Shown here piece after piece: positions 1-51,008 of a stretch of 51,008 nucleotides of DNA. The notes under the pieces are model-generated. The model saw only the letters and a program-made list of their open reading frames with translations. It had not been told where the DNA came from and ran no database searches. A program made the translations under genes and the position numbers. The stretch comes from Candidatus Ozemibacteraceae bacterium (GTDB lineage: Bacteria; Muiribacteriota; Ozemobacteria; Ozemobacterales; Ozemobacteraceae). Within the stretch, counting starts at the first letter, position 1; each line of letters starts with the position of its first letter. The stretch is from NCBI GenBank assembly GCA_937998695.1, contig CALLCO010000116.1, positions 1 through 51,008 on the forward strand, written 5' to 3'.

Positions 1-1
1 G

Positions 2-586
2 GCCCCCTCCGGGCCGGCCGCGGGGGAAGAAGTCGCGGCCAGCGGCCCGGCCACGGCCGGGGCGTGGGTGGTGGTCGCCCGGCTCGGCAAGGTCGTGGGC
101 CTGGAAGGGCTGGTCCGCCTCTTCCCCTACACCGACCATCCGGAGCGGTTCCAGCCGGGAGCCCGGCTGTTCCTGCGCCGGCCCTCCCAGAGCGAGCCGC
201 CCCGCGAGGTGCGCCTTGACGAGGTGCGGGAATCGGTCGACGGGAACCTGGTGACCGTCCGGCTCGTCGGGGTCACCACCCCCGAAGAGGCTCGCCCCCT
301 CACCGGGTCCGAACTGGTCATCCCGGCCAGTGAGCGGGTGCCGCCGCCGCCTGGGGCCTACTACGCCGACGAGCTGATGGGGCTTACCGTCCTGTCCCCC
401 GCGGGCGATCCGGTCGGCCGGGTGACCGATTTCGACCCGGATGTCCCCTCTCCCTATCTGACCATCCAGACGGACGCCCACGGCGAAGTACTGATCCCCT
501 TCCGCAAGGTGTTCGTCGGCGAGATCTCCCGGGAGGCCCGCACCCTGCGGTTGCGCGAGCCTCTCGAGATCCACGTGCCACGGTGA
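2..586 (+). CDS. rimM: Ribosome maturation factor RimM (5' end may lie outside the window)
   Basis: RimM helps 30S subunit assembly by binding ribosomal protein S19. The N-terminal RimM barrel begins near VVVARLGKVVGLEG and is followed by a PRC-barrel domain (about residues 97-170 counted from the internal GTG at 68, beginning YYADELMGL). The frame stays open to the left edge of the window. Translation may start at the GTG at 68, which lacks an obvious ribosome binding site, or further upstream; the Ala/Gly-rich residues before 68 could be an N-terminal extension. The gene sits 4 bases before trmD and then rplS, the classic order. Family assignment is secure; the start is not. Confidence 0.88.
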   Translation, partial: APSGPAAGEEVAASGPATAGAWVVVARLGKVVGLEGLVRLFPYTDHPERFQPGARLFLRRPSQSEPPREVRLDEVRESVDGNLVTVRLVGVTTPEEARPLTGSELVIPASERVPPPPGAYYADELMGLTVLSPAGDPVGRVTDFDPDVPSPYLTIQTDAHGEVLIPFRKVFVGEISREARTLRLREPLEIHVPR

Positions 587-590
587 TCCC

Positions 591-1346
591 ATGCGCATCG
601 ATATCCTGACCCTGCTGCCCGCGACGTTCGCGGGGGTGTTCGACGAGAGCATCCTCGGGGCCGCCCGGCGCAGCGGGTTGATCGACGTGCGGGTCCACCC
701 CTTCCGCGACTATGGAGAGGGGCGCCACCGCACCGTCGACGATGCACCCTTCGGCGGTGGGCCTGGCATGGTCCTCAAACCGGGGCCCTTGGCTGCCGCC
801 CTGACCGCCCTGCGGCAGGATGGCTTGCCCGCCCCGGTCATCGGGCTCATGCCCCAGGGCCTCCCCTTCGACCAGACCATGGCCCGTGAACTGGCCCGTC
901 TGCCGCGGGTGATCCTGGTCTGCGGGCGATACGAAGGGTTCGACGAGCGCATCCTTCCTGAGTTCGACCTGCAGATCTCGATCGGCGACTATGTGCTGAC
1001 CGGGGGTGAGTTCCCCGCGATGGTCGTCGTCGACGCCCTGTCCCGTATGATCCCGGGGACCGTCGGCGACCCCGACTCGGTCCGCGAAGACTCCTTCTAC
1101 GATGGCACCCTCGATCATCCGCAGTACACCCGTCCCGCCACCTGGCAGGCCCGCGGCATCCCCGCGGTGCTCCGCGACGGGCACCATTCCCGCATCACCG
1201 ACTGGCGACGCGGCGAGGCCCTCTGGCGCACCGCCGCCCACCGCCCCGACCTGTTCCGGCAGCTCGACCTCGCCCCCCGTGACCGGGCGCTGCTGCAGGA
1301 CGCCCTTTCCCCTCTCACACAATCCAATCCGGACAAAGGAGCCTGA
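591..1346 (+). CDS. trmD: tRNA (guanine-N1)-methyltransferase TrmD
   Basis: TrmD methylates G37 of tRNAs next to the anticodon using S-adenosylmethionine, which prevents +1 frameshifting. The 251 residues match the usual length. The N-terminus [10 protein letters not shown], the [11 protein letters not shown] loop (about residues 49-59), the knot segments [11 protein letters not shown] and [10 protein letters not shown], and the C-terminal HPQYTRP all fit the SPOUT/TrmD family. The ATG at 591 follows rimM by 4 bases, and the gene ends two bases before rplS, so the three are almost certainly co-transcribed. Confidence 0.97.
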
Positions 1347-1348
1347 AT

Positions 1349-1720
1349 ATGAACCCCATCGTCGAAAGCATCGAACGCGGCTACATGAAGAACAAAAAGG
1401 ATATCCCCGAATTCCGCCCGGGCGATACCCTCCGCGTGGCCATCAAGGTTCGCGAAGGTGAAAAAGAGCGCCTGCAGAACTTCGAGGGCGTCGTCATCGC
1501 CAAGCGGTATGCCGGCCTGCGCGAGAACTTCACCATCCGCAAGATCTCCTACGGCGTCGGCGTCGAGCGCACCTTCATGATCCACTCGCCCAACCTCGCC
1601 GAGATCGCCGTCCTGCGCCGCGGCAAGGTGGCCCGCGCCAAGCTGTACTACCTGCGCGACCGCGTTGGCAAAAAGACCCGGGTCAAGGACAAGTTCCAGG
1701 TCACCAAACCGGCCCAATAA
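1349..1720 (+). CDS. rplS: 50S ribosomal protein L19
   Basis: L19 sits at the 30S-50S interface. The 123-residue product has the family core: a short N-terminal helix, FRPGDTLRV (about residues 25-33), the EGVVIAKR strand and a basic C-terminus ([20 protein letters not shown]). An AAAGGAGC ribosome binding site ends a few bases before the ATG at 1349. The trmD-rplS order is the common bacterial arrangement. Confidence 0.97.
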
Positions 1721-1726
1721 CCGGAC

Positions 1727-2737
1727 TTGGATCCCACTCCCGTCGTTTCGTCCGAGCCCCGCGACAGTCCCGTCTTCTTCCGGGAGGTCACCCTCCGGGT
1801 CGGGCAGGGCACCGCCGTCGCCCTCGACAACCTCGACCCGGAGGAAGTGCTCGCCGAGCCCGTCGTGCACCTGGCCGGCAGCCTGGGCGGGCGTTTGCCC
1901 GACGGCCTCGAAGTGCGTCTGCGCCAGACCCTGCGGGGGCGGCGCACGTTTGACGTCCCGCTTGAATCGCCGGCCCGGGGCAAGTTCAACGGTCGCATTC
2001 AGTTGCGCAACGGGCTGAACGAGTTCTGGCTGCGAGCCGCCCGGCCCGGCGGCGAGATCGTCCAGGAGCGGGTGTTCGGCATCAGCTACAAATCCTCGTT
2101 CCGCGAGTGGAACGAGACGATCTTCATTGCCTTCGTGCTGGCCCTGATCATCCGCAGTCTCGTCGTGCAGGCCTTCTGGATCCCGACGGGGAGCATGGAG
2201 CCGACGCTGTTCGGGGAGAAGCACGACCCCCAGACGAAGGAACTCACCCGCTCGGGCGACCGCATCCTGGTCAACCGCTTCGCCTACGTGGCCGACCTGT
2301 CGCTGGATGGCCGGATTCCCTTCGGCCCCCGGATCTGGCTCGCCCCACCGCGGCGCGGGGACATCATCGTCTTCAAGTTTCCCGATCCCGACCCGAAGGC
2401 GCCCGCCCGCGATTTCATCAAGCGGGTGATCGGGCTGCCCGGCGACGAAGTCCGCATCGTCGACGGCACCGTCTTCATCAACGGGACCGCCCTGAAAGAG
2501 CCCTACATCGCCGAGCCCCCCTGGCAGGACTACTCGACCACGGTGCCCATGGACAGCCTGTTCGTCCTGGGCGACAACCGGAACAACAGCGCCGACAGCC
2601 GGTTCTGGGGTCCCATGCCCCTGGCCAACCTGAAAGGCCAGGCGGTGCTGATCTACTCGCCGTTGAAGCGCATCCGGCCCATCCGCAGTCACCCGCACCC
2701 CGCTCTGGCCGCGCCGCCGCCCCTGTCCGGGTCGTGA
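1727..2737 (+). CDS. lepB: Signal peptidase I with an N-terminal extension
   Basis: Type I signal peptidases cleave signal peptides from exported proteins at the outer face of the inner membrane. A single transmembrane helix (about 130-150) precedes the catalytic serine in PTGSMEPT (S156). The lysine base is in RDFIKRVIGLPGDEV (K232), and the conserved GDNRNNSADSRFWG box lies at 282-295. The roughly 120 residues before the helix are not part of the usual enzyme and look beta-rich. The TTG at 1727 is the only start near rplS and has a poor ribosome binding site, so the true start could be further in, for example the GTG near 1848. Placement between rplS and rbgA is common. Confidence 0.9.
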   Translation: MDPTPVVSSEPRDSPVFFREVTLRVGQGTAVALDNLDPEEVLAEPVVHLAGSLGGRLPDGLEVRLRQTLRGRRTFDVPLESPARGKFNGRIQLRNGLNEFWLRAARPGGEIVQERVFGISYKSSFREWNETIFIAFVLALIIRSLVVQAFWIPTGSMEPTLFGEKHDPQTKELTRSGDRILVNRFAYVADLSLDGRIPFGPRIWLAPPRRGDIIVFKFPDPDPKAPARDFIKRVIGLPGDEVRIVDGTVFINGTALKEPYIAEPPWQDYSTTVPMDSLFVLGDNRNNSADSRFWGPMPLANLKGQAVLIYSPLKRIRPIRSHPHPALAAPPPLSGS

Positions 2738-2805
2738 CCGCGCCAGCCTCTGGCCCGACCGACACGAGGTCGGAAGTGCCCCCTGGCCGCCCGGGAGGGC
2801 GGCGC

Positions 2806-2828
2806 GCACCGCGTGTTGCGCGCGGTGC
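2806..2828 (+). other. GC-rich stem-loop between lepB and rbgA
   Basis: The 105-base gap between lepB and rbgA contains a perfect 8-bp inverted repeat, GCACCGCG (2806-2813) and CGCGGTGC (2821-2828), with a 7-base loop. No T-run follows, so a factor-independent terminator is unlikely. It may be an mRNA stability or attenuation element, or chance in GC-rich DNA. Confidence 0.3.
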
Positions 2829-2843
2829 AGGAAGGTCTTCCCG

Positions 2844-3737
2844 ATGAGCAGTACGGGACGGCGTGACCTGCCGGGCCACATCCGCAAGGCGTTCCGGTCG
2901 ATCGAGCGTTTCCTGCCCGTCGTCGACGTGGTGATCGAATTGCTCGACGCCCGGATGCCGTTCTCATCGCGCCTGCCCGGCCTCGTGGCCCGCCTGGGCA
3001 AGCGGTCGGTGGTGGTGCTGGGCAAGGCCGACCTGGCCGACCCGGACGAGACCAGGCGGTGGATCCGGCGCTTCGAGCAGGAAGGGGAGACATGCGTGGC
3101 CCTCGACGCGCGGCAGCCCGGACTGGTGAAGCGGTTGACCGCCGCCATCCGCGAGGTGGCGGCCGGGGCCCGTCCACCCGCCGGGCGGACGGTGCGGCGC
3201 CTGCTGGTGATCGGCATTCCCAATGTGGGCAAATCGACCCTGATCAATGCCCTGGCCGGCCGGCGGGCGGCGCGGGTCGCCAACCTGCCAGGGGTCACGC
3301 GGCATATCCAGTGGGTGAAGATCCCCGGCCACCTGGAGCTCCTTGACCTCCCCGGTATTCTGGACTATCGTCTCCTGAAGATGGGTGAGACCCTGCGACT
3401 GATCAACACTGTCCCCGGCCCCACCGAGGACCCCGAGGCGAGTGCCCGCCACCTGTTCGACCTGCTGCAGGCGACCGGTCTGGCCGCTTCCTTGCCCGAC
3501 CTCGGCGCGGAGAAGACGGACCGGTTCGCAACCTTCCTGGAGGCCTACGCCACCCACCGGAACTTCCTGGTGGCCGGCGGACAACCCGACCGGCGGCGGG
3601 CGGGGGCCGACCTGGTCCGGCGGTTCCAGGCCGGCGGCTTCGGTCGTCTCACCATCGAGCGGGCCGATCGCGAGTATGCCCATCCGGCGGATGAGCTGGC
3701 GGATGAGCCCGCGGACGAGCCGGGGAACCGCCCATGA
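2844..3737 (+). CDS. rbgA: Circularly permuted GTPase, YlqF/RbgA family
   Basis: RbgA is a GTPase for late 50S maturation. The motifs appear in permuted order, as the family requires: G5-like LLDAR (33-37), G4 position VLGKAD (58-63), G1 GIPNVGKST (124-132) and G3 DLPG (168-171), then a helical C-terminal domain. The G4 motif reads GKAD where NKxD is expected; this is unusual and could alter nucleotide specificity. The C-terminus ends in a short acidic repeat (ADELADEPADEP). The ATG at 2844 has GGAAGG upstream. The neighbours rplS and lepB fit the usual ribosome-biogenesis cluster. Confidence 0.9.
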   Translation: MSSTGRRDLPGHIRKAFRSIERFLPVVDVVIELLDARMPFSSRLPGLVARLGKRSVVVLGKADLADPDETRRWIRRFEQEGETCVALDARQPGLVKRLTAAIREVAAGARPPAGRTVRRLLVIGIPNVGKSTLINALAGRRAARVANLPGVTRHIQWVKIPGHLELLDLPGILDYRLLKMGETLRLINTVPGPTEDPEASARHLFDLLQATGLAASLPDLGAEKTDRFATFLEAYATHRNFLVAGGQPDRRRAGADLVRRFQAGGFGRLTIERADREYAHPADELADEPADEPGNRP

Positions 3738-3753
3738 CAGGACGCCGCGGCGC

Positions 3754-4758
3754 ATGACCACCAACGAACAGACCTACGATCTGCCGGAAGAGGTCGCCCG
3801 GCGCTTGTTTGGCATCGGTCAGGGGCGTGGCCTCGAGCTGATCCGGCAATTGCCGCAGGTGACGGCCCGGGCCCGGGGCAATTGCCTGGTCGTCAAAGGG
3901 CCGGTCGAGCAGCTGGCGGTGGTGGGCCGGTTCCTCGAGGCGTTGTCCCGGCGCCTCGAGGGAGGGGGCGAATTCGACCAGGCCGACCTGCAACGGCTGT
4001 TCCAGGAGTTTACTGCGGGGAACGGCCCCGCTCCGGTGACGGAGCGGTCGCCGCGCGAGGCCCCGTATGACGAACTGCTGGTCACCCACAGCGGGCGTTC
4101 GGTCCGGCCCAAGACCGCCGCCCAGCAGGCCTACGTTGAAGCCATGCGGCGTCACCTGGTCTCGGTGGCGATCGGCCCGGCCGGTACCGGCAAGACCTAT
4201 CTGGCCATCGCCATGGCGGTGCGGGCCCTGCGGGACAAGCAGGTCAGCCGGGTGATCCTGTCGCGTCCGACCATCGAGGCGGGGGAAAAACTGGGCTACC
4301 TGCCGGGCGACCTGCTCGAGAAGGTCGATCCCCATTTCCGGCCTCTGTACGACGCCCTGCAGGAATTTCTCGGGGTGTCGCGATTCCAGCAATATCTGCG
4401 GCAGGGCATCCTCGAGATCACCCCCCTGGGGTTCATGCGCGGCCGCACCTTCAACGAGGCGTTCATCGTGCTCGACGAGGCACAGAACACCACCGTCAAG
4501 CAGATGCGCATGTTCCTGACCCGGATGGGGTTCGGCTCGCGGGTGGTGGTGACGGGGGACCGCACCCAGATCGACCTGCCTTCCCCCCGCGATTCGGCGC
4601 TCCTGACCTTGCGCAAGGTGCTGGGCGAGGTCGAGGATGTCTCGTTCATCGACCTGTCGGCTCGCGACGTGATCCGGCACGAATTGGTCAAGAAGATCAT
4701 CCGGGCCTACGAGTCGTTCTTCCATGAGTCCGAGAGTGAGGAGCCCGCGTCGTCGTGA
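3754..4758 (+). CDS. phoH: PhoH-like ATPase
   Basis: PhoH-family P-loop ATPases are probable RNA-associated helicase-like proteins encoded beside ybeY. The 334-residue product has an N-terminal KH-like region, then the PhoH core with Walker A GPAGTGKTYL, SRPTIEAGEKLGYLPGD, Walker B VLDEAQN and VVTGDRTQID. I chose the ATG at 3754 because the protein then begins where the family normally does; a longer reading upstream overlaps rbgA. The stop overlaps the GTG start of the next gene (GTGA), indicating translational coupling with pgpH. Confidence 0.94.
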   Translation: MTTNEQTYDLPEEVARRLFGIGQGRGLELIRQLPQVTARARGNCLVVKGPVEQLAVVGRFLEALSRRLEGGGEFDQADLQRLFQEFTAGNGPAPVTERSPREAPYDELLVTHSGRSVRPKTAAQQAYVEAMRRHLVSVAIGPAGTGKTYLAIAMAVRALRDKQVSRVILSRPTIEAGEKLGYLPGDLLEKVDPHFRPLYDALQEFLGVSRFQQYLRQGILEITPLGFMRGRTFNEAFIVLDEAQNTTVKQMRMFLTRMGFGSRVVVTGDRTQIDLPSPRDSALLTLRKVLGEVEDVSFIDLSARDVIRHELVKKIIRAYESFFHESESEEPASS

Positions 4759-6956
4759 CCGAACCCACCTCCCCCGTGATGTTTTCCACGTATCTCTCCT
4801 GGCTCGACATCCCCGTCAAACGCCAGCGGACCTTCCTGCTCCAACTGGCGGGTTTTTCCGCCGTGGTGGTGTTGATTTTGCTGATCGACTTCTCGTCGTT
4901 CAGTGCCGACGTCGAGGAAGGCAAGGAATCCCCCAAGACGATCCTGTGTCCGCGCTCGATCTCGTTCATCGACGAGAAGAAGACGCAGGAACTGCGGCGC
5001 TCGGCGGAGGAAAAGATCGAACCGATGATCACTCACCTCGAGCATGCCGAGACCGAAGTGGTGGTCAAGCTCGAGCGATTCCTCGAGGAAGCCACCCTGT
5101 TTTACCATGCCCTCCGTGAGCAACCCGAAGCTGCCGAAGGGGCGATCGCCTCCTATTTCCCCAATGAACGCCTCCTGGAGCCAGATGGGTTGCGCGATCT
5201 GGTGGCCCTGACCCCATTGGAGTTCGACCGGCTGAAACGTTCGGCGGTCCAGATCCTGCGCAACTTTTCGCAGGAGGTCATCACCGCCCGTACCATCGAG
5301 CTGGTCCGGGGGAAGGTCGCCAACAGCACCAAGTCGCTTCCGGGGTCGTTCCGGTTTCGGCAGTTGATCGCCGATGTCGTCAAAAACGCCCTGTCGATCA
5401 ACGCCATCGAAGACGAGAAACAGACCCGCCAGTTGCGGGAAGCCGCGTCGCGCGCGGTGGCGCCCGTCATGCGGAGTTTCGCCAAGGGGCAGAAGATCCT
5501 CGAGAAGGGGGTCATCGTCACCGCCGATGACCTCTACGTGCTGCGCACCATCGAGAACCAGATCCACAAGAACCGGGTGCTGGCCCTGGCCGGCAACCTG
5601 CTGCTGGCCTCCCTGCTGGTGGTCATCTCGCTGGCCTACCTGCGGCTGTCGCGCCCGCAGATCCTCAAAGAGGCCGAGCTGTTCCGGTTGATCGGGGGGC
5701 TGTGGCTGGCCGCCATCCTCCTGGGGAAGGTCGTCTACTCGTTCGGGGATGCCTACGACCAGCCCACCCTGGCCATCCTGCTGACGCCCCTGCCCTCCAT
5801 CGGCATCCTGATGGCCATCCTGCTCGATTTCCAGGTGGCGATGTTCAATCAGTTGCTGTTGGGCCTGCTGATGTTCCTGGTCGCCCAGGCCAATGCCCGG
5901 TTCGCCATCGTCAGCCTGCTCGGCGGGGTGATCGGCATCCTCGCCTGGCGCACCTCGGCTCGCGATGCCACCATGCGCAGCACGGTGGGCTGGTCCGGCG
6001 TCAAGGTCGGGATCGGCAACAGCGTCGCCCTGCTGGGTCTGCTGCTGCTCGATGCCGAGAGTTTTTCGTTCATGAAGGTGCGTGAGATCCTCGAACTGGT
6101 TGGGTTCGGCTTCGGGAACGGCATCCTGTCGGGCATCCTGACGAATGGCGCCCTGCCCTACATCGAAAGTTTCTTCGCCCTGGCCACCAGTTCGCGCCTC
6201 CTCGAACTGGCCGACCTGTCGCAACCCCTGATCAAACGGCTGGCCGAAGAGGCCCCGGGCACCTATCAGCACAGCATCATCGTGGGCAACCTGTCCGAGG
6301 CCGCCGCCAATGAGATCGGGGCTGATGCCTTGCTGGCCAAGATCGGCGGGTATTTCCACGATATCGGCAAGCTGAAGCGGCCGGCCTATTTCGTCGAAAA
6401 CCAGACCAGCGGCAACCGCCACGATCAGGTGACGCCGTATATGTCCAGCCTCATCCTGGTCGGCCACATCCGGGATGGCCTCGACCTGGGCAAGGAATAC
6501 GGGCTTCCCGAGCGGGTGCTGTCGCTGATCACCCAGCACCACGGCACCACCCTGATCTCCTATTTCTATGAACAGGCCAAGACCGATACTGACGGACAGA
6601 AGGTCAACGAGGAGCGGTTCCGGTATCCCGGGCCCAAACCCCAGACCAAGGAGGCGGCCATCGTCATGTTGGCCGACTCGGTCGAAGCCGCTTCGCGCAC
6701 GCTGACCCAGCCGACCCACAGTCGCATCGAGGGGCTGGTCGAAAAGATCATCCAGAACAAGTTCAGCGACGAAAACCAGCTCGACGAGAGCGATCTCACC
6801 CTCAAGGACATCGAGCGGATCCAGCAGACCTTTGTCAGGGTGTTGTCTTCCATGTATCATGGAAGAATCGACTACCCAGGGAAACTCTCCAACCAGCCCA
6901 AGGGAGGATCAGATGGAAGTCCTCATCAACAACCGCCAAAAGAAGATCCGGCTTAA
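4755..6956 (+). CDS. pgpH: PgpH-type 7TM-HD phosphodiesterase (likely cyclic-di-AMP)
   Basis: PgpH proteins hydrolyse cyclic di-AMP. The product has an N-terminal membrane helix (about 28-46), a long extracytoplasmic 7TMR-HDED domain (about 50-275), a bundle of about seven helices (about 280-480) and a cytosolic HD domain. HD metal ligands are visible: YQHSIIVGN (H506), FHDIGK (H535/D536) and TQHHGTTL (H595/H596). The 733-residue length fits the family. Start is GTG overlapping the phoH stop. Substrate is inferred from family membership; no diadenylate cyclase lies in the window. Confidence 0.93.
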   Translation: MTEPTSPVMFSTYLSWLDIPVKRQRTFLLQLAGFSAVVVLILLIDFSSFSADVEEGKESPKTILCPRSISFIDEKKTQELRRSAEEKIEPMITHLEHAETEVVVKLERFLEEATLFYHALREQPEAAEGAIASYFPNERLLEPDGLRDLVALTPLEFDRLKRSAVQILRNFSQEVITARTIELVRGKVANSTKSLPGSFRFRQLIADVVKNALSINAIEDEKQTRQLREAASRAVAPVMRSFAKGQKILEKGVIVTADDLYVLRTIENQIHKNRVLALAGNLLLASLLVVISLAYLRLSRPQILKEAELFRLIGGLWLAAILLGKVVYSFGDAYDQPTLAILLTPLPSIGILMAILLDFQVAMFNQLLLGLLMFLVAQANARFAIVSLLGGVIGILAWRTSARDATMRSTVGWSGVKVGIGNSVALLGLLLLDAESFSFMKVREILELVGFGFGNGILSGILTNGALPYIESFFALATSSRLLELADLSQPLIKRLAEEAPGTYQHSIIVGNLSEAAANEIGADALLAKIGGYFHDIGKLKRPAYFVENQTSGNRHDQVTPYMSSLILVGHIRDGLDLGKEYGLPERVLSLITQHHGTTLISYFYEQAKTDTDGQKVNEERFRYPGPKPQTKEAAIVMLADSVEAASRTLTQPTHSRIEGLVEKIIQNKFSDENQLDESDLTLKDIERIQQTFVRVLSSMYHGRIDYPGKLSNQPKGGSDGSPHQQPPKEDPA

Positions 6957-7530
6957 CACGCATCGGATCCGCCTCATTGCCGAGGAGATCATGCGGTTCG
7001 AGGGCCTCCCGGACAAGGCCGAGCTGTCGCTGGTCTTCTGCGACGATGACTTCATCCAGAAACTCAACCACCAGCATCTCGGGAAGGATGAGCCCACCGA
7101 CGTCCTGTCCTTTCCCCTTGACGAGGACGAGTTCGACCACGGCGACCGCCTGATCGGCGACATCGTCATCAGCGTCGAGACCGCCTGCCGGCAGGCCCGA
7201 AAGCTGCGTCATTCGGTGGGCCTGGAGATCATCTTTCTCTTGATCCATGGTTTGCTGCACCTGAACAAGTATGACCATCAGCGCCGGGAAGACCTCAAAC
7301 GGATGCGCGACCGGGAGATGACCATCTTCTCGCATCTCGGCGAAAAGAAGATGCTAAAAGGGATCGAAGCCGGTCGCCACGTCCCGCTCATCGCCCGCTC
7401 CCAGCGCCCGGCGGCGACCAGCCCCCGGAAGACGGGGGAAAGTCGTCCCCGTGAGGGCGGGCGATTCCCTGGCGATCTCGCCCGGACGTCCGGGCCGCGG
7501 CCTCGCAAAACCTCCCGCACCGAGAATTGA
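6913..7530 (+). CDS. ybeY: Endoribonuclease YbeY with a basic C-terminal tail
   Basis: YbeY is a zinc-dependent RNase involved in 16S rRNA maturation and rRNA quality control. The metal site reads HGLLHLNKYDH, with the three histidines spaced as in the family; the usual Gly before YDH is Lys. TDVLSFPLDE and LIGDIVIS are also typical. The ATG at 6913 is preceded by AGGGAGGA and overlaps the end of pgpH by 44 bases. The conserved domain ends near residue 145, but the frame runs to 205 residues with an Arg/Pro/Gly-rich tail not seen in ordinary YbeY. Confidence 0.92.
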   Translation: MEVLINNRQKKIRLNTHRIRLIAEEIMRFEGLPDKAELSLVFCDDDFIQKLNHQHLGKDEPTDVLSFPLDEDEFDHGDRLIGDIVISVETACRQARKLRHSVGLEIIFLLIHGLLHLNKYDHQRREDLKRMRDREMTIFSHLGEKKMLKGIEAGRHVPLIARSQRPAATSPRKTGESRPREGGRFPGDLARTSGPRPRKTSRTEN

Positions 7531-7684
7531 CCCGCGCCATGGGGCAACGACCGCAGATTCCGACCCACCACCCGCCCGTCCGGGAAGGCACCCGCCGGAC
7601 CACCCGGCGGTCGCGCTGCCCTCGCCCGGACGACCCCTTCCCAGGACGGCGGACTGAGCGCGCCGCCGGGGAGGCCACCTGACC

Positions 7685-9010
7685 ATGGATACCGTGGTCC
7701 AAGGCGTGGTCTTCCTGTTCCTGCTCTGTTGCTCGGCCTTCATGTCGGCCAGCGAGACGGCGTTTTTCTCGCTGTCCCCCCTCCGGTTGCGCAAGCAGGA
7801 AGACGAAGGCGACGTGGCGGCCACCGAGATCCTGGGGGTGCTGGCTGACAAGCAGACCATGCTGACCACGGTGCTACTGGGCAACACCTTCGTCAACGTG
7901 GCGGCGACCGCCATGGCCACGCATTTCCTGCTCGACTGGCTGCCCGGTCTGACCGGGGCGACTCCCGGCGGCTGGCTGGCTTCCCCCCAGGTGGCGGTCG
8001 CCATCGCTTCGGTGGTGATGACCACCATCCTGCTCCTGTGTGGCGAGATCACGCCCAAGGTGGTGGCCCTCTACAACGCCCCCGGGTTCGCACGCCTGGC
8101 GGTGAAGCCGATCCGTCTGCTGATGTTCCTGCTGTCGCCCGTGACCAGGATGGTCCTGTGGGTCGTGCGGAGCATGTACCCCGCCTCGGCCGACCTGAAC
8201 CAGAAACTGGGCTCGGCCACCTCGCTCGAGGAAATCGACAGCTACTTCTCGCTGGGCGAAGAGGTTGGCATCATCGAGCGCGACGAGAAAGAAATGATCA
8301 GTTCGGTCTTCGAGTTCGGCGATACCCTGGTGCGCGAAGTGATGGTGCCCCGTCCCGACATCATGGCCGTGCCCCTGACCATGGGTCTCGACGACCTGCT
8401 GAAATTCTTCCGGGACGACGGGCACTCCCGGTTCCCGGTCTATGATGGCTCCCTCGACAAGGTGGTAGGCATTCTCTACGTCAAAGACCTGCTGGTGAAG
8501 CTCGACGAGGTCCGGTCCGGGTTCCAGGTGGCGACCTTGCTCCGGCCGCCCTACTTTGTGCCCGAGACGAAGAAGCTCGACGACCTGTTGCGTGAGTTCC
8601 AGAAGCGCAAGCTCCACATGGCCCTGGTCGTCGACGAGTTCGGCGGCATCTCCGGGTTGGTCACCATCGAGGATCTCCTCGAGGAGATCGTCGGCGAGAT
8701 CGTCGACGAATACGACGCCGACGAGCAGGCGCCTCTGGCCGCCCAGGGCGAAAACACCTGGAGTGTCGATGCCCGGTTCAGCCTGCGCGATCTCGAGACA
8801 GAGCTGGGCATCAAACTCGACTACGAAGACTCCGAGACGGTGGGTGGCTACGTCCTGGAGCGGCTCGGCCGCATTCCGAAGCGCGACGAGCGGGTGGAAG
8901 ACCCGCAGGCCGTGTTCCAGGTCACCGAGATCAAGGGCAACCGGATCCTGCGGGTGAAGGTGACCCGCCGGGCCCTGCCTCCATCGGCCGTGGTGGCGGG
9001 CGAGGAATAG
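7685..9010 (+). CDS. CNNM/CBS-domain transporter, CorC/HlyC type (first copy)
   Basis: Proteins of this type (DUF21/CNNM plus CBS pair plus CorC_HlyC) are implicated in Mg2+/Co2+ export. The N-terminal CNNM domain has four hydrophobic segments and the family signature [15 protein letters not shown], with CGEITPK further on. Two CBS domains follow (about 215-340; [14 protein letters not shown] at their start and [20 protein letters not shown] at the end), then a C-terminal CorC_HlyC domain (about 355-435). At 441 residues it is full length. ATG at 7685 follows GGAGGCC. The older 'hemolysin' label is not supported by anything in the sequence. Confidence 0.92.
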
Positions 9011-9061
9011 ACCCGTTTCCATGCGCCTGCCAGGGCCCTGCGGGGCGAGGACCGACGGCCG

Positions 9062-10333
9062 GTGATCGTCAGGCTGGTTTCCTGTGGGCTGACCGTGGCG
9101 GCCCTGGCCCTGGTGGCCTTGTTCGCCGGGGCGGAAACGGGGCTGGTCTCGCTCGACCTGCAAACGTTGCGGCAGCGGGTCAAAGGGGGGGGGCGGCTGG
9201 CCGAGCGGCAACTGCTGGAGTTCGTTCGCAACCCGGAGCGGTTCCTCGCGCTGACGCTGATCGGCATCAACATGTCGCTGGTCTTGGCCACTTCATTGTT
9301 TTCCGAGCTGGTGGCCGGGTTCGACCCGGTCGTAACCTCGCTTGCCACCTCGGGATTGTCGGTCTTCATCTTCCTGGCCTGCGAACTCCTGCCCAAGACC
9401 GCCTTCGCGGGGCGGCCCCTCGAGCTGTCCCTGCGCTTCCTCCCACTCTATCGCTTCTTCGATCGGGTTCTTTCCCTGCCGATTCTTTTGGTAGCGGGGC
9501 TGACTCGCCGGTTCATGGATTCCCTGAAAATCGGCGGGGAGCGACGGAAACGGACGATCTCCCGCGAGGAGCTGCTCATCCTGCTGAGTGCCGGCGCGGC
9601 CTCGGGGGCCATCCGGGAGCGGCCCCATCGCATGGCGCGCGGGATCATCGGATTGAAACAGCGGTCTGTTTGTGAGATCATGAAGCCCCGGATCGCCCTG
9701 GTAACCCTGGAGGTGTCCGCCTCCCTGGCCCAGGCCCGGAAGGTGTTCGCGGAAACGGGCTACTCCCGGATTCCGGTCTACGAAGGGAATGTCGATCACG
9801 TGGTCGGGGTGGTGTATTTCAAGGATTTGTATCTGAGGGCCGGCGAGGGGACAGAACTGCGCGATCTGCTCAGCCGGCCGGAGATCGTGCCGGAGTTGGG
9901 CAACGCGTTCGAGCTGTTTCAGCGCATGCGTCGGCACAATTTCCAGGCGGCGGTGGTCCTCGACGAGTTCGGTTCGACCACCGGTCTGGTCACCCTGGAG
10001 GACCTCCTCGAAGAGGTGGTGGGCGAGATCGAGGACGAACTCGACGATTCCCCCTCCGACCTGAAGGTGCAGGCGGACGGCACCGTGCTGGCCCGCAGCG
10101 AAGTGGGGCTGGGGCGGTTTTGCGAAGAGACCGGCATCGAACTGACCGAAACGGAGAACCTCAATACCCTCAACGGGTTCATCCTGGCCCGCCTGGGGCG
10201 CATCCCCCAGACGGGGGAGTGCCTGCTTCTCGATGGGCACCGGTTCGAGATCCTGCAGGCTGACATGAAACGGACCATTTTGGTGAAGGTGCATATCGAG
10301 CATGAACCAGAACGACCCCCATCCGTTCGATAA
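9062..10333 (+). CDS. CNNM/CBS-domain transporter, CorC/HlyC type (second copy)
   Basis: This is a second protein of the same architecture as the gene 51 bases upstream, and clearly divergent from it. It has a CNNM membrane domain (FAGAETGLVSLDLQTLR; CELLPKTAF), a CBS pair (EIMKPRIALVTLEV to LDEFGSTTGLVTLEDLLEE) and a C-terminal CorC_HlyC domain, 423 residues in all. The GTG at 9062 is the first usable start and no strong ribosome binding site is visible. Tandem pairs of such genes are known in other genomes and may form heteromers (inference). The gene overlaps the DUF502 gene by 32 bases. Confidence 0.9.
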   Translation: MIVRLVSCGLTVAALALVALFAGAETGLVSLDLQTLRQRVKGGGRLAERQLLEFVRNPERFLALTLIGINMSLVLATSLFSELVAGFDPVVTSLATSGLSVFIFLACELLPKTAFAGRPLELSLRFLPLYRFFDRVLSLPILLVAGLTRRFMDSLKIGGERRKRTISREELLILLSAGAASGAIRERPHRMARGIIGLKQRSVCEIMKPRIALVTLEVSASLAQARKVFAETGYSRIPVYEGNVDHVVGVVYFKDLYLRAGEGTELRDLLSRPEIVPELGNAFELFQRMRRHNFQAAVVLDEFGSTTGLVTLEDLLEEVVGEIEDELDDSPSDLKVQADGTVLARSEVGLGRFCEETGIELTETENLNTLNGFILARLGRIPQTGECLLLDGHRFEILQADMKRTILVKVHIEHEPERPPSVR

Positions 10334-11021
10334 CGACCGGTGGCGGCAGGTGGCGGGTCTCGCCTTCGACGCTCTCGAGGCCCTGATCAACCGGGTCCGC
10401 ACTTTCTTCATCACCGGGGTGATCCTGCTGGTCCCGGCGGTGGTGACCCTGTTCATCATTTTCCAGTTGTTCCTGTTCGCCGATGGCTTCCTGGGGGAAT
10501 CGATCAGCCGGGCGATGGGCTACCGCATGCCCGGACTGGGGCTGATCGTCACCTTTTTGCTGTTCGTGGTGGCCGGGGCGGTCGGCCAGAACGTGCTGGG
10601 AAAGCGCCTGTGGCGATGGTTCGAGTATTCGCTCGAGAACCTGCCGGTGGTGCGGTCGTTGTATGTGGGCATCAAGCAGGTCTCGGATGTTCTGTTCCAG
10701 CAGCGGAAGTCGGAGTTCCGGCGGGTCGTGTTGGTCGAATATCCGCGGCGCGATCTGTGGATGATCGGGTTCGTCACCAGCGAACAGGCGACCTGGTATG
10801 CCACCGCCCATTTCACCGGGCGGCAGATGGTGTCGGTCTTCATTCCGACCACTCCCAACCCGACGTCGGGTTTCCTCATCCTGGTCGACCGCACGCAGGT
10901 CATCGACACTCCCCTGGGTATCGAGGAGGCCATGAAACTGGTGATCTCGGGGGGACTCGTGCAGACCACCCCCATCCCCCATCACGCCGGGACACCGGAT
11001 GAATTCACCATTCCCCACTGA
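10302..11021 (+). CDS. DUF502 family membrane protein
   Basis: This is a 239-residue protein of unknown function. Two transmembrane segments (about 36-60 and 77-98) are followed by a cytosolic region with the typical DUF502 segments NLPVVRSLYVGIKQVSDVLF, VVLVEYPRRDLWMIGFVT, VFIPTTPNPTSGF and TPLGIEEAMKLVISGG. The start overlaps the preceding gene, so expression is probably coupled to it. The role in the cell is not established for the family. Confidence 0.88.
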   Translation: MNQNDPHPFDNDRWRQVAGLAFDALEALINRVRTFFITGVILLVPAVVTLFIIFQLFLFADGFLGESISRAMGYRMPGLGLIVTFLLFVVAGAVGQNVLGKRLWRWFEYSLENLPVVRSLYVGIKQVSDVLFQQRKSEFRRVVLVEYPRRDLWMIGFVTSEQATWYATAHFTGRQMVSVFIPTTPNPTSGFLILVDRTQVIDTPLGIEEAMKLVISGGLVQTTPIPHHAGTPDEFTIPH

Positions 11022-11031
11022 GGACGTAGGC

Positions 11032-12945
11032 ATGTATCTTTCCTGTCGTTTCTTCCTGCGTTTTGGTCCGGGCCGGGCGTCACGTGCCCTGGCGGTGATG
11101 GGCCTGCTTCTGGTGACAATCCTGGCCAGGGCCCAGGACCTCGAGGACATCCGGGAATACTTGGCCCTGCGAGATGAGCTGACCCAGATCAAGGGACTGC
11201 TGGAACGATCCCTGTCGGATGAACCCGGCACCGGCAGTCTGGCCAATCCGGCGGCTGAGGTCGAAATCCAAGCCCGCCTGGCCCGGCTCGACGGAGAGAT
11301 CGCCCGCGTGGCCAACATGCCCGGGCCGTTGGCCGCCTACTATGCCGATCGCTTGCAACGCCTGGCGGCCGACTGCCGTGCCTTGTTCCCGTTCTTCGTG
11401 CAGCGTCTGGCCCTATCGGTGCGTCTGCCAATAGCCCCGGGACCAGCCAGCCTGCCCGCGCCCATCCCCGCCGCGCCGGTGGGGGGACTGGCGCCCGCTC
11501 AGCCCGCCCTTCCGCCATCCGTGCCGTCGACCCCCCAGGGGCCCGCGCCGCTGTCGGCCTCTCCGGCCCTGTCGGTAACCACCCCTCCCGCGGCGGGGTT
11601 TCCCGTTTCGCTGCCCTCACCAGGGCCCGCGCTGACGGGTGGCCCGGTCGTCTCTGGGCCTGACGCGGAGTTGTTGCGGCAACGCCGCGAGTTCTTCCAT
11701 CCCATCGGGGTGCGCACCCTCCTCGATCGCAAGCTCGCCCACGGGCTGCGGCCCGGCAGCCCTGGGGCCCTGCCCGGCCTGGTCCCCGATCTGCCACCTA
11801 CCACCGTTTCCGCCTCGATGGCCGCCGGTCTGCCGCTGCCGGCGCCGCCAGTCGCCAGCGCTCCCGTGCCTGTCATCACCTATCCCACGCTGCCCAAGTC
11901 GGTCGACGGGATGCCAGTGATCATCAATCCGCTCGAACCCTGGGACGGCCCCGATCCCCAGGTGCGGGAGACCCCGGGCATGCGGCCGTTGGCGGTCATG
12001 ATCGAGAATCACGTGCAGGCCCGCCCCCAGACAGCCCTGGATGAGGCCGAAGTGGTCTACGAGATTCCCGTCGAGGGGGGAATCACCCGGTTCATGGCCC
12101 TGTTCTATCACGTGCCGGGAATCATCGGCCCGGTGCGGAGTTGCCGGGAATATTTCATCGACCGGGCATTCGAGGTCAATGCCCTCTACGTGCACTGCGG
12201 CGGCAGCCCGAAGGGCTACGAGTATATCGGGAAGACCAAGATCTTCGCCATCGACGAGATCAGCAACGGGGGGCCGTTCTTCCGGGATCGCACCCGCAAG
12301 GCCCCGCACAATCTCTATGCCCGTGGCAAGGACCTGATCACTACCGCCAACCAGCGCCATCCGATGCAACTGCCCTACCAGCGACTTCCCCTGCGCTACG
12401 GCCCACATCCCTCCGCGGGGCCGGTCCCCGGGCGTGGGCTCGTCATCCGCTATCATGGCAACTACTCCGTGTCCTACCGGTTCAACCCCCGCTACAACCT
12501 GTATGATCGGTTCATGAACGGGGTCCAGCATCTCGACCGGGTGACCCTGAGGCCGGTTTCGCCCGGAACGGTCATCCTACAGGAGGCGGCCATGCGGGTG
12601 GTCGACGAGAAGGGACGCCAGGAGATCTCCTTCATCGGGCAAGGGAAGGCGTTCATCCTGCATGGAGGCACCCTGCTCCGCGCCACCTGGAAGAAGGATG
12701 GGATCCGCGAGTTCACCCGGTTCTTCGATGAGCATGGCCAACCGGTGATCTTTTCGAACAAAGCGCCGGTCTGGATCCAGGTCGTGTCGCCCCAGAACGC
12801 CGTGGTGTTCGATCCCCCCCTGGGGCCGGCCAAGGTAGCGGCCGCCCCGGTGGCCGCCGCCTTGGCCACCGTGGGTGGGGTGGCCAGCGAGGCCGCGCCC
12901 GTGACGGCCCAGGTCGCCGGGCCGCCGCCGGGAGCAACGCCATGA
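11032..12945 (+). CDS. Exported DUF3048 (YerB-like) protein
   Basis: DUF3048 proteins such as Bacillus YerB are exported proteins of unknown function. The N-terminus (MYLSCRFFLRF then a hydrophobic stretch ending LARAQ) is a good signal peptide. A helical segment follows, then about 170 residues of Pro/Ala-rich low-complexity sequence, then the DUF3048 core (about 300-590) with PLAVMIENHVQARPQTAL, GPVRSCREYF and RKAPHNLYA. I chose ATG 11032, which has GAGGACGTAGG upstream, over an in-frame ATG at 10999 that would overlap DUF502 and spoil the signal peptide. The stop overlaps the era start (ATGA). Confidence 0.86.
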   Translation: MYLSCRFFLRFGPGRASRALAVMGLLLVTILARAQDLEDIREYLALRDELTQIKGLLERSLSDEPGTGSLANPAAEVEIQARLARLDGEIARVANMPGPLAAYYADRLQRLAADCRALFPFFVQRLALSVRLPIAPGPASLPAPIPAAPVGGLAPAQPALPPSVPSTPQGPAPLSASPALSVTTPPAAGFPVSLPSPGPALTGGPVVSGPDAELLRQRREFFHPIGVRTLLDRKLAHGLRPGSPGALPGLVPDLPPTTVSASMAAGLPLPAPPVASAPVPVITYPTLPKSVDGMPVIINPLEPWDGPDPQVRETPGMRPLAVMIENHVQARPQTALDEAEVVYEIPVEGGITRFMALFYHVPGIIGPVRSCREYFIDRAFEVNALYVHCGGSPKGYEYIGKTKIFAIDEISNGGPFFRDRTRKAPHNLYARGKDLITTANQRHPMQLPYQRLPLRYGPHPSAGPVPGRGLVIRYHGNYSVSYRFNPRYNLYDRFMNGVQHLDRVTLRPVSPGTVILQEAAMRVVDEKGRQEISFIGQGKAFILHGGTLLRATWKKDGIREFTRFFDEHGQPVIFSNKAPVWIQVVSPQNAVVFDPPLGPAKVAAAPVAAALATVGGVASEAAPVTAQVAGPPPGATP

Positions 12946-13838
12946 CCCAACGCTTCGGCGCCATCGGGGTGTTCGGCCGGGCCAACGCCGGCAAGTCGAC
13001 GCTGGTCAACGCTCTGGTCGGTGAACCGGTCTCGATCGTGTCCAACCGACCGCAGACGACCCGCCGACGGGTGCTGGGCATTCTGACGGTCGGGGAGGCC
13101 CAGATGGTCTTCTGCGACACTCCCGGTCTCCATGCCATTCGCAACGAACTCGATTCGTTCATGGCGACCGAGATCGAGTCGACGACGGCGGGGCTGCAGG
13201 GCGCCCTCTATCTCGTCGATACGGCCGCGCCGGTCCCGGACGAGGACGCCGTCCATCTTGGCCAGCTCGGGCCCCGGTTGCAGGGGGGGCCGGTCTTTCT
13301 GGTGCTGAACAAGATCGATCGGGTCGACACGGCGGCGCTTGACGAACTCGAGAGCCGCTACGCCGCCCTGTTTACCTTCCAGAAGGTCTTTCGGATCGCG
13401 GCCAAAGAAGGGAAAGGGCTGCCGGCCCTCCAGGAATGCCTGCTGGCCATCCTGCCCGAAGGCCCCCACGCCTATGGGGCTGACGACTATACCTCGCTTT
13501 CGGAACGCGAAATCGTCGAGGAGGTCATTCGGGAGGTGCTGCTGCACCGCTATTCCCACGAGGTCCCCCATTCGGTGGCGGTGGTGGTCGAAGACTTCAA
13601 GGAGCGCGAGAACGGCAAGACATTCATCTCTGCCCATTTGTTCCTCGAGAAGGAGAATCACAAAAAGATCGTCATAGGGAAGGACGGGAAAGGCATCAAA
13701 ACCCTCGGGTCGATGGCCCGGGAGAAGTTGAACCAACTGCTCGGACGTGATATTTTCTTGCAACTCTGGGTCAAAGTCCGCCCCAATTGGCGGAAAAGCG
13801 GAGTGTGGGTGCGTCGGTTGGGCTATCAGCGTCGTTGA
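12942..13838 (+). CDS. era: GTPase Era
   Basis: Era is an essential GTPase that binds the 3' end of 16S rRNA during 30S assembly. Motifs: G1 GRANAGKST, switch region RPQTTRRR, G3 DTPG, G4 NKID, then a KH domain with IVIGKDGKGIKTLG near the C-terminus. Length 298 is normal. It overlaps the DUF3048 gene by 4 bases. The phoH-ybeY-corC-era neighbourhood is conserved across many bacteria. Confidence 0.97.
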   Translation: MTQRFGAIGVFGRANAGKSTLVNALVGEPVSIVSNRPQTTRRRVLGILTVGEAQMVFCDTPGLHAIRNELDSFMATEIESTTAGLQGALYLVDTAAPVPDEDAVHLGQLGPRLQGGPVFLVLNKIDRVDTAALDELESRYAALFTFQKVFRIAAKEGKGLPALQECLLAILPEGPHAYGADDYTSLSEREIVEEVIREVLLHRYSHEVPHSVAVVVEDFKERENGKTFISAHLFLEKENHKKIVIGKDGKGIKTLGSMAREKLNQLLGRDIFLQLWVKVRPNWRKSGVWVRRLGYQRR

Positions 13839-13895
13839 GGGGACCGGCAGCCGGATAGTCATGAGAAGACAAGGGAAACCCGGAAAGGGATCCGC

Positions 13896-15536
13896 ATGAA
13901 TTCGATCCTCATGGTGGTCGTCGCGGTTTTCATCATCCTGCTGGTCTTCATCATGTTTTCGATGGATGACCCCGAGGATTCCCCCGGGGAGCCGCTTGAC
14001 CCGCCTGCCCCGCCAGCAGCCCCTGCGGGGGCGGGGTCCGCGGTCGTTCCCACCCCGGTCGCGGGGGGCGGCGCCCCGCCGGGTGATCCGGCGGCGTCCG
14101 CGGCTGGCGCTCCGGTCCGTCGCCCCGCCCCGTCTGGCCCGCTGCCCCCGCTGGAAGCGCTCCCCGACAAGGGTGGCGACGATGATTTCCGGTTCCGGCA
14201 GACGCTCGAGGAACAGTATGCGCCGGTGACCGGGGTCAGCCGGGGGAATGCCGTCCTGGCCGTCGTGCAGATCCGGTTCCCCGAGTCGCTCCTGGGCGAC
14301 CCGGCGGCCTTCGCCACCGCTCTGGCCCGTGCCGAGAGCGTCCTCGATCCAGGCAAGGCACCGTTTCCCAACCAGTTCCGGGTGGCGCTGTTAAGCCAGA
14401 CGAGCCAGGTCTGGGTCTTCGGACTGGACGACGAATCCGATGATCCTGCCTTCGAAGGGGTGCTCACCGCCTTCAACGCCGTTTCCCGCTTCAAGAAGGC
14501 ACTGGAAGGCGATCCCGTGCTGTTCGAAGCCAAAGCCCGCCTGGCCATCGGCATGTCGACCGGCGAGATCGCCCGCATCACCCGTGGCGCGCTCGGTCTG
14601 GTCACCTACGCCGGCAAAGCGCTTTTCCTGGCCGAAACCCTGAGTCAGGCGGCCGGGGATTTCCAGGTCTACCTCGACGAGTCGATGCACCGGCTGGCCC
14701 AGCCCTGGTTTGACTTCCGGGAATGGAAGCCCATGAAATTGTGGCAGAACCTGCCGCCGGTTGCCTTCTTCGAGGTGGTCGGATGGAACAAGAAAGAAGA
14801 CATCTTCGCCTACGCTTCCCATCAGGAGGCCCCCGTCCGTCGGGCGGTCGCCGTCGCCTATCGCTATCTTGAGTTCGATGATCTTTCCGCCCTGCTGGGC
14901 CTGATTTCCGATCCGGACGAGCGGGTGGCCCTCGAAGCGCTCAATACCCTCGCTGAGATCAAGGACGACCGGGCTTTGGGCATCTTGAAAAAGATCCTGC
15001 CCGAGGCCAAGAATGCCACCCTGCGCAGTGCGGTCATCAAGGCCCTGGGCTCCCTCGGCCGGGAAGAGGTCATCCCCGTGCTGCTCGCCTCGACCCGCGA
15101 CGTCCACTGGCAGATCCGGTTCCATGCCGCCAAGGCCATGCATGCCATCGCCGGGGTCGATGCCTTGCGGCATCTCGAGCACATGGTCGATGACGAGGAC
15201 GGCGCGGTGCGCGCCTGCATCCGTGAACTCCTCTTCCGTCGCGACAAGGATGCTCGCCACCTGGCCGCCCTTCGCGAGCTGCTTGGCGACCTGTCGACCA
15301 GGGCTCGCCGGGCGGCCGTCGAGTCCCTGGCCGCCCTGGCCACCCGCGACAGCCTGCACATCCTGGCCGCCGCCTACTTTGACCAGGAACCCGAGCTGCA
15401 GCGTTTCATCCTGCGGCACCTGCGGGACGCCCGCAGCCCCGATGCTTACGAGTGTTTCCTGTCCATCTTCCGGCATGCCGACGATGCCCAACGGCCCGAG
15501 ATCATGACGGCCCTGCGACGGGCCCGACTGGGGTAG
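13896..15536 (+). CDS. Membrane-anchored degenerate nucleotide-cyclase-like / HEAT-repeat protein
   Basis: I do not recognise this as a named family. An N-terminal transmembrane helix (about 4-22) is followed by a Pro/Ala/Gly-rich linker (about 25-90). Residues about 118-265 resemble a class III nucleotide cyclase fold: VLAVVQIRF aligns with the metal-binding strand, and LAIGMSTGEIARI...LVTYAGKALFLAETLSQAA with the dimer arm and helix. The two metal aspartates seem to be absent, so it is probably non-catalytic. HEAT-like repeats fill about 310-545. Three bases separate it from the downstream regulator gene, so the pair is likely an operon; a sensor or scaffold role is inference. Confidence 0.75.
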   Translation: MNSILMVVVAVFIILLVFIMFSMDDPEDSPGEPLDPPAPPAAPAGAGSAVVPTPVAGGGAPPGDPAASAAGAPVRRPAPSGPLPPLEALPDKGGDDDFRFRQTLEEQYAPVTGVSRGNAVLAVVQIRFPESLLGDPAAFATALARAESVLDPGKAPFPNQFRVALLSQTSQVWVFGLDDESDDPAFEGVLTAFNAVSRFKKALEGDPVLFEAKARLAIGMSTGEIARITRGALGLVTYAGKALFLAETLSQAAGDFQVYLDESMHRLAQPWFDFREWKPMKLWQNLPPVAFFEVVGWNKKEDIFAYASHQEAPVRRAVAVAYRYLEFDDLSALLGLISDPDERVALEALNTLAEIKDDRALGILKKILPEAKNATLRSAVIKALGSLGREEVIPVLLASTRDVHWQIRFHAAKAMHAIAGVDALRHLEHMVDDEDGAVRACIRELLFRRDKDARHLAALRELLGDLSTRARRAAVESLAALATRDSLHILAAAYFDQEPELQRFILRHLRDARSPDAYECFLSIFRHADDAQRPEIMTALRRARLG

Positions 15537-15539
15537 GCC

Positions 15540-16937
15540 ATGGCGATCGACATTCTCATCGTCGACGACGAGGACATGATCCGCTGGACTCTGAAAGAGT
15601 CCCTCGAAGCTGAAGGCTATCGGGTCACCGATTTCGCCAACGCCCGTGATTTCCTGCGGTTTTTCCAGGAAAAGGGAGGGGACGTCGTCCTGCTCGACAT
15701 CCGGCTCCCTGATGCCAGCGGGCTCGATGTCCTGGTCGACATCACCCGCATCGACCCCTACGTGCCGGTGGTGGTGATGACCGCCTACGGCGACGTCGAG
15801 ACGGCCGTCAGTGCGATGAAGCGAGGGGCGTACGACTACCTGTCGAAGCCCTATAACCTCGCCGAGGTCAATCTTCTGATCCGCAAGATCGTCCAGGCTT
15901 CCCTGCTCAAGGGCCAGCTGACCCGGTACCTCGAAAAGGAAGAAACCAGCTATTCCCAGATTCTGGGCGAGAACGTCAAGATGAAGATCTTGCGCGAGCA
16001 CATCGCCATGGCCGCCCAGAGCGACCGCACCACGGTGCTGATCCGGGGTGAATCGGGCACCGGGAAAGAACTGGTGGCTCGTCAGATCCATCTGCAGAGC
16101 GCCCGCGCGGGCCAACCCTTCATCGATGTCAACGCCGCGGCCGTGACGGGCACCCTCCTCGAATCGGAGCTCTTCGGTCATGAGAAGGGCGCTTTCACCG
16201 ACGCCCAGCGGCAGAAGAAGGGCGTGTTCGAACTCGCCGACAAGGGAACCCTCTTCCTCGACGAAATCGGCGACCTTGATCCCAACCTGCAGGCCAAGCT
16301 GCTGCGGGTGCTCCAGGAGCGGCGGTTCCGCCGGGTCGGCGGGTCGGCCGACATCGCGGTCGACGTGCGGATCATCGCCGCCACCAATGCCGACCTCGAG
16401 AAGGCCATGGAGGAGGGCCGCCTGCGCCGGGATCTGTTCTACCGACTGAACGTCTTCACCCTGTTCCTCCCCCCTCTTCGCGAACGCAAGGACGACATCC
16501 TGCTGATGGCCCGCAGTTTCCTGGACTCCTTCCGGAAGGAATTCTCCAAGAACATATCAGGGTTCCATCCGGAAACCGTCGAGATCCTCTTGAACTATGA
16601 CTATCCGGGGAACGTGCGAGAGCTCAAGAACCTTATCGAGCGGGCCACGCTCCTGGAGACCACCAATAAGATCCGGCCCTCGAGTCTGCCTGAGGACATG
16701 CGCGGTCGTACCTCCATCCCCTCCCTCCTCGGGAGTGTTGCCGAGTCGACGGTCAAACCCTGGCACGCTCCGGGGTTCAACCTCAAGGACTATGTCGACT
16801 CTGTGGAAAAAAAGATCGTGGCGGAAGTCCTTGCCGAAGTGGAAGGCAAAAAGAACAAGGCGGCCAGCCTGCTTGGCCTGACCCGGTTCGCCCTTCGCCA
16901 CCAGCTGAAGAAGCACAGGCTGGAAGACGATACTTGA
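15540..16937 (+). CDS. NtrC-family sigma-54-dependent response regulator
   Basis: Three domains are visible: a receiver (about 1-120; acidic pocket DDE at 9-11, phosphoacceptor D53 in VVLLDIRLPD, K103), a sigma-54 interaction AAA+ domain (Walker A GESGTGKE 170-177; loop GAFTDA 217-222; Walker B GTLFLDEIGDL) and a C-terminal Fis-type helix-turn-helix ending NKAASLLGLTRFALRHQLKK. The sigma-54 contact loop reads GAFTDA rather than GAFTGA. At 465 residues it is complete. No histidine kinase is adjacent; the upstream cyclase-like/HEAT gene is its only operon partner. It implies that RpoN is present elsewhere in the genome. Confidence 0.93.
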   Translation: MAIDILIVDDEDMIRWTLKESLEAEGYRVTDFANARDFLRFFQEKGGDVVLLDIRLPDASGLDVLVDITRIDPYVPVVVMTAYGDVETAVSAMKRGAYDYLSKPYNLAEVNLLIRKIVQASLLKGQLTRYLEKEETSYSQILGENVKMKILREHIAMAAQSDRTTVLIRGESGTGKELVARQIHLQSARAGQPFIDVNAAAVTGTLLESELFGHEKGAFTDAQRQKKGVFELADKGTLFLDEIGDLDPNLQAKLLRVLQERRFRRVGGSADIAVDVRIIAATNADLEKAMEEGRLRRDLFYRLNVFTLFLPPLRERKDDILLMARSFLDSFRKEFSKNISGFHPETVEILLNYDYPGNVRELKNLIERATLLETTNKIRPSSLPEDMRGRTSIPSLLGSVAESTVKPWHAPGFNLKDYVDSVEKKIVAEVLAEVEGKKNKAASLLGLTRFALRHQLKKHRLEDDT

Positions 16938-17054
16938 TCGATGCAGCTGGTCGACCCAAAGCAATCCACTGGCTTGCCAGGAAATGTGCTGTTTTTACTC
17001 CTGCTGTTTGTGAAAAAATGGCACTAATTCTCCGCTTATGTGGAAAAAGCACAC

Positions 17055-17070
17055 TTCCCCTGAGGGGGAA
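17055..17070 (+). other. Short stem-loop in the AT-richer gap before ptsN
   Basis: The 217-base gap 16938-17154 is visibly richer in A+T than its surroundings. It holds a 6-bp stem, TTCCCC (17055-17060) and GGGGAA (17065-17070), with a 4-base loop. It may be an operator, a weak terminator for the regulator gene or a leader structure. I could not find a convincing -35/-10 pair here. Confidence 0.3.
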
Positions 17071-17154
17071 TCGTTGTACCAGTCACGCTAAGGTGTTGGC
17101 ATGTTTCCTGCGTTGATTTTGAGTCCCGAACGTTCGTCTGCAGGAGTGGCAAGG

Positions 17155-17604
17155 ATGATTTCCGAGTTGTTGCAAGAGAATTTCATCGAACTGGATTTGG
17201 ACGTCGTTTCGAAAAACGAGGCCATTGCGAAGTTATCGACCCTGTTGTGTTCCTCCGGCAAGGTCAACGACCACCAGGATTTCGTGAAGGCCGTCATGGA
17301 TCGGGAAAAGTTGGGCAGCACCGCCATCGGAGCCGGGATCGCCATTCCTCACGCCCGGGCCAATACCGTCAACGAGGTTTCGATCGCGTTCGCCCGCTCC
17401 GGCAAGGGAATCGATTTCAACTCCGTGGACGGTGACCCGGTCCACCTGATCTTCCTGCTCGCCGCTCCGATCGAATCGGGCAGCCTCTACCTCAAACTGC
17501 TGGCCCGCATCTCCAGGCTCCTCCGCTACCAAGATCTGATCGAAGACCTGAAGAAGGCCAAATCCAAAGAAGAAATCGTCCAGATCATCTCTTCCAAGGA
17601 ATAG
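17155..17604 (+). CDS. ptsN: PTS IIA-like nitrogen regulatory protein PtsN
   Basis: The product has the fructose/mannitol/Ntr-type EIIA fold. The phosphorylated histidine is H66 in GIAIPHARANTV. The segments STAIGAGIAIPH and HLIFLLAAP are typical, and the length (149) suits a stand-alone regulatory IIA. I chose ATG 17155 because AGGAG (17142-17146) lies 8 bases upstream and the protein then begins MISELLQENFIELDL, as family members do; an upstream ATG at 17101 adds an unrelated tail. No sugar permease is nearby, so a regulatory role is more likely than transport. It lies 10 bases before the RsbW-like gene. Confidence 0.93.
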   Translation: MISELLQENFIELDLDVVSKNEAIAKLSTLLCSSGKVNDHQDFVKAVMDREKLGSTAIGAGIAIPHARANTVNEVSIAFARSGKGIDFNSVDGDPVHLIFLLAAPIESGSLYLKLLARISRLLRYQDLIEDLKKAKSKEEIVQIISSKE

Positions 17605-17614
17605 GGGGCGATTT

Positions 17615-18091
17615 GTGTTGCCCGCCTCACCCCCTCGATCCGAGACGAGCACCCTCCGCCTTTCTCCGGATGGGTTGTCCATCCATATGCGCATCCCGGC
17701 CGAGCGGCCGTACCTCCGGAATGCCCTGCTCACCCTCCGGGAGATCTGTGACCACCTGAATGTTCAGCCGGCCCAAAGCAACCGTATCACCCTGGCTCTC
17801 GAGGAAGCCCTGCTGAACGCGGTCGAACACGCCTACAACGGGCATGCCCACGAGGGGCAGATCGACCTGCAGTTCACCATCGAGGGCGATGAATTCCTAG
17901 TCATAGTGGAAGACTTCGGACGGGGTATTTCCCCCGAGCACGCAGTGGGGTATATTCACGACGACCGCATACTCGAAGATCGGGGAAGAGGATTGTGCCT
18001 ATTGCGGGGAATGTCCGACAGATCGGTCGTGCAGGCCACCGACCGGGGAACCAGAGCCACCATGATGTTTCATGTGCCTGCCAACGCGTGA
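17615..18091 (+). CDS. RsbW-like anti-sigma factor / serine kinase (HATPase_c_2)
   Basis: A 158-residue GHKL ATPase of the anti-sigma-factor type. The N box EEALLNAVEHAY, the G1 box EDFGRGI and the G2 box DRGRGLCLL are all present. Such proteins bind sigma factors or phosphorylate an anti-anti-sigma (STAS) partner; neither partner is encoded here. GTG at 17615 follows AGGGGGCG. An alternative start is the adjacent TTG. It stands between ptsN and ndk. Confidence 0.86.
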   Translation: MLPASPPRSETSTLRLSPDGLSIHMRIPAERPYLRNALLTLREICDHLNVQPAQSNRITLALEEALLNAVEHAYNGHAHEGQIDLQFTIEGDEFLVIVEDFGRGISPEHAVGYIHDDRILEDRGRGLCLLRGMSDRSVVQATDRGTRATMMFHVPANA

Positions 18092-18094
18092 TCC

Positions 18095-18565
18095 ATGGCC
18101 TCTGACAATCTGCGGGAACGCGCCTTCGTCATCGTCAAGCCCGATGGGGTCCAACGTGGGCTGGTCGGCGAGATCATCCATCGTTTCGAGCGGAAAGGCC
18201 TGCGGCTGGTCGGTCTCAAGATGGTCCACATCACCCTCGACCAGGCTCGTCGGCAGTATGCCTGCCACGAAGGCAAGCCCTTCTATGACAGTCTGATCAA
18301 GTTCATGACCTCCGGCCCCTCGGTGGCCATGGTCCTCGAAGGCCGGGACGCCATCGCTCTGGTTCGCAAGCTGATGGGGGCCACCGACCCGCTCAAAGCA
18401 GAGCCCGGCACCATCCGGGGCGATCACTCGGTCGATATCAAGCACAACCTCGTCCACGGTTCCGACTCGCCCGAAAGTTACCAACTCGAGATGCCGATCT
18501 ATTTCGCCCCCGACGAGTTGTTCGACTACGAGCTGGCCCTCACCGGCTGGATGTATTATCGCTGA
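18095..18565 (+). CDS. ndk: Nucleoside-diphosphate kinase
   Basis: Ndk transfers the gamma phosphate between nucleoside triphosphates and diphosphates through a phosphohistidine. FVIVKPDGVQRGLVGEI at the N-terminus, KLMGATDPLKAEPGTIRGD and the active-site box NLVHGSDS (catalytic His) are intact. At 156 residues it is slightly longer than the usual 135-150. The ATG at 18095 lies 3 bases after the RsbW-like gene. Confidence 0.97.
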   Translation: MASDNLRERAFVIVKPDGVQRGLVGEIIHRFERKGLRLVGLKMVHITLDQARRQYACHEGKPFYDSLIKFMTSGPSVAMVLEGRDAIALVRKLMGATDPLKAEPGTIRGDHSVDIKHNLVHGSDSPESYQLEMPIYFAPDELFDYELALTGWMYYR

Positions 18566-18594
18566 CCGCCCCCGCTCCTGTTTCCGCTCGTTCC

Positions 18595-18619
18595 ACGCCG
18601 CCTTTGGGGCGGCGTTGTG
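18595..18619 (+). terminator. Probable terminator after ndk
   Basis: A perfect 8-bp stem ACGCCGCC (18595-18602) / GGCGGCGT (18608-18615) with a 5-base loop lies 30 bases after the ndk stop. The following bases (TGTGATGTT) are only modestly T-rich, so efficiency is uncertain. Confidence 0.5.
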
Positions 18620-18637
18620 ATGTTCGGCGGGAGCCCA

Positions 18638-18666
18638 TTGCGCAGCCGGCGTGCGCCCGGTACAGT
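18638..18666 (+). promoter_or_regulatory. Candidate sigma-70 promoter for the AsmA/TamB-like gene
   Basis: TTGCGC (18638-18643) and TACAGT (18661-18666) are separated by 17 bases and lie about 40 bases before the ATG at 18707. The preceding stem-loop supports a transcription unit boundary. Confidence 0.45.
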
Positions 18667-18706
18667 GGAACGACATCATCCCTGACCGGAGGCCTTCGAC
18701 CCTCTC

Positions 18707-20401
18707 ATGGGAAACCTGTTGCGGCGTTGGTGGAAACCCGCTCTTCTTTTGACCCCACTCGTGCTGGGCGCGGCGATCATCTGGGGAGTGCTGGGCACCA
18801 CCGCTGGTGCACGCTGGACGCTGGGCCAGGCGGTCGGCATCCTCTCCCGCACAACGGAGGTCGCCCTCCGACTGGGGGAGGTGCATGGTTCCATCTGGGG
18901 AGGCCTCCACCTTGCCGAGTGTTCCGGGCGCCTGCCCGGCCAGCGCTGCGCTTTCCGTCTGGCCTCGGTCAGCCTGCAGATCCTTCCCTGGCCGACCCTC
19001 CAGCGGGGGTTGACCGTGGAGCACCTGGCCTGCGACCGGATCGAGATGACCGGTCCCCCGCCGGCGACCTGGGTGACACGCGTGCCAGCTCCCCCATTCG
19101 AGTGTCTCGCCCTTCCCGGCGGCTTGCCCGAGATCCGTTCCCTGCGGGTTGGCACCATCGATTGGTGTCCCGAGGCCTCCAGCCCCCTCCATGTGCGGCT
19201 CGACGATCTGGTTCTGGCCCGGGCCATGGGGTCGGGGGCCTCCTCCGCGGCCCGCCTGGGGGCCGGCGTTTTAACGGTCCTGGAGCGGCCGGTGGCCCGG
19301 GCGAAACTGAACGGTGCCTGGACCCCCTCTGCCATGGCGGTCGAGGGAACGATCGAGGGGACCGTGCTGGGGCAGCCCTTTGCCTCCGAGGTCCGGGTGT
19401 CCTCCCACCCCCAGGGGGCATGCCCGGTCAGCGGGCGCCTGTTGCCCCTCACGCTCGATCTGGCATCCTTTTCCCGGTGGCTTTGCCCATTGTGGCAGGA
19501 CCACCTGCCCCTCGCCCTCGAAGGGCGCCTGTCAGGGGAAGGCTCCTGGGCCTATTCGCCACAGATGGGCCTGCTGGCCAACCTGTCAGGGGAACTGCGG
19601 CAGGGCCGAGTCGTGGCGGTCGGTCTGTTCTGGTCGATCCTCGAAATGAACCTCGGCTGGAAACTGTTCGACGGCCGTCTGGCCCTCACCGACCTGGGCA
19701 GCACCTTCCTGGGGGCCGCCGCCCATCTCGACGGGGAGGTTGCCTGGCCCCCCGGCGCCGGTACGGAATGGAACCTCCACTTCGAAGTGCCGTCCGCCCC
19801 GGTGGAGCAGGTGCTGGCCGGCATGCCCTGGATGGTCCGGATCGGGTTCCGCCTGCCCGAGCTGGCTGGCCTGGCCAGCCTATCCTGCCGGCTCACCGGT
19901 ACCACCCCCCAGATCACCGGCACCCTGGAAGGCACCGACCTCCGTCTGGCCTGGCCTGGGGGTGGCGAGGCCAGATTTCGTGGGTCTGCCGCCTTCCGGC
20001 AGACCCAGCCGGGGGACGGCCGCTGGCGTCTGACCTTCGGTTGGACGGCCGCCCAACCTCCGCGCGGTCTGTTCTCCGCCCTGCGCCTCGACCACGAGAC
20101 CCTGGAAGGTCGCGTGACCGGGCCGGTCGAACTCCGCGCCACCTTGGTGGGCCCGACCCTCGACGATCTACAGATGCGCGCCCGGGTGGATTCTCCCGCC
20201 GGAACATTCGGCCTGGCCGGGATCTGGGCGGGGGGTGGCTGGAACCATCTGCACTTCCGACCGGGGGTGCCCGCCGGATGGGAAGACGAGCCGGGCGGGG
20301 AGCCCCTCGCTCCGCCCTCCCCCGACGCCGGCCCCTCCGGCGCGCCGGTGATCGTGACCGACCTGTCCCTGCGGGAGTTGGCCTGGCCTCAGGGCCGATA
20401 G
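18707..20401 (+). CDS. AsmA/TamB-like outer-membrane biogenesis protein
   Basis: A 564-residue protein with an N-terminal membrane anchor (about 12-31) and a long beta-rich periplasmic region. The start of that region follows the AsmA/TamB pattern: RLGEVHGSIWGGLHLAE, then SLQILPWPTL and LTVEHLACDRIEM. Repeated amphipathic strands such as LSGELRQGRVVAV and ISGTLEGTDLRL-like units follow. These proteins are thought to carry phospholipid between membranes, so the gene argues for an outer membrane. It is short for TamB, and the C-terminal DUF490 signature is not clear. It ends 13 bases inside the convergent fapA-like gene. Confidence 0.65.
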   Translation: MGNLLRRWWKPALLLTPLVLGAAIIWGVLGTTAGARWTLGQAVGILSRTTEVALRLGEVHGSIWGGLHLAECSGRLPGQRCAFRLASVSLQILPWPTLQRGLTVEHLACDRIEMTGPPPATWVTRVPAPPFECLALPGGLPEIRSLRVGTIDWCPEASSPLHVRLDDLVLARAMGSGASSAARLGAGVLTVLERPVARAKLNGAWTPSAMAVEGTIEGTVLGQPFASEVRVSSHPQGACPVSGRLLPLTLDLASFSRWLCPLWQDHLPLALEGRLSGEGSWAYSPQMGLLANLSGELRQGRVVAVGLFWSILEMNLGWKLFDGRLALTDLGSTFLGAAAHLDGEVAWPPGAGTEWNLHFEVPSAPVEQVLAGMPWMVRIGFRLPELAGLASLSCRLTGTTPQITGTLEGTDLRLAWPGGGEARFRGSAAFRQTQPGDGRWRLTFGWTAAQPPRGLFSALRLDHETLEGRVTGPVELRATLVGPTLDDLQMRARVDSPAGTFGLAGIWAGGGWNHLHFRPGVPAGWEDEPGGEPLAPPSPDAGPSGAPVIVTDLSLRELAWPQGR

Positions 20402-21864
20402 GGCCTGAATTCCAGCACTTCCTCGGGCATTTTCTGATAGAAGGTGACCGCGACGTGCTCGACCTCGAGCCGTTGGCGGGAAGACCTGATCAACAGCGTC
20501 GTTCCGCTGTGGAACCGCCGGGCGGAGATGGTGGCCTGCGTTTCCTCCAACAGGGCGAGCGCCAGGTCGGCCTTCTTGATCTCCAACCGGAGGATCTGGT
20601 CGGCCAGACTCTCGCTCTTCCGCGCCAAACTCGCGGCCAGCTGCTCGCGCTGGCCCGCTTCCAATCGGCCGCCCTTGCTTTGGACAAAAATCAGGTTCTT
20701 GTCGACTTCGGCAGCCTGACGCTTCAGATCGGCGAGGATCTTCAGGAGCAGGTCAAGCCGGGTCCGCACCGAATGCGAAACCCCGGCCGACACCTCGGTC
20801 ACCGCCCCGCTCGGATTGCCGATCTCACCAGCGACGATCGAATGGAGGGCAATGGTATGCCCCCCCACCAATGCCTTCTCGATGCGAATCGACCCGTTGG
20901 CCGATAGCCAGGCGTTCATCGCCGCCCGCAGGAAGATGTCACCCTCGGCGGTGACCCGGGCGTTCTCGACGTAGAGGGCCCGGATGTTGCCGAACGCCTT
21001 TACCTCGGGATTCTGTGCTCCGAGGTGCGGGTGGCCCAGGATGCCTTTCTCGACCACCAAATCCCCGCCGGCCGTGACCTTCGCTCCTGGTTCGATGACT
21101 CCGTAGACGGTCAGGTTGCCGGTCACGGTGACCGAGAAATCGGTCAGGACGGAACCGTGGATGATTGCCGATCCCTTGAAATTGATGTTCCCCGTCTGGA
21201 AGCTGACATCGCCGTTGACGGTGAGGACCGGCGTCACCCGCACCCGCACCTGGAAGGGTTTTTCCTCGACATGAATCTGCCCGGCGCAGGCGGACCGCGC
21301 CACCGTCACGCCCCCCGGCCCGTCTTCGGTGACTACGTTGAGGCCGGGCAGCAACCGGACGGGGCGCCCCGGCCGCGGGGGGATGGGCTCGTCGAGCACG
21401 GTCACCCCCGGGGTACCCGCGGTGGGCGGGTGGAGCTCCAGGATGGTTTCGCCGGGGCCTACGCTGCGGAACAGGTCGCGGGTCTTGAAGTCCATCGCGC
21501 CGTCGGGCTTTACCAGGAACTCCCGCGATGGCCGGCGCACCAGGAATTCGACCTGGCCGTCCCGGCCGTGGTCGGCGGGGAGGCCCCGGGCCACGATCTG
21601 GCCGTGGAACGGCCGTTTGGCCTGGGCCAGACGGGGCAGCTCGTCGCTCAAGAACGGTAGGCAGGCCCGAGTCGGGAACTTGATCAGGACGGCCTGGCGG
21701 ATCAAGGCGACCGCAGTGGTGGTGTCGAGGCCCGCCGGCCAGGCTCCGACGGCCAGATAGGCCTCGGTGCGGTCCCGGTTCAGGGAGAATTCGAGCCGGA
21801 AGCCCGGAACCGGCGTCTCCTCACAGGTCGACGCGGTCCCAGGCCACGGCCGGGGTTCGCCCAC
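20389..21864 (-). CDS. FapA / DUF342 family polymer-forming protein
   Basis: The product has the DUF342 (Flagellar Assembly Protein A) layout: an N-terminal alpha/beta region, then a right-handed beta-helix with many short G-x-hydrophobic turns (GDVSFQTGNINFKGSAIIHG, GVIEPGAKVTAGGDLVVEKG, GNIRALYVENARVTAEGDIF), then a C-terminal coiled coil (about 370-450). The length of 491 fits. Function in the family is poorly defined; roles in polymer or envelope assembly have been proposed. It follows the Big_5/SLH gene by 7 bases on the same strand, so the two are an operon. Its 3' end overlaps the AsmA/TamB-like gene tail-to-tail. Confidence 0.85.
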   Translation of the reverse strand: MGEPRPWPGTASTCEETPVPGFRLEFSLNRDRTEAYLAVGAWPAGLDTTTAVALIRQAVLIKFPTRACLPFLSDELPRLAQAKRPFHGQIVARGLPADHGRDGQVEFLVRRPSREFLVKPDGAMDFKTRDLFRSVGPGETILELHPPTAGTPGVTVLDEPIPPRPGRPVRLLPGLNVVTEDGPGGVTVARSACAGQIHVEEKPFQVRVRVTPVLTVNGDVSFQTGNINFKGSAIIHGSVLTDFSVTVTGNLTVYGVIEPGAKVTAGGDLVVEKGILGHPHLGAQNPEVKAFGNIRALYVENARVTAEGDIFLRAAMNAWLSANGSIRIEKALVGGHTIALHSIVAGEIGNPSGAVTEVSAGVSHSVRTRLDLLLKILADLKRQAAEVDKNLIFVQSKGGRLEAGQREQLAASLARKSESLADQILRLEIKKADLALALLEETQATISARRFHSGTTLLIRSSRQRLEVEHVAVTFYQKMPEEVLEFRPYRP

Positions 21865-21871
21865 AGCGGTC

Positions 21872-24313
21872 TCAACCGGCCCGGCGGTTAAGGGCGGTGA
21901 CGCGGGCCTCGACGTCCGGGGTCCGCACCCCCTGCCGGGCCATGAAGGCCTCGAACCACTGGGTGTCGACGCCGAACGAGCGCAGTTCGGTGCGGAACTC
22001 GATCACCAACTGGAACAGCTCGACCATGTCGGCCACCTTCAACCGCAGTTTGGTCGGGGAGGTGCGTTGGGCCTTGAGATTGCCGAGGGCGTGGTTGAGG
22101 GCGCTGGCGAACTCATACCGGGTGACGTTGGAGGTCGACCGGAAGGGGAAGGAGGGCAGCAGGCCCTTGCCGGTGATGTGGCGCAGCGATTTGAAGGCCC
22201 AGTGGTTCTCTCGCACCGTGGTGAAGGCGGGGCCGGCGGTGCCGGGTTTGGTGGGAGGCTGCAGGGAGGGCCGGGAGGCGGGGGCGCGCAGGGCGGGGGC
22301 CCGTCCGTCGACGAGCGGGATGTCGAAGGAGGCGTCGGCTTCGTAGGCCGGCCGGGGCCGCCAGGTGGGGCGGGTATCTCCGGTCGTGGTGAACTGCCAC
22401 GCCACCCGGTTGCTGATGGGCTCCCCGCTGGCGCTGCGGATCTTGTCGCTGACCAGGACCTTGTACTCCGTTTCCGCCTTCAGCGGTTCGGCGGGCTGGA
22501 AGATGGCACACTGCCGGCGGGCGTCGTAGACCACTTTACCCTCGACCCGGCGCTGGTCGCCGAAGACCGAGATGGTGATCGGGTTGAGGGTGGAGGGGTT
22601 GACCGGCTCGGAGAAATGTACCTGGATGCGGCTGTTGCGGGCCACGGCCTGAGCGTTGGCGCCGGGCAGGATCTGCGAGACCTTGAAGGACGACAGGCGG
22701 GCGGGGGTGGGGGAGCGGCCGGCGGCACCCCGCGGGGCGGTCGCCGTCCGGGTCGGGGCGGCGGCTCGGGGGGCGGGCCGGACGGGGACCGTCATGGCCA
22801 TCTCCTCGCCGTCGTCGAACGATTCGAGCTCGGCCGTCTCCTGGTCGGGATGGCGAGCGGGGGCAGGCTCGAGGAAGGGTTCGGCCCGCCGACCGGCCGG
22901 GGACGGCAAGCCCCTGGGCCGAGCCGTGGCGGTGCGAGGAGTGGGGGTTGCCCGGGCGGCGGGCGGCGCGGCCGGGGCGGCGAACAGGTCGGGTACCTCG
23001 GGTGATCCGCCACCCGGATACCCGGTGGCGAAGGTGGTGGTCATGCCCTTCTGCAGCGGGCGTCCGGTGGTGTCGGTGATCCCCTGGGTGATGATCACCC
23101 GGTAGCTCTTGCCAGCGTCAAGCAGGCCGATAGGGGTCAGAATGCCCTGCCGACGATCCGGCAGATAGCGGATGCGGGCGGGAACCGGCCCGAAATCGTC
23201 TTCCAGGCGGAACGTGAACTCGTTGAGCGTCTCCGGTCGGATCTCGCCACTGAAGGCGATGGTGACAGGCTGACTCAAATTGGTGACCGTCTGGTTGTTT
23301 TGAGGAGAGAGTCCGATCAGTTTGAGGGGAGGCGGGGGAGGCGCCGGGGCGGTCGGATTGGGGCGCTGGCGACTGGGTGCCGCGGCCGGGCGGGCCGGGG
23401 AGGCATACGATGACCGGTCGTCGCCGAAGGGATTCTCGAGACCGCCGGCTCCAGTGGTCGTCAGGGTGTCGGGCGGGGACTCTTCGAGGATGTGGGAGCT
23501 CACCTCGGTGTCCTGGGCGGCGCCGAGCTGGAAGGGGATGACCACGTTGCGGGCCAGTCGGCTGCCGGCCCCCCCGAGAAGGGACTGGGTGATGGTCACC
23601 CCGTATTCCCGGCCGTTCTGGAGGGGAGTTCGGGGAATCAGGGTCAGGGTCTTGCGGTCACGCGACAGGCGGTAATCGATCCCCAAGGGGGTCTTCCCGT
23701 CCATGACGCGGACGGGGGCTTCCCGCAGGGAAGCCAGGTCGATGGGTTCGGAAAACGTGATCTCGAGCGGGCGCTGCGCTTCCTGGGAGCCGCCCGCCAT
23801 GCTGGCCTGGACGATCCGCAAGGCCGGCCCGGTCGGGGCGGGGCCTGCCGCCATCTCCTCGGTCATCGCGGTCGGCCGGGACGGCACCGGGGTGGTGGGG
23901 GCGGCGCCGCCGACCTGGAAATTCCAGACCTTTTCGGCGTTGCCGGCTCCGGCCGCCCAGGTCAGATGGGCGGTGTAGGTCTGACCGGCCTGCAGGGGGC
24001 GCTTCGCTTTGAACATGATCTGGCGGGCGGCGGGGTTGTAGAACATCTCGCCGTCGACCAGGGTGTTCCCCTGGAAGAGGTTCAGATTGATCGTCTGGTA
24101 GAACGCTTGGCTGACGTTCCCCCCGAACTCGACCGTCAACGGTGTGTTCGGGGAGACGGCCTGGGCCATATCGGGAGGGAAGGTCTGGACGACCTTCACC
24201 CCGCCCGCCCCACCCCGGGAGGAGGACATCCCCATGGTGGCTTGGGCGGTGGAAGTGAGGCAGACCAGCAGCCCCAGCGAGATGAGGAGCAACCTGAGCC
24301 GACGATGCGTCAT
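21872..24313 (-). CDS. Secreted multi-Big_5 protein with a C-terminal SLH-like domain
   Basis: An 813-residue surface or periplasmic protein. A signal peptide (1-25, ending TSTAQA) is followed by four Ig-like Big_5 repeats (about 37-136, 163-270, 328-430 and 538-640), each with a VSPNTPLTVEF- or PLEITFSEPIDLA-type core. Low-complexity Pro/Ala/Arg linkers separate them. Near residue 702 an SLH-like module begins (ENHWAFKSLRHITGKGLLP; TRYEFASALNHAL), followed by a helical tail. SLH modules usually bind cell wall or outer-membrane-linked polymer. AGGAGG (24320-24325 on the plus coordinate) lies 6 bases before the start. Partner of the downstream FapA-like protein. Confidence 0.82.
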   Translation of the reverse strand: MTHRRLRLLLISLGLLVCLTSTAQATMGMSSSRGGAGGVKVVQTFPPDMAQAVSPNTPLTVEFGGNVSQAFYQTINLNLFQGNTLVDGEMFYNPAARQIMFKAKRPLQAGQTYTAHLTWAAGAGNAEKVWNFQVGGAAPTTPVPSRPTAMTEEMAAGPAPTGPALRIVQASMAGGSQEAQRPLEITFSEPIDLASLREAPVRVMDGKTPLGIDYRLSRDRKTLTLIPRTPLQNGREYGVTITQSLLGGAGSRLARNVVIPFQLGAAQDTEVSSHILEESPPDTLTTTGAGGLENPFGDDRSSYASPARPAAAPSRQRPNPTAPAPPPPPLKLIGLSPQNNQTVTNLSQPVTIAFSGEIRPETLNEFTFRLEDDFGPVPARIRYLPDRRQGILTPIGLLDAGKSYRVIITQGITDTTGRPLQKGMTTTFATGYPGGGSPEVPDLFAAPAAPPAARATPTPRTATARPRGLPSPAGRRAEPFLEPAPARHPDQETAELESFDDGEEMAMTVPVRPAPRAAAPTRTATAPRGAAGRSPTPARLSSFKVSQILPGANAQAVARNSRIQVHFSEPVNPSTLNPITISVFGDQRRVEGKVVYDARRQCAIFQPAEPLKAETEYKVLVSDKIRSASGEPISNRVAWQFTTTGDTRPTWRPRPAYEADASFDIPLVDGRAPALRAPASRPSLQPPTKPGTAGPAFTTVRENHWAFKSLRHITGKGLLPSFPFRSTSNVTRYEFASALNHALGNLKAQRTSPTKLRLKVADMVELFQLVIEFRTELRSFGVDTQWFEAFMARQGVRTPDVEARVTALNRRAG

Positions 24314-24410
24314 CGTTTACCTCCTGAAGGGCCCTATGTTCCGGTTAGTTCATCGGCAACTCGGCTCCCGGAAATTAGTCCCGGTTTGCCGTGGGCGGGG
24401 GTACAGATGA

Positions 24411-24439
24411 TTGAAAACGGGGGGGCCTTGTGGTATATC
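24411..24439 (+). promoter_or_regulatory. Promoter of the V-ATPase operon
   Basis: TTGAAA (24411-24416), a 17-base spacer and TATATC (24434-24439) form a good sigma-70-type promoter, with an extended -10 TGG just before the hexamer. It lies 55 bases before the atpE ATG, in the divergent gap that also serves the minus-strand Big_5/SLH gene. Confidence 0.65.
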
Positions 24440-24494
24440 TGACCCCTCGGTCCGGATCGGACCGCCGATTCCCTATCGAGGAAAGGAGCTGGCC

Positions 24495-25094
24495 ATGGCG
24501 ACGGATGTGGCGACGTTCACCAAACAGTTGCGGGAGGAAGGTATCGAAGCCGCCCGCCAGGAAGCCGAGAAGATCATCGCCGAGGCCAAGGCCCGGGCCC
24601 AACACATCATCGACGAGGCTTCCTCGTCGGTGAAGAAGATGAAGCACGACGCCCAGGAGGAGATCGCCCAGAAGGTCCAGCGCTCCGAAGCGGAAATGAA
24701 GCTGGTGGCGCGTGATCTCATCCTCATGGTCAAGAAGAAGATCGAGGAGGTGGCCGCTTCCCTATTGTCCGAGAAGGTGGGGGAAGCCCTTCGCTCCGAA
24801 GATGTGGTCAAGGACGCCCTGAAGAAACTCCTCGAGCAACATCCCGGCTCCCACGACTGGGAAGTGAAAACCGGTCAGGCCCTGGCCAAGGCGGCCATCG
24901 AAGACCTGTTCAAGAAGGCTGGCGCCCGCGTCAAACTGGCCGAAGGCCTGCAGAAGGCCGGATTCGAGCTGCGCCAGAAGGATAGCGCCCAGGTGATCGA
25001 GGTCACCGACGAGTCGGTGGTTGCCGCCTTCCGCCGCCTGCTGTCGCCCGAACTCGGCAAACTCCTCGAGGCCCGCCTGGAGTCGGGGAAGTAG
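24495..25094 (+). CDS. atpE: V-type ATPase subunit E (peripheral stalk)
   Basis: Subunit E forms the peripheral stalk that holds the catalytic head still. The 199-residue product begins with a long charged helix (about 10-95; EAEKIIAEAKARAQHIIDEA) typical of subunit E, then a globular C-terminal domain. I chose ATG 24495, which has AAAGGAGCT upstream; an upstream in-frame ATG at 24411 lies inside the predicted promoter. It is the first gene of the operon E-DUF2764-A-B-D-I-K, the order found in spirochaetes and chlamydiae. Confidence 0.88.
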   Translation: MATDVATFTKQLREEGIEAARQEAEKIIAEAKARAQHIIDEASSSVKKMKHDAQEEIAQKVQRSEAEMKLVARDLILMVKKKIEEVAASLLSEKVGEALRSEDVVKDALKKLLEQHPGSHDWEVKTGQALAKAAIEDLFKKAGARVKLAEGLQKAGFELRQKDSAQVIEVTDESVVAAFRRLLSPELGKLLEARLESGK

Positions 25095-25097
25095 CCT

Positions 25098-25868
25098 GTG
25101 GCCGCCGGGCTGTATGATCTCCTGTCGTTCCTGCCGCCGCTTCCTGCCGTCGGTGACCCCCCGCCCATCACTCTCGAGGAGGTGGCCCGCCTCGTCCGTG
25201 ACCTGCCCGGCTGCGAGATCCGCACCTTGTTCGAGGTCATTGAACTGGAATCGACTTTGCACGCGTTGATCCGGCGCCGGCTCGGTCTGGGCACGCCGGG
25301 GACGGCTCCGGCCTCTGGTCCGGAACCGGTCGGCGAGGGCGTATTGCCGCCCGCCCTGGTCGCCCTGTTCGCCGAAGAGCAGACGTCCCAGCCCGAAGAT
25401 GCCTGGCTGACCCACCTCTGGGACGCCTTCTACCGCGAGATCGCCCGCCTGGGGGCCGCCACCGGGTGCGATTTGCTGACCACTTGGGCGCATTGGGAAC
25501 GCTCCCTGCGCTGGCAGATGGTGGCCACCCGCCGCAAGGCCCTGGCCGAAGCCGGTCCGCCGCCCACCGACGGCACCAAGGCGGTCCCGTGCCTGGGGCC
25601 CGCCGAGGTCCCGGCCGACCTCGATCTCGAGGGAAGCTTCGACCACGCCGAGCTGATCCACGAAGCCTGCCTCGCGCAAGACCCCCTCGCCTCCGAACGC
25701 ATCCTGGACGAAGGCCGGGTCCGCTTCCTCGAAGAACAGGCCGGCCGCTACTCGTTCCGCATCGAAGAACTGATCGCCTACATCCTCAAGCTGCGCCTTC
25801 TGCTGCGCCACGCGCGCCTGAACCGGACTGAGGGCATCCACATCCTCGAGGAGGTGACCTCGATATGA
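25098..25868 (+). CDS. DUF2764 protein of the V-ATPase operon
   Basis: A 256-residue, mostly helical protein with the DUF2764 start (GLYDLLSFLPPL, PPPITLEEVARLV) and a C-terminal helix ending LRHARLNRTEGIHILEEV. In spirochaete and chlamydial V-ATPase operons a DUF2764 gene always occupies this slot between E and A. A role as a subunit C/d-like part of the central stalk has been inferred from position; the sequence alone does not prove it. GTG at 25098 follows atpE by 3 bases, and the stop overlaps the atpA start. Confidence 0.8.
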   Translation: MAAGLYDLLSFLPPLPAVGDPPPITLEEVARLVRDLPGCEIRTLFEVIELESTLHALIRRRLGLGTPGTAPASGPEPVGEGVLPPALVALFAEEQTSQPEDAWLTHLWDAFYREIARLGAATGCDLLTTWAHWERSLRWQMVATRRKALAEAGPPPTDGTKAVPCLGPAEVPADLDLEGSFDHAELIHEACLAQDPLASERILDEGRVRFLEEQAGRYSFRIEELIAYILKLRLLLRHARLNRTEGIHILEEVTSI

Positions 25869-27613
25869 GCCTGATCGGCAAGATCGTCACGATTTACGGG
25901 AACATGGTGACCGCCGAGGTCGACGGCGCCATCCGGCAGAATGCCGTGGCCTACTGCAAGCGGTCCGACGGGGTGCGCCTGATGTCGGAGATCATCCGCA
26001 TCCGTGGCAACCGCGCCGACATGCAGGTGTTCGAGCTGACCCGCGGTCTCAAGGCCGGCGACGAGGTCGAGATCACCGACGAACTGCTCTCGCTGGAACT
26101 GGGGCCGGGCCTGCTCGGCCAGATCTACGACGGCCTGCAGAACCCGCTGCCCCTCCTGGCCCGCAAGGTCGGTCGCTTCCTTGATCCCGGCCACTATCTG
26201 CCCGCCCTCGACCGTGCCAAAAAGTGGGAGTTCACCCCCGTCGCCAAGGTCGGTGAGACGGTGCGCGCCGCCACCAACCTCGGCAAGGTCCCCGAGGGTA
26301 TCTTCGATCACTTCCTGATGGCCCCCTTCGATCTGGCGGGCGACTGGAAGATCAAGTCGATCAAGCCCGCCGGCAGCTACACCATCGAGGAGGAGATCGC
26401 CGTCCTCGAAAAAGACGGCCAGACCCGCTCGGTGAACATGATCCAGCGCTGGCCGGTCCGCATTCCCCTCGGGTTCTTCGAGACCCGCCTCCTGCCGACC
26501 ACCCCGCTGGTCACCAAACAACGCATCATCGACACCTTCTTCCCGATCATGCTCGGAGGCACCTACTGCATCCCGGGGCCGTTCGGCGCGGGCAAGACGG
26601 TGTTGCAGCAGATCACCAGCCGACACGCCGAGATCGACATCGTCATCGTCGCCGCCTGTGGCGAGCGCGCCGGCGAGGTCGTCGAAACCCTGCGCGAGTT
26701 CCCCCACCTGACCGACCCGCGCACCGGCAAGACCCTGATGGAGCGCACCATCATCATCTGCAACACCAGCTCGATGCCGGTTGCCGCCCGCGAATCGTCG
26801 GTCTACACCGCCGTCACCATGGGGGAATACTACCGCCAGCTCGGTCTCAACGTTTTGCTGCTGGCCGATTCGACCTCCCGCTGGGCCCAGGCCCTGCGCG
26901 AGATGAGCGGCCGCCTCGAGGAAATCCCCGGCGAAGAAGCCTTCCCCGCCTATCTCGAAAGCTCGATCGCCCGCTTCTACGAGCGCGGCGGCATCGTCAA
27001 GCTGCCCGACGGCCGCATCGCCTCGCTGACCATCGGCGGCACCGTCAGCCCGGCCGGCGGCAACTTCGAGGAGCCCGTCACCCAGGGCACCCTGAAGGTC
27101 GTCGGCGCCTTCCTGGGGCTGTCCTACGCCCGGTCCTATGCCCGCCGCTTCCCTGCCATCGACCCCCTCGAATCGTGGTCGAAATACAAGGGGCTGATCG
27201 ACCCGCAAAAGGTGGCCTGGGCCCACTCCTTCCTCAAGAAGGGCAAGAGCATCTACGAGATGATGCAGGTCGTCGGCGAGGAAGGCACCGCCATCGAAGA
27301 CTTCATCGTCTACTTGAAGTCCGAATTGCTCGACACGGTCTACCTGCAGCAAAACTCGTTCGATGACGTCGACGCCGCCTGCCCGCCCCCCCGCCAAAAA
27401 AAGCTGTTCGAGATGGTCTGCGAGGTGCTCGCCTTTCCCTTCTCTTTCCCCGATAAAGAGGCCGCCCGCGACCTGTTCTTTACCCTCACCGAACGGTTCC
27501 GCACCTGGAACTACACCCCCTGGGACACCCCGGCCCTCGCCCAGGCCGAGGCCAAGATCCGCGAGTGCCTGACCACGGGCGCCGCCCAGCCGAAGGAAGC
27601 CAGCCATGCGTAA
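25865..27613 (+). CDS. atpA: V-type ATPase catalytic subunit A
   Basis: The catalytic nucleotide-binding subunit. The 582-residue length, the N-terminal barrel ([20 protein letters not shown]) and the Walker A GPFGAGKT (238-245) are as expected. [20 protein letters not shown] and [16 protein letters not shown] are family signatures. No intein or frameshift is seen. ATG at 25865 overlaps the preceding stop (ATGA), and the 3' end overlaps atpB by 8 bases. Confidence 0.97.
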
Positions 27614-28904
27614 ATACTACAACCGCATCGATCGCATCGCCGGAAACGTCGCCACCTTGAAGGCCACCAACGTCGCCTACGAAGAGCTGGCAGAGATCGA
27701 GGGGAAGGCCGGCAAATCGTTCGCCCAGGTCATCCGCGTCGATGGCGACGACGTCTCGCTGCAGATCTTCTCGGGCACCCGCGGCGTCTCCACCGGCGAC
27801 CGGGTCTCCTTCCTCGGGTCGTCCATGCGGTTCAGTTTCTCCGACAACCTGTTGGGCCGCATCTTCACCGGCGGCGGTGAGCCCCGCGACGGGCGCACGG
27901 CGCTGACAGACAACCTCGTCATGGTCGGAGGGCCCGCTGTCAACCCCGCCGTGCGCCTGATGCCGCACCGGATGATCCCCACCAACATCCCGATGATCGA
28001 CGTCTTCAACACCCTGGTCGAGGGGCAGAAGCTGCCCATCTTCTCGATCCCGGGCGAGCCCTATAACGAGCTGCTGGCCCGCATCGCCCTGCAGGCCGAG
28101 GCCGACGTCATCATCCTGGGCGGCATGGGCCTGAAATACGACGAGTATCTGTACTTCAAGAACCGGCTCGAGGAAGGCGGCGCCATGTCCCGCTCGATCC
28201 TGTTCATCCACACCGCGTCCGACCCCGTCGTCGAATGCCTGCAGACCCCCGACATCGCTCTCACCGTGGCCGAGAAGTTCGCCGTGCAGGGGAAGCGCGT
28301 CCTCGTCCTGCTCACCGACATGACCAGCTTCGCCAACGCCATGAAGGAGATCGCCATCACCATGGAGCAGATCCCTTCCAACCGCGGCTTCCCGGGCGAT
28401 CTGTATTCGCAGCTGGCCGCCCGCTACGAGAAGGCCGTCGTCTTCGAAGATGCCGGCTCGGTCACCATCATGGCGGTCACCACCATGCCGGGCGACGACG
28501 TCACCCACCCTGTCCCCGACAACACCGGCTACATCACCGAGGGCCAGTTCTACGTCAAGGGCGGCGTCATCGAGCCGTTCGGCTCGCTGTCGCGCCTCAA
28601 ACAGCTGGTCAACGGCAAGACCCGTGACGATCACCGCGCCATCATGGACGGCTGTATCCAGCTCTATGCCAAATGCCGCGAGACCCGCGAGAAGCGGGCC
28701 ATGGGCTTCGAAATGTCCTCGTGGGACCACAAGCTCCTGAAATACGGCGAGGCGTTCGAAGCCCGCATCATGGATCTTTCGCTCAACATTCCCCTGTTCG
28801 ACGCCCTGAACATGTGCTGGAACATCCTCGCCGAGAGCTTCGAACCCCGCGAGACCGGCATCCGGTCGAACCTCACCGAGAAATACTGGCCGAAGAAAGC
28901 ATGA
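27606..28904 (+). CDS. atpB: V-type ATPase regulatory subunit B
   Basis: Subunit B alternates with A in the head and binds nucleotide non-catalytically. The product (432 residues) starts [19 protein letters not shown]. Where A has a P-loop, B has [17 protein letters not shown], and it also has the conserved [15 protein letters not shown] and [16 protein letters not shown]. This is the short form typical of spirochaete-type operons. Confidence 0.96.
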
Positions 28905-28927
28905 ACCGCCGCAGGAGCTGACAGGCG

Positions 28928-29548
28928 ATGGCCGAGAAGATCAAGAAGACGCGCCCGGAACTGCTGCGCCAGCGGCGGTCCTTGGCCATGTTCAAACGCT
29001 TCCTGCCCACCCTGTTGCTGAAGAAGCAACAGATCCAGATGGAGATCCAGAAGGTGCGGGTCGAGCGTGCGCGCGTGCGCGGCGAGATCGACCACCGCAT
29101 CGCCCAGATCGACCGCTGGGTCGCCCTGTTCAGCGAATCGATCCCCGGCCCCGTCACCCGGCTGGTCCGGGTCAAAGACATCCAGCGCGGGGTCAAGAAC
29201 GTCGCCGGTATCGACCTGCCCATCCTCGTCTCGGTCGTCTACGAGGTGCGGCCCTACAGCCTGTTCGCCACCCCGCCCTGGGTGGACCAGGGCGTCGCCT
29301 TCGTCAAGGCGTTGCTCGAACTGCGCGAATGGATCAAGGTGTTGATGGAGCAGGAGCGCGTCCTGCAGAAGGAGCTGCGCAAAGTGACCCAGCGGGTCAA
29401 CCTGTTTGAGAAGATCATGATCCCGCGCGCCGTCGAGAACATCCGCGTCATCCGCATCGCCCTCGGGGAAGAGCAGGTGGCGGGCGTCGGTCGGGCCAAG
29501 ATCGCCAAGGGCAAGACCCAGGCCGCGGCAGCCGGAGGTGCGGCATGA
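28928..29548 (+). CDS. atpD: V-type ATPase subunit D (central rotor shaft)
   Basis: Subunit D is the coiled-coil shaft turning inside the A/B head. The 206-residue protein has the family start (RPELLRQRRSLAMFKRFLPTL), two long antiparallel helices and the C-terminal NLFEKIMIPRAVENIRVIRI signature. A short basic Ala/Gly-rich tail follows. GCAGGAGCTGACAGGCG precedes the ATG. The stop overlaps atpI (ATGA). Confidence 0.94.
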   Translation: MAEKIKKTRPELLRQRRSLAMFKRFLPTLLLKKQQIQMEIQKVRVERARVRGEIDHRIAQIDRWVALFSESIPGPVTRLVRVKDIQRGVKNVAGIDLPILVSVVYEVRPYSLFATPPWVDQGVAFVKALLELREWIKVLMEQERVLQKELRKVTQRVNLFEKIMIPRAVENIRVIRIALGEEQVAGVGRAKIAKGKTQAAAAGGAA

Positions 29549-31302
29549 TCGCTCCCATGAAGAGCCTGCTGCTGGCCGGTCGCCAGGCGGATCGCACCGC
29601 CGTCCTGACCATCCTGCAGGAGGCGGGCGTCGTCCATGTCGAGCCCGTCGACCCCGCCGGCCTGCACGTGCCGGCCGACCTGCTGAAAGACATCGAGAAG
29701 GTCGGCCAGGCCATCGATGTGCTGGCCCAGGTCACCCCCGCCGAAGGGCAGATCCCGCCGCCGGGCACTCCGTCGCGCATCGTCGACGAGTTCCAGGCCG
29801 ATTTCGTCCTGCTGACCCGCCTCGAGACCGACAAGGTGACCCTGGCCCACGAGATCGACCGGGTCGCCCCCTGGGGCCGCATCGCCCGGGACGACCTGCA
29901 GGCCCTGCGGGCCCGCGGCTTGCACGTCGAGTTCTTCATCTGCCCCGCCGGCTACGCCGGAGCCATCCAGGCCGATGTCTGTCAGACCCTGTCCGAACAC
30001 GCCGGGGAAGAATACGTCCTGGCCATCGCCAAGGCCCCCATTGCCGAAGCGCCGCCCGCCAAGCGCATTCCCCAGCCCGAACGCGACGTGCACGAATGGC
30101 GGGCGGCTCTCGCCACCGTGCTCGACGAGGAGAAACGCCTACGCGAGAATATGCGCGAACTGGCCAAGCGCCTGCCCGAGATCCGGGCCTACCAGCAGGA
30201 GCTGCTCGAACGCAAGCGGTTCGCCGAGGTTGAATCCGGTCTGCTAACCGAGGGACCCATCTTCGTGCTGCGGGGTTGGCTGCCCGCCGCCAGTGAATCC
30301 ATGCTTCGGAACGCCCTTGACCGGGCGAAACTACCGGTCGGCCTCCAGCTCGCCGATCCCACCGACGACGAGCAGCCGCCCACCAAGCTCGACAACCCCT
30401 GGTGGTGCCGTCCGATCGAGGTGCTGTTCTCCCTGCTGGGGGTCGTGCCTGGCTACCGCGAGGCCGATATCAGCCCCATCTTCTTTCCCGCCCTGATCGT
30501 CTTCACCGCCTTCCTGATCGGCGATGCCGGGTATGGCCTGGTCGCCGGGGTGGCGCTCGCCGTTGCCTTCAAGCCTCTCATCGGCCGCGGAATTCCCCGG
30601 CCCGTCCTCGAACTGTTCCTGGCCCTGTTCGCCGGCACGTTCCTGTATGGGGTGGTCACCAACACCTGGTTCGGCGAGGCCCCCGTCGCCCTCAATCGGT
30701 TCCGCCTGCTGTCCGACAACCCCGAGGTCGCCACCAAGACCTTGAAATGGCTGTGCTTCCTGATCGGGGCGGTGCATCTGACGGCCGCCCACGTGTGGAA
30801 GATCATGCGCCGTTCCTGGGAACCCGCTCTGCTAGGGGAAATCGGCTGGCTGCTCTTCATCTGGCCCATGTATGCCCTCGTGCTCGTGCTGGTCAACGAC
30901 GAACCCGCCCCGGCCTGGATGCTCCCGGGCTTCGGCCTCTCGCTCGCCTTGATCCTGCTGTTCACCGCCCCCTCCTGGAATCTCTTGTCGGCGATCGGTC
31001 GGGGCCTGGGGGCCATCGCCCTCAATGCCGCCTCCTTCCTCTCCGACATCATCAGCTACATCCGCCTGTGGGCGGTCGGCCTGGCTGGCGGCATCCTCGC
31101 CCACAGTTTCAACGAGTTGGCCCGGCCGCTGCCGCTGGTACTGATGGTGCTGGTGCTGGTCGCCGCCCATCTGATGAACTTCGCCCTGGGACTGGTCGCC
31201 CTCTTCGCCCATGGCGTCCGTCTGAATCTGTTGGAATTCTCGAACCACCTCGGCATGGAATGGCTGGGGCGCGAGTTCGATCCGTTCCGGAAAAGATCGT
31301 GA
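29545..31302 (+). CDS. atpI: V-type ATPase subunit I/a (membrane stator)
   Basis: Subunit I provides the ion half-channels against the K ring. The 585-residue product has a cytosolic N-terminal part (about 1-305) with a coiled coil near 185-225, and a C-terminal membrane part with about seven or eight helices. Conserved signatures are FLIGDAGYGLVAG and SYIRLWAVGLAGGILAH, the latter carrying the essential arginine next to the rotor. The protein is short, as in spirochaete/chlamydial enzymes. Confidence 0.93.
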   Translation: MIAPMKSLLLAGRQADRTAVLTILQEAGVVHVEPVDPAGLHVPADLLKDIEKVGQAIDVLAQVTPAEGQIPPPGTPSRIVDEFQADFVLLTRLETDKVTLAHEIDRVAPWGRIARDDLQALRARGLHVEFFICPAGYAGAIQADVCQTLSEHAGEEYVLAIAKAPIAEAPPAKRIPQPERDVHEWRAALATVLDEEKRLRENMRELAKRLPEIRAYQQELLERKRFAEVESGLLTEGPIFVLRGWLPAASESMLRNALDRAKLPVGLQLADPTDDEQPPTKLDNPWWCRPIEVLFSLLGVVPGYREADISPIFFPALIVFTAFLIGDAGYGLVAGVALAVAFKPLIGRGIPRPVLELFLALFAGTFLYGVVTNTWFGEAPVALNRFRLLSDNPEVATKTLKWLCFLIGAVHLTAAHVWKIMRRSWEPALLGEIGWLLFIWPMYALVLVLVNDEPAPAWMLPGFGLSLALILLFTAPSWNLLSAIGRGLGAIALNAASFLSDIISYIRLWAVGLAGGILAHSFNELARPLPLVLMVLVLVAAHLMNFALGLVALFAHGVRLNLLEFSNHLGMEWLGREFDPFRKRS

Positions 31303-31332
31303 GCGCAATCCATCGCACAAGGAGCTGAAATC

Positions 31333-31821
31333 ATGTTGGAAGTCATCGGAAAACTGTCCGCCGGTCTGGTCCTCGGTCTGGGTGCCATCGGCAGCGCCCT
31401 CGGCATCTATGCGGCCGGCTCGGCGGCGGCCGGGGCCTGGGCCAGCGAAGGGAAGGCCGGCAAAAACCTGTCCTTCCAATACATCATCATGGTGGCGGCC
31501 CCCATCAGCCAGACCCTCTATTCCATGATTCTGATGAACAGCATGCTGACCAAAGCGGCCACCCCGGAGAACGCCCTGCTGCTGCTGGGGGCTGCCATCG
31601 GATGCGGCCTCGGCGAACTCTTCTCGGCCTGGGGCCAGGGCCAGATCGGCGCGGCCGGCGTGCGCTGCCTCAACGAGAGCGGCGGCAAGGGCTTTGGTCT
31701 GATCATCATCGCCCTTGGCATCATCGAGACGGTCGGCATCTTCGCGATGGTTTTCGGCCTGTCGATCCTGGGCAAGGCCACCGAGATCGCCGCCGTGGCC
31801 GGCGCGGCCGCGGGTCGCTAG
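31333..31821 (+). CDS. atpK: V-type ATPase proteolipid subunit K with Na+-type ligands
   Basis: The rotor-ring subunit: 162 residues, four membrane helices in two hairpins. Helix 4 carries the ion-binding glutamate E132 in ALGIIETVGIF. Helix 2 carries S59-Q60 in APISQTLYS and helix 3 Q102 in SAWGQGQIGAAG. Aligned by eye with Enterococcus hirae NtpK these match T64(S)/Q65, Q110 and E139, which coordinate Na+ there. Sodium coupling is therefore plausible but not proved; L61 of NtpK corresponds to an Ala here. AAGGAG precedes the ATG, and a strong terminator follows. Confidence 0.92.
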   Translation: MLEVIGKLSAGLVLGLGAIGSALGIYAAGSAAAGAWASEGKAGKNLSFQYIIMVAAPISQTLYSMILMNSMLTKAATPENALLLLGAAIGCGLGELFSAWGQGQIGAAGVRCLNESGGKGFGLIIIALGIIETVGIFAMVFGLSILGKATEIAAVAGAAAGR

Positions 31822-31873
31822 GAGAATCTCGCGGCTGGGGCCGGCGAACCGGTCCCCCCTTCCACACATTCCC

Positions 31874-31921
31874 GGAACCGGGGTCGGTCGACGTCAGACC
31901 GACCCCGGTTCCGTCGTTTTT
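31874..31921 (+). terminator. Strong factor-independent terminator of the V-ATPase operon
   Basis: A perfect 15-bp inverted repeat, 31874-31888 (GGAACCGGGGTCGGT) and 31898-31912, with a 9-base loop, is followed by GTCGTTTTT. It lies 52 bases after the atpK stop. Confidence 0.9.
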
Positions 31922-32033
31922 CTCCCTGGCGCGGGGGGAATGCCCCCGGCCCACGCACGGGTTGGAGAAGAGGCATGTCCCTGCCACAGAATGACCCTGT
32001 CTCCCGCGTGGAATGGGAAGGCGGAGGCCGGGG

Positions 32034-34946
32034 TCAGGAGGCGGTCAGTGAGGCGGGAAACTCCTTCTTCAGGTCGTTGAGCCAGAAGCGGAACGCCTCG
32101 ACCTCCGAGCCGACGATGTCGGTCAAGATGACCGCTTCCCGATGGCGGAAGTTCTTGAGGATGAATTCCGATAGAATGACCAGGCAGCCCGGGTCGTCGA
32201 ACAACGCCTTCAACTGCACGAAATAGCCATGAAAGACCGCCTGGCGGGCCTGGCGCTCAGCCGGGGTGAGCTGGCTGCCCCGCCACCATTCCTTGAACGT
32301 GGGGATCTGTAGGAGAAGTTGACGCAGGCAGGTCTTGCCGCGGGGCTGGCGGGCCCAGATGAACAGGATATCGAGCATCGCGGTCAACCGGGTGTCACGG
32401 TCGAGGGACCCGAGGCGGGGCAGCAGTTCGCTCAGATCGCGTTGTCGCAGCACGAACCGCTGGTTGAACTTGCCCGACCCCTCGATGAACCCGGCGACGA
32501 AGTCCGACCAGAACTTGGCCTGGACGATGCTGGGGATGCCCAGCAGGTTGCCCAGGGGCGAAAAGGCGGTGGCGAACGGCCAGGCCATCAGGGTGCGCCA
32601 GAAATTGGCCCGCCGGACCCGTCGGTCGAAATTCCGGATCCGGTTATGGGTGGTGATGTACAGGCCATTGGCGACACACAGAAAGAGGAATTTGACCAGT
32701 TCGAAGATCATCCCCCCCTGGATCAGAGTGAACCCTAGCAGATGGGGCACCTCGACCGTTCCCTCGGGGTAAGGCCAGAGGGCATCGAACTGGAGTTTGA
32801 CCAGGCCCAGGATGGGGACGCTGAAGCCTGTCCAGAACAAGGATTGAGCGAGGTTGTCCCAGTTGACGTTGCGCAGGGACCAGTTCTTGAAATCGGAACC
32901 GGACGAAGCGATCAGGTCGACCAGGAGGTTGCGAATGCCGGTGATGAAGAACCACAGGCTGGCGAAGGTCATACCCGTGACCAGCATGAACTGGAAATTC
33001 ATCCAGGTGAAGGCGACGGCGAACCCGACCAGGATGCGCAGCACACTCTTGAGGGTCGGGTTGAGGTAGGTCCAGAACTGGGTGAAGGTGATGACCTTGG
33101 AGTCGGGCTCGTCGCCGACCAGGTTGCGGATGGGCTTGCCGATCTTGCCCATGCAGATGACGTCGAGGCTTTCCTCGTCGAGGGCTTCCTCGGGCACCTT
33201 CTTCCCTTTGGTCACCACCAGCTTGGCGATGGGCCGGGCCAGCTTGTAGTGCGAGTCGAGGAAGGGCTGCCGGATGGCGGGCGGGATGCTCGAGGTGCGG
33301 ATGAACCCCATGCCCGGGATGGCAGGGTCGCGGCCGGTCGAGTCGCTGCCGCAGATGGGCACGATGCCCCGGCCCTGGATGGCGGCCAGGGCGGGTTGGA
33401 CCAGGTCAGGGGTGGCCTCGGGAATCGCGTTCTGTTCGAAGAACCGCGTCAATTCGTCCGCGGGGCCGTTGTTCAGCAGGAAGATGAATTTGTTGAAGAC
33501 GATCAAGTCGTTGGGATTGCGATGGGTGCTGTCGCGCAGGTTGAGCGTCTCGACGTGGGTGATGCGGCTGGCGTGGCGCAGCAGGTTGACCATCGATTCC
33601 TTCAGGCCGATCTCGAGGGGGTGGATCCAGACGGTTTTGCCGCCCTGGGCGATCAGGGTGTCGAGCAGCGGTTGCTCGTCGAGGAAATCACTGTCGTAGT
33701 CGCCCGCCTCGCCGATCTCGATGTACTGGGAGAACAGACCCCATGGCTGCATGGTTTCGTATTGCTCCCGCACCGACTGATACTGAGCGAGGAGGTTCTT
33801 CATCTCCCACTCGCTGTAGATCCCACGATTGAATCGCTCGCGGGCGGCGCTGACCTGGGCCTTCAGCTCGAGAACCCGGTTGTGGAAGATCTCCTTCAGT
33901 TTCTGGTAGAGCACCTCCCCGAGGTGGACCCGGTTGGCCTGCCCGGAGACCACGACCCGGTCCAGGTCTTCCAGGGTGACGGGGGGCAGCCAGCAGGGGC
34001 TCTGTGGCGGATAGCCCGCGTTGAGCTTGGGGCGCTGCACCGTGTTGAATCGCTCGAGGGCGGTCGCCATCGACTTGCGCCGGTTGTCGGCGTTGCGTTT
34101 GAGCCCTTGCAGGAACGGGCCGAAGACCTCGTGGCGGTCGGCAAAGAACGCGAAGAAGGCCCGGCTGTCCTCCATGTCGGGGGGGACGTACATGTAGTGC
34201 CGGCGGGCTCCGCTGCGGCCGACGCTGAACTCGATGCCGATCTGGACGCGGATGCCGAGCAGTTGGCCGGCGGTGAGGGCTTCGTGGATGACCAGCGGTT
34301 CGTCGATGTTCGAGTAGACCAGGGTCAGGCTGGACATGCCCTTGACGAAGGCATCGAGCAGGACCTGGGTCGGGGTCTTGCGCCCTTCCGACAGGAAGTC
34401 ATGGACGTGGTCGTCCCAGCCAAGGTCGAGGTCACGCAGGGGCAGGTCCTCCTCGGGCACCTCGATCATGTGGAACCGGTTCAGGAACTGCCGGATGACC
34501 GCTTCCTGACCGAACGAGGCGAGACCGAAATCGGCCAGGGCCTCCATCTGCCGCCGCTTGTCGCCCTGCGCCTTGACCGCCTCCTTCATCAGGTTGATCT
34601 GGACGCGGGCGGTATTGAGGGGCATGTTGATGGTCTTGGCGTGGAGGGATTGCTCGAGCAGCATCTTGAGGGCGGTCAACCGCTCCTCGGCATTTTGGGG
34701 CACCTGGTCGCGGGCGATCTTGATGTAGGCCTGGGCAATGTTCAGACGTCGCTTGCCGAGGTCCTTGATGAAGCCGCCGGGATGCGAGAAGATGCGGGTG
34801 CCGATCTTCTGGATCGGCTCCTCGAGCTTGTGGTTGAGCGCCTCGGCCATGGCTTCGATTTCGCCGTTGAAGCTGAGCCAGGCGAAGATGCCTTGCAGGA
34901 GGGAGAGGATCACATCCCGCACCAGCCGCCATGTCTTCTTGATCAT
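32034..34946 (-). CDS. Large membrane protein with a degenerate PHP-type domain
   Basis: I do not recognise a named family. The 970-residue protein starts MIKKTWRLVRDVILSLLQG. Residues about 175-545 follow the PHP phosphoesterase pattern: DDHVHDFLSEGRKTP (H180, H182), VYSN at 210-213 where TDHN is expected, GIEF (E239), a helical insertion with a coiled coil (about 340-400), WIHPLE (H442) and GSDSTG (D535; usual SDSH). Four or five membrane segments lie at about 634-676, 703-722, 740-760 and 783-808, then a helical cytosolic tail. Several metal ligands are lost, so catalysis is doubtful. A longer reading to 35282 would overlap glmM and lacks support. Confidence 0.7.
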   Translation of the reverse strand: MIKKTWRLVRDVILSLLQGIFAWLSFNGEIEAMAEALNHKLEEPIQKIGTRIFSHPGGFIKDLGKRRLNIAQAYIKIARDQVPQNAEERLTALKMLLEQSLHAKTINMPLNTARVQINLMKEAVKAQGDKRRQMEALADFGLASFGQEAVIRQFLNRFHMIEVPEEDLPLRDLDLGWDDHVHDFLSEGRKTPTQVLLDAFVKGMSSLTLVYSNIDEPLVIHEALTAGQLLGIRVQIGIEFSVGRSGARRHYMYVPPDMEDSRAFFAFFADRHEVFGPFLQGLKRNADNRRKSMATALERFNTVQRPKLNAGYPPQSPCWLPPVTLEDLDRVVVSGQANRVHLGEVLYQKLKEIFHNRVLELKAQVSAARERFNRGIYSEWEMKNLLAQYQSVREQYETMQPWGLFSQYIEIGEAGDYDSDFLDEQPLLDTLIAQGGKTVWIHPLEIGLKESMVNLLRHASRITHVETLNLRDSTHRNPNDLIVFNKFIFLLNNGPADELTRFFEQNAIPEATPDLVQPALAAIQGRGIVPICGSDSTGRDPAIPGMGFIRTSSIPPAIRQPFLDSHYKLARPIAKLVVTKGKKVPEEALDEESLDVICMGKIGKPIRNLVGDEPDSKVITFTQFWTYLNPTLKSVLRILVGFAVAFTWMNFQFMLVTGMTFASLWFFITGIRNLLVDLIASSGSDFKNWSLRNVNWDNLAQSLFWTGFSVPILGLVKLQFDALWPYPEGTVEVPHLLGFTLIQGGMIFELVKFLFLCVANGLYITTHNRIRNFDRRVRRANFWRTLMAWPFATAFSPLGNLLGIPSIVQAKFWSDFVAGFIEGSGKFNQRFVLRQRDLSELLPRLGSLDRDTRLTAMLDILFIWARQPRGKTCLRQLLLQIPTFKEWWRGSQLTPAERQARQAVFHGYFVQLKALFDDPGCLVILSEFILKNFRHREAVILTDIVGSEVEAFRFWLNDLKKEFPASLTAS

Positions 34947-35055
34947 CTGCTGTATCCGTTTCCGTGATGATGCCGTGACAACAGACAATACCACCCCCCA
35001 TCCCGGGGCGGGGGCCACCGTCGGGAAGTCAGGGGTGGAAGTCGTTGTCGGCGCC

Positions 35056-35084
35056 AGTATACTCCCCGGGTGCCGGCCCGACAA
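35056..35084 (-). promoter_or_regulatory. Candidate promoter of the PHP/membrane protein gene
   Basis: On the minus strand TTGTCG (35079-35084) and TATACT (35056-35061) are 17 bases apart. The -10 sits in the palindrome AGTATACT (35056-35063), which overlaps the region upstream of glmM. The predicted leader is about 100 bases. Confidence 0.4.
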
Positions 35085-35110
35085 GACTACAAGACGTGGG
35101 GAGTGGAGTG

Positions 35111-35119
35111 TGGTAGAAT
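35111..35119 (+). promoter_or_regulatory. Extended -10 promoter of glmM
   Basis: TGTGGTAGAAT ends in TAGAAT (35114-35119) preceded by TGG, an extended -10. No good -35 is visible (AAGACG at 35091). It lies 38 bases before the glmM ATG. Confidence 0.4.
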
Positions 35120-35156
35120 TATGAGAGGAATGTTTTCCGAGACCAAGGAGCGTTCG

Positions 35157-36506
35157 ATGGGCAGACTGTTCGGCACCGACGGGGTGCGGGGCGTGGCCAA
35201 CCGGTATCCGCTGACGGGCGAAACCGCCTTCCGGATCGCCCAGCTGGCCACCCGGCACCTGTTGGACAACCACAAGAAACACAACCGGCCGATGTTCATC
35301 GGCAAGGACACTCGCCTATCCGGCGACTTCCTCGAGCACGCCGTGGCGGCGGGGGTGGCTTCGGTGGGCGCGGAAGCCCGCCTGCTCGGGGTGGTTCCCA
35401 CTCCAACGGTGGCTTTCTTGACCCGCGAGTTGCAGGGCATGGGGGGGATCATGATCAGTGCCTCCCACAACCCGTATCCCGACAATGGCATCAAGATCTT
35501 CAGCCCCGACGGCTACAAGATTCCCGACGCCGTCGAGGAAAAGATCGAGGCCGACTTGGCGGCGGGCGGCAAGAGTGACGGGCCGGTCGGCCAGGACATC
35601 GGTCGGATTGTGGCCGACACCGCTTCGGTCTCCTTCTGGTTGAGCAGCCTGGCCAAGGTGCTGGGCGAGGCCCCCTCGACCCGTCGCCTGAAAGTGGCCA
35701 TCGACTGCGCCAACGGGTCCCTCGCTCCCTGGGCGCCCAAGTTCTTCGCCGATCTCGGGTTCAGCGTCGATGCCATCGGCACCACCCCCACCGGCATCAA
35801 CATCAACGAGAAGGTCGGCTCGACGCACATCCAGGCCCTGGCCCAGGTCATGGCCCGCGAGCATTTCGACGTCGGGTTCTCGTTCGACGGCGACGCCGAC
35901 CGGGTCATCGCCATGACCACCCAGGGCGACATCATCGACGGCGATTACATCCTGGCCATCGTGGCCCGCTACCTGAAACAGCAGGAACGATTGCCCGGCA
36001 ACGCCCTGGTGACCACGGTGATGGCCAACCTCGGCCTCGACATGGCCATGAAGAACCTCGACATCCGCATCTTCAAGACCAAGGTGGGCGACCGGTTCGT
36101 GCTCGAGGAGATGAAGAAGACCCAGGCCGTGGTCGGGGGCGAGCAGTCGGGGCACATCATCCTGTCCGATTACGCCACCACCGGCGATGGTCTGCTGACC
36201 GCCTGCTTCCTGCTCAAGGTGATGCGGGCCACCGGGGCCACCCTGAAAGAACTCAGCGAGGTCATGTCCAAGCTGCCCCAGGTCTTGGTCAACATTCGGG
36301 TCAAGAACAAGAATTTCGAGGCGGTGCCGCAGGTGCTCGACGAGATCCGCACTACCGAACGACGACTGTCGGGGCGGGGGCGCCTGCTGGTGCGCCCCTC
36401 GGGCACCGAGAACCTCGTGCGCGTGATGGCCGAAGGCCCCGACGAAAAAGAGATCCGGCACCTCGTCGACGGTCTCGCCAAGGTCATCTCCGCCCACCTC
36501 TGCTAG
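35157..36506 (+). CDS. glmM: Phosphoglucosamine mutase
   Basis: GlmM converts glucosamine-6-phosphate to glucosamine-1-phosphate on the way to UDP-GlcNAc, for peptidoglycan and LPS. The 449-residue product has RLFGTDGVRG, the phosphoserine loop ISASHNPYPDNGIK (S103), the metal loop DGDADRV and the phosphate-binding RPSGTENLVRVM. ATG 35157 is chosen because AAGGAG lies 6 bases upstream and the protein begins as usual. The gene after it starts 10 bases downstream with a strong ribosome binding site. Confidence 0.97.
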   Translation: MGRLFGTDGVRGVANRYPLTGETAFRIAQLATRHLLDNHKKHNRPMFIGKDTRLSGDFLEHAVAAGVASVGAEARLLGVVPTPTVAFLTRELQGMGGIMISASHNPYPDNGIKIFSPDGYKIPDAVEEKIEADLAAGGKSDGPVGQDIGRIVADTASVSFWLSSLAKVLGEAPSTRRLKVAIDCANGSLAPWAPKFFADLGFSVDAIGTTPTGININEKVGSTHIQALAQVMAREHFDVGFSFDGDADRVIAMTTQGDIIDGDYILAIVARYLKQQERLPGNALVTTVMANLGLDMAMKNLDIRIFKTKVGDRFVLEEMKKTQAVVGGEQSGHIILSDYATTGDGLLTACFLLKVMRATGATLKELSEVMSKLPQVLVNIRVKNKNFEAVPQVLDEIRTTERRLSGRGRLLVRPSGTENLVRVMAEGPDEKEIRHLVDGLAKVISAHLC

Positions 36507-36515
36507 GAGGAAGGA

Positions 36516-37163
36516 ATGGCAGAGCCCCGCCCCGTCCCGGGAACCCGCCCCGACCGCTGGCTGTCGCTGTCGGTCCTGGTCCTGTCGGTGGCGGCCCTCG
36601 CCCTCACTCCCGGGTGCGGCTGCGGCCGTCAGACCACCGACCGCGCCCTGGGCCCCGCGACCGGTCCCGGGCAACCGGCGGCCGACCCCGCCCGCCCCAC
36701 CCAACCCGGCATGGGAGCCCCATCCCGGGGTCTGTCCATCCTCGAGTCGGCCTTCATCACTTCGCCCACCGAGGGGTTTGGCCGGGGCAAAGCCGGCCCC
36801 GGGGCCGGCGGGGCGGTGTCCCGGCAGGTGGGGGCCGATTTCGAACGGAAGTTCACCCAGGGCGTGGAACTGATGGAACGCGGTGATTACAGCGATGCCA
36901 TGAATCTCTTCCAGGAGATCATGACCCAGTATGCCAACACGGAAGAGGCAAGCGTGGCCGAATACTGCATGGCCGAGATCCATTTCCGCAACAAGTCGAA
37001 CCAGCTGGCTTTGCAGGCGTATCAGCGCATCGTCGAGAAATATCCCAACTCCCCCGCCGCCCAAAACGCCCGGGAAGGGATCGAATACCTCCAGACCTTC
37101 GAGGAGCACGAGAAGGAATATGTCTCCCCCGACGTGGAAGACCGCAAGCGCCGCGGGTTCTGA
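36516..37163 (+). CDS. TPR-containing probable lipoprotein (BamD/YbgF-like)
   Basis: A 215-residue exported protein. The hydrophobic signal segment (about 16-31) ends LTPGC, so C34 could be lipidated, although the residue at -3 is not ideal for a lipobox. A Pro/Gly-rich linker is followed by at least two TPR units (about 113-190: GVELMERGDYSDAMNLFQEI, AEIHFRNKSNQLALQAYQRI, VEKYPNSPAAQNA). This is the pattern of BamD and YbgF-type proteins. GGAGGAAGG precedes the ATG. It is followed by pseudopilin genes, so a pilus-assembly role (PilF-like pilotin) is an alternative. Confidence 0.7.
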   Translation: MAEPRPVPGTRPDRWLSLSVLVLSVAALALTPGCGCGRQTTDRALGPATGPGQPAADPARPTQPGMGAPSRGLSILESAFITSPTEGFGRGKAGPGAGGAVSRQVGADFERKFTQGVELMERGDYSDAMNLFQEIMTQYANTEEASVAEYCMAEIHFRNKSNQLALQAYQRIVEKYPNSPAAQNAREGIEYLQTFEEHEKEYVSPDVEDRKRRGF

Positions 37164-37629
37164 CCGGTTTCGGCGCGGCTTCACGATCATCGAGGCCATG
37201 CTCGCCCTGCTGATCGTTGGGGCGGGCATCGTACCCGTCCTCGCCCTCTTTCTGAGCGGGTCCCGCACCGTCGAGAAGGGCGGGTTGATCCTGTCCGCGA
37301 CCATCGCCGCCCAAAACATCCTCGACCGCGCCAAGAGCGATTCCTTCCTATGGGACAACATCCCCCTCACCGTCGATCTGCCCAGTGACAAATATCCCCA
37401 GTTCAGCCTGCCCCGGTTCTTCCGCGACAAGTACAAGGCCTCGGGCACGCTCGACATCTCGCTGGCTCCCGACCACACGGTGCTGGGCACCGGCGACAAG
37501 GAGACCAACCTCGTCCAGGTAACGGTCATCCTGAACTGGATCGAGAACGGGTTTCCCCGCACCACCCGCCTGGTGACCTACCGGGCCAACACCAATTCCT
37601 TCAAACTGAAAACCTCGGCCAAATTTTGA
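37120..37629 (+). CDS. Type IV pilin-like (minor pilin/pseudopilin) protein
   Basis: A prepilin with a 20-residue leader ending in RRG before FTIIEAMLALLIVG; the glutamate at +5 and the hydrophobic helix are canonical for prepilin peptidase (PilD) processing. The rest (about 120 residues) is a beta-rich head without cysteines; it resembles PilV/GspI-type minor pilins in size. I chose ATG 37120, which overlaps the TPR gene by 44 bases; no other start codon in this frame lies close to the leader. Confidence 0.8.
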   Translation: MSPPTWKTASAAGSDRFRRGFTIIEAMLALLIVGAGIVPVLALFLSGSRTVEKGGLILSATIAAQNILDRAKSDSFLWDNIPLTVDLPSDKYPQFSLPRFFRDKYKASGTLDISLAPDHTVLGTGDKETNLVQVTVILNWIENGFPRTTRLVTYRANTNSFKLKTSAKF

Positions 37630-37646
37630 ACGGGAAAGGCGGTTCC

Positions 37647-38258
37647 ATGCGACGGTCCGGATTCACCCTGGTCGAGCTGGCGGTGTCGACGGTCATCGCC
37701 GCTCTGATCGGTCTCGTGATCGTCCTCGTCTACCGAGCCAACCTCGGGACCTGGCGCTGGGGCCAGAAACACATGGAGTTCACCCAGAAGGTCCAGTTGG
37801 CTATGAAGCAGGTCTTCACCGACATCAAGCGGGTCAATCCACTCGTCTCGCAGGATGCCCGCGGCAACCTGTGGTTCCAGGGCGAGAAAATCGGCGACCT
37901 CTTCCCCAATCTCGTACGCATCTATGACACCGACAAGAACCCCGACAACGGCGGCGAGGAGATCGTTTTCTACCATGCCATCTTCACCCGTCCCGACCAG
38001 AAGATTCATGTCCGGCTGTTCCTCGAGAATGGGGCCCTGCTACGGGAAACCACCGACCCCAACGGAACCAAGCGGCGGGTCGTCGTCTCCGACCGGGTCG
38101 AGAACCTTCATTTTCTGGCCAACCCGCTCGACATCTACGAAGTGGTGGTCCAGATGACCATCATCGATGACAACGACCCGAGAATCCGTGAAGACCTGAA
38201 CTTCGGCGTCCATCTCGATACCGATCTGATCTGCGTCAAATTCATCCATTCGACGTGA
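37647..38258 (+). CDS. Type IV pilin-like (minor pilin, PilW/GspJ-like) protein
   Basis: The short leader MRRSG is followed by FTLVELAVSTVIAALIG, a textbook class III prepilin signal with E at +5. The 203-residue length and the head, with strands such as EEIVFYHAIF and IHVRLFLENGALLRET, resemble PilW/GspJ minor pilins. ATG 37647 has GGAAAGGCGG upstream; an in-frame TTG at 37626 would lengthen the leader. The stop overlaps the next gene (GTGA). Confidence 0.82.
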   Translation: MRRSGFTLVELAVSTVIAALIGLVIVLVYRANLGTWRWGQKHMEFTQKVQLAMKQVFTDIKRVNPLVSQDARGNLWFQGEKIGDLFPNLVRIYDTDKNPDNGGEEIVFYHAIFTRPDQKIHVRLFLENGALLRETTDPNGTKRRVVVSDRVENLHFLANPLDIYEVVVQMTIIDDNDPRIREDLNFGVHLDTDLICVKFIHST

Positions 38259-38881
38259 GGACGGGAGGCGGCGTGACGACGTTCGGCGGAAGGCGGGCCC
38301 CGGGAAGCGGGCCGGTCACCCGGTGGGCCCGGGGCGGGTCCGCGCAGGAGCGCCATCCCTGGCGCCCGCGGCCCACTTCCCCCGTCCTGGGGGTCGTTCC
38401 AGCCCGCGCCGGATTCATCGCCTTCTACGCCTTCATCATGCTGCTCATCCTGGGCATCTTCGGCATCTCCTATTGGCTGGTCTCTCGCCTGACCACCGAC
38501 ATGATCTTCAAGGAAGCCCACCGTATTCGGGCCCGCAACTTCGCCCAGGCCGGGATCGAGAAGGTGATGATCAACATCCTGAACCAGTACCGGCTGGGGA
38601 ACGCCAAACTCGACTACCCCGGAAAGTACACGATCGAGCGCATCGACAAGGAGTACAACGTCCAGTTCGGGGACGGACGCTACCGGGTCGAACTGGTCAG
38701 ACCCTACGTGCTTCCGGGCAGTTTCAAGGAGATGTTCGGGGTGCCGTACTACAAGAATCAGGTGCTGATAGGGTTCTACGACGTGTGGCAGGTGGTGGTG
38801 GTGGGCGAGGTGCCTGGCGCCAACATCTCGGCACGGGTCGAGACCTTGGTCAAGGTGATCCGGAATTTCGTCCAGTACTGA
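38255..38881 (+). CDS. Pilus-associated PilX-like membrane protein
   Basis: A 208-residue protein. An Arg/Pro/Gly-rich N-terminus of about 50 residues leads to RAGFIAFYAFIMLLILGIFG, a pilin-like helix lacking the +5 glutamate, as in PilX/GspK proteins. The segment after it (ARNFAQAGIEKVMINILNQY) is the usual PilX/GspK helical continuation. The GTG at 38255 overlaps the previous stop; a GTG at 38273 with GGGAGG upstream is an equally good start. Its place after two prepilins supports a tip-complex role (inference). Confidence 0.65.
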   Translation: MRTGGGVTTFGGRRAPGSGPVTRWARGGSAQERHPWRPRPTSPVLGVVPARAGFIAFYAFIMLLILGIFGISYWLVSRLTTDMIFKEAHRIRARNFAQAGIEKVMINILNQYRLGNAKLDYPGKYTIERIDKEYNVQFGDGRYRVELVRPYVLPGSFKEMFGVPYYKNQVLIGFYDVWQVVVVGEVPGANISARVETLVKVIRNFVQY

Positions 38882-38935
38882 CCGCCGCCCGGCCATCCCA
38901 TCCGGTCGTCCAACGTTGTCGTGAGGAGGGTGCCC

Positions 38936-40249
38936 ATGAACCGACTGACTATCCTGCTGGTCGCCATCGCCCTGGGGCTCGGAGCCGCCGGCCCGATCGC
39001 CGCCCAGTCGGGCGATAGCGGGCCCCGCTTCAAGGGGTTTTCCGCCAAGGTCACCGGCGACATCTACGGCCAGCCCCGGGTCTTCGACGACATCGACGGC
39101 GACGGCATGCGCGATTTGATCTTCGGGGCCACCGACGGGCAGATCCATATCTTTTCGGCCAAGGGGCATGAGATCCTGCGGCCTCCCAACTGGCCCAAGA
39201 AGGTGAACTCGCCGATCCTGTCCGAGGTCACCGTGGCCGATCTCGACAATGACGGCGAGCCCGAGGTGCTGGCCACCGCGATGAACGGGAAACTCTACTG
39301 CGTGGCCCGCAACGGGCGCGAGAAATGGTCGCTGCCCTTGCGGGGCAAGATCCGCCTGTCGGCTCCCGAAGTGGCCGATGTCGATGGGGGGGGCAACTAC
39401 AACGTCTTCGTCGGCACCGGTTTGGTCGGGGCGAAATCGGGGATGGTCAGCCGGATCGACAAGGACGGCCGTCTGATCTGGGAAGTCCCCGTCACCACCT
39501 CGGTCTCGGGGAAGATCGTCACCGCCGATCTCGATGGCGACGGCACCAAGGAGATCCTGACCAAGGACGACAGCGGCAAGGTCTACGTTATGCAACTGTC
39601 GGGAACGAACGCCCGCGGCTGGCCGATCAATACCGTGCCCAATCTCACCTGGCCCTTCGATGTGGGGGCGGGTGATGTCAATGGCGATGGCGTGAAGGAG
39701 ATCTTCACCACCACCCCCGACAAGCGGTTCCTGTTGTGGACGAACAGCGGCGATCTGCGCAGCGAGTTCAAGCTGACGGATGGGGCCCATTCCGCTCCCC
39801 GCCTGGCCGATCTGAACGGCGACGGGAAAGACGAGTTCATCATCGGCCAGGCCGACGGCACGGTCATGGTCTGCGACGAAAAGGGGAAGCCTCTGCCTGG
39901 GTGGCCGTTCGTGACCAAGCACTCGATCTACCACACCCCGCAGATCATCGACCTGGACGGCGATGGCAAGCTCGAAGTCGTGTACACCGCCTGGAACCCC
40001 GAAGGCCAGGGCAAGGAGGCCGGCTACATCATGGCCCTGACCGCCGATGGGCGGGTGCTGCCAGGGTATCCGCGCTTCATCGGCAAGGCCATCGCCCCGC
40101 TGACCTTCGCCGATCTCGATGGCGACGGCTACCTCGAGATGATCGCGGCGGGCGGCATCAACTACACCGCCGACCAGCTGCACGTCATTCCCACCCATGC
40201 CCGGGTGGCCCTGAAGATCGCCGTGCTGGGGGCGGAGGTGTCCTTTTGA
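38936..40249 (+). CDS. Secreted FG-GAP/VCBS beta-propeller protein
   Basis: A signal peptide (1-26, ending PIAAQ) is followed by about seven repeats with integrin-like Ca2+ loops: DIDGDGMRD, DLDNDGEPE, DVDGGGNYN, DLDGDGTKE, DVNGDGVKE, DLNGDGKDE, DLDGDGKLE and a last DLDGDGYLE. This predicts a seven- or eight-bladed propeller of 437 residues, exported and calcium-binding. ATG 38936 has GAGGAGGG upstream. It lies between the pseudopilin genes and a secreted TPR protein, so it may be a tip adhesin or a secreted partner of the pilus-like system (inference). Confidence 0.85.
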   Translation: MNRLTILLVAIALGLGAAGPIAAQSGDSGPRFKGFSAKVTGDIYGQPRVFDDIDGDGMRDLIFGATDGQIHIFSAKGHEILRPPNWPKKVNSPILSEVTVADLDNDGEPEVLATAMNGKLYCVARNGREKWSLPLRGKIRLSAPEVADVDGGGNYNVFVGTGLVGAKSGMVSRIDKDGRLIWEVPVTTSVSGKIVTADLDGDGTKEILTKDDSGKVYVMQLSGTNARGWPINTVPNLTWPFDVGAGDVNGDGVKEIFTTTPDKRFLLWTNSGDLRSEFKLTDGAHSAPRLADLNGDGKDEFIIGQADGTVMVCDEKGKPLPGWPFVTKHSIYHTPQIIDLDGDGKLEVVYTAWNPEGQGKEAGYIMALTADGRVLPGYPRFIGKAIAPLTFADLDGDGYLEMIAAGGINYTADQLHVIPTHARVALKIAVLGAEVSF

Positions 40250-41598
40250 CCGCCCGCCGGCTGACCCTCGGCTGGCTCGTCGCCCTGCTCGGGGTGACCG
40301 CGCTGGTGGGCCTCTTCCCTGGCCTTGTCCAGGCCCAGGATCCCAGCGACGTGATCGAATTCATGGCGGCCGGCAAGAAGGCCTATGAAAAGGGCGACCT
40401 GGCCGGGGCCGCGGTCGAATTCGAGAACGTTCTGCTGCTCGACCCCCGTCACTTCGACGCCAAAGTCTGGCTGGTGCAGATCTACATCGATCGCAAGCAG
40501 GCCGACAAGGCCCGCAAGCTGCTCGCCGAGCTGCAGCGACAGGCCCCCGGCCACGCCCGGGTGGCCGCCCTGGCCCGCCTGGTCGGCCCCGAAGGGGACC
40601 TCCCCCCGGCCCACAAGGAGAGCGACCTGGTCGTCTACGAGACCCTGACCCTGATCGGCTCGGGTACGCGACTGCGGCCGTATGGGCTGGTCGTCCCCGA
40701 AGGCAAGGTCGCCAAACCCCGACGAACCGGTGAGCAGGAAGACGAGATCGACCTCTCCCTCTCGGAGGGGGAGGGCGGGGCCGCCTCTGGGCCCGATGGG
40801 GCTCTGGCTACGATCATCGCCGACGACGGACCCCTGGGGCCGGTGTTCGAGCGGTGGGCCGAAGAGGGGCTGAACCCCGCGCTCGAAAAGTATTTCGAGA
40901 TCATCCTGGCCCGTCGTGACCTGATGTCGATGGACGACCGGGGGCTCCTGCGCAAGGGCATGGAGACCTATCAACCCAAGCTCGAGGCCAATCCCAAGGA
41001 CAACGAGGCACGCTTCTACCTCGGCATGATCTTCTACCTCAATGGGCTGTTGGAAGATGCCCGCCAGACGCTCGACCCTCTGCGCCAGGAGCAGACCCCC
41101 TATGATGGCCAGATCGCGCCCGTGCTGGCCGACCTCGACCGCAAGAAGGCGGACGAGGAGGCCCGCCTGGCCGCCATCCAGAAAGAGAAGGAGGCCCAGG
41201 AGGCCGCCCGGGCGGCCGAAAAGGCCCGGCAGGAGGCCGCCGCCATCGCCGCCAACCTGAGCGGGGCCAACAACCCGACCGCCAGCCCCGCCGGCCCCCT
41301 CAATCCGGCCGACGTCCTGCACAACGAGGGCTACGATCTGTACAAGAAGGGCCAGCTCGACCAGGCCATCGAAAAGTTCCAGGCGGCCATCACCCAGAAC
41401 GACCGGGAGCCCAAGTTCTACTACCACATGGGCCTGGCCCTCACCGACAAGGGGCTGGCCGGCAGCATCGATGCCTTCGATCGGGCCATGGAGGCCTTCA
41501 ACAAGGTCATCAGCCTCGAGCCCGGTGGCAAGATGGCCAAAGACTCCGAGGTGATGATCCGCGACATCGTGGCCGCCAAAAAGTCGCTCAAGAACTGA
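40246..41598 (+). CDS. Exported TPR protein with a coiled-coil centre
   Basis: A 450-residue protein. The signal peptide (MTARRLTLGWLVALLGV to LVQAQ) starts at a TTG at 40246, which overlaps the propeller stop (TTGA) and has GGAGG 7 bases upstream. TPR units are at about 37-105 (AGKKAYEKGDLAGAAVEFEN), then near 225-290, then an Ala/Lys/Glu coiled coil (about 300-335), then two more TPRs (NEGYDLYKKGQLDQAIEKFQ). Probably periplasmic and scaffolding. It is the last gene of the glmM-pseudopilin run. Confidence 0.75.
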   Translation: MTARRLTLGWLVALLGVTALVGLFPGLVQAQDPSDVIEFMAAGKKAYEKGDLAGAAVEFENVLLLDPRHFDAKVWLVQIYIDRKQADKARKLLAELQRQAPGHARVAALARLVGPEGDLPPAHKESDLVVYETLTLIGSGTRLRPYGLVVPEGKVAKPRRTGEQEDEIDLSLSEGEGGAASGPDGALATIIADDGPLGPVFERWAEEGLNPALEKYFEIILARRDLMSMDDRGLLRKGMETYQPKLEANPKDNEARFYLGMIFYLNGLLEDARQTLDPLRQEQTPYDGQIAPVLADLDRKKADEEARLAAIQKEKEAQEAARAAEKARQEAAAIAANLSGANNPTASPAGPLNPADVLHNEGYDLYKKGQLDQAIEKFQAAITQNDREPKFYYHMGLALTDKGLAGSIDAFDRAMEAFNKVISLEPGGKMAKDSEVMIRDIVAAKKSLKN

Positions 41599-41623
41599 GC
41601 GTGGGCTTTCCCCCGTGTCTCGT

Positions 41624-41636
41624 CAGGGCAAACGCA
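41624..41636 (+). repeat. Left arm of a 13-bp inverted repeat
   Basis: CAGGGCAAACGCA is the exact reverse complement of 41801-41813. The two arms bound a 190-bp segment. Confidence 0.8.
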
Positions 41637-41800
41637 AACCCCAAATGCCCATCCTGTGCAAAATACGCCCGAAGAGGGCCTGTGTCCCGAAGGTCATCCA
41701 TGCGGGTTTCACGGAAACTGTTTAACTGTTTGTCCGCAAGCCCATGATTCGCCAAGCTTCACCAAGCCTCGGGGCTTGAAAGGCGAGGTGTACGAAAGCC

Positions 41801-41813
41801 TGCGTTTGCCCTG
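41801..41813 (-). repeat. Right arm of a 13-bp inverted repeat
   Basis: TGCGTTTGCCCTG on the plus strand is the reverse complement of 41624-41636. No target-site duplication is visible outside the two arms. Confidence 0.8.
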
Positions 41814-41852
41814 CGGGTTTCGTGACCTGGCGTGCGGAATGAGCCGGGGGTG

Positions 41853-41861
41853 TGGTAAAAT
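41853..41861 (+). promoter_or_regulatory. Extended -10 promoter of the ABC operon
   Basis: TGGTAAAAT (41853-41861) is an extended -10 element; no matching -35 is visible. It lies about 46 bases before the ATG at 41908. Confidence 0.5.
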
Positions 41862-41872
41862 ATGCCCCGGAC

Positions 41873-41889
41873 GGGATCGGCACGATCCC
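41873..41889 (+). promoter_or_regulatory. Inverted repeat at the predicted transcription start (possible operator)
   Basis: A perfect 7-bp inverted repeat GGGATCG (41873-41879) / CGATCCC (41883-41889), 3 bases apart, sits just after the extended -10 and before the ribosome binding site. Position and symmetry suggest a repressor site or a short leader hairpin. Confidence 0.4.
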
Positions 41890-41907
41890 ATAAGAGGGTG
41901 AATCACC

Positions 41908-42618
41908 ATGGAACCGCTGCTCGACATCCGTGAGGTGAGCAAGTCCTTCGGCGCTGTTCCGGTGTTGGACCGCCTGACCCTGTCGGTCCAGCGGGGGGAG
42001 GTCTTCGGTCTCCTTGGGTTGAACGGCGCCGGCAAGACGACCTTGTTCAAGTGCGTGCTGCAGCTCCTTTTCCCGACTGGGGGAGAAGTGCACTACGAGG
42101 GCCGGCCGCTCGACCTGCCGACGATCCATGCGAAGATCGGCTACCTGCCGGAATTCTATCTGCCACCCGGCGAACTGACGGCCCGGGAATACCTGCGCCT
42201 GTTGGGATGGGCGGTGGCCAGCCCCCGCCCCGATGCGGTGGGGTTGCTGGCCAAGACAGGGCTCGATCCCGACAAACCCATCGCCGACTATTCCCGGGGC
42301 ATGATTCAGCGGCTGGGGGTGGCCATCGCTCTCCTGAAAGATCCTGAATTCCTGATCCTCGACGAGCCCACGCTCGGGCTCGATCCTCTGGTCCGACAGC
42401 GGCTGCTCGACTGGTTGCGGGAGCTCAACGGCGAAGGCAAGACCATCCTGTTGTCATCCCACGATTTCACCCAGGTCGAAAAACTGTGTCAGCGTATCGC
42501 TGTCCTGCACGACCGGAGCTTGCGCTACCTGGGTACCATCGAGGGGTTCCGGCAGAAGCACGGCGCCGCCTCCCTGGAGGATGCCTTCCTGCAGGAGATT
42601 GGAGGTAGCCATGCGTAA
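41908..42618 (+). CDS. ABC transporter ATP-binding protein
   Basis: A 236-residue ABC ATPase with Walker A GLNGAGKTT (37-45), signature YSRGMIQR (128-135), Walker B FLILDEP (148-154) and switch H185 (SSHDF). The signature form and C-terminal region fit exporters of the CcmA/NatA/gliding-motility type (Pfam ABC_tran plus ABC-2 permease). The next gene, a membrane permease, starts inside its 3' end, so the two form one transporter. The substrate cannot be told from sequence. Confidence 0.93.
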   Translation: MEPLLDIREVSKSFGAVPVLDRLTLSVQRGEVFGLLGLNGAGKTTLFKCVLQLLFPTGGEVHYEGRPLDLPTIHAKIGYLPEFYLPPGELTAREYLRLLGWAVASPRPDAVGLLAKTGLDPDKPIADYSRGMIQRLGVAIALLKDPEFLILDEPTLGLDPLVRQRLLDWLRELNGEGKTILLSSHDFTQVEKLCQRIAVLHDRSLRYLGTIEGFRQKHGAASLEDAFLQEIGGSHA

Positions 42619-43372
42619 GATCGTCGCCATGGCGGGCATCACCTTCCTGCAGGGCGTGCGCACCCAGACCTTCCGCATCGTCGGCCTCCTGTTTGTCGGC
42701 CTGCTCGGGGTCGCCTGGTTCCTGCGGGTGCTGTCGGTCGGCCAGCGGGCCATCATGCTGCGCAGTTTCGGCCTGACCGCCATGGAGATCAGCGCCCTGT
42801 TGCTGGTGGTCTTCGGCGCGGTCGCCAGCTACTACCGGGAGCGGGAGACCCGCATCCAGGCCATCCACCTTACCTACGTCTCGGCGTTCGACCACGCCCT
42901 GGGACGGCTGCTCGGCAACTTCCTCCTGGTCGGGGCCTATCTGGGGCTGGCGACGGTCGTCTGCGCCGGGGTGCTTTGGCATGAGGGGGCATGGGAATGG
43001 GCCTTTTTGCTGGGCGCCTGGTCGATCTTCCTCAAGTTGGCGGTCATCTGCGCGTTCACCGCCCTGTTTTGCAGCCTGCTGTCCTCGTCCATCTTCGCCT
43101 CTCTGATGACCGTCTTCACCTACGTGGCTGCCGAGTTTGCCGTCTATCCGCTCGCGCTCAAAAGCAAAGCCTCGACGGCGGTGCCGATGGCTGTATCTCG
43201 CACGGTCTACCACCTCCTGCCCAACTTCGACAAGCTCGACCTCAAATACCAGGCCATCCATGGTGAAACCGTGGACGGTGGGTTCCTGGCCGGCATCACC
43301 CTCTACGCGATCCTGTACATCCTGGTGGTCTTCCTTCCCACCTGGCAGGTGTTTGCGCGGCATGAGCATTGA
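42611..43372 (+). CDS. ABC-2-type transporter permease
   Basis: A 253-residue integral membrane protein with six hydrophobic segments. The ATG at 42611 has GGAGGT upstream and overlaps the ATPase stop by 8 bases. The first helix (TFRIVGLLFVGLLGVAWFL) follows a short amphipathic start, as in ABC-2 permeases, and a conserved-looking ETRIQAIHLTYVSAFDHALGR precedes helix 3. Its end overlaps the TPR gene. Confidence 0.82.
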   Translation: MRKIVAMAGITFLQGVRTQTFRIVGLLFVGLLGVAWFLRVLSVGQRAIMLRSFGLTAMEISALLLVVFGAVASYYRERETRIQAIHLTYVSAFDHALGRLLGNFLLVGAYLGLATVVCAGVLWHEGAWEWAFLLGAWSIFLKLAVICAFTALFCSLLSSSIFASLMTVFTYVAAEFAVYPLALKSKASTAVPMAVSRTVYHLLPNFDKLDLKYQAIHGETVDGGFLAGITLYAILYILVVFLPTWQVFARHEH

Positions 43373-44201
43373 ATCCCGCCTGACCCGGCACGTCTGGCCG
43401 ATCTTCGCGGCCTTGTTCGCCGCCGTGGTCGGTCTCTCGATCTGGATGCGGGACGTCTTCCCGACCGACCAGAAGCCGGTGCCGTTCGTGCCCGCGCCCG
43501 AGTATGTCGAGCGCTTGAGCGGCACCTTCCGCGCTCCGCTGGCGCAGGCGTTCTACATGAAAGGCGTGCTCGAGGTGGCGCAACAGCAGGCAAGCAAGCT
43601 CGAACAGTTGTTCGCCCTGTTCCGGCTGGCCATGCGTCTCGATCCCCGCCTGGTGAACGCCGCTTTCTTCGGAGGGATCGTGACCCCGGTTACCATCGCC
43701 GACCTGCCACGGGCGATCGCCCTCCTCGAGGAAGGAGAGCGGTTGAACCCCGGGGAATGGCGGATCCCTTATTGGATCGGCTTCTGCTACCTGGAGATGG
43801 AGGACTACGCTAAAGCGGCCGCCTATTACAAGAAAGCCAGCGAGTTGCCCGGCGCCCTCCCGTTTCTGAAGTTTTCCACGGTTCACCTGCTCAGCCGGGG
43901 AACCACGCTGGAACGGGCCCTGCAACGGACCGAGGAGCTGCTCGCCTCGGTCGACGACCCCGATTCGCGGGAATGGGTGCTTTCCCGGCAACAATGGCTG
44001 AAATCCATGATGCTGCTCGAGGACAAGAACCGCGAGTTCAAAGCCCGCTTTGGTCGTTGGCCGAACCGCCTCGACGAACTGGTCGAACAGGGGTTGATTT
44101 CAGCCATTCCGCCCGATGAGTTCGGTGAGGGCTTCCGTCTTGCCTTTCCCGGTGACCCGGAAAAGGGATATCGCGTGCGCAGCCAGGCTGCCGAGCTGTG
44201 A
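43362..44201 (+). CDS. Membrane-anchored TPR-like protein of the ABC operon
   Basis: A 279-residue protein with one N-terminal membrane helix (about 12-30) and TPR-like helices (about 80-220; AIALLEEGERLNPGEWRIPYW, DYAKAAAYYKKASELP). The C-terminal segment KARFGRWPNRLDELVEQGLI with PPDEFGEGF resembles the C-terminal part of GspG-like pseudopilins that follows 'yPt.l..Lv'. ATG 43362 lies in the last codons of the permease gene. Likely an accessory factor of the transporter; function unknown. Confidence 0.7.
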   Translation: MSIESRLTRHVWPIFAALFAAVVGLSIWMRDVFPTDQKPVPFVPAPEYVERLSGTFRAPLAQAFYMKGVLEVAQQQASKLEQLFALFRLAMRLDPRLVNAAFFGGIVTPVTIADLPRAIALLEEGERLNPGEWRIPYWIGFCYLEMEDYAKAAAYYKKASELPGALPFLKFSTVHLLSRGTTLERALQRTEELLASVDDPDSREWVLSRQQWLKSMMLLEDKNREFKARFGRWPNRLDELVEQGLISAIPPDEFGEGFRLAFPGDPEKGYRVRSQAAEL

Positions 44202-44575
44202 TGGGCCTGCCCGGGAATCCTCCTGCGGTATTTCTGACGGTGGCGGGCCAGGGAAGCGGGTTCAAAAGGTTTGGCCGTTTCGCCGGGACAGGCGAGCTCT
44301 TTCTGGTTGCCTTCAGAGACGGGGCGGGGGCATCTCCCCTTATCCCCCAGGGCTCCCCCGGCAAGGTCTTGCCGCCGCCGACCCGTTGAGGGCGTTGGGC
44401 ATGGCGCATCGCCTGGTTGGGAGGCAGCGGGCATGCTCTTGACCGACGCGGACCACCCCCCTGACCAAGCCCGCTTTTCGTTGGCCAATCAGGTTGGGGG
44501 AGGGGGCCTTTTATTTGGCTGGCCCGAACAGGAGATTGGTGGTATACTCTGCCCTGGTCCCGAGGGTACCGAACC
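44202..44575 (+). other. Non-coding gap before the starch-binding-like gene
   Basis: These 374 bases contain no convincing gene; a 63-codon frame at 44198-44389 looks like chance. Visible structure: a stem-loop TTCGCC/GGCGAG (44279-44296), a near-palindrome CGGCAAG-GT-CTTGCCG (44359-44374) and a promoter near 44543. No clear terminator for the ABC operon is seen. Confidence 0.5.
44540..44548 (+). promoter_or_regulatory. Extended -10 promoter upstream of 44576
   Basis: TGGTATACT (44540-44548) is a strong extended -10 element 27 bases before the ATG. A -35 is not clear; TTGGCT at 44515 is too far (22 bases). Confidence 0.5.
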
Positions 44576-45307
44576 ATGATCGACGCACCCAGTCAACAGC
44601 CTCTTCTCGACAGTCCTTCCGCCATCGATGGCGCCGCCGTCGAGGTGCCGGTCACCCGACCGTTCGAGGGGTTCACCTACCTAAAAAAAGAGTGGGTCGA
44701 CCAAGAAGACGGCATCGAGAAGGTCACCTTCCACATGACTTTGGGGCCGGTCAATCTGGCCGCCGACTGGTCGCGCACCCAGTCGTTTGTCATGATGCCC
44801 GAATGGGGCAGCGTGCCGCTTCGCCGCACCTGGATCGTCCGCCTCCCGACTCACTACGAGGGGAAGGACCAGTACCTGTTCCACTACTTCTTCCAGGCCC
44901 AGTTTGGGGAAGGCCGGGAGCGTATCTCCCCGACCTTCTCCCAGTTGGTGGTGCCGCGCGAGTTCGAGTTCATCGACCATTCCGGCGAGATCATCCACGT
45001 GCGCCTGCACTGGAGTGTCGGCCCCTGGTCCTATCCGCAGGACACCGAACTCGAGGTCGACGGCATCGACTGGGGCAGCGAGTTTTCGGTCAGCCATGCC
45101 TTGTATCGGGGTAGCGACCCGCTCTACCAGAAGGGGCGCAGCCTGGTCATGAAGCGGTTGCCCGTGCCGCGCCGCTTCCGTGGGCTGATCTGGGCCCCCC
45201 GGGGCTCCGAGGTCGTCTACTGCTTTCAAATGGTGCGGTTCGACGGCACCACCACCGAAACCCACTGGGACAACAATTTCGGCCGCGACTATGTGTTGAC
45301 CATTTGA
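44576..45307 (+). CDS. Carbohydrate-binding (CBM25/53-like) protein
   Basis: A 243-residue protein of beta character with no signal peptide or membrane helix, so probably cytosolic. Two parts are suggested: residues about 70-150 (EWGSVPLRRTWIVRLP, DQYLFHYFFQAQF) and 155-243, ending WDNNFGRDYVLTI. The WDNN...DY ending and the preceding strands recall starch-binding CBM25/CBM53 modules. If so, it would bind alpha-glucan such as glycogen. The match is by eye, and another Ig-like fold is possible. It heads the run leading to the oxidoreductase genes. Confidence 0.55.
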   Translation: MIDAPSQQPLLDSPSAIDGAAVEVPVTRPFEGFTYLKKEWVDQEDGIEKVTFHMTLGPVNLAADWSRTQSFVMMPEWGSVPLRRTWIVRLPTHYEGKDQYLFHYFFQAQFGEGRERISPTFSQLVVPREFEFIDHSGEIIHVRLHWSVGPWSYPQDTELEVDGIDWGSEFSVSHALYRGSDPLYQKGRSLVMKRLPVPRRFRGLIWAPRGSEVVYCFQMVRFDGTTTETHWDNNFGRDYVLTI

Positions 45308-45329
45308 CAACGGCGAGGAGACACATCCG

Positions 45330-45896
45330 ATGCGACATCCGGACATCCTGACCCGCGAAGGCACCGTCCTTCTCATCTGCGACGTGCAGAAGCGCTGCAT
45401 CAAGCCCATCTACCGCAAGGAACCGATGATCAACAACATCAAGACCCTGGTCTCCTTCGCCGGTCTGACCGGTCTGCCCATCCTGATCACCGAGCTGGCG
45501 CCGCAGACCTTCGGCAACTCGATCGAGGAGATCAAGGGCCTCGTTCCCCGCCTGGAAGCCATCAAGCGCAGCCGCTACAGCTGCTTCGGCAACGAAGATC
45601 TGACCCTGCGCCTCGAGGCGATGAACACCAACACCCTCGTCGTGGTCGGCATGGAGACCCACATCTCGGTCTGCCAGACCGTCCTCGACGCGCTGACCCG
45701 GGGCTATCGCGTCCACGTCGTGCTCGACGCCACCAGCTCGCGCCGCAAGGTCGACTGGCGGGTCGCCCTCGAGAAGATGCGGCGGGCCGGCGCCATCATC
45801 ACCACCATGGAGATGGTGATGAATGAGATCATCGAACGGGTCGACGTGCCCCAGTACGAGAAGTTCCAGGAGCTGGTCGGCACCATCGGCCGCTGA
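45330..45896 (+). CDS. Isochorismatase-fold hydrolase
   Basis: A 188-residue cysteine hydrolase of the isochorismatase/nicotinamidase superfamily. The triad is visible: D18 (LLICDVQ), K79 (EAIKRSRYSCF) and C115 (GMETHISVCQTVLDAL). The substrate is unknown; the protein is closest by eye to stand-alone hydrolases often called YcaC-like. ATG 45330 follows GGCGAGGAGA. Next gene 6 bases downstream. Confidence 0.88.
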   Translation: MRHPDILTREGTVLLICDVQKRCIKPIYRKEPMINNIKTLVSFAGLTGLPILITELAPQTFGNSIEEIKGLVPRLEAIKRSRYSCFGNEDLTLRLEAMNTNTLVVVGMETHISVCQTVLDALTRGYRVHVVLDATSSRRKVDWRVALEKMRRAGAIITTMEMVMNEIIERVDVPQYEKFQELVGTIGR

Positions 45897-45902
45897 GCCG
45901 CT

Positions 45903-46691
45903 ATGTCTCAGCCGTTCGGGGGGCCCGAGCAGGTCACCTTCCTCATCGGCGGTCTCGGGGCGGGCAAGACCGAACTGGCCCTCAACCTCTCCGTCTGGAA
46001 CGCTTCCCAGCTCGGGCCGGGCCAGGCCCACCTGCTCGACCTCGACATCATCAACCCGTTCTTCCGGGTGCGCCGCCTGCGCGCCGACCTGGAAGCGGCT
46101 GGCGTGGTGCTGGTCACCCCCGACGCGCGCGTGCAGAATGGTGATGTGCCGGCTCTGCCCGCCCGGGTTTGGGGCACGTTCGAGCAGCCGGGGTTTCCCA
46201 TCGTCTGCGACGTCGGGGGCGGGGAACTGGGGCTGCGGCCGCTGGCCCGCCTGACCGACCTGGCCGGGAAGCGGCCGGTGCAGGTGCTGTGCGTGATCAA
46301 TCCCTATCGGCCGGGGTTCCAGACCCCGGAGCAGATGGTGGCTGCCATGCGGCGCTACAGTGAGCTGTCCGCGCTGACCATCACCCACCTGGTGGCCAAC
46401 CCGCACCTGGCCGCCGAGACCACCCCCGACGTGTTCTGGTCAGGGCTCGAACGCCTGCGCGCGGTCGCCGAGCGGGTGCAGGTGCCTCTGGCGTTCGCGA
46501 TGATGTCTGATACTCTGGCGGCCACCTTCGGTGACCGCCTGGTCATGTCTACGGCCGGGACCGCCCGGGCAGGGGGCTTCGCCACCCTCGACGGCATGCC
46601 GGTCTTCGTCATCCGCCGGTTCTGGGAAGACCCCTGGCATCTCGGCCGCAAGGAAGAAGACGCCCCGCCGCTCGGGCCGACGGGCGCCTGA
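45903..46691 (+). CDS. MinD/CobQ-like P-loop ATPase linked to the oxidoreductase
   Basis: A 262-residue P-loop protein with Walker A GGLGAGKT (16-23) and LLDLDIINPFFR (44-55), whose aspartates recall the MinD/ParA switch. VCDVGGGELGLRPLA lies in the position of Walker B. ATPases of this kind are commonly found next to 2-oxoacid:ferredoxin oxidoreductase genes in anaerobes; a maturation role is possible but unproven. It lies in the same run as the oxidoreductase subunits. Confidence 0.72.
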   Translation: MSQPFGGPEQVTFLIGGLGAGKTELALNLSVWNASQLGPGQAHLLDLDIINPFFRVRRLRADLEAAGVVLVTPDARVQNGDVPALPARVWGTFEQPGFPIVCDVGGGELGLRPLARLTDLAGKRPVQVLCVINPYRPGFQTPEQMVAAMRRYSELSALTITHLVANPHLAAETTPDVFWSGLERLRAVAERVQVPLAFAMMSDTLAATFGDRLVMSTAGTARAGGFATLDGMPVFVIRRFWEDPWHLGRKEEDAPPLGPTGA

Positions 46692-46728
46692 CCTGGATTC
46701 CAACCAAGGAGATCGAGAGAAGCAACCC

Positions 46729-47274
46729 ATGGGAAAGGACGTCGAAGAAATCATCATGGCCGGGTTCGGGGGACAGGGCATCCTGTTCCTCGGCAAGATC
46801 CTGGCCGAGGTGGGGATGGCGGCGGGACGGCACGTCTCGTGGATCCCTTCCTACGGCCCCGAGATGCGCGGCGGCACCGCCAACTGCACCGTGGTCATCT
46901 CGACCACGCCGATCGCCTCGCCGATCGTGCAGGAACCGGACACGCTGCTGGCGATGAACCGCCCGTCGGTGGCGCGCTTCCAGCCCAAGGTCAAGAAGGG
47001 CGGGACGCTGATCTACAACGCTTCGCTGATCGAAGGCGAGGCCTGGCGGGACGACCTGAACGTGATCGCGGTGCCGGCCAGCCGGATCGCCGACGAGCTG
47101 GGCAACGCCAAGGTCGCCAATCTGGTCATGGCGGGCGCCTACGTGCGGCATTGCCCCTTCCTGGACTACCAGAAGGTGCTGGCCGACCTGCCCAAGGTGA
47201 TCCCCGCCAAGAAGGTGGAAATGGCTGAAATCAACCGGGCGGCCTTCGTCCGGGGCTACGAATACCAGGGTTGA
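46729..47274 (+). CDS. 2-oxoacid:ferredoxin oxidoreductase gamma subunit (copy 1)
   Basis: The gamma subunit of POR/VOR-type enzymes. The start IIMAGFGGQGILFLGK, then YGPEMRGGTANCTV and the C-terminal half are family-typical; 181 residues. I chose ATG 46729, after AAGGAGATCGAGAGAAG. It closely resembles the second gamma gene at 49538. It is followed by the ferredoxin, alpha and beta genes. Confidence 0.93.
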   Translation: MGKDVEEIIMAGFGGQGILFLGKILAEVGMAAGRHVSWIPSYGPEMRGGTANCTVVISTTPIASPIVQEPDTLLAMNRPSVARFQPKVKKGGTLIYNASLIEGEAWRDDLNVIAVPASRIADELGNAKVANLVMAGAYVRHCPFLDYQKVLADLPKVIPAKKVEMAEINRAAFVRGYEYQG

Positions 47275-47335
47275 TCCCTGGGGGGCTCTCCGGTATCCTG
47301 GAGGGCGAACGACTGTCACCATCTGGAGGAAAGGC

Positions 47336-47554
47336 ATGCCCAAGTGGGTCATTCATGAAGAGCTGTGCAAAGGCTGCGGCATCTGCATCGTGCGCTGCCC
47401 GGTCAAAGTGTTGGGCGTCGCCGAGCACCTGACGCCCAAGGGGTTCCACCCCGCCAAGATGCTCAACGAAGAGAAATGTACGAGCTGCGCTCTCTGCGCC
47501 CGCAGCTGCCCGGACATCGCGATCGAAGTCTTTCGCGTGAGCAAGGAGAAGTGA
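47336..47554 (+). CDS. 2-oxoacid:ferredoxin oxidoreductase delta subunit (2[4Fe-4S] ferredoxin)
   Basis: A 72-residue protein with two 4Fe-4S motifs: C11-C14-C17-C21 and C48-C51-C54-C58, the latter in CTSCALCARSCPD. It passes electrons from the TPP site towards ferredoxin. TGGAGGAAAGG precedes the ATG, and the alpha-subunit gene starts 3 bases after its stop. Confidence 0.94.
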   Translation: MPKWVIHEELCKGCGICIVRCPVKVLGVAEHLTPKGFHPAKMLNEEKCTSCALCARSCPDIAIEVFRVSKEK

Positions 47555-47556
47555 CG

Positions 47557-48642
47557 ATGGCCGACAAAGTCCTGATGAAGGGGAACGAGGTGATCGGCGA
47601 AGCCGCGGTGCTCGCCGGTTGCCGCTACTATTTCGGCTACCCCATCACCCCGCAGAGCGAGCTGCCCGCCTACCTGGCGCGGCGCCTGCCCGAGGTGGAG
47701 GGGGTTTTCCTGCAGGCGGAGAGCGAAGTCGCCGCCATCAACATGGTGTATGGGGCGGCCAGCGCCGGCGCCCGCGTCATGACCAGCAGTAGCAGCCCCG
47801 GCGTCAGCCTGAAACAAGAAGGCCTCAGCTACATCGCCGGTGCCGAGATGCCCTGCGTCGTGGTCAACGTCGTGCGCGGCGGCCCCGGCCTGGGCAACAT
47901 CTCGCCCGCCCAGTCCGACTACTGGCAGGCCACCCGCGGCGGCGGCCACGGCGACTACCGCACCCTGGTGCTCGCCCCCAACTCGGTCCAGGAGATGGCC
48001 GACATGACCATCGCCGCCTTCGAACTGGCCGACCGCTTCCGCAACCCGGTCCTGTTGCTCGTCGACGGCATCCTCGGGCAGATGATGGAGCCGGTGCAGC
48101 TGCCCGCCCCCACCACCTACGACATCAACCAGAAACCCTGGGCGCTGGGCAACCCGAACCCCCGCAAGGGTGGCCGCAATCTCTGCTCGACCATCTTTCT
48201 CGATGTCGAGCAGCTCGAAGAGCACAATTGGCATCTCTACCAGAAATACCAGGTGGTGACCGACGAGTTCGCCAAGGGCGCCTACAAGCACCTGGCTGTC
48301 GAGACCCACGCGGTCGACGACGCCGAGATCGTCCTGGTCGGGTACGGTATCATCAGCCGCATTCTGAAGACCGTTGTCGAGAAGGCCCGTAAGCGCGGCA
48401 TCAAGGCCGGGCTGGTGCGCCCCAAGACGCTGTGGCCCTTCCCCTCGCAGGTGCTGGCCGACCTGGCGGCCAAGACCAAACAGTTCCTGGTCGTCGAGAT
48501 GTCGTGCGGCCAGATGGTGGAAGACGTCAAGCTGGCCGTCGACGGCAAGAAGCCGGTCTTCTTCTTCGGCCGGACGGGCGGGACCGTGCCTTCCGACTTC
48601 GAGATCCTCAACGAGGTCGACAAACTGGTGCGGCCCGACTGA
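47557..48642 (+). CDS. vorB: 2-oxoacid:ferredoxin oxidoreductase alpha subunit (VorB-like)
   Basis: A 361-residue alpha subunit containing the pyrimidine-binding part of the thiamine diphosphate site: YPITPQSE, FLQAESEVAAINMVYGAA, TSSSSPGVSLKQEGLSY and VVNVVRGGPGLGNISPAQSD. It is closest by eye to VorB (3-methyl-2-oxobutanoate:ferredoxin oxidoreductase), but substrate could be another 2-oxoacid. ATG 47557 has AAGGAG 8 bases upstream. Confidence 0.92.
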   Translation: MADKVLMKGNEVIGEAAVLAGCRYYFGYPITPQSELPAYLARRLPEVEGVFLQAESEVAAINMVYGAASAGARVMTSSSSPGVSLKQEGLSYIAGAEMPCVVVNVVRGGPGLGNISPAQSDYWQATRGGGHGDYRTLVLAPNSVQEMADMTIAAFELADRFRNPVLLLVDGILGQMMEPVQLPAPTTYDINQKPWALGNPNPRKGGRNLCSTIFLDVEQLEEHNWHLYQKYQVVTDEFAKGAYKHLAVETHAVDDAEIVLVGYGIISRILKTVVEKARKRGIKAGLVRPKTLWPFPSQVLADLAAKTKQFLVVEMSCGQMVEDVKLAVDGKKPVFFFGRTGGTVPSDFEILNEVDKLVRPD

Positions 48643-48655
48643 ACAAGGAGAGACG

Positions 48656-49417
48656 ATGATGACAATGGAACAGGTTTTCGCGCGACCCAAGAGCATGAGC
48701 AAGACGCCGTTCCACTACTGCCCGGGCTGCGACCACGGCGTGGTGCATCGGCTGGTCGGGGAATGCCTCGACGAACTCGAGGTGGGCGACAAGGCGATCG
48801 GCGTGGCCCCCGTCGGCTGCTCGGTCTTCGCCTACGACTACTTCAATTTCGATTTCAACCAGGCGGCCCACGGCCGCGCCCCTGCGGTGGCCACCGGCAT
48901 CAAGCGGGTGCGGCCCGACCGCATCGTCTTCACCTACCAGGGCGACGGCGATCTTGCCGCCATCGGCACCGCCGAGATCGTCCACGCCGCCAACCGGGGC
49001 GAAAAGATCACCGTGATCTTCATCAACAACGCGATCTACGGAATGACCGGCGGCCAGATGGCCCCCACTACCCTGGTCGGCATGAAGACCGCGACCAGCC
49101 CCTACGGGCGCGACGCCCAGCTCTGCGGCAACCCGATCAAGGTATCTGAAATGCTGGCCACGCTCGAGGCCCCGGTCTACGTCACCCGCGTGGCGGTCAA
49201 CACCCCCGCCAACCTGATGAAGGCCAAGAAGGCGCTGAAGAACGCTTTCCGCCTGCAGAAGGAAGGGAAGGGCTTCACCTTCGTCGAAGTCGTCAGCATC
49301 TGCCCGACCAACTGGGGGAAGTCGCCCACCGACGCCCACCAATGGCTGGCCGAAAAGATGCTGCCCGTCTTCCCGCTCGGCACCTACAAAGACACGCTGG
49401 GCGTCGACAAGAGCTAG
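48656..49417 (+). CDS. 2-oxoacid:ferredoxin oxidoreductase beta subunit
   Basis: A 253-residue beta subunit with the thiamine diphosphate pyrophosphate site. FHYCPGCDHGVVHRL carries the conserved Cys pair, and TYQGDGDLAAIG with FINNAIYGMTGGQM is the TPP motif. This closes the catalytic set gamma-delta-alpha-beta. AAGGAG lies 5 bases before ATG 48656. Confidence 0.93.
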   Translation: MMTMEQVFARPKSMSKTPFHYCPGCDHGVVHRLVGECLDELEVGDKAIGVAPVGCSVFAYDYFNFDFNQAAHGRAPAVATGIKRVRPDRIVFTYQGDGDLAAIGTAEIVHAANRGEKITVIFINNAIYGMTGGQMAPTTLVGMKTATSPYGRDAQLCGNPIKVSEMLATLEAPVYVTRVAVNTPANLMKAKKALKNAFRLQKEGKGFTFVEVVSICPTNWGKSPTDAHQWLAEKMLPVFPLGTYKDTLGVDKS

Positions 49418-49433
49418 CACCACGTTCGCCCGG

Positions 49434-49463
49434 TTGCTTCCCGGGCCGGTTGCCTGCTATGAT
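49434..49463 (+). promoter_or_regulatory. Promoter of the second gamma gene
   Basis: TTGCTT (49434-49439), an 18-base spacer and TATGAT (49458-49463), with TG one base before the -10 hexamer. It lies 75 bases before the ATG at 49538, so copy 2 can be transcribed independently. Confidence 0.55.
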
Positions 49464-49537
49464 GGACCGGCAGTCGGCCTGGATGCGCCGGGCGGGTCCC
49501 CCGACCAAGGGGCGCCCCCACCAAGGAGGAGAGACAC

Positions 49538-50134
49538 ATGTCAGCGGAAGTCGAACGAATCATCCTGGCCGGTTTCGGCGGGCAGGGCATCCTGTTCCTC
49601 GGCAAGGTCCTGGCCGAGGCGGGCATGCGCAACGGCAAGCACGTCTCCTGGATCCCCTCCTACGGCCCGGAGATGCGTGGCGGCACCGCCAACTGCACGG
49701 TCATCATTTCCGAGCATCCGATCGCCTCCCCCCTGGTGACGGTGCCCGACACCGTCATCGCCATGAACCGCCCGTCGGTGGCCAAGTTCAATGTCCGCAT
49801 CAAGGCCGGCGGCATGCTCATGTACAACTCGTCGCTGATCGAGCGGCAGGAGTTCCGTGACGATATTCGCCTCGTCGAGATCCCTGCCAGCGAGATCGCC
49901 GACGAGCTGGGCAACGCCCGTGTCGCCAACCTCGTGATGGCCGGGGCTTACGCCAAGTTCAGCAAGCTGATCGACTACGACGAGATGGTCAAGGCCCTGC
50001 CCCAACTGATCCCCGCCAGCAAGAAGGAACTGGCCGAGATCAATCTGGCTGCCTTCGAGCGGGGCTACCAGTTCGTCAAGGAAAAGAAATATATGTTCGG
50101 CCGCTACGTCTACTCGGTCTTCAAGGGCATCTGA
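49538..50134 (+). CDS. 2-oxoacid:ferredoxin oxidoreductase gamma subunit (copy 2)
   Basis: A 198-residue paralogue of the gamma subunit at 46729, with the same AGFGGQGILFLGK start, SYGPEMRGGTANCTV core and ADELGNA.VANLVMAGAY segment. It adds a C-terminal tail of about 18 residues (EKKYMFGRYVYSVFKGI). AAGGAGGAG precedes the ATG. Its own promoter and terminator make it a separate unit; it may replace copy 1 or serve another oxoacid oxidoreductase. Confidence 0.92.
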   Translation: MSAEVERIILAGFGGQGILFLGKVLAEAGMRNGKHVSWIPSYGPEMRGGTANCTVIISEHPIASPLVTVPDTVIAMNRPSVAKFNVRIKAGGMLMYNSSLIERQEFRDDIRLVEIPASEIADELGNARVANLVMAGAYAKFSKLIDYDEMVKALPQLIPASKKELAEINLAAFERGYQFVKEKKYMFGRYVYSVFKGI

Positions 50135-50178
50135 GCCCGGGCCCCAGGAGCTGCCGATTCCTCCCTCCACGCCCCCCA

Positions 50179-50220
50179 CCCTGGAAAGACTGCCTCGTCG
50201 GTCTTTCCAGGGGTGTTTTA
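50179..50220 (+). terminator. Terminator after the second gamma gene
   Basis: A perfect 12-bp stem, 50179-50190 (CCCTGGAAAGAC) and 50201-50212, with a 10-base loop, is followed by GTGTTTTA. It separates the oxidoreductase genes from rsfS. Confidence 0.8.
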
Positions 50221-50374
50221 GGCCGGGTTGCCCCCGATCCGACCGAAACGAGGTGGGAAAGTGGGCCGCGGTCGCCAAGATGGCGCATCCTCCGCGGCCC
50301 CGTCCGGCGTTTTCCGCTTTCATTCGGAGGCGGGGAATCTGCGTTATTCACCTTCCACTCAGGAGGTTTCCCGC

Positions 50375-50956
50375 GTGGGTAAGACCACTCGAAATGTTGT
50401 CAAGGCTGTAACGACCCGTTCCTCGGCCGACCGTCCGAAGACCGGCAGACGCCGCCCCGCCACCGCCGCTGCCGGCAAGGTCGCCGGTAAAGCTGCCGGC
50501 AAAACTGCCGGCAAGACCGTGGGAAAGTCCCTGGCCAAGGCTGCGGGGAAGGCGGCGCGCGGGGTCCGGCCGCGCGCGTCGATCGAAGGGGGCGGCAAGA
50601 CCACGCCGACTGCGGTTCCCCAGATTTCCGAACGGATGCGGAAGGTGCTGAAGGTGCTCGACGAGAAGCAGGTCGAGGATCTGGTGATCCTGGCCGTCGG
50701 CGACTTGGTTGGCTACGCCGATTTCTTCCTGATCGGCACCGGTCGCAGCCAGCCCCACGTCGAGGCCATGGCTGACGGCGTGCTCGGGGCGCTCAAAGTG
50801 AAGGGCGCTCGCGGCACGCCCGTCGAGAAGGATCCAGGATCGACCTGGGTTTTGGTCGACGGCGGCGAGTTCGTGCTGCACCTCTTCCAGCCTGAGGCCC
50901 GGAAATACTACGCTCTGGAAGATCTCTGGAGCGACGCTCCACGGGTCACCCCCTGA
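50375..50956 (+). CDS. rsfS: Ribosomal silencing factor RsfS with an H1-like N-terminal tail
   Basis: RsfS (Iojap) blocks 30S/50S joining by binding L14. Residues about 86-190 are the domain: DEKQVEDLVILAVGDLVGYA, GTGRSQPHVEAMADG, STWVLVDGGEFVLHLF and YYALEDLW. The preceding 85 residues are basic and hold an AGK/GKxAGK repeat (about 33-60) similar to histone H1-like tails. GTG 50375 is chosen because AGGAGG (50361-50366) lies 8 bases upstream. RsfS proteins usually lack such a tail. Confidence 0.85.
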   Translation: MGKTTRNVVKAVTTRSSADRPKTGRRRPATAAAGKVAGKAAGKTAGKTVGKSLAKAAGKAARGVRPRASIEGGGKTTPTAVPQISERMRKVLKVLDEKQVEDLVILAVGDLVGYADFFLIGTGRSQPHVEAMADGVLGALKVKGARGTPVEKDPGSTWVLVDGGEFVLHLFQPEARKYYALEDLWSDAPRVTP

Positions 50957-51008
50957 CCAGGCGACCTGCCCAGGTTTTTGTCGCGGGGAAATGAACCTCC
51001 ACGCAGGG

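Follow-up and report, generated by a model that had tools for sequence, protein, structure and literature searches.

A 970-residue protein from Candidatus Ozemibacteraceae joins a PHP domain with an apparently incomplete gamma metal site to a membrane module

The DNA analysed here (the window) is a stretch of 51,008 nucleotides from a Candidatus Ozemibacteraceae bacterium, and its minus strand carries a 970-residue open reading frame (34946..32034) whose product combines a membrane module with a PHP domain, a type of domain that cleaves phosphate esters with the help of metals. The frame starts with an ATG at 34946 and has its last codon at 32037 and its stop at 32034-32036; the original prediction had both coordinates and length exactly, without the strand. 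The open frame extends upstream of this ATG, with a GTG at 35282, and the start at 34946 is shared with the starts of the nearest relatives. Opposite the gene the plus strand holds a long antisense frame of 741 aa (32742-34967); the minus-strand reading is preferred because it alone has relatives. Comparison with the nearest relative, L035 (90% identity), gives dN 0.055, dS 0.579 and a dN/dS of ~0.095 (NG86), and the gene is under purifying selection.

The gene stands alone, as had been predicted, with a V-type ATPase operon (plus strand) on one side and a divergent glmM-like gene on the other, both names being read from the sequences. These surroundings are common to several Riflebacteria loci and look like shared chromosome order; the neighbours in the window's branch give no functional pointer. 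A promoter of its own had also been proposed, and a single sigma-70-like site, matching at 9 of 12, lies upstream on the minus strand (35056..35084, read from 35084 to 35056), against 0.4 expected by chance from shuffled sequences; this is weak evidence that makes a promoter plausible without proving one. Plasmid carriage of the gene was rejected, as PLSDB gave no match.

The AlphaFold2 model of the protein, made with a 61-row alignment, has a pLDDT of 92.6 and a pTM of 0.90, and the layout is read from it together with hydropathy and conservation. An N-terminal helical domain (residues 1-165; 34452..34946, minus strand, as are all features that follow) leads into the PHP domain (residues 166-575; 33222..34451), which is delimited by the model, the fold match, profile comparison and alignment. 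The membrane module (residues 603-846; 32409..33140) comes next, and the models place a helical domain at the C-terminus (residues 847-970; 32037..32408). The 36 columns that are invariant over 61 sequences are spread unevenly, with 19 in the membrane module, eight in the PHP domain, seven in the N-terminal domain and two in the C-terminal domain. An enlarged helical insertion occupies residues 257-432 of the PHP domain (33651..34178) in the model and in the profile and multiple alignments. The original prediction had noted a helical insertion, and it is present and partly extra, but it is not foreign to PHPs, since canonical members have residues at the same place: the two beta histidines discussed below are separated by 191 residues here versus 115 in L029, a canonical PHP protein of the same genome. 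The motif GQxSxxHLxE of this longer insertion aligns with GRPHxARxL of canonical PHPs; a GRPHxA-like motif between the beta ligands marks the RNase AM or nucleotide-phosphatase type of PHP, to which the window protein may or may not correspond here.

The protein has a PHP fold, as had been proposed from the order of its motifs. Seven barrel strands are present in the model (176-182, 204-211, 233-242, 249-254, 437-441, 464-469 and 529-533), and a Foldseek search against the PDB returned four structures at E <= 0.001, RNase AM and related phosphoesterases: 3e0f (5.9e-6, with a TM of 0.65 over the target), 3o0f (2.2e-5), 9etk (RNase AM; 3.2e-5) and 2yb1 (3.2e-4), of which we take 3e0f and 2yb1 to be PHP proteins. 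Lower matches comprise PHP structures (Pol III, PolC, and 7ug9 and 3e38, whose titles name PHP) amid weak helical-repeat matches of probability 0.28 or less. By hhalign the family aligns with two canonical PHPs, L029 and L022 (from genome G018), at 95% and E 5.2e-8; against L029 alone the values are 70% and E 4e-5 for the A1 alignment, and 22% and E 9e-4 for a second clade of the family. Taken alone, the domain's C-terminal half falls below significance by hhalign (7%, E 0.005), with GSDSTG paired to GSDYHG. In the reverse direction, the family profile finds ORFs of 276-345 aa in 10 genomes (E 7e-5 to 1e-3), and all five of these short ORFs that were fetched pass the Pfam PHP cut-off. Direct searches give weak values: NCBIfam PHP models reach only E 0.002-0.004 on the protein, an NCBIfam PHP-type phosphatase model scores weakly, at best 0.0029, in 13 of the 35 second-clade members scanned, and a PDB sequence search gives 0.87 with the single sequence, 0.96 with A1 and 0.037 with A2, an alignment of 60 loci and the window protein. 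That this is no PHP protein at all, its motif order being coincidental, is very improbable, for although Pfam scanning found no PHP match in the window protein, 19 A1 members or 35 A3 members, the PDB fold match, the hhalign comparison with canonical PHPs, the reverse profile search and the ligand alignment are all contrary to it.

The motifs reported earlier all lie at their given residues (HVH at 180-182, VYSN at 210-213, GIEF at 237-240, IHP at 441-443 and GSDSTG at 533-538), and their meaning for metal binding was assessed by aligning three members of the family with six canonical PHPs in MAFFT. PMC11656708 gives the ligands of the diesterase No-PDE as H61, H63 and D260 for the alpha metal, E135 as the alpha-beta bridge, H142 and H203 for the beta metal, and D68, H93 and H262 for the gamma metal. 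By this scheme the alpha ligands are H180 and H182 (34401..34409, with V181 between them) and D535 of GSDSTG (33342..33344), the bridging ligand is E239 (34230..34232), and the beta ligands are H250 (34197..34199) and H442 of IHP (33621..33623). The columns of these six residues are invariant across the family members and the six canonical PHPs, so by alignment the window protein has the complete alpha and beta set. The pairing of H250 with the canonical histidine is found by HMMER and MAFFT but not by hhalign, which places it three positions off against L029 and further off against the two PHPs.

The gamma site is different. Its first position, an Asp or His in canonical PHPs, is E187 (34386..34388), adjoined by a family signature, G188-R189-K190 (34377..34385). 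The motifs TDH and SDxH we take to carry the second and third gamma histidines: alignments place the first of these at residue 214, where S212-N213-I214 (34305..34313) has no histidine, and the other is lost at T537 (33336..33338). The full set of nine ligands is thus not present, and the replacement of TDHN by VYSN and the loss of the SDSH histidine both fall in one metal site, so that the protein appears, by alignment, to keep two of the three PHP metal sites with the gamma site incomplete. The original prediction of a non-catalytic or altered PHP domain was right about an altered metal site; with six alpha and beta ligands present, the label 'non-catalytic' lacks support in the case of the window protein, although it could apply to some of the family.

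Ligands were counted in 73 rows, comprising the window protein and 72 of 78 loci (L036, L061, L062, L063, L081 and L109 being partial, broken or mis-picked); split by identity to the window protein, these are 31 near rows, the window included, and 42 rows of the second clade. The alpha set is kept in 27 of the 31 near rows and alpha and beta together in 20, the other 11 lacking at least one of these ligands. In the second clade 34 of the 42 rows have a full alpha set and none has the beta set. The SDxH histidine (position 537) is absent from all 73 rows. At the first gamma position, Glu or Asp occurs in 26/31 near rows and Lys in 37/42 second-clade rows, and the second gamma position, 214, is a histidine in no near row and in 18 of the 42 (among near rows there is a histidine at 213 in four of 31, at 211 in one and at 212 in none). 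Every row seen in these alignments is therefore without at least one gamma ligand, and which ligands are lost depends on the clade. The two clades separate fully in a tree of 72 rows, made by a quick method and without L082 (whose frame is doubtful, and which was kept in the ligand counts); on it the alpha- and beta-complete state needs six changes, at least five of them forced by starred branches, so ligand loss has recurred. L048, a second copy in its genome, has lost four of the six ligands (H182, D535, H250 and H442). Residues that are invariant or nearly so are D178, H180, H182, D183, G188, R189, K190, Y211, E239, E466, N469, G545, M546 and G547. R189 and K190, two and three residues past the first gamma position, are found in 29/31 and 30/31 near rows, respectively, and each in 41 of the 42 second-clade rows.

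The C-terminal membrane module that had been predicted is present by hydropathy and in the model; four hydrophobic helices (630-652, 655-682, 696-723 and 746-770), assigned from hydropathy and the model rather than by a transmembrane predictor, are followed by a long helix at 806-846. Lysine and arginine residues in the loops number two after TM2, six after TM4 and none between TM3 and TM4, which fits an N-in/C-in arrangement with a cytosolic PHP domain. Residues 775-801 have a hydrophobic mean over the family (1.40) but are not hydrophobic in the window protein (0.52), and the topology is uncertain because a further hydrophobic segment would change it. A separate model of the module has a pLDDT of 92.0 and no match among PDB folds (best E 0.17). 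Its invariant residues include R672, N673, H767, N768, R771, R784, K811 and E822. PF10136 (SpecificRecomb), a family of bacterial proteins that have a membrane part, was rejected as the source of the module, the hhalign probability being 1.2% or less.

Two peptide patterns confirmed 154 loci in genome contigs, of which 78 distinct loci were kept, with members of roughly 900-1050 residues. Record titles place the family in several phyla: Riflebacteria, Wallbacteria, Spirochaetota, Myxococcota, Desulfovibrionaceae and relatives, Lentisphaeria and Kiritimatiellota. Matches occur in 22 of the 39 genomes from the window's phylum, this one included; as the match in G018 is to an ordinary PHP protein of 303 aa, 21 of the 39 carry the family. 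G030 holds a distant, second-clade-like member, contig ends cut the genes of G004, G008, G030 and G032, and the gene is absent from two nearly complete genomes of the same family, G011 (96%) and G012 (95%). The sampled phylum of Desulfovibrio sp. A2 has 32 matched genomes among 297, and that of L082 (title Myxococcota) has 20 among 193, ten with long matches and ten with only short ones, to the 276-345-aa ORFs; in the phylum of Parasutterella, the one match among 398 is the genome around which the sample was drawn.

It had been suggested that no family of this shape has been described, and Pfam, NCBIfam, PADLOC and PHROGs bear this out in giving no family match. NCBIfam scans of the window protein and 35 second-clade members yielded nothing beyond weak PHP similarity and chance-level matches, and a family scan of the C-terminal part in 36 members likewise gave nothing above chance level. 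A defence or phage family was rejected, PADLOC and PHROGs searches with the window protein and one or two relatives returning nothing significant (best E 0.014). Searches of open-licence papers listed none recognisable as describing a PHP domain combined with such a membrane module. This is a conserved, distinct bacterial family without a named model in the libraries scanned.

Selection is distributed differently over near and deep distances. Against L035, omega comes to 0.09 in the N-terminal domain, 0.044 in the PHP domain, 0.208 in the membrane module and 0.064 in the C-terminal domain, and against L033 the corresponding values are 0.167, 0.157, 0.259 and 0.165, so that the PHP domain is lowest in both of the nearest relatives. 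Against L034, where dS is saturated, dN is 0.188 in the N-terminal domain (the slowest part), 0.329 in both the PHP domain and the membrane module, and 0.416 in the C-terminal domain. At the greatest depth of the family, by contrast, it is the membrane module that has changed least, judged by its share of the invariant columns.

The reading that we prefer, at about an even chance, is that the window protein is a phosphoesterase with two metals, anchored in the inner membrane and facing the cytosol. Water would be activated for attack on phosphorus by the alpha and beta metals, held by H180, H182 and D535, by E239, and by H250 and H442; in other PHP enzymes these two metals have this role and the gamma metal serves as a Lewis acid for the leaving group (PMC11656708). 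The window protein would have no gamma metal, and the conserved R189-K190 pair (the second clade also having Lys at 187) would supply its charge. We infer on the analogy of other PHP domains that basic residues may stand in for the metal: among variant polymerase PHP domains, six of the nine ligand positions have arginine as their most frequent replacement (PMC3666897). The role of the membrane module would be to anchor the protein near a phosphate substrate that is a lipid or lies close to the membrane, and perhaps to select that substrate.

A pseudoenzyme, in which the PHP domain binds a metal or phosphate ligand without hydrolysis and senses or scaffolds while the membrane module does the work, is a possible but clearly less probable account. 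The recurrent loss of ligands over the tree, the absence of the beta set from all 42 second-clade rows and the concentration of invariant residues in the membrane module would all be expected of it, and it has a precedent in the PHP domain of the E. coli Pol III alpha subunit, which, according to PMC3666897, has lost ligands and stays structural, the loss accompanying a lack of nuclease activity. The window lineage nevertheless keeps all six alpha and beta ligands, with PHP omega values of 0.044 and 0.157 against L035 and L033, and even in the second clade the alpha set is mostly kept (34/42).

The fixity of the membrane module over the deepest distances is the reason for which the idea that this module does the work is retained. 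In a broader form, which we consider unlikely, the module would be the working part throughout the family, a new lipid- or phosphate-handling enzyme or transporter fused to a PHP phosphoesterase that in part of the family has passed from catalyst to regulator.

More doubtful still is a role in glycerol-3-phosphate, glycerophosphodiester or inositol-phosphate metabolism, in which the protein would hydrolyse lipid head groups or products of their breakdown. Its appeal lies in neighbouring genes, which were read by eye, with only selected ones named by NCBIfam because automatic ORF picking had also taken antisense frames in GC-rich neighbourhoods. GDPD-like genes follow L068 and L069 in the second clade, GlpA and GlpC also follow L068, and Ugp transporter genes lie beside L072, L073, L116 and L118 in one arrangement and beside L074 in another (L073 and L117 are apparently on the same contig). 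An inositol-phosphate-synthase-like gene and an IPCT/DIPP-synthase-like fusion precede L104. By NCBIfam, UgpB/A/E/C of L074 and GlpA/GlpC of L068 pass the cut-off. The matches behind the GDPD and IPCT/DIPPS names are strong but fall short of the equivalog cut-offs, and no NCBIfam model matches the inositol-phosphate-synthase-like protein of L104, which was named from its sequence. A similar inositol-phosphate-synthase-like gene is also near L106. Against such a role, the Ugp cases amount to only two arrangements, L068-L070, L072 and L073 form a single clade, and most other members have no such gene among the neighbours listed. In the window's phylum, PF01658 occurs in just two of the 39 genomes, neither of which carries the gene, and an inositol pathway is rejected for the window's branch; a weaker relative of UgpB occurs in 32 of the 39, but none passes the curated cut-off, and a true UgpB is rejected there as well. 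Since these phylum tests go against both the glycerol-phosphate and the inositol links, we commit to no substrate for the phosphoesterase that we favour.

Among known proteins, RNase AM (9etk, 7ug9), 2yb1 and 3e0f/3o0f share with the window protein the PHP barrel, the HxH, GIE, HP and SD motifs, and residues between the beta ligands. These PDB chains have 206-287 residues, and to these the window protein adds a longer insertion and its helical N-terminal and membrane C-terminal modules; canonical genomic PHPs carry the gamma histidines that it is without. The Pol III PHP domain resembles it as a PHP fold with missing ligands and basic residues at the lost sites, but differs from the canonical set at positions 1, 4, 5, 7 and 9 of nine (PMC3666897), whereas the window protein is without the gamma histidines only. 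The PHP diesterases Sb-PDE and No-PDE have a similar arrangement of alpha and beta ligands, and differ in having a full trinuclear zinc site and, in the passages of PMC11656708 consulted, no mention of a membrane module.

The family thus combines a PHP domain with a membrane fold for which no PDB match was found. Judged by alignment, complete PHP metal sites number two, one or none in its members, and these natural variants lend themselves to tests of how far each metal is needed.

In the second clade of the family, which comprises 42 aligned members, 18 carry a histidine at residue 214 (window protein numbering) within a YYNH or similar motif, and the alignment places this residue in the column of the canonical TDH histidine, the second gamma ligand. 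Both of the beta histidines, H250 and H442, are absent from those same 18 members. Ligand loss is also seen in the genome of bacterium ADurb.Bin157, where the family is present in two copies; of the six alpha/beta metal ligands, four have been lost from the copy at locus L048 (positions 10001-12853, the same gene as L023), whose frame is still open throughout.

At L074 (5249-9733), in a KSB3-titled bin, the family member is directly preceded on the same strand by a UgpBAEC transporter operon. At L104 (6383-9334), in a Deltaproteobacteria-titled bin, the family member comes after two genes on its own strand, one resembling inositol-phosphate synthase and the other an IPCT/DIPP-synthase-like fusion. 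At L106 (2454-7414) a gene whose similarity to NodU is partial and below the cut-off overlaps the start of the family member by four bases, a pattern as in translational coupling. In the window, the block at 36500-40250, next to glmM, holds pseudopilin-like genes together with a repeat protein, all named by reading of the sequences, and clusters of neighbour genes show this block to be common to several Riflebacteria loci.
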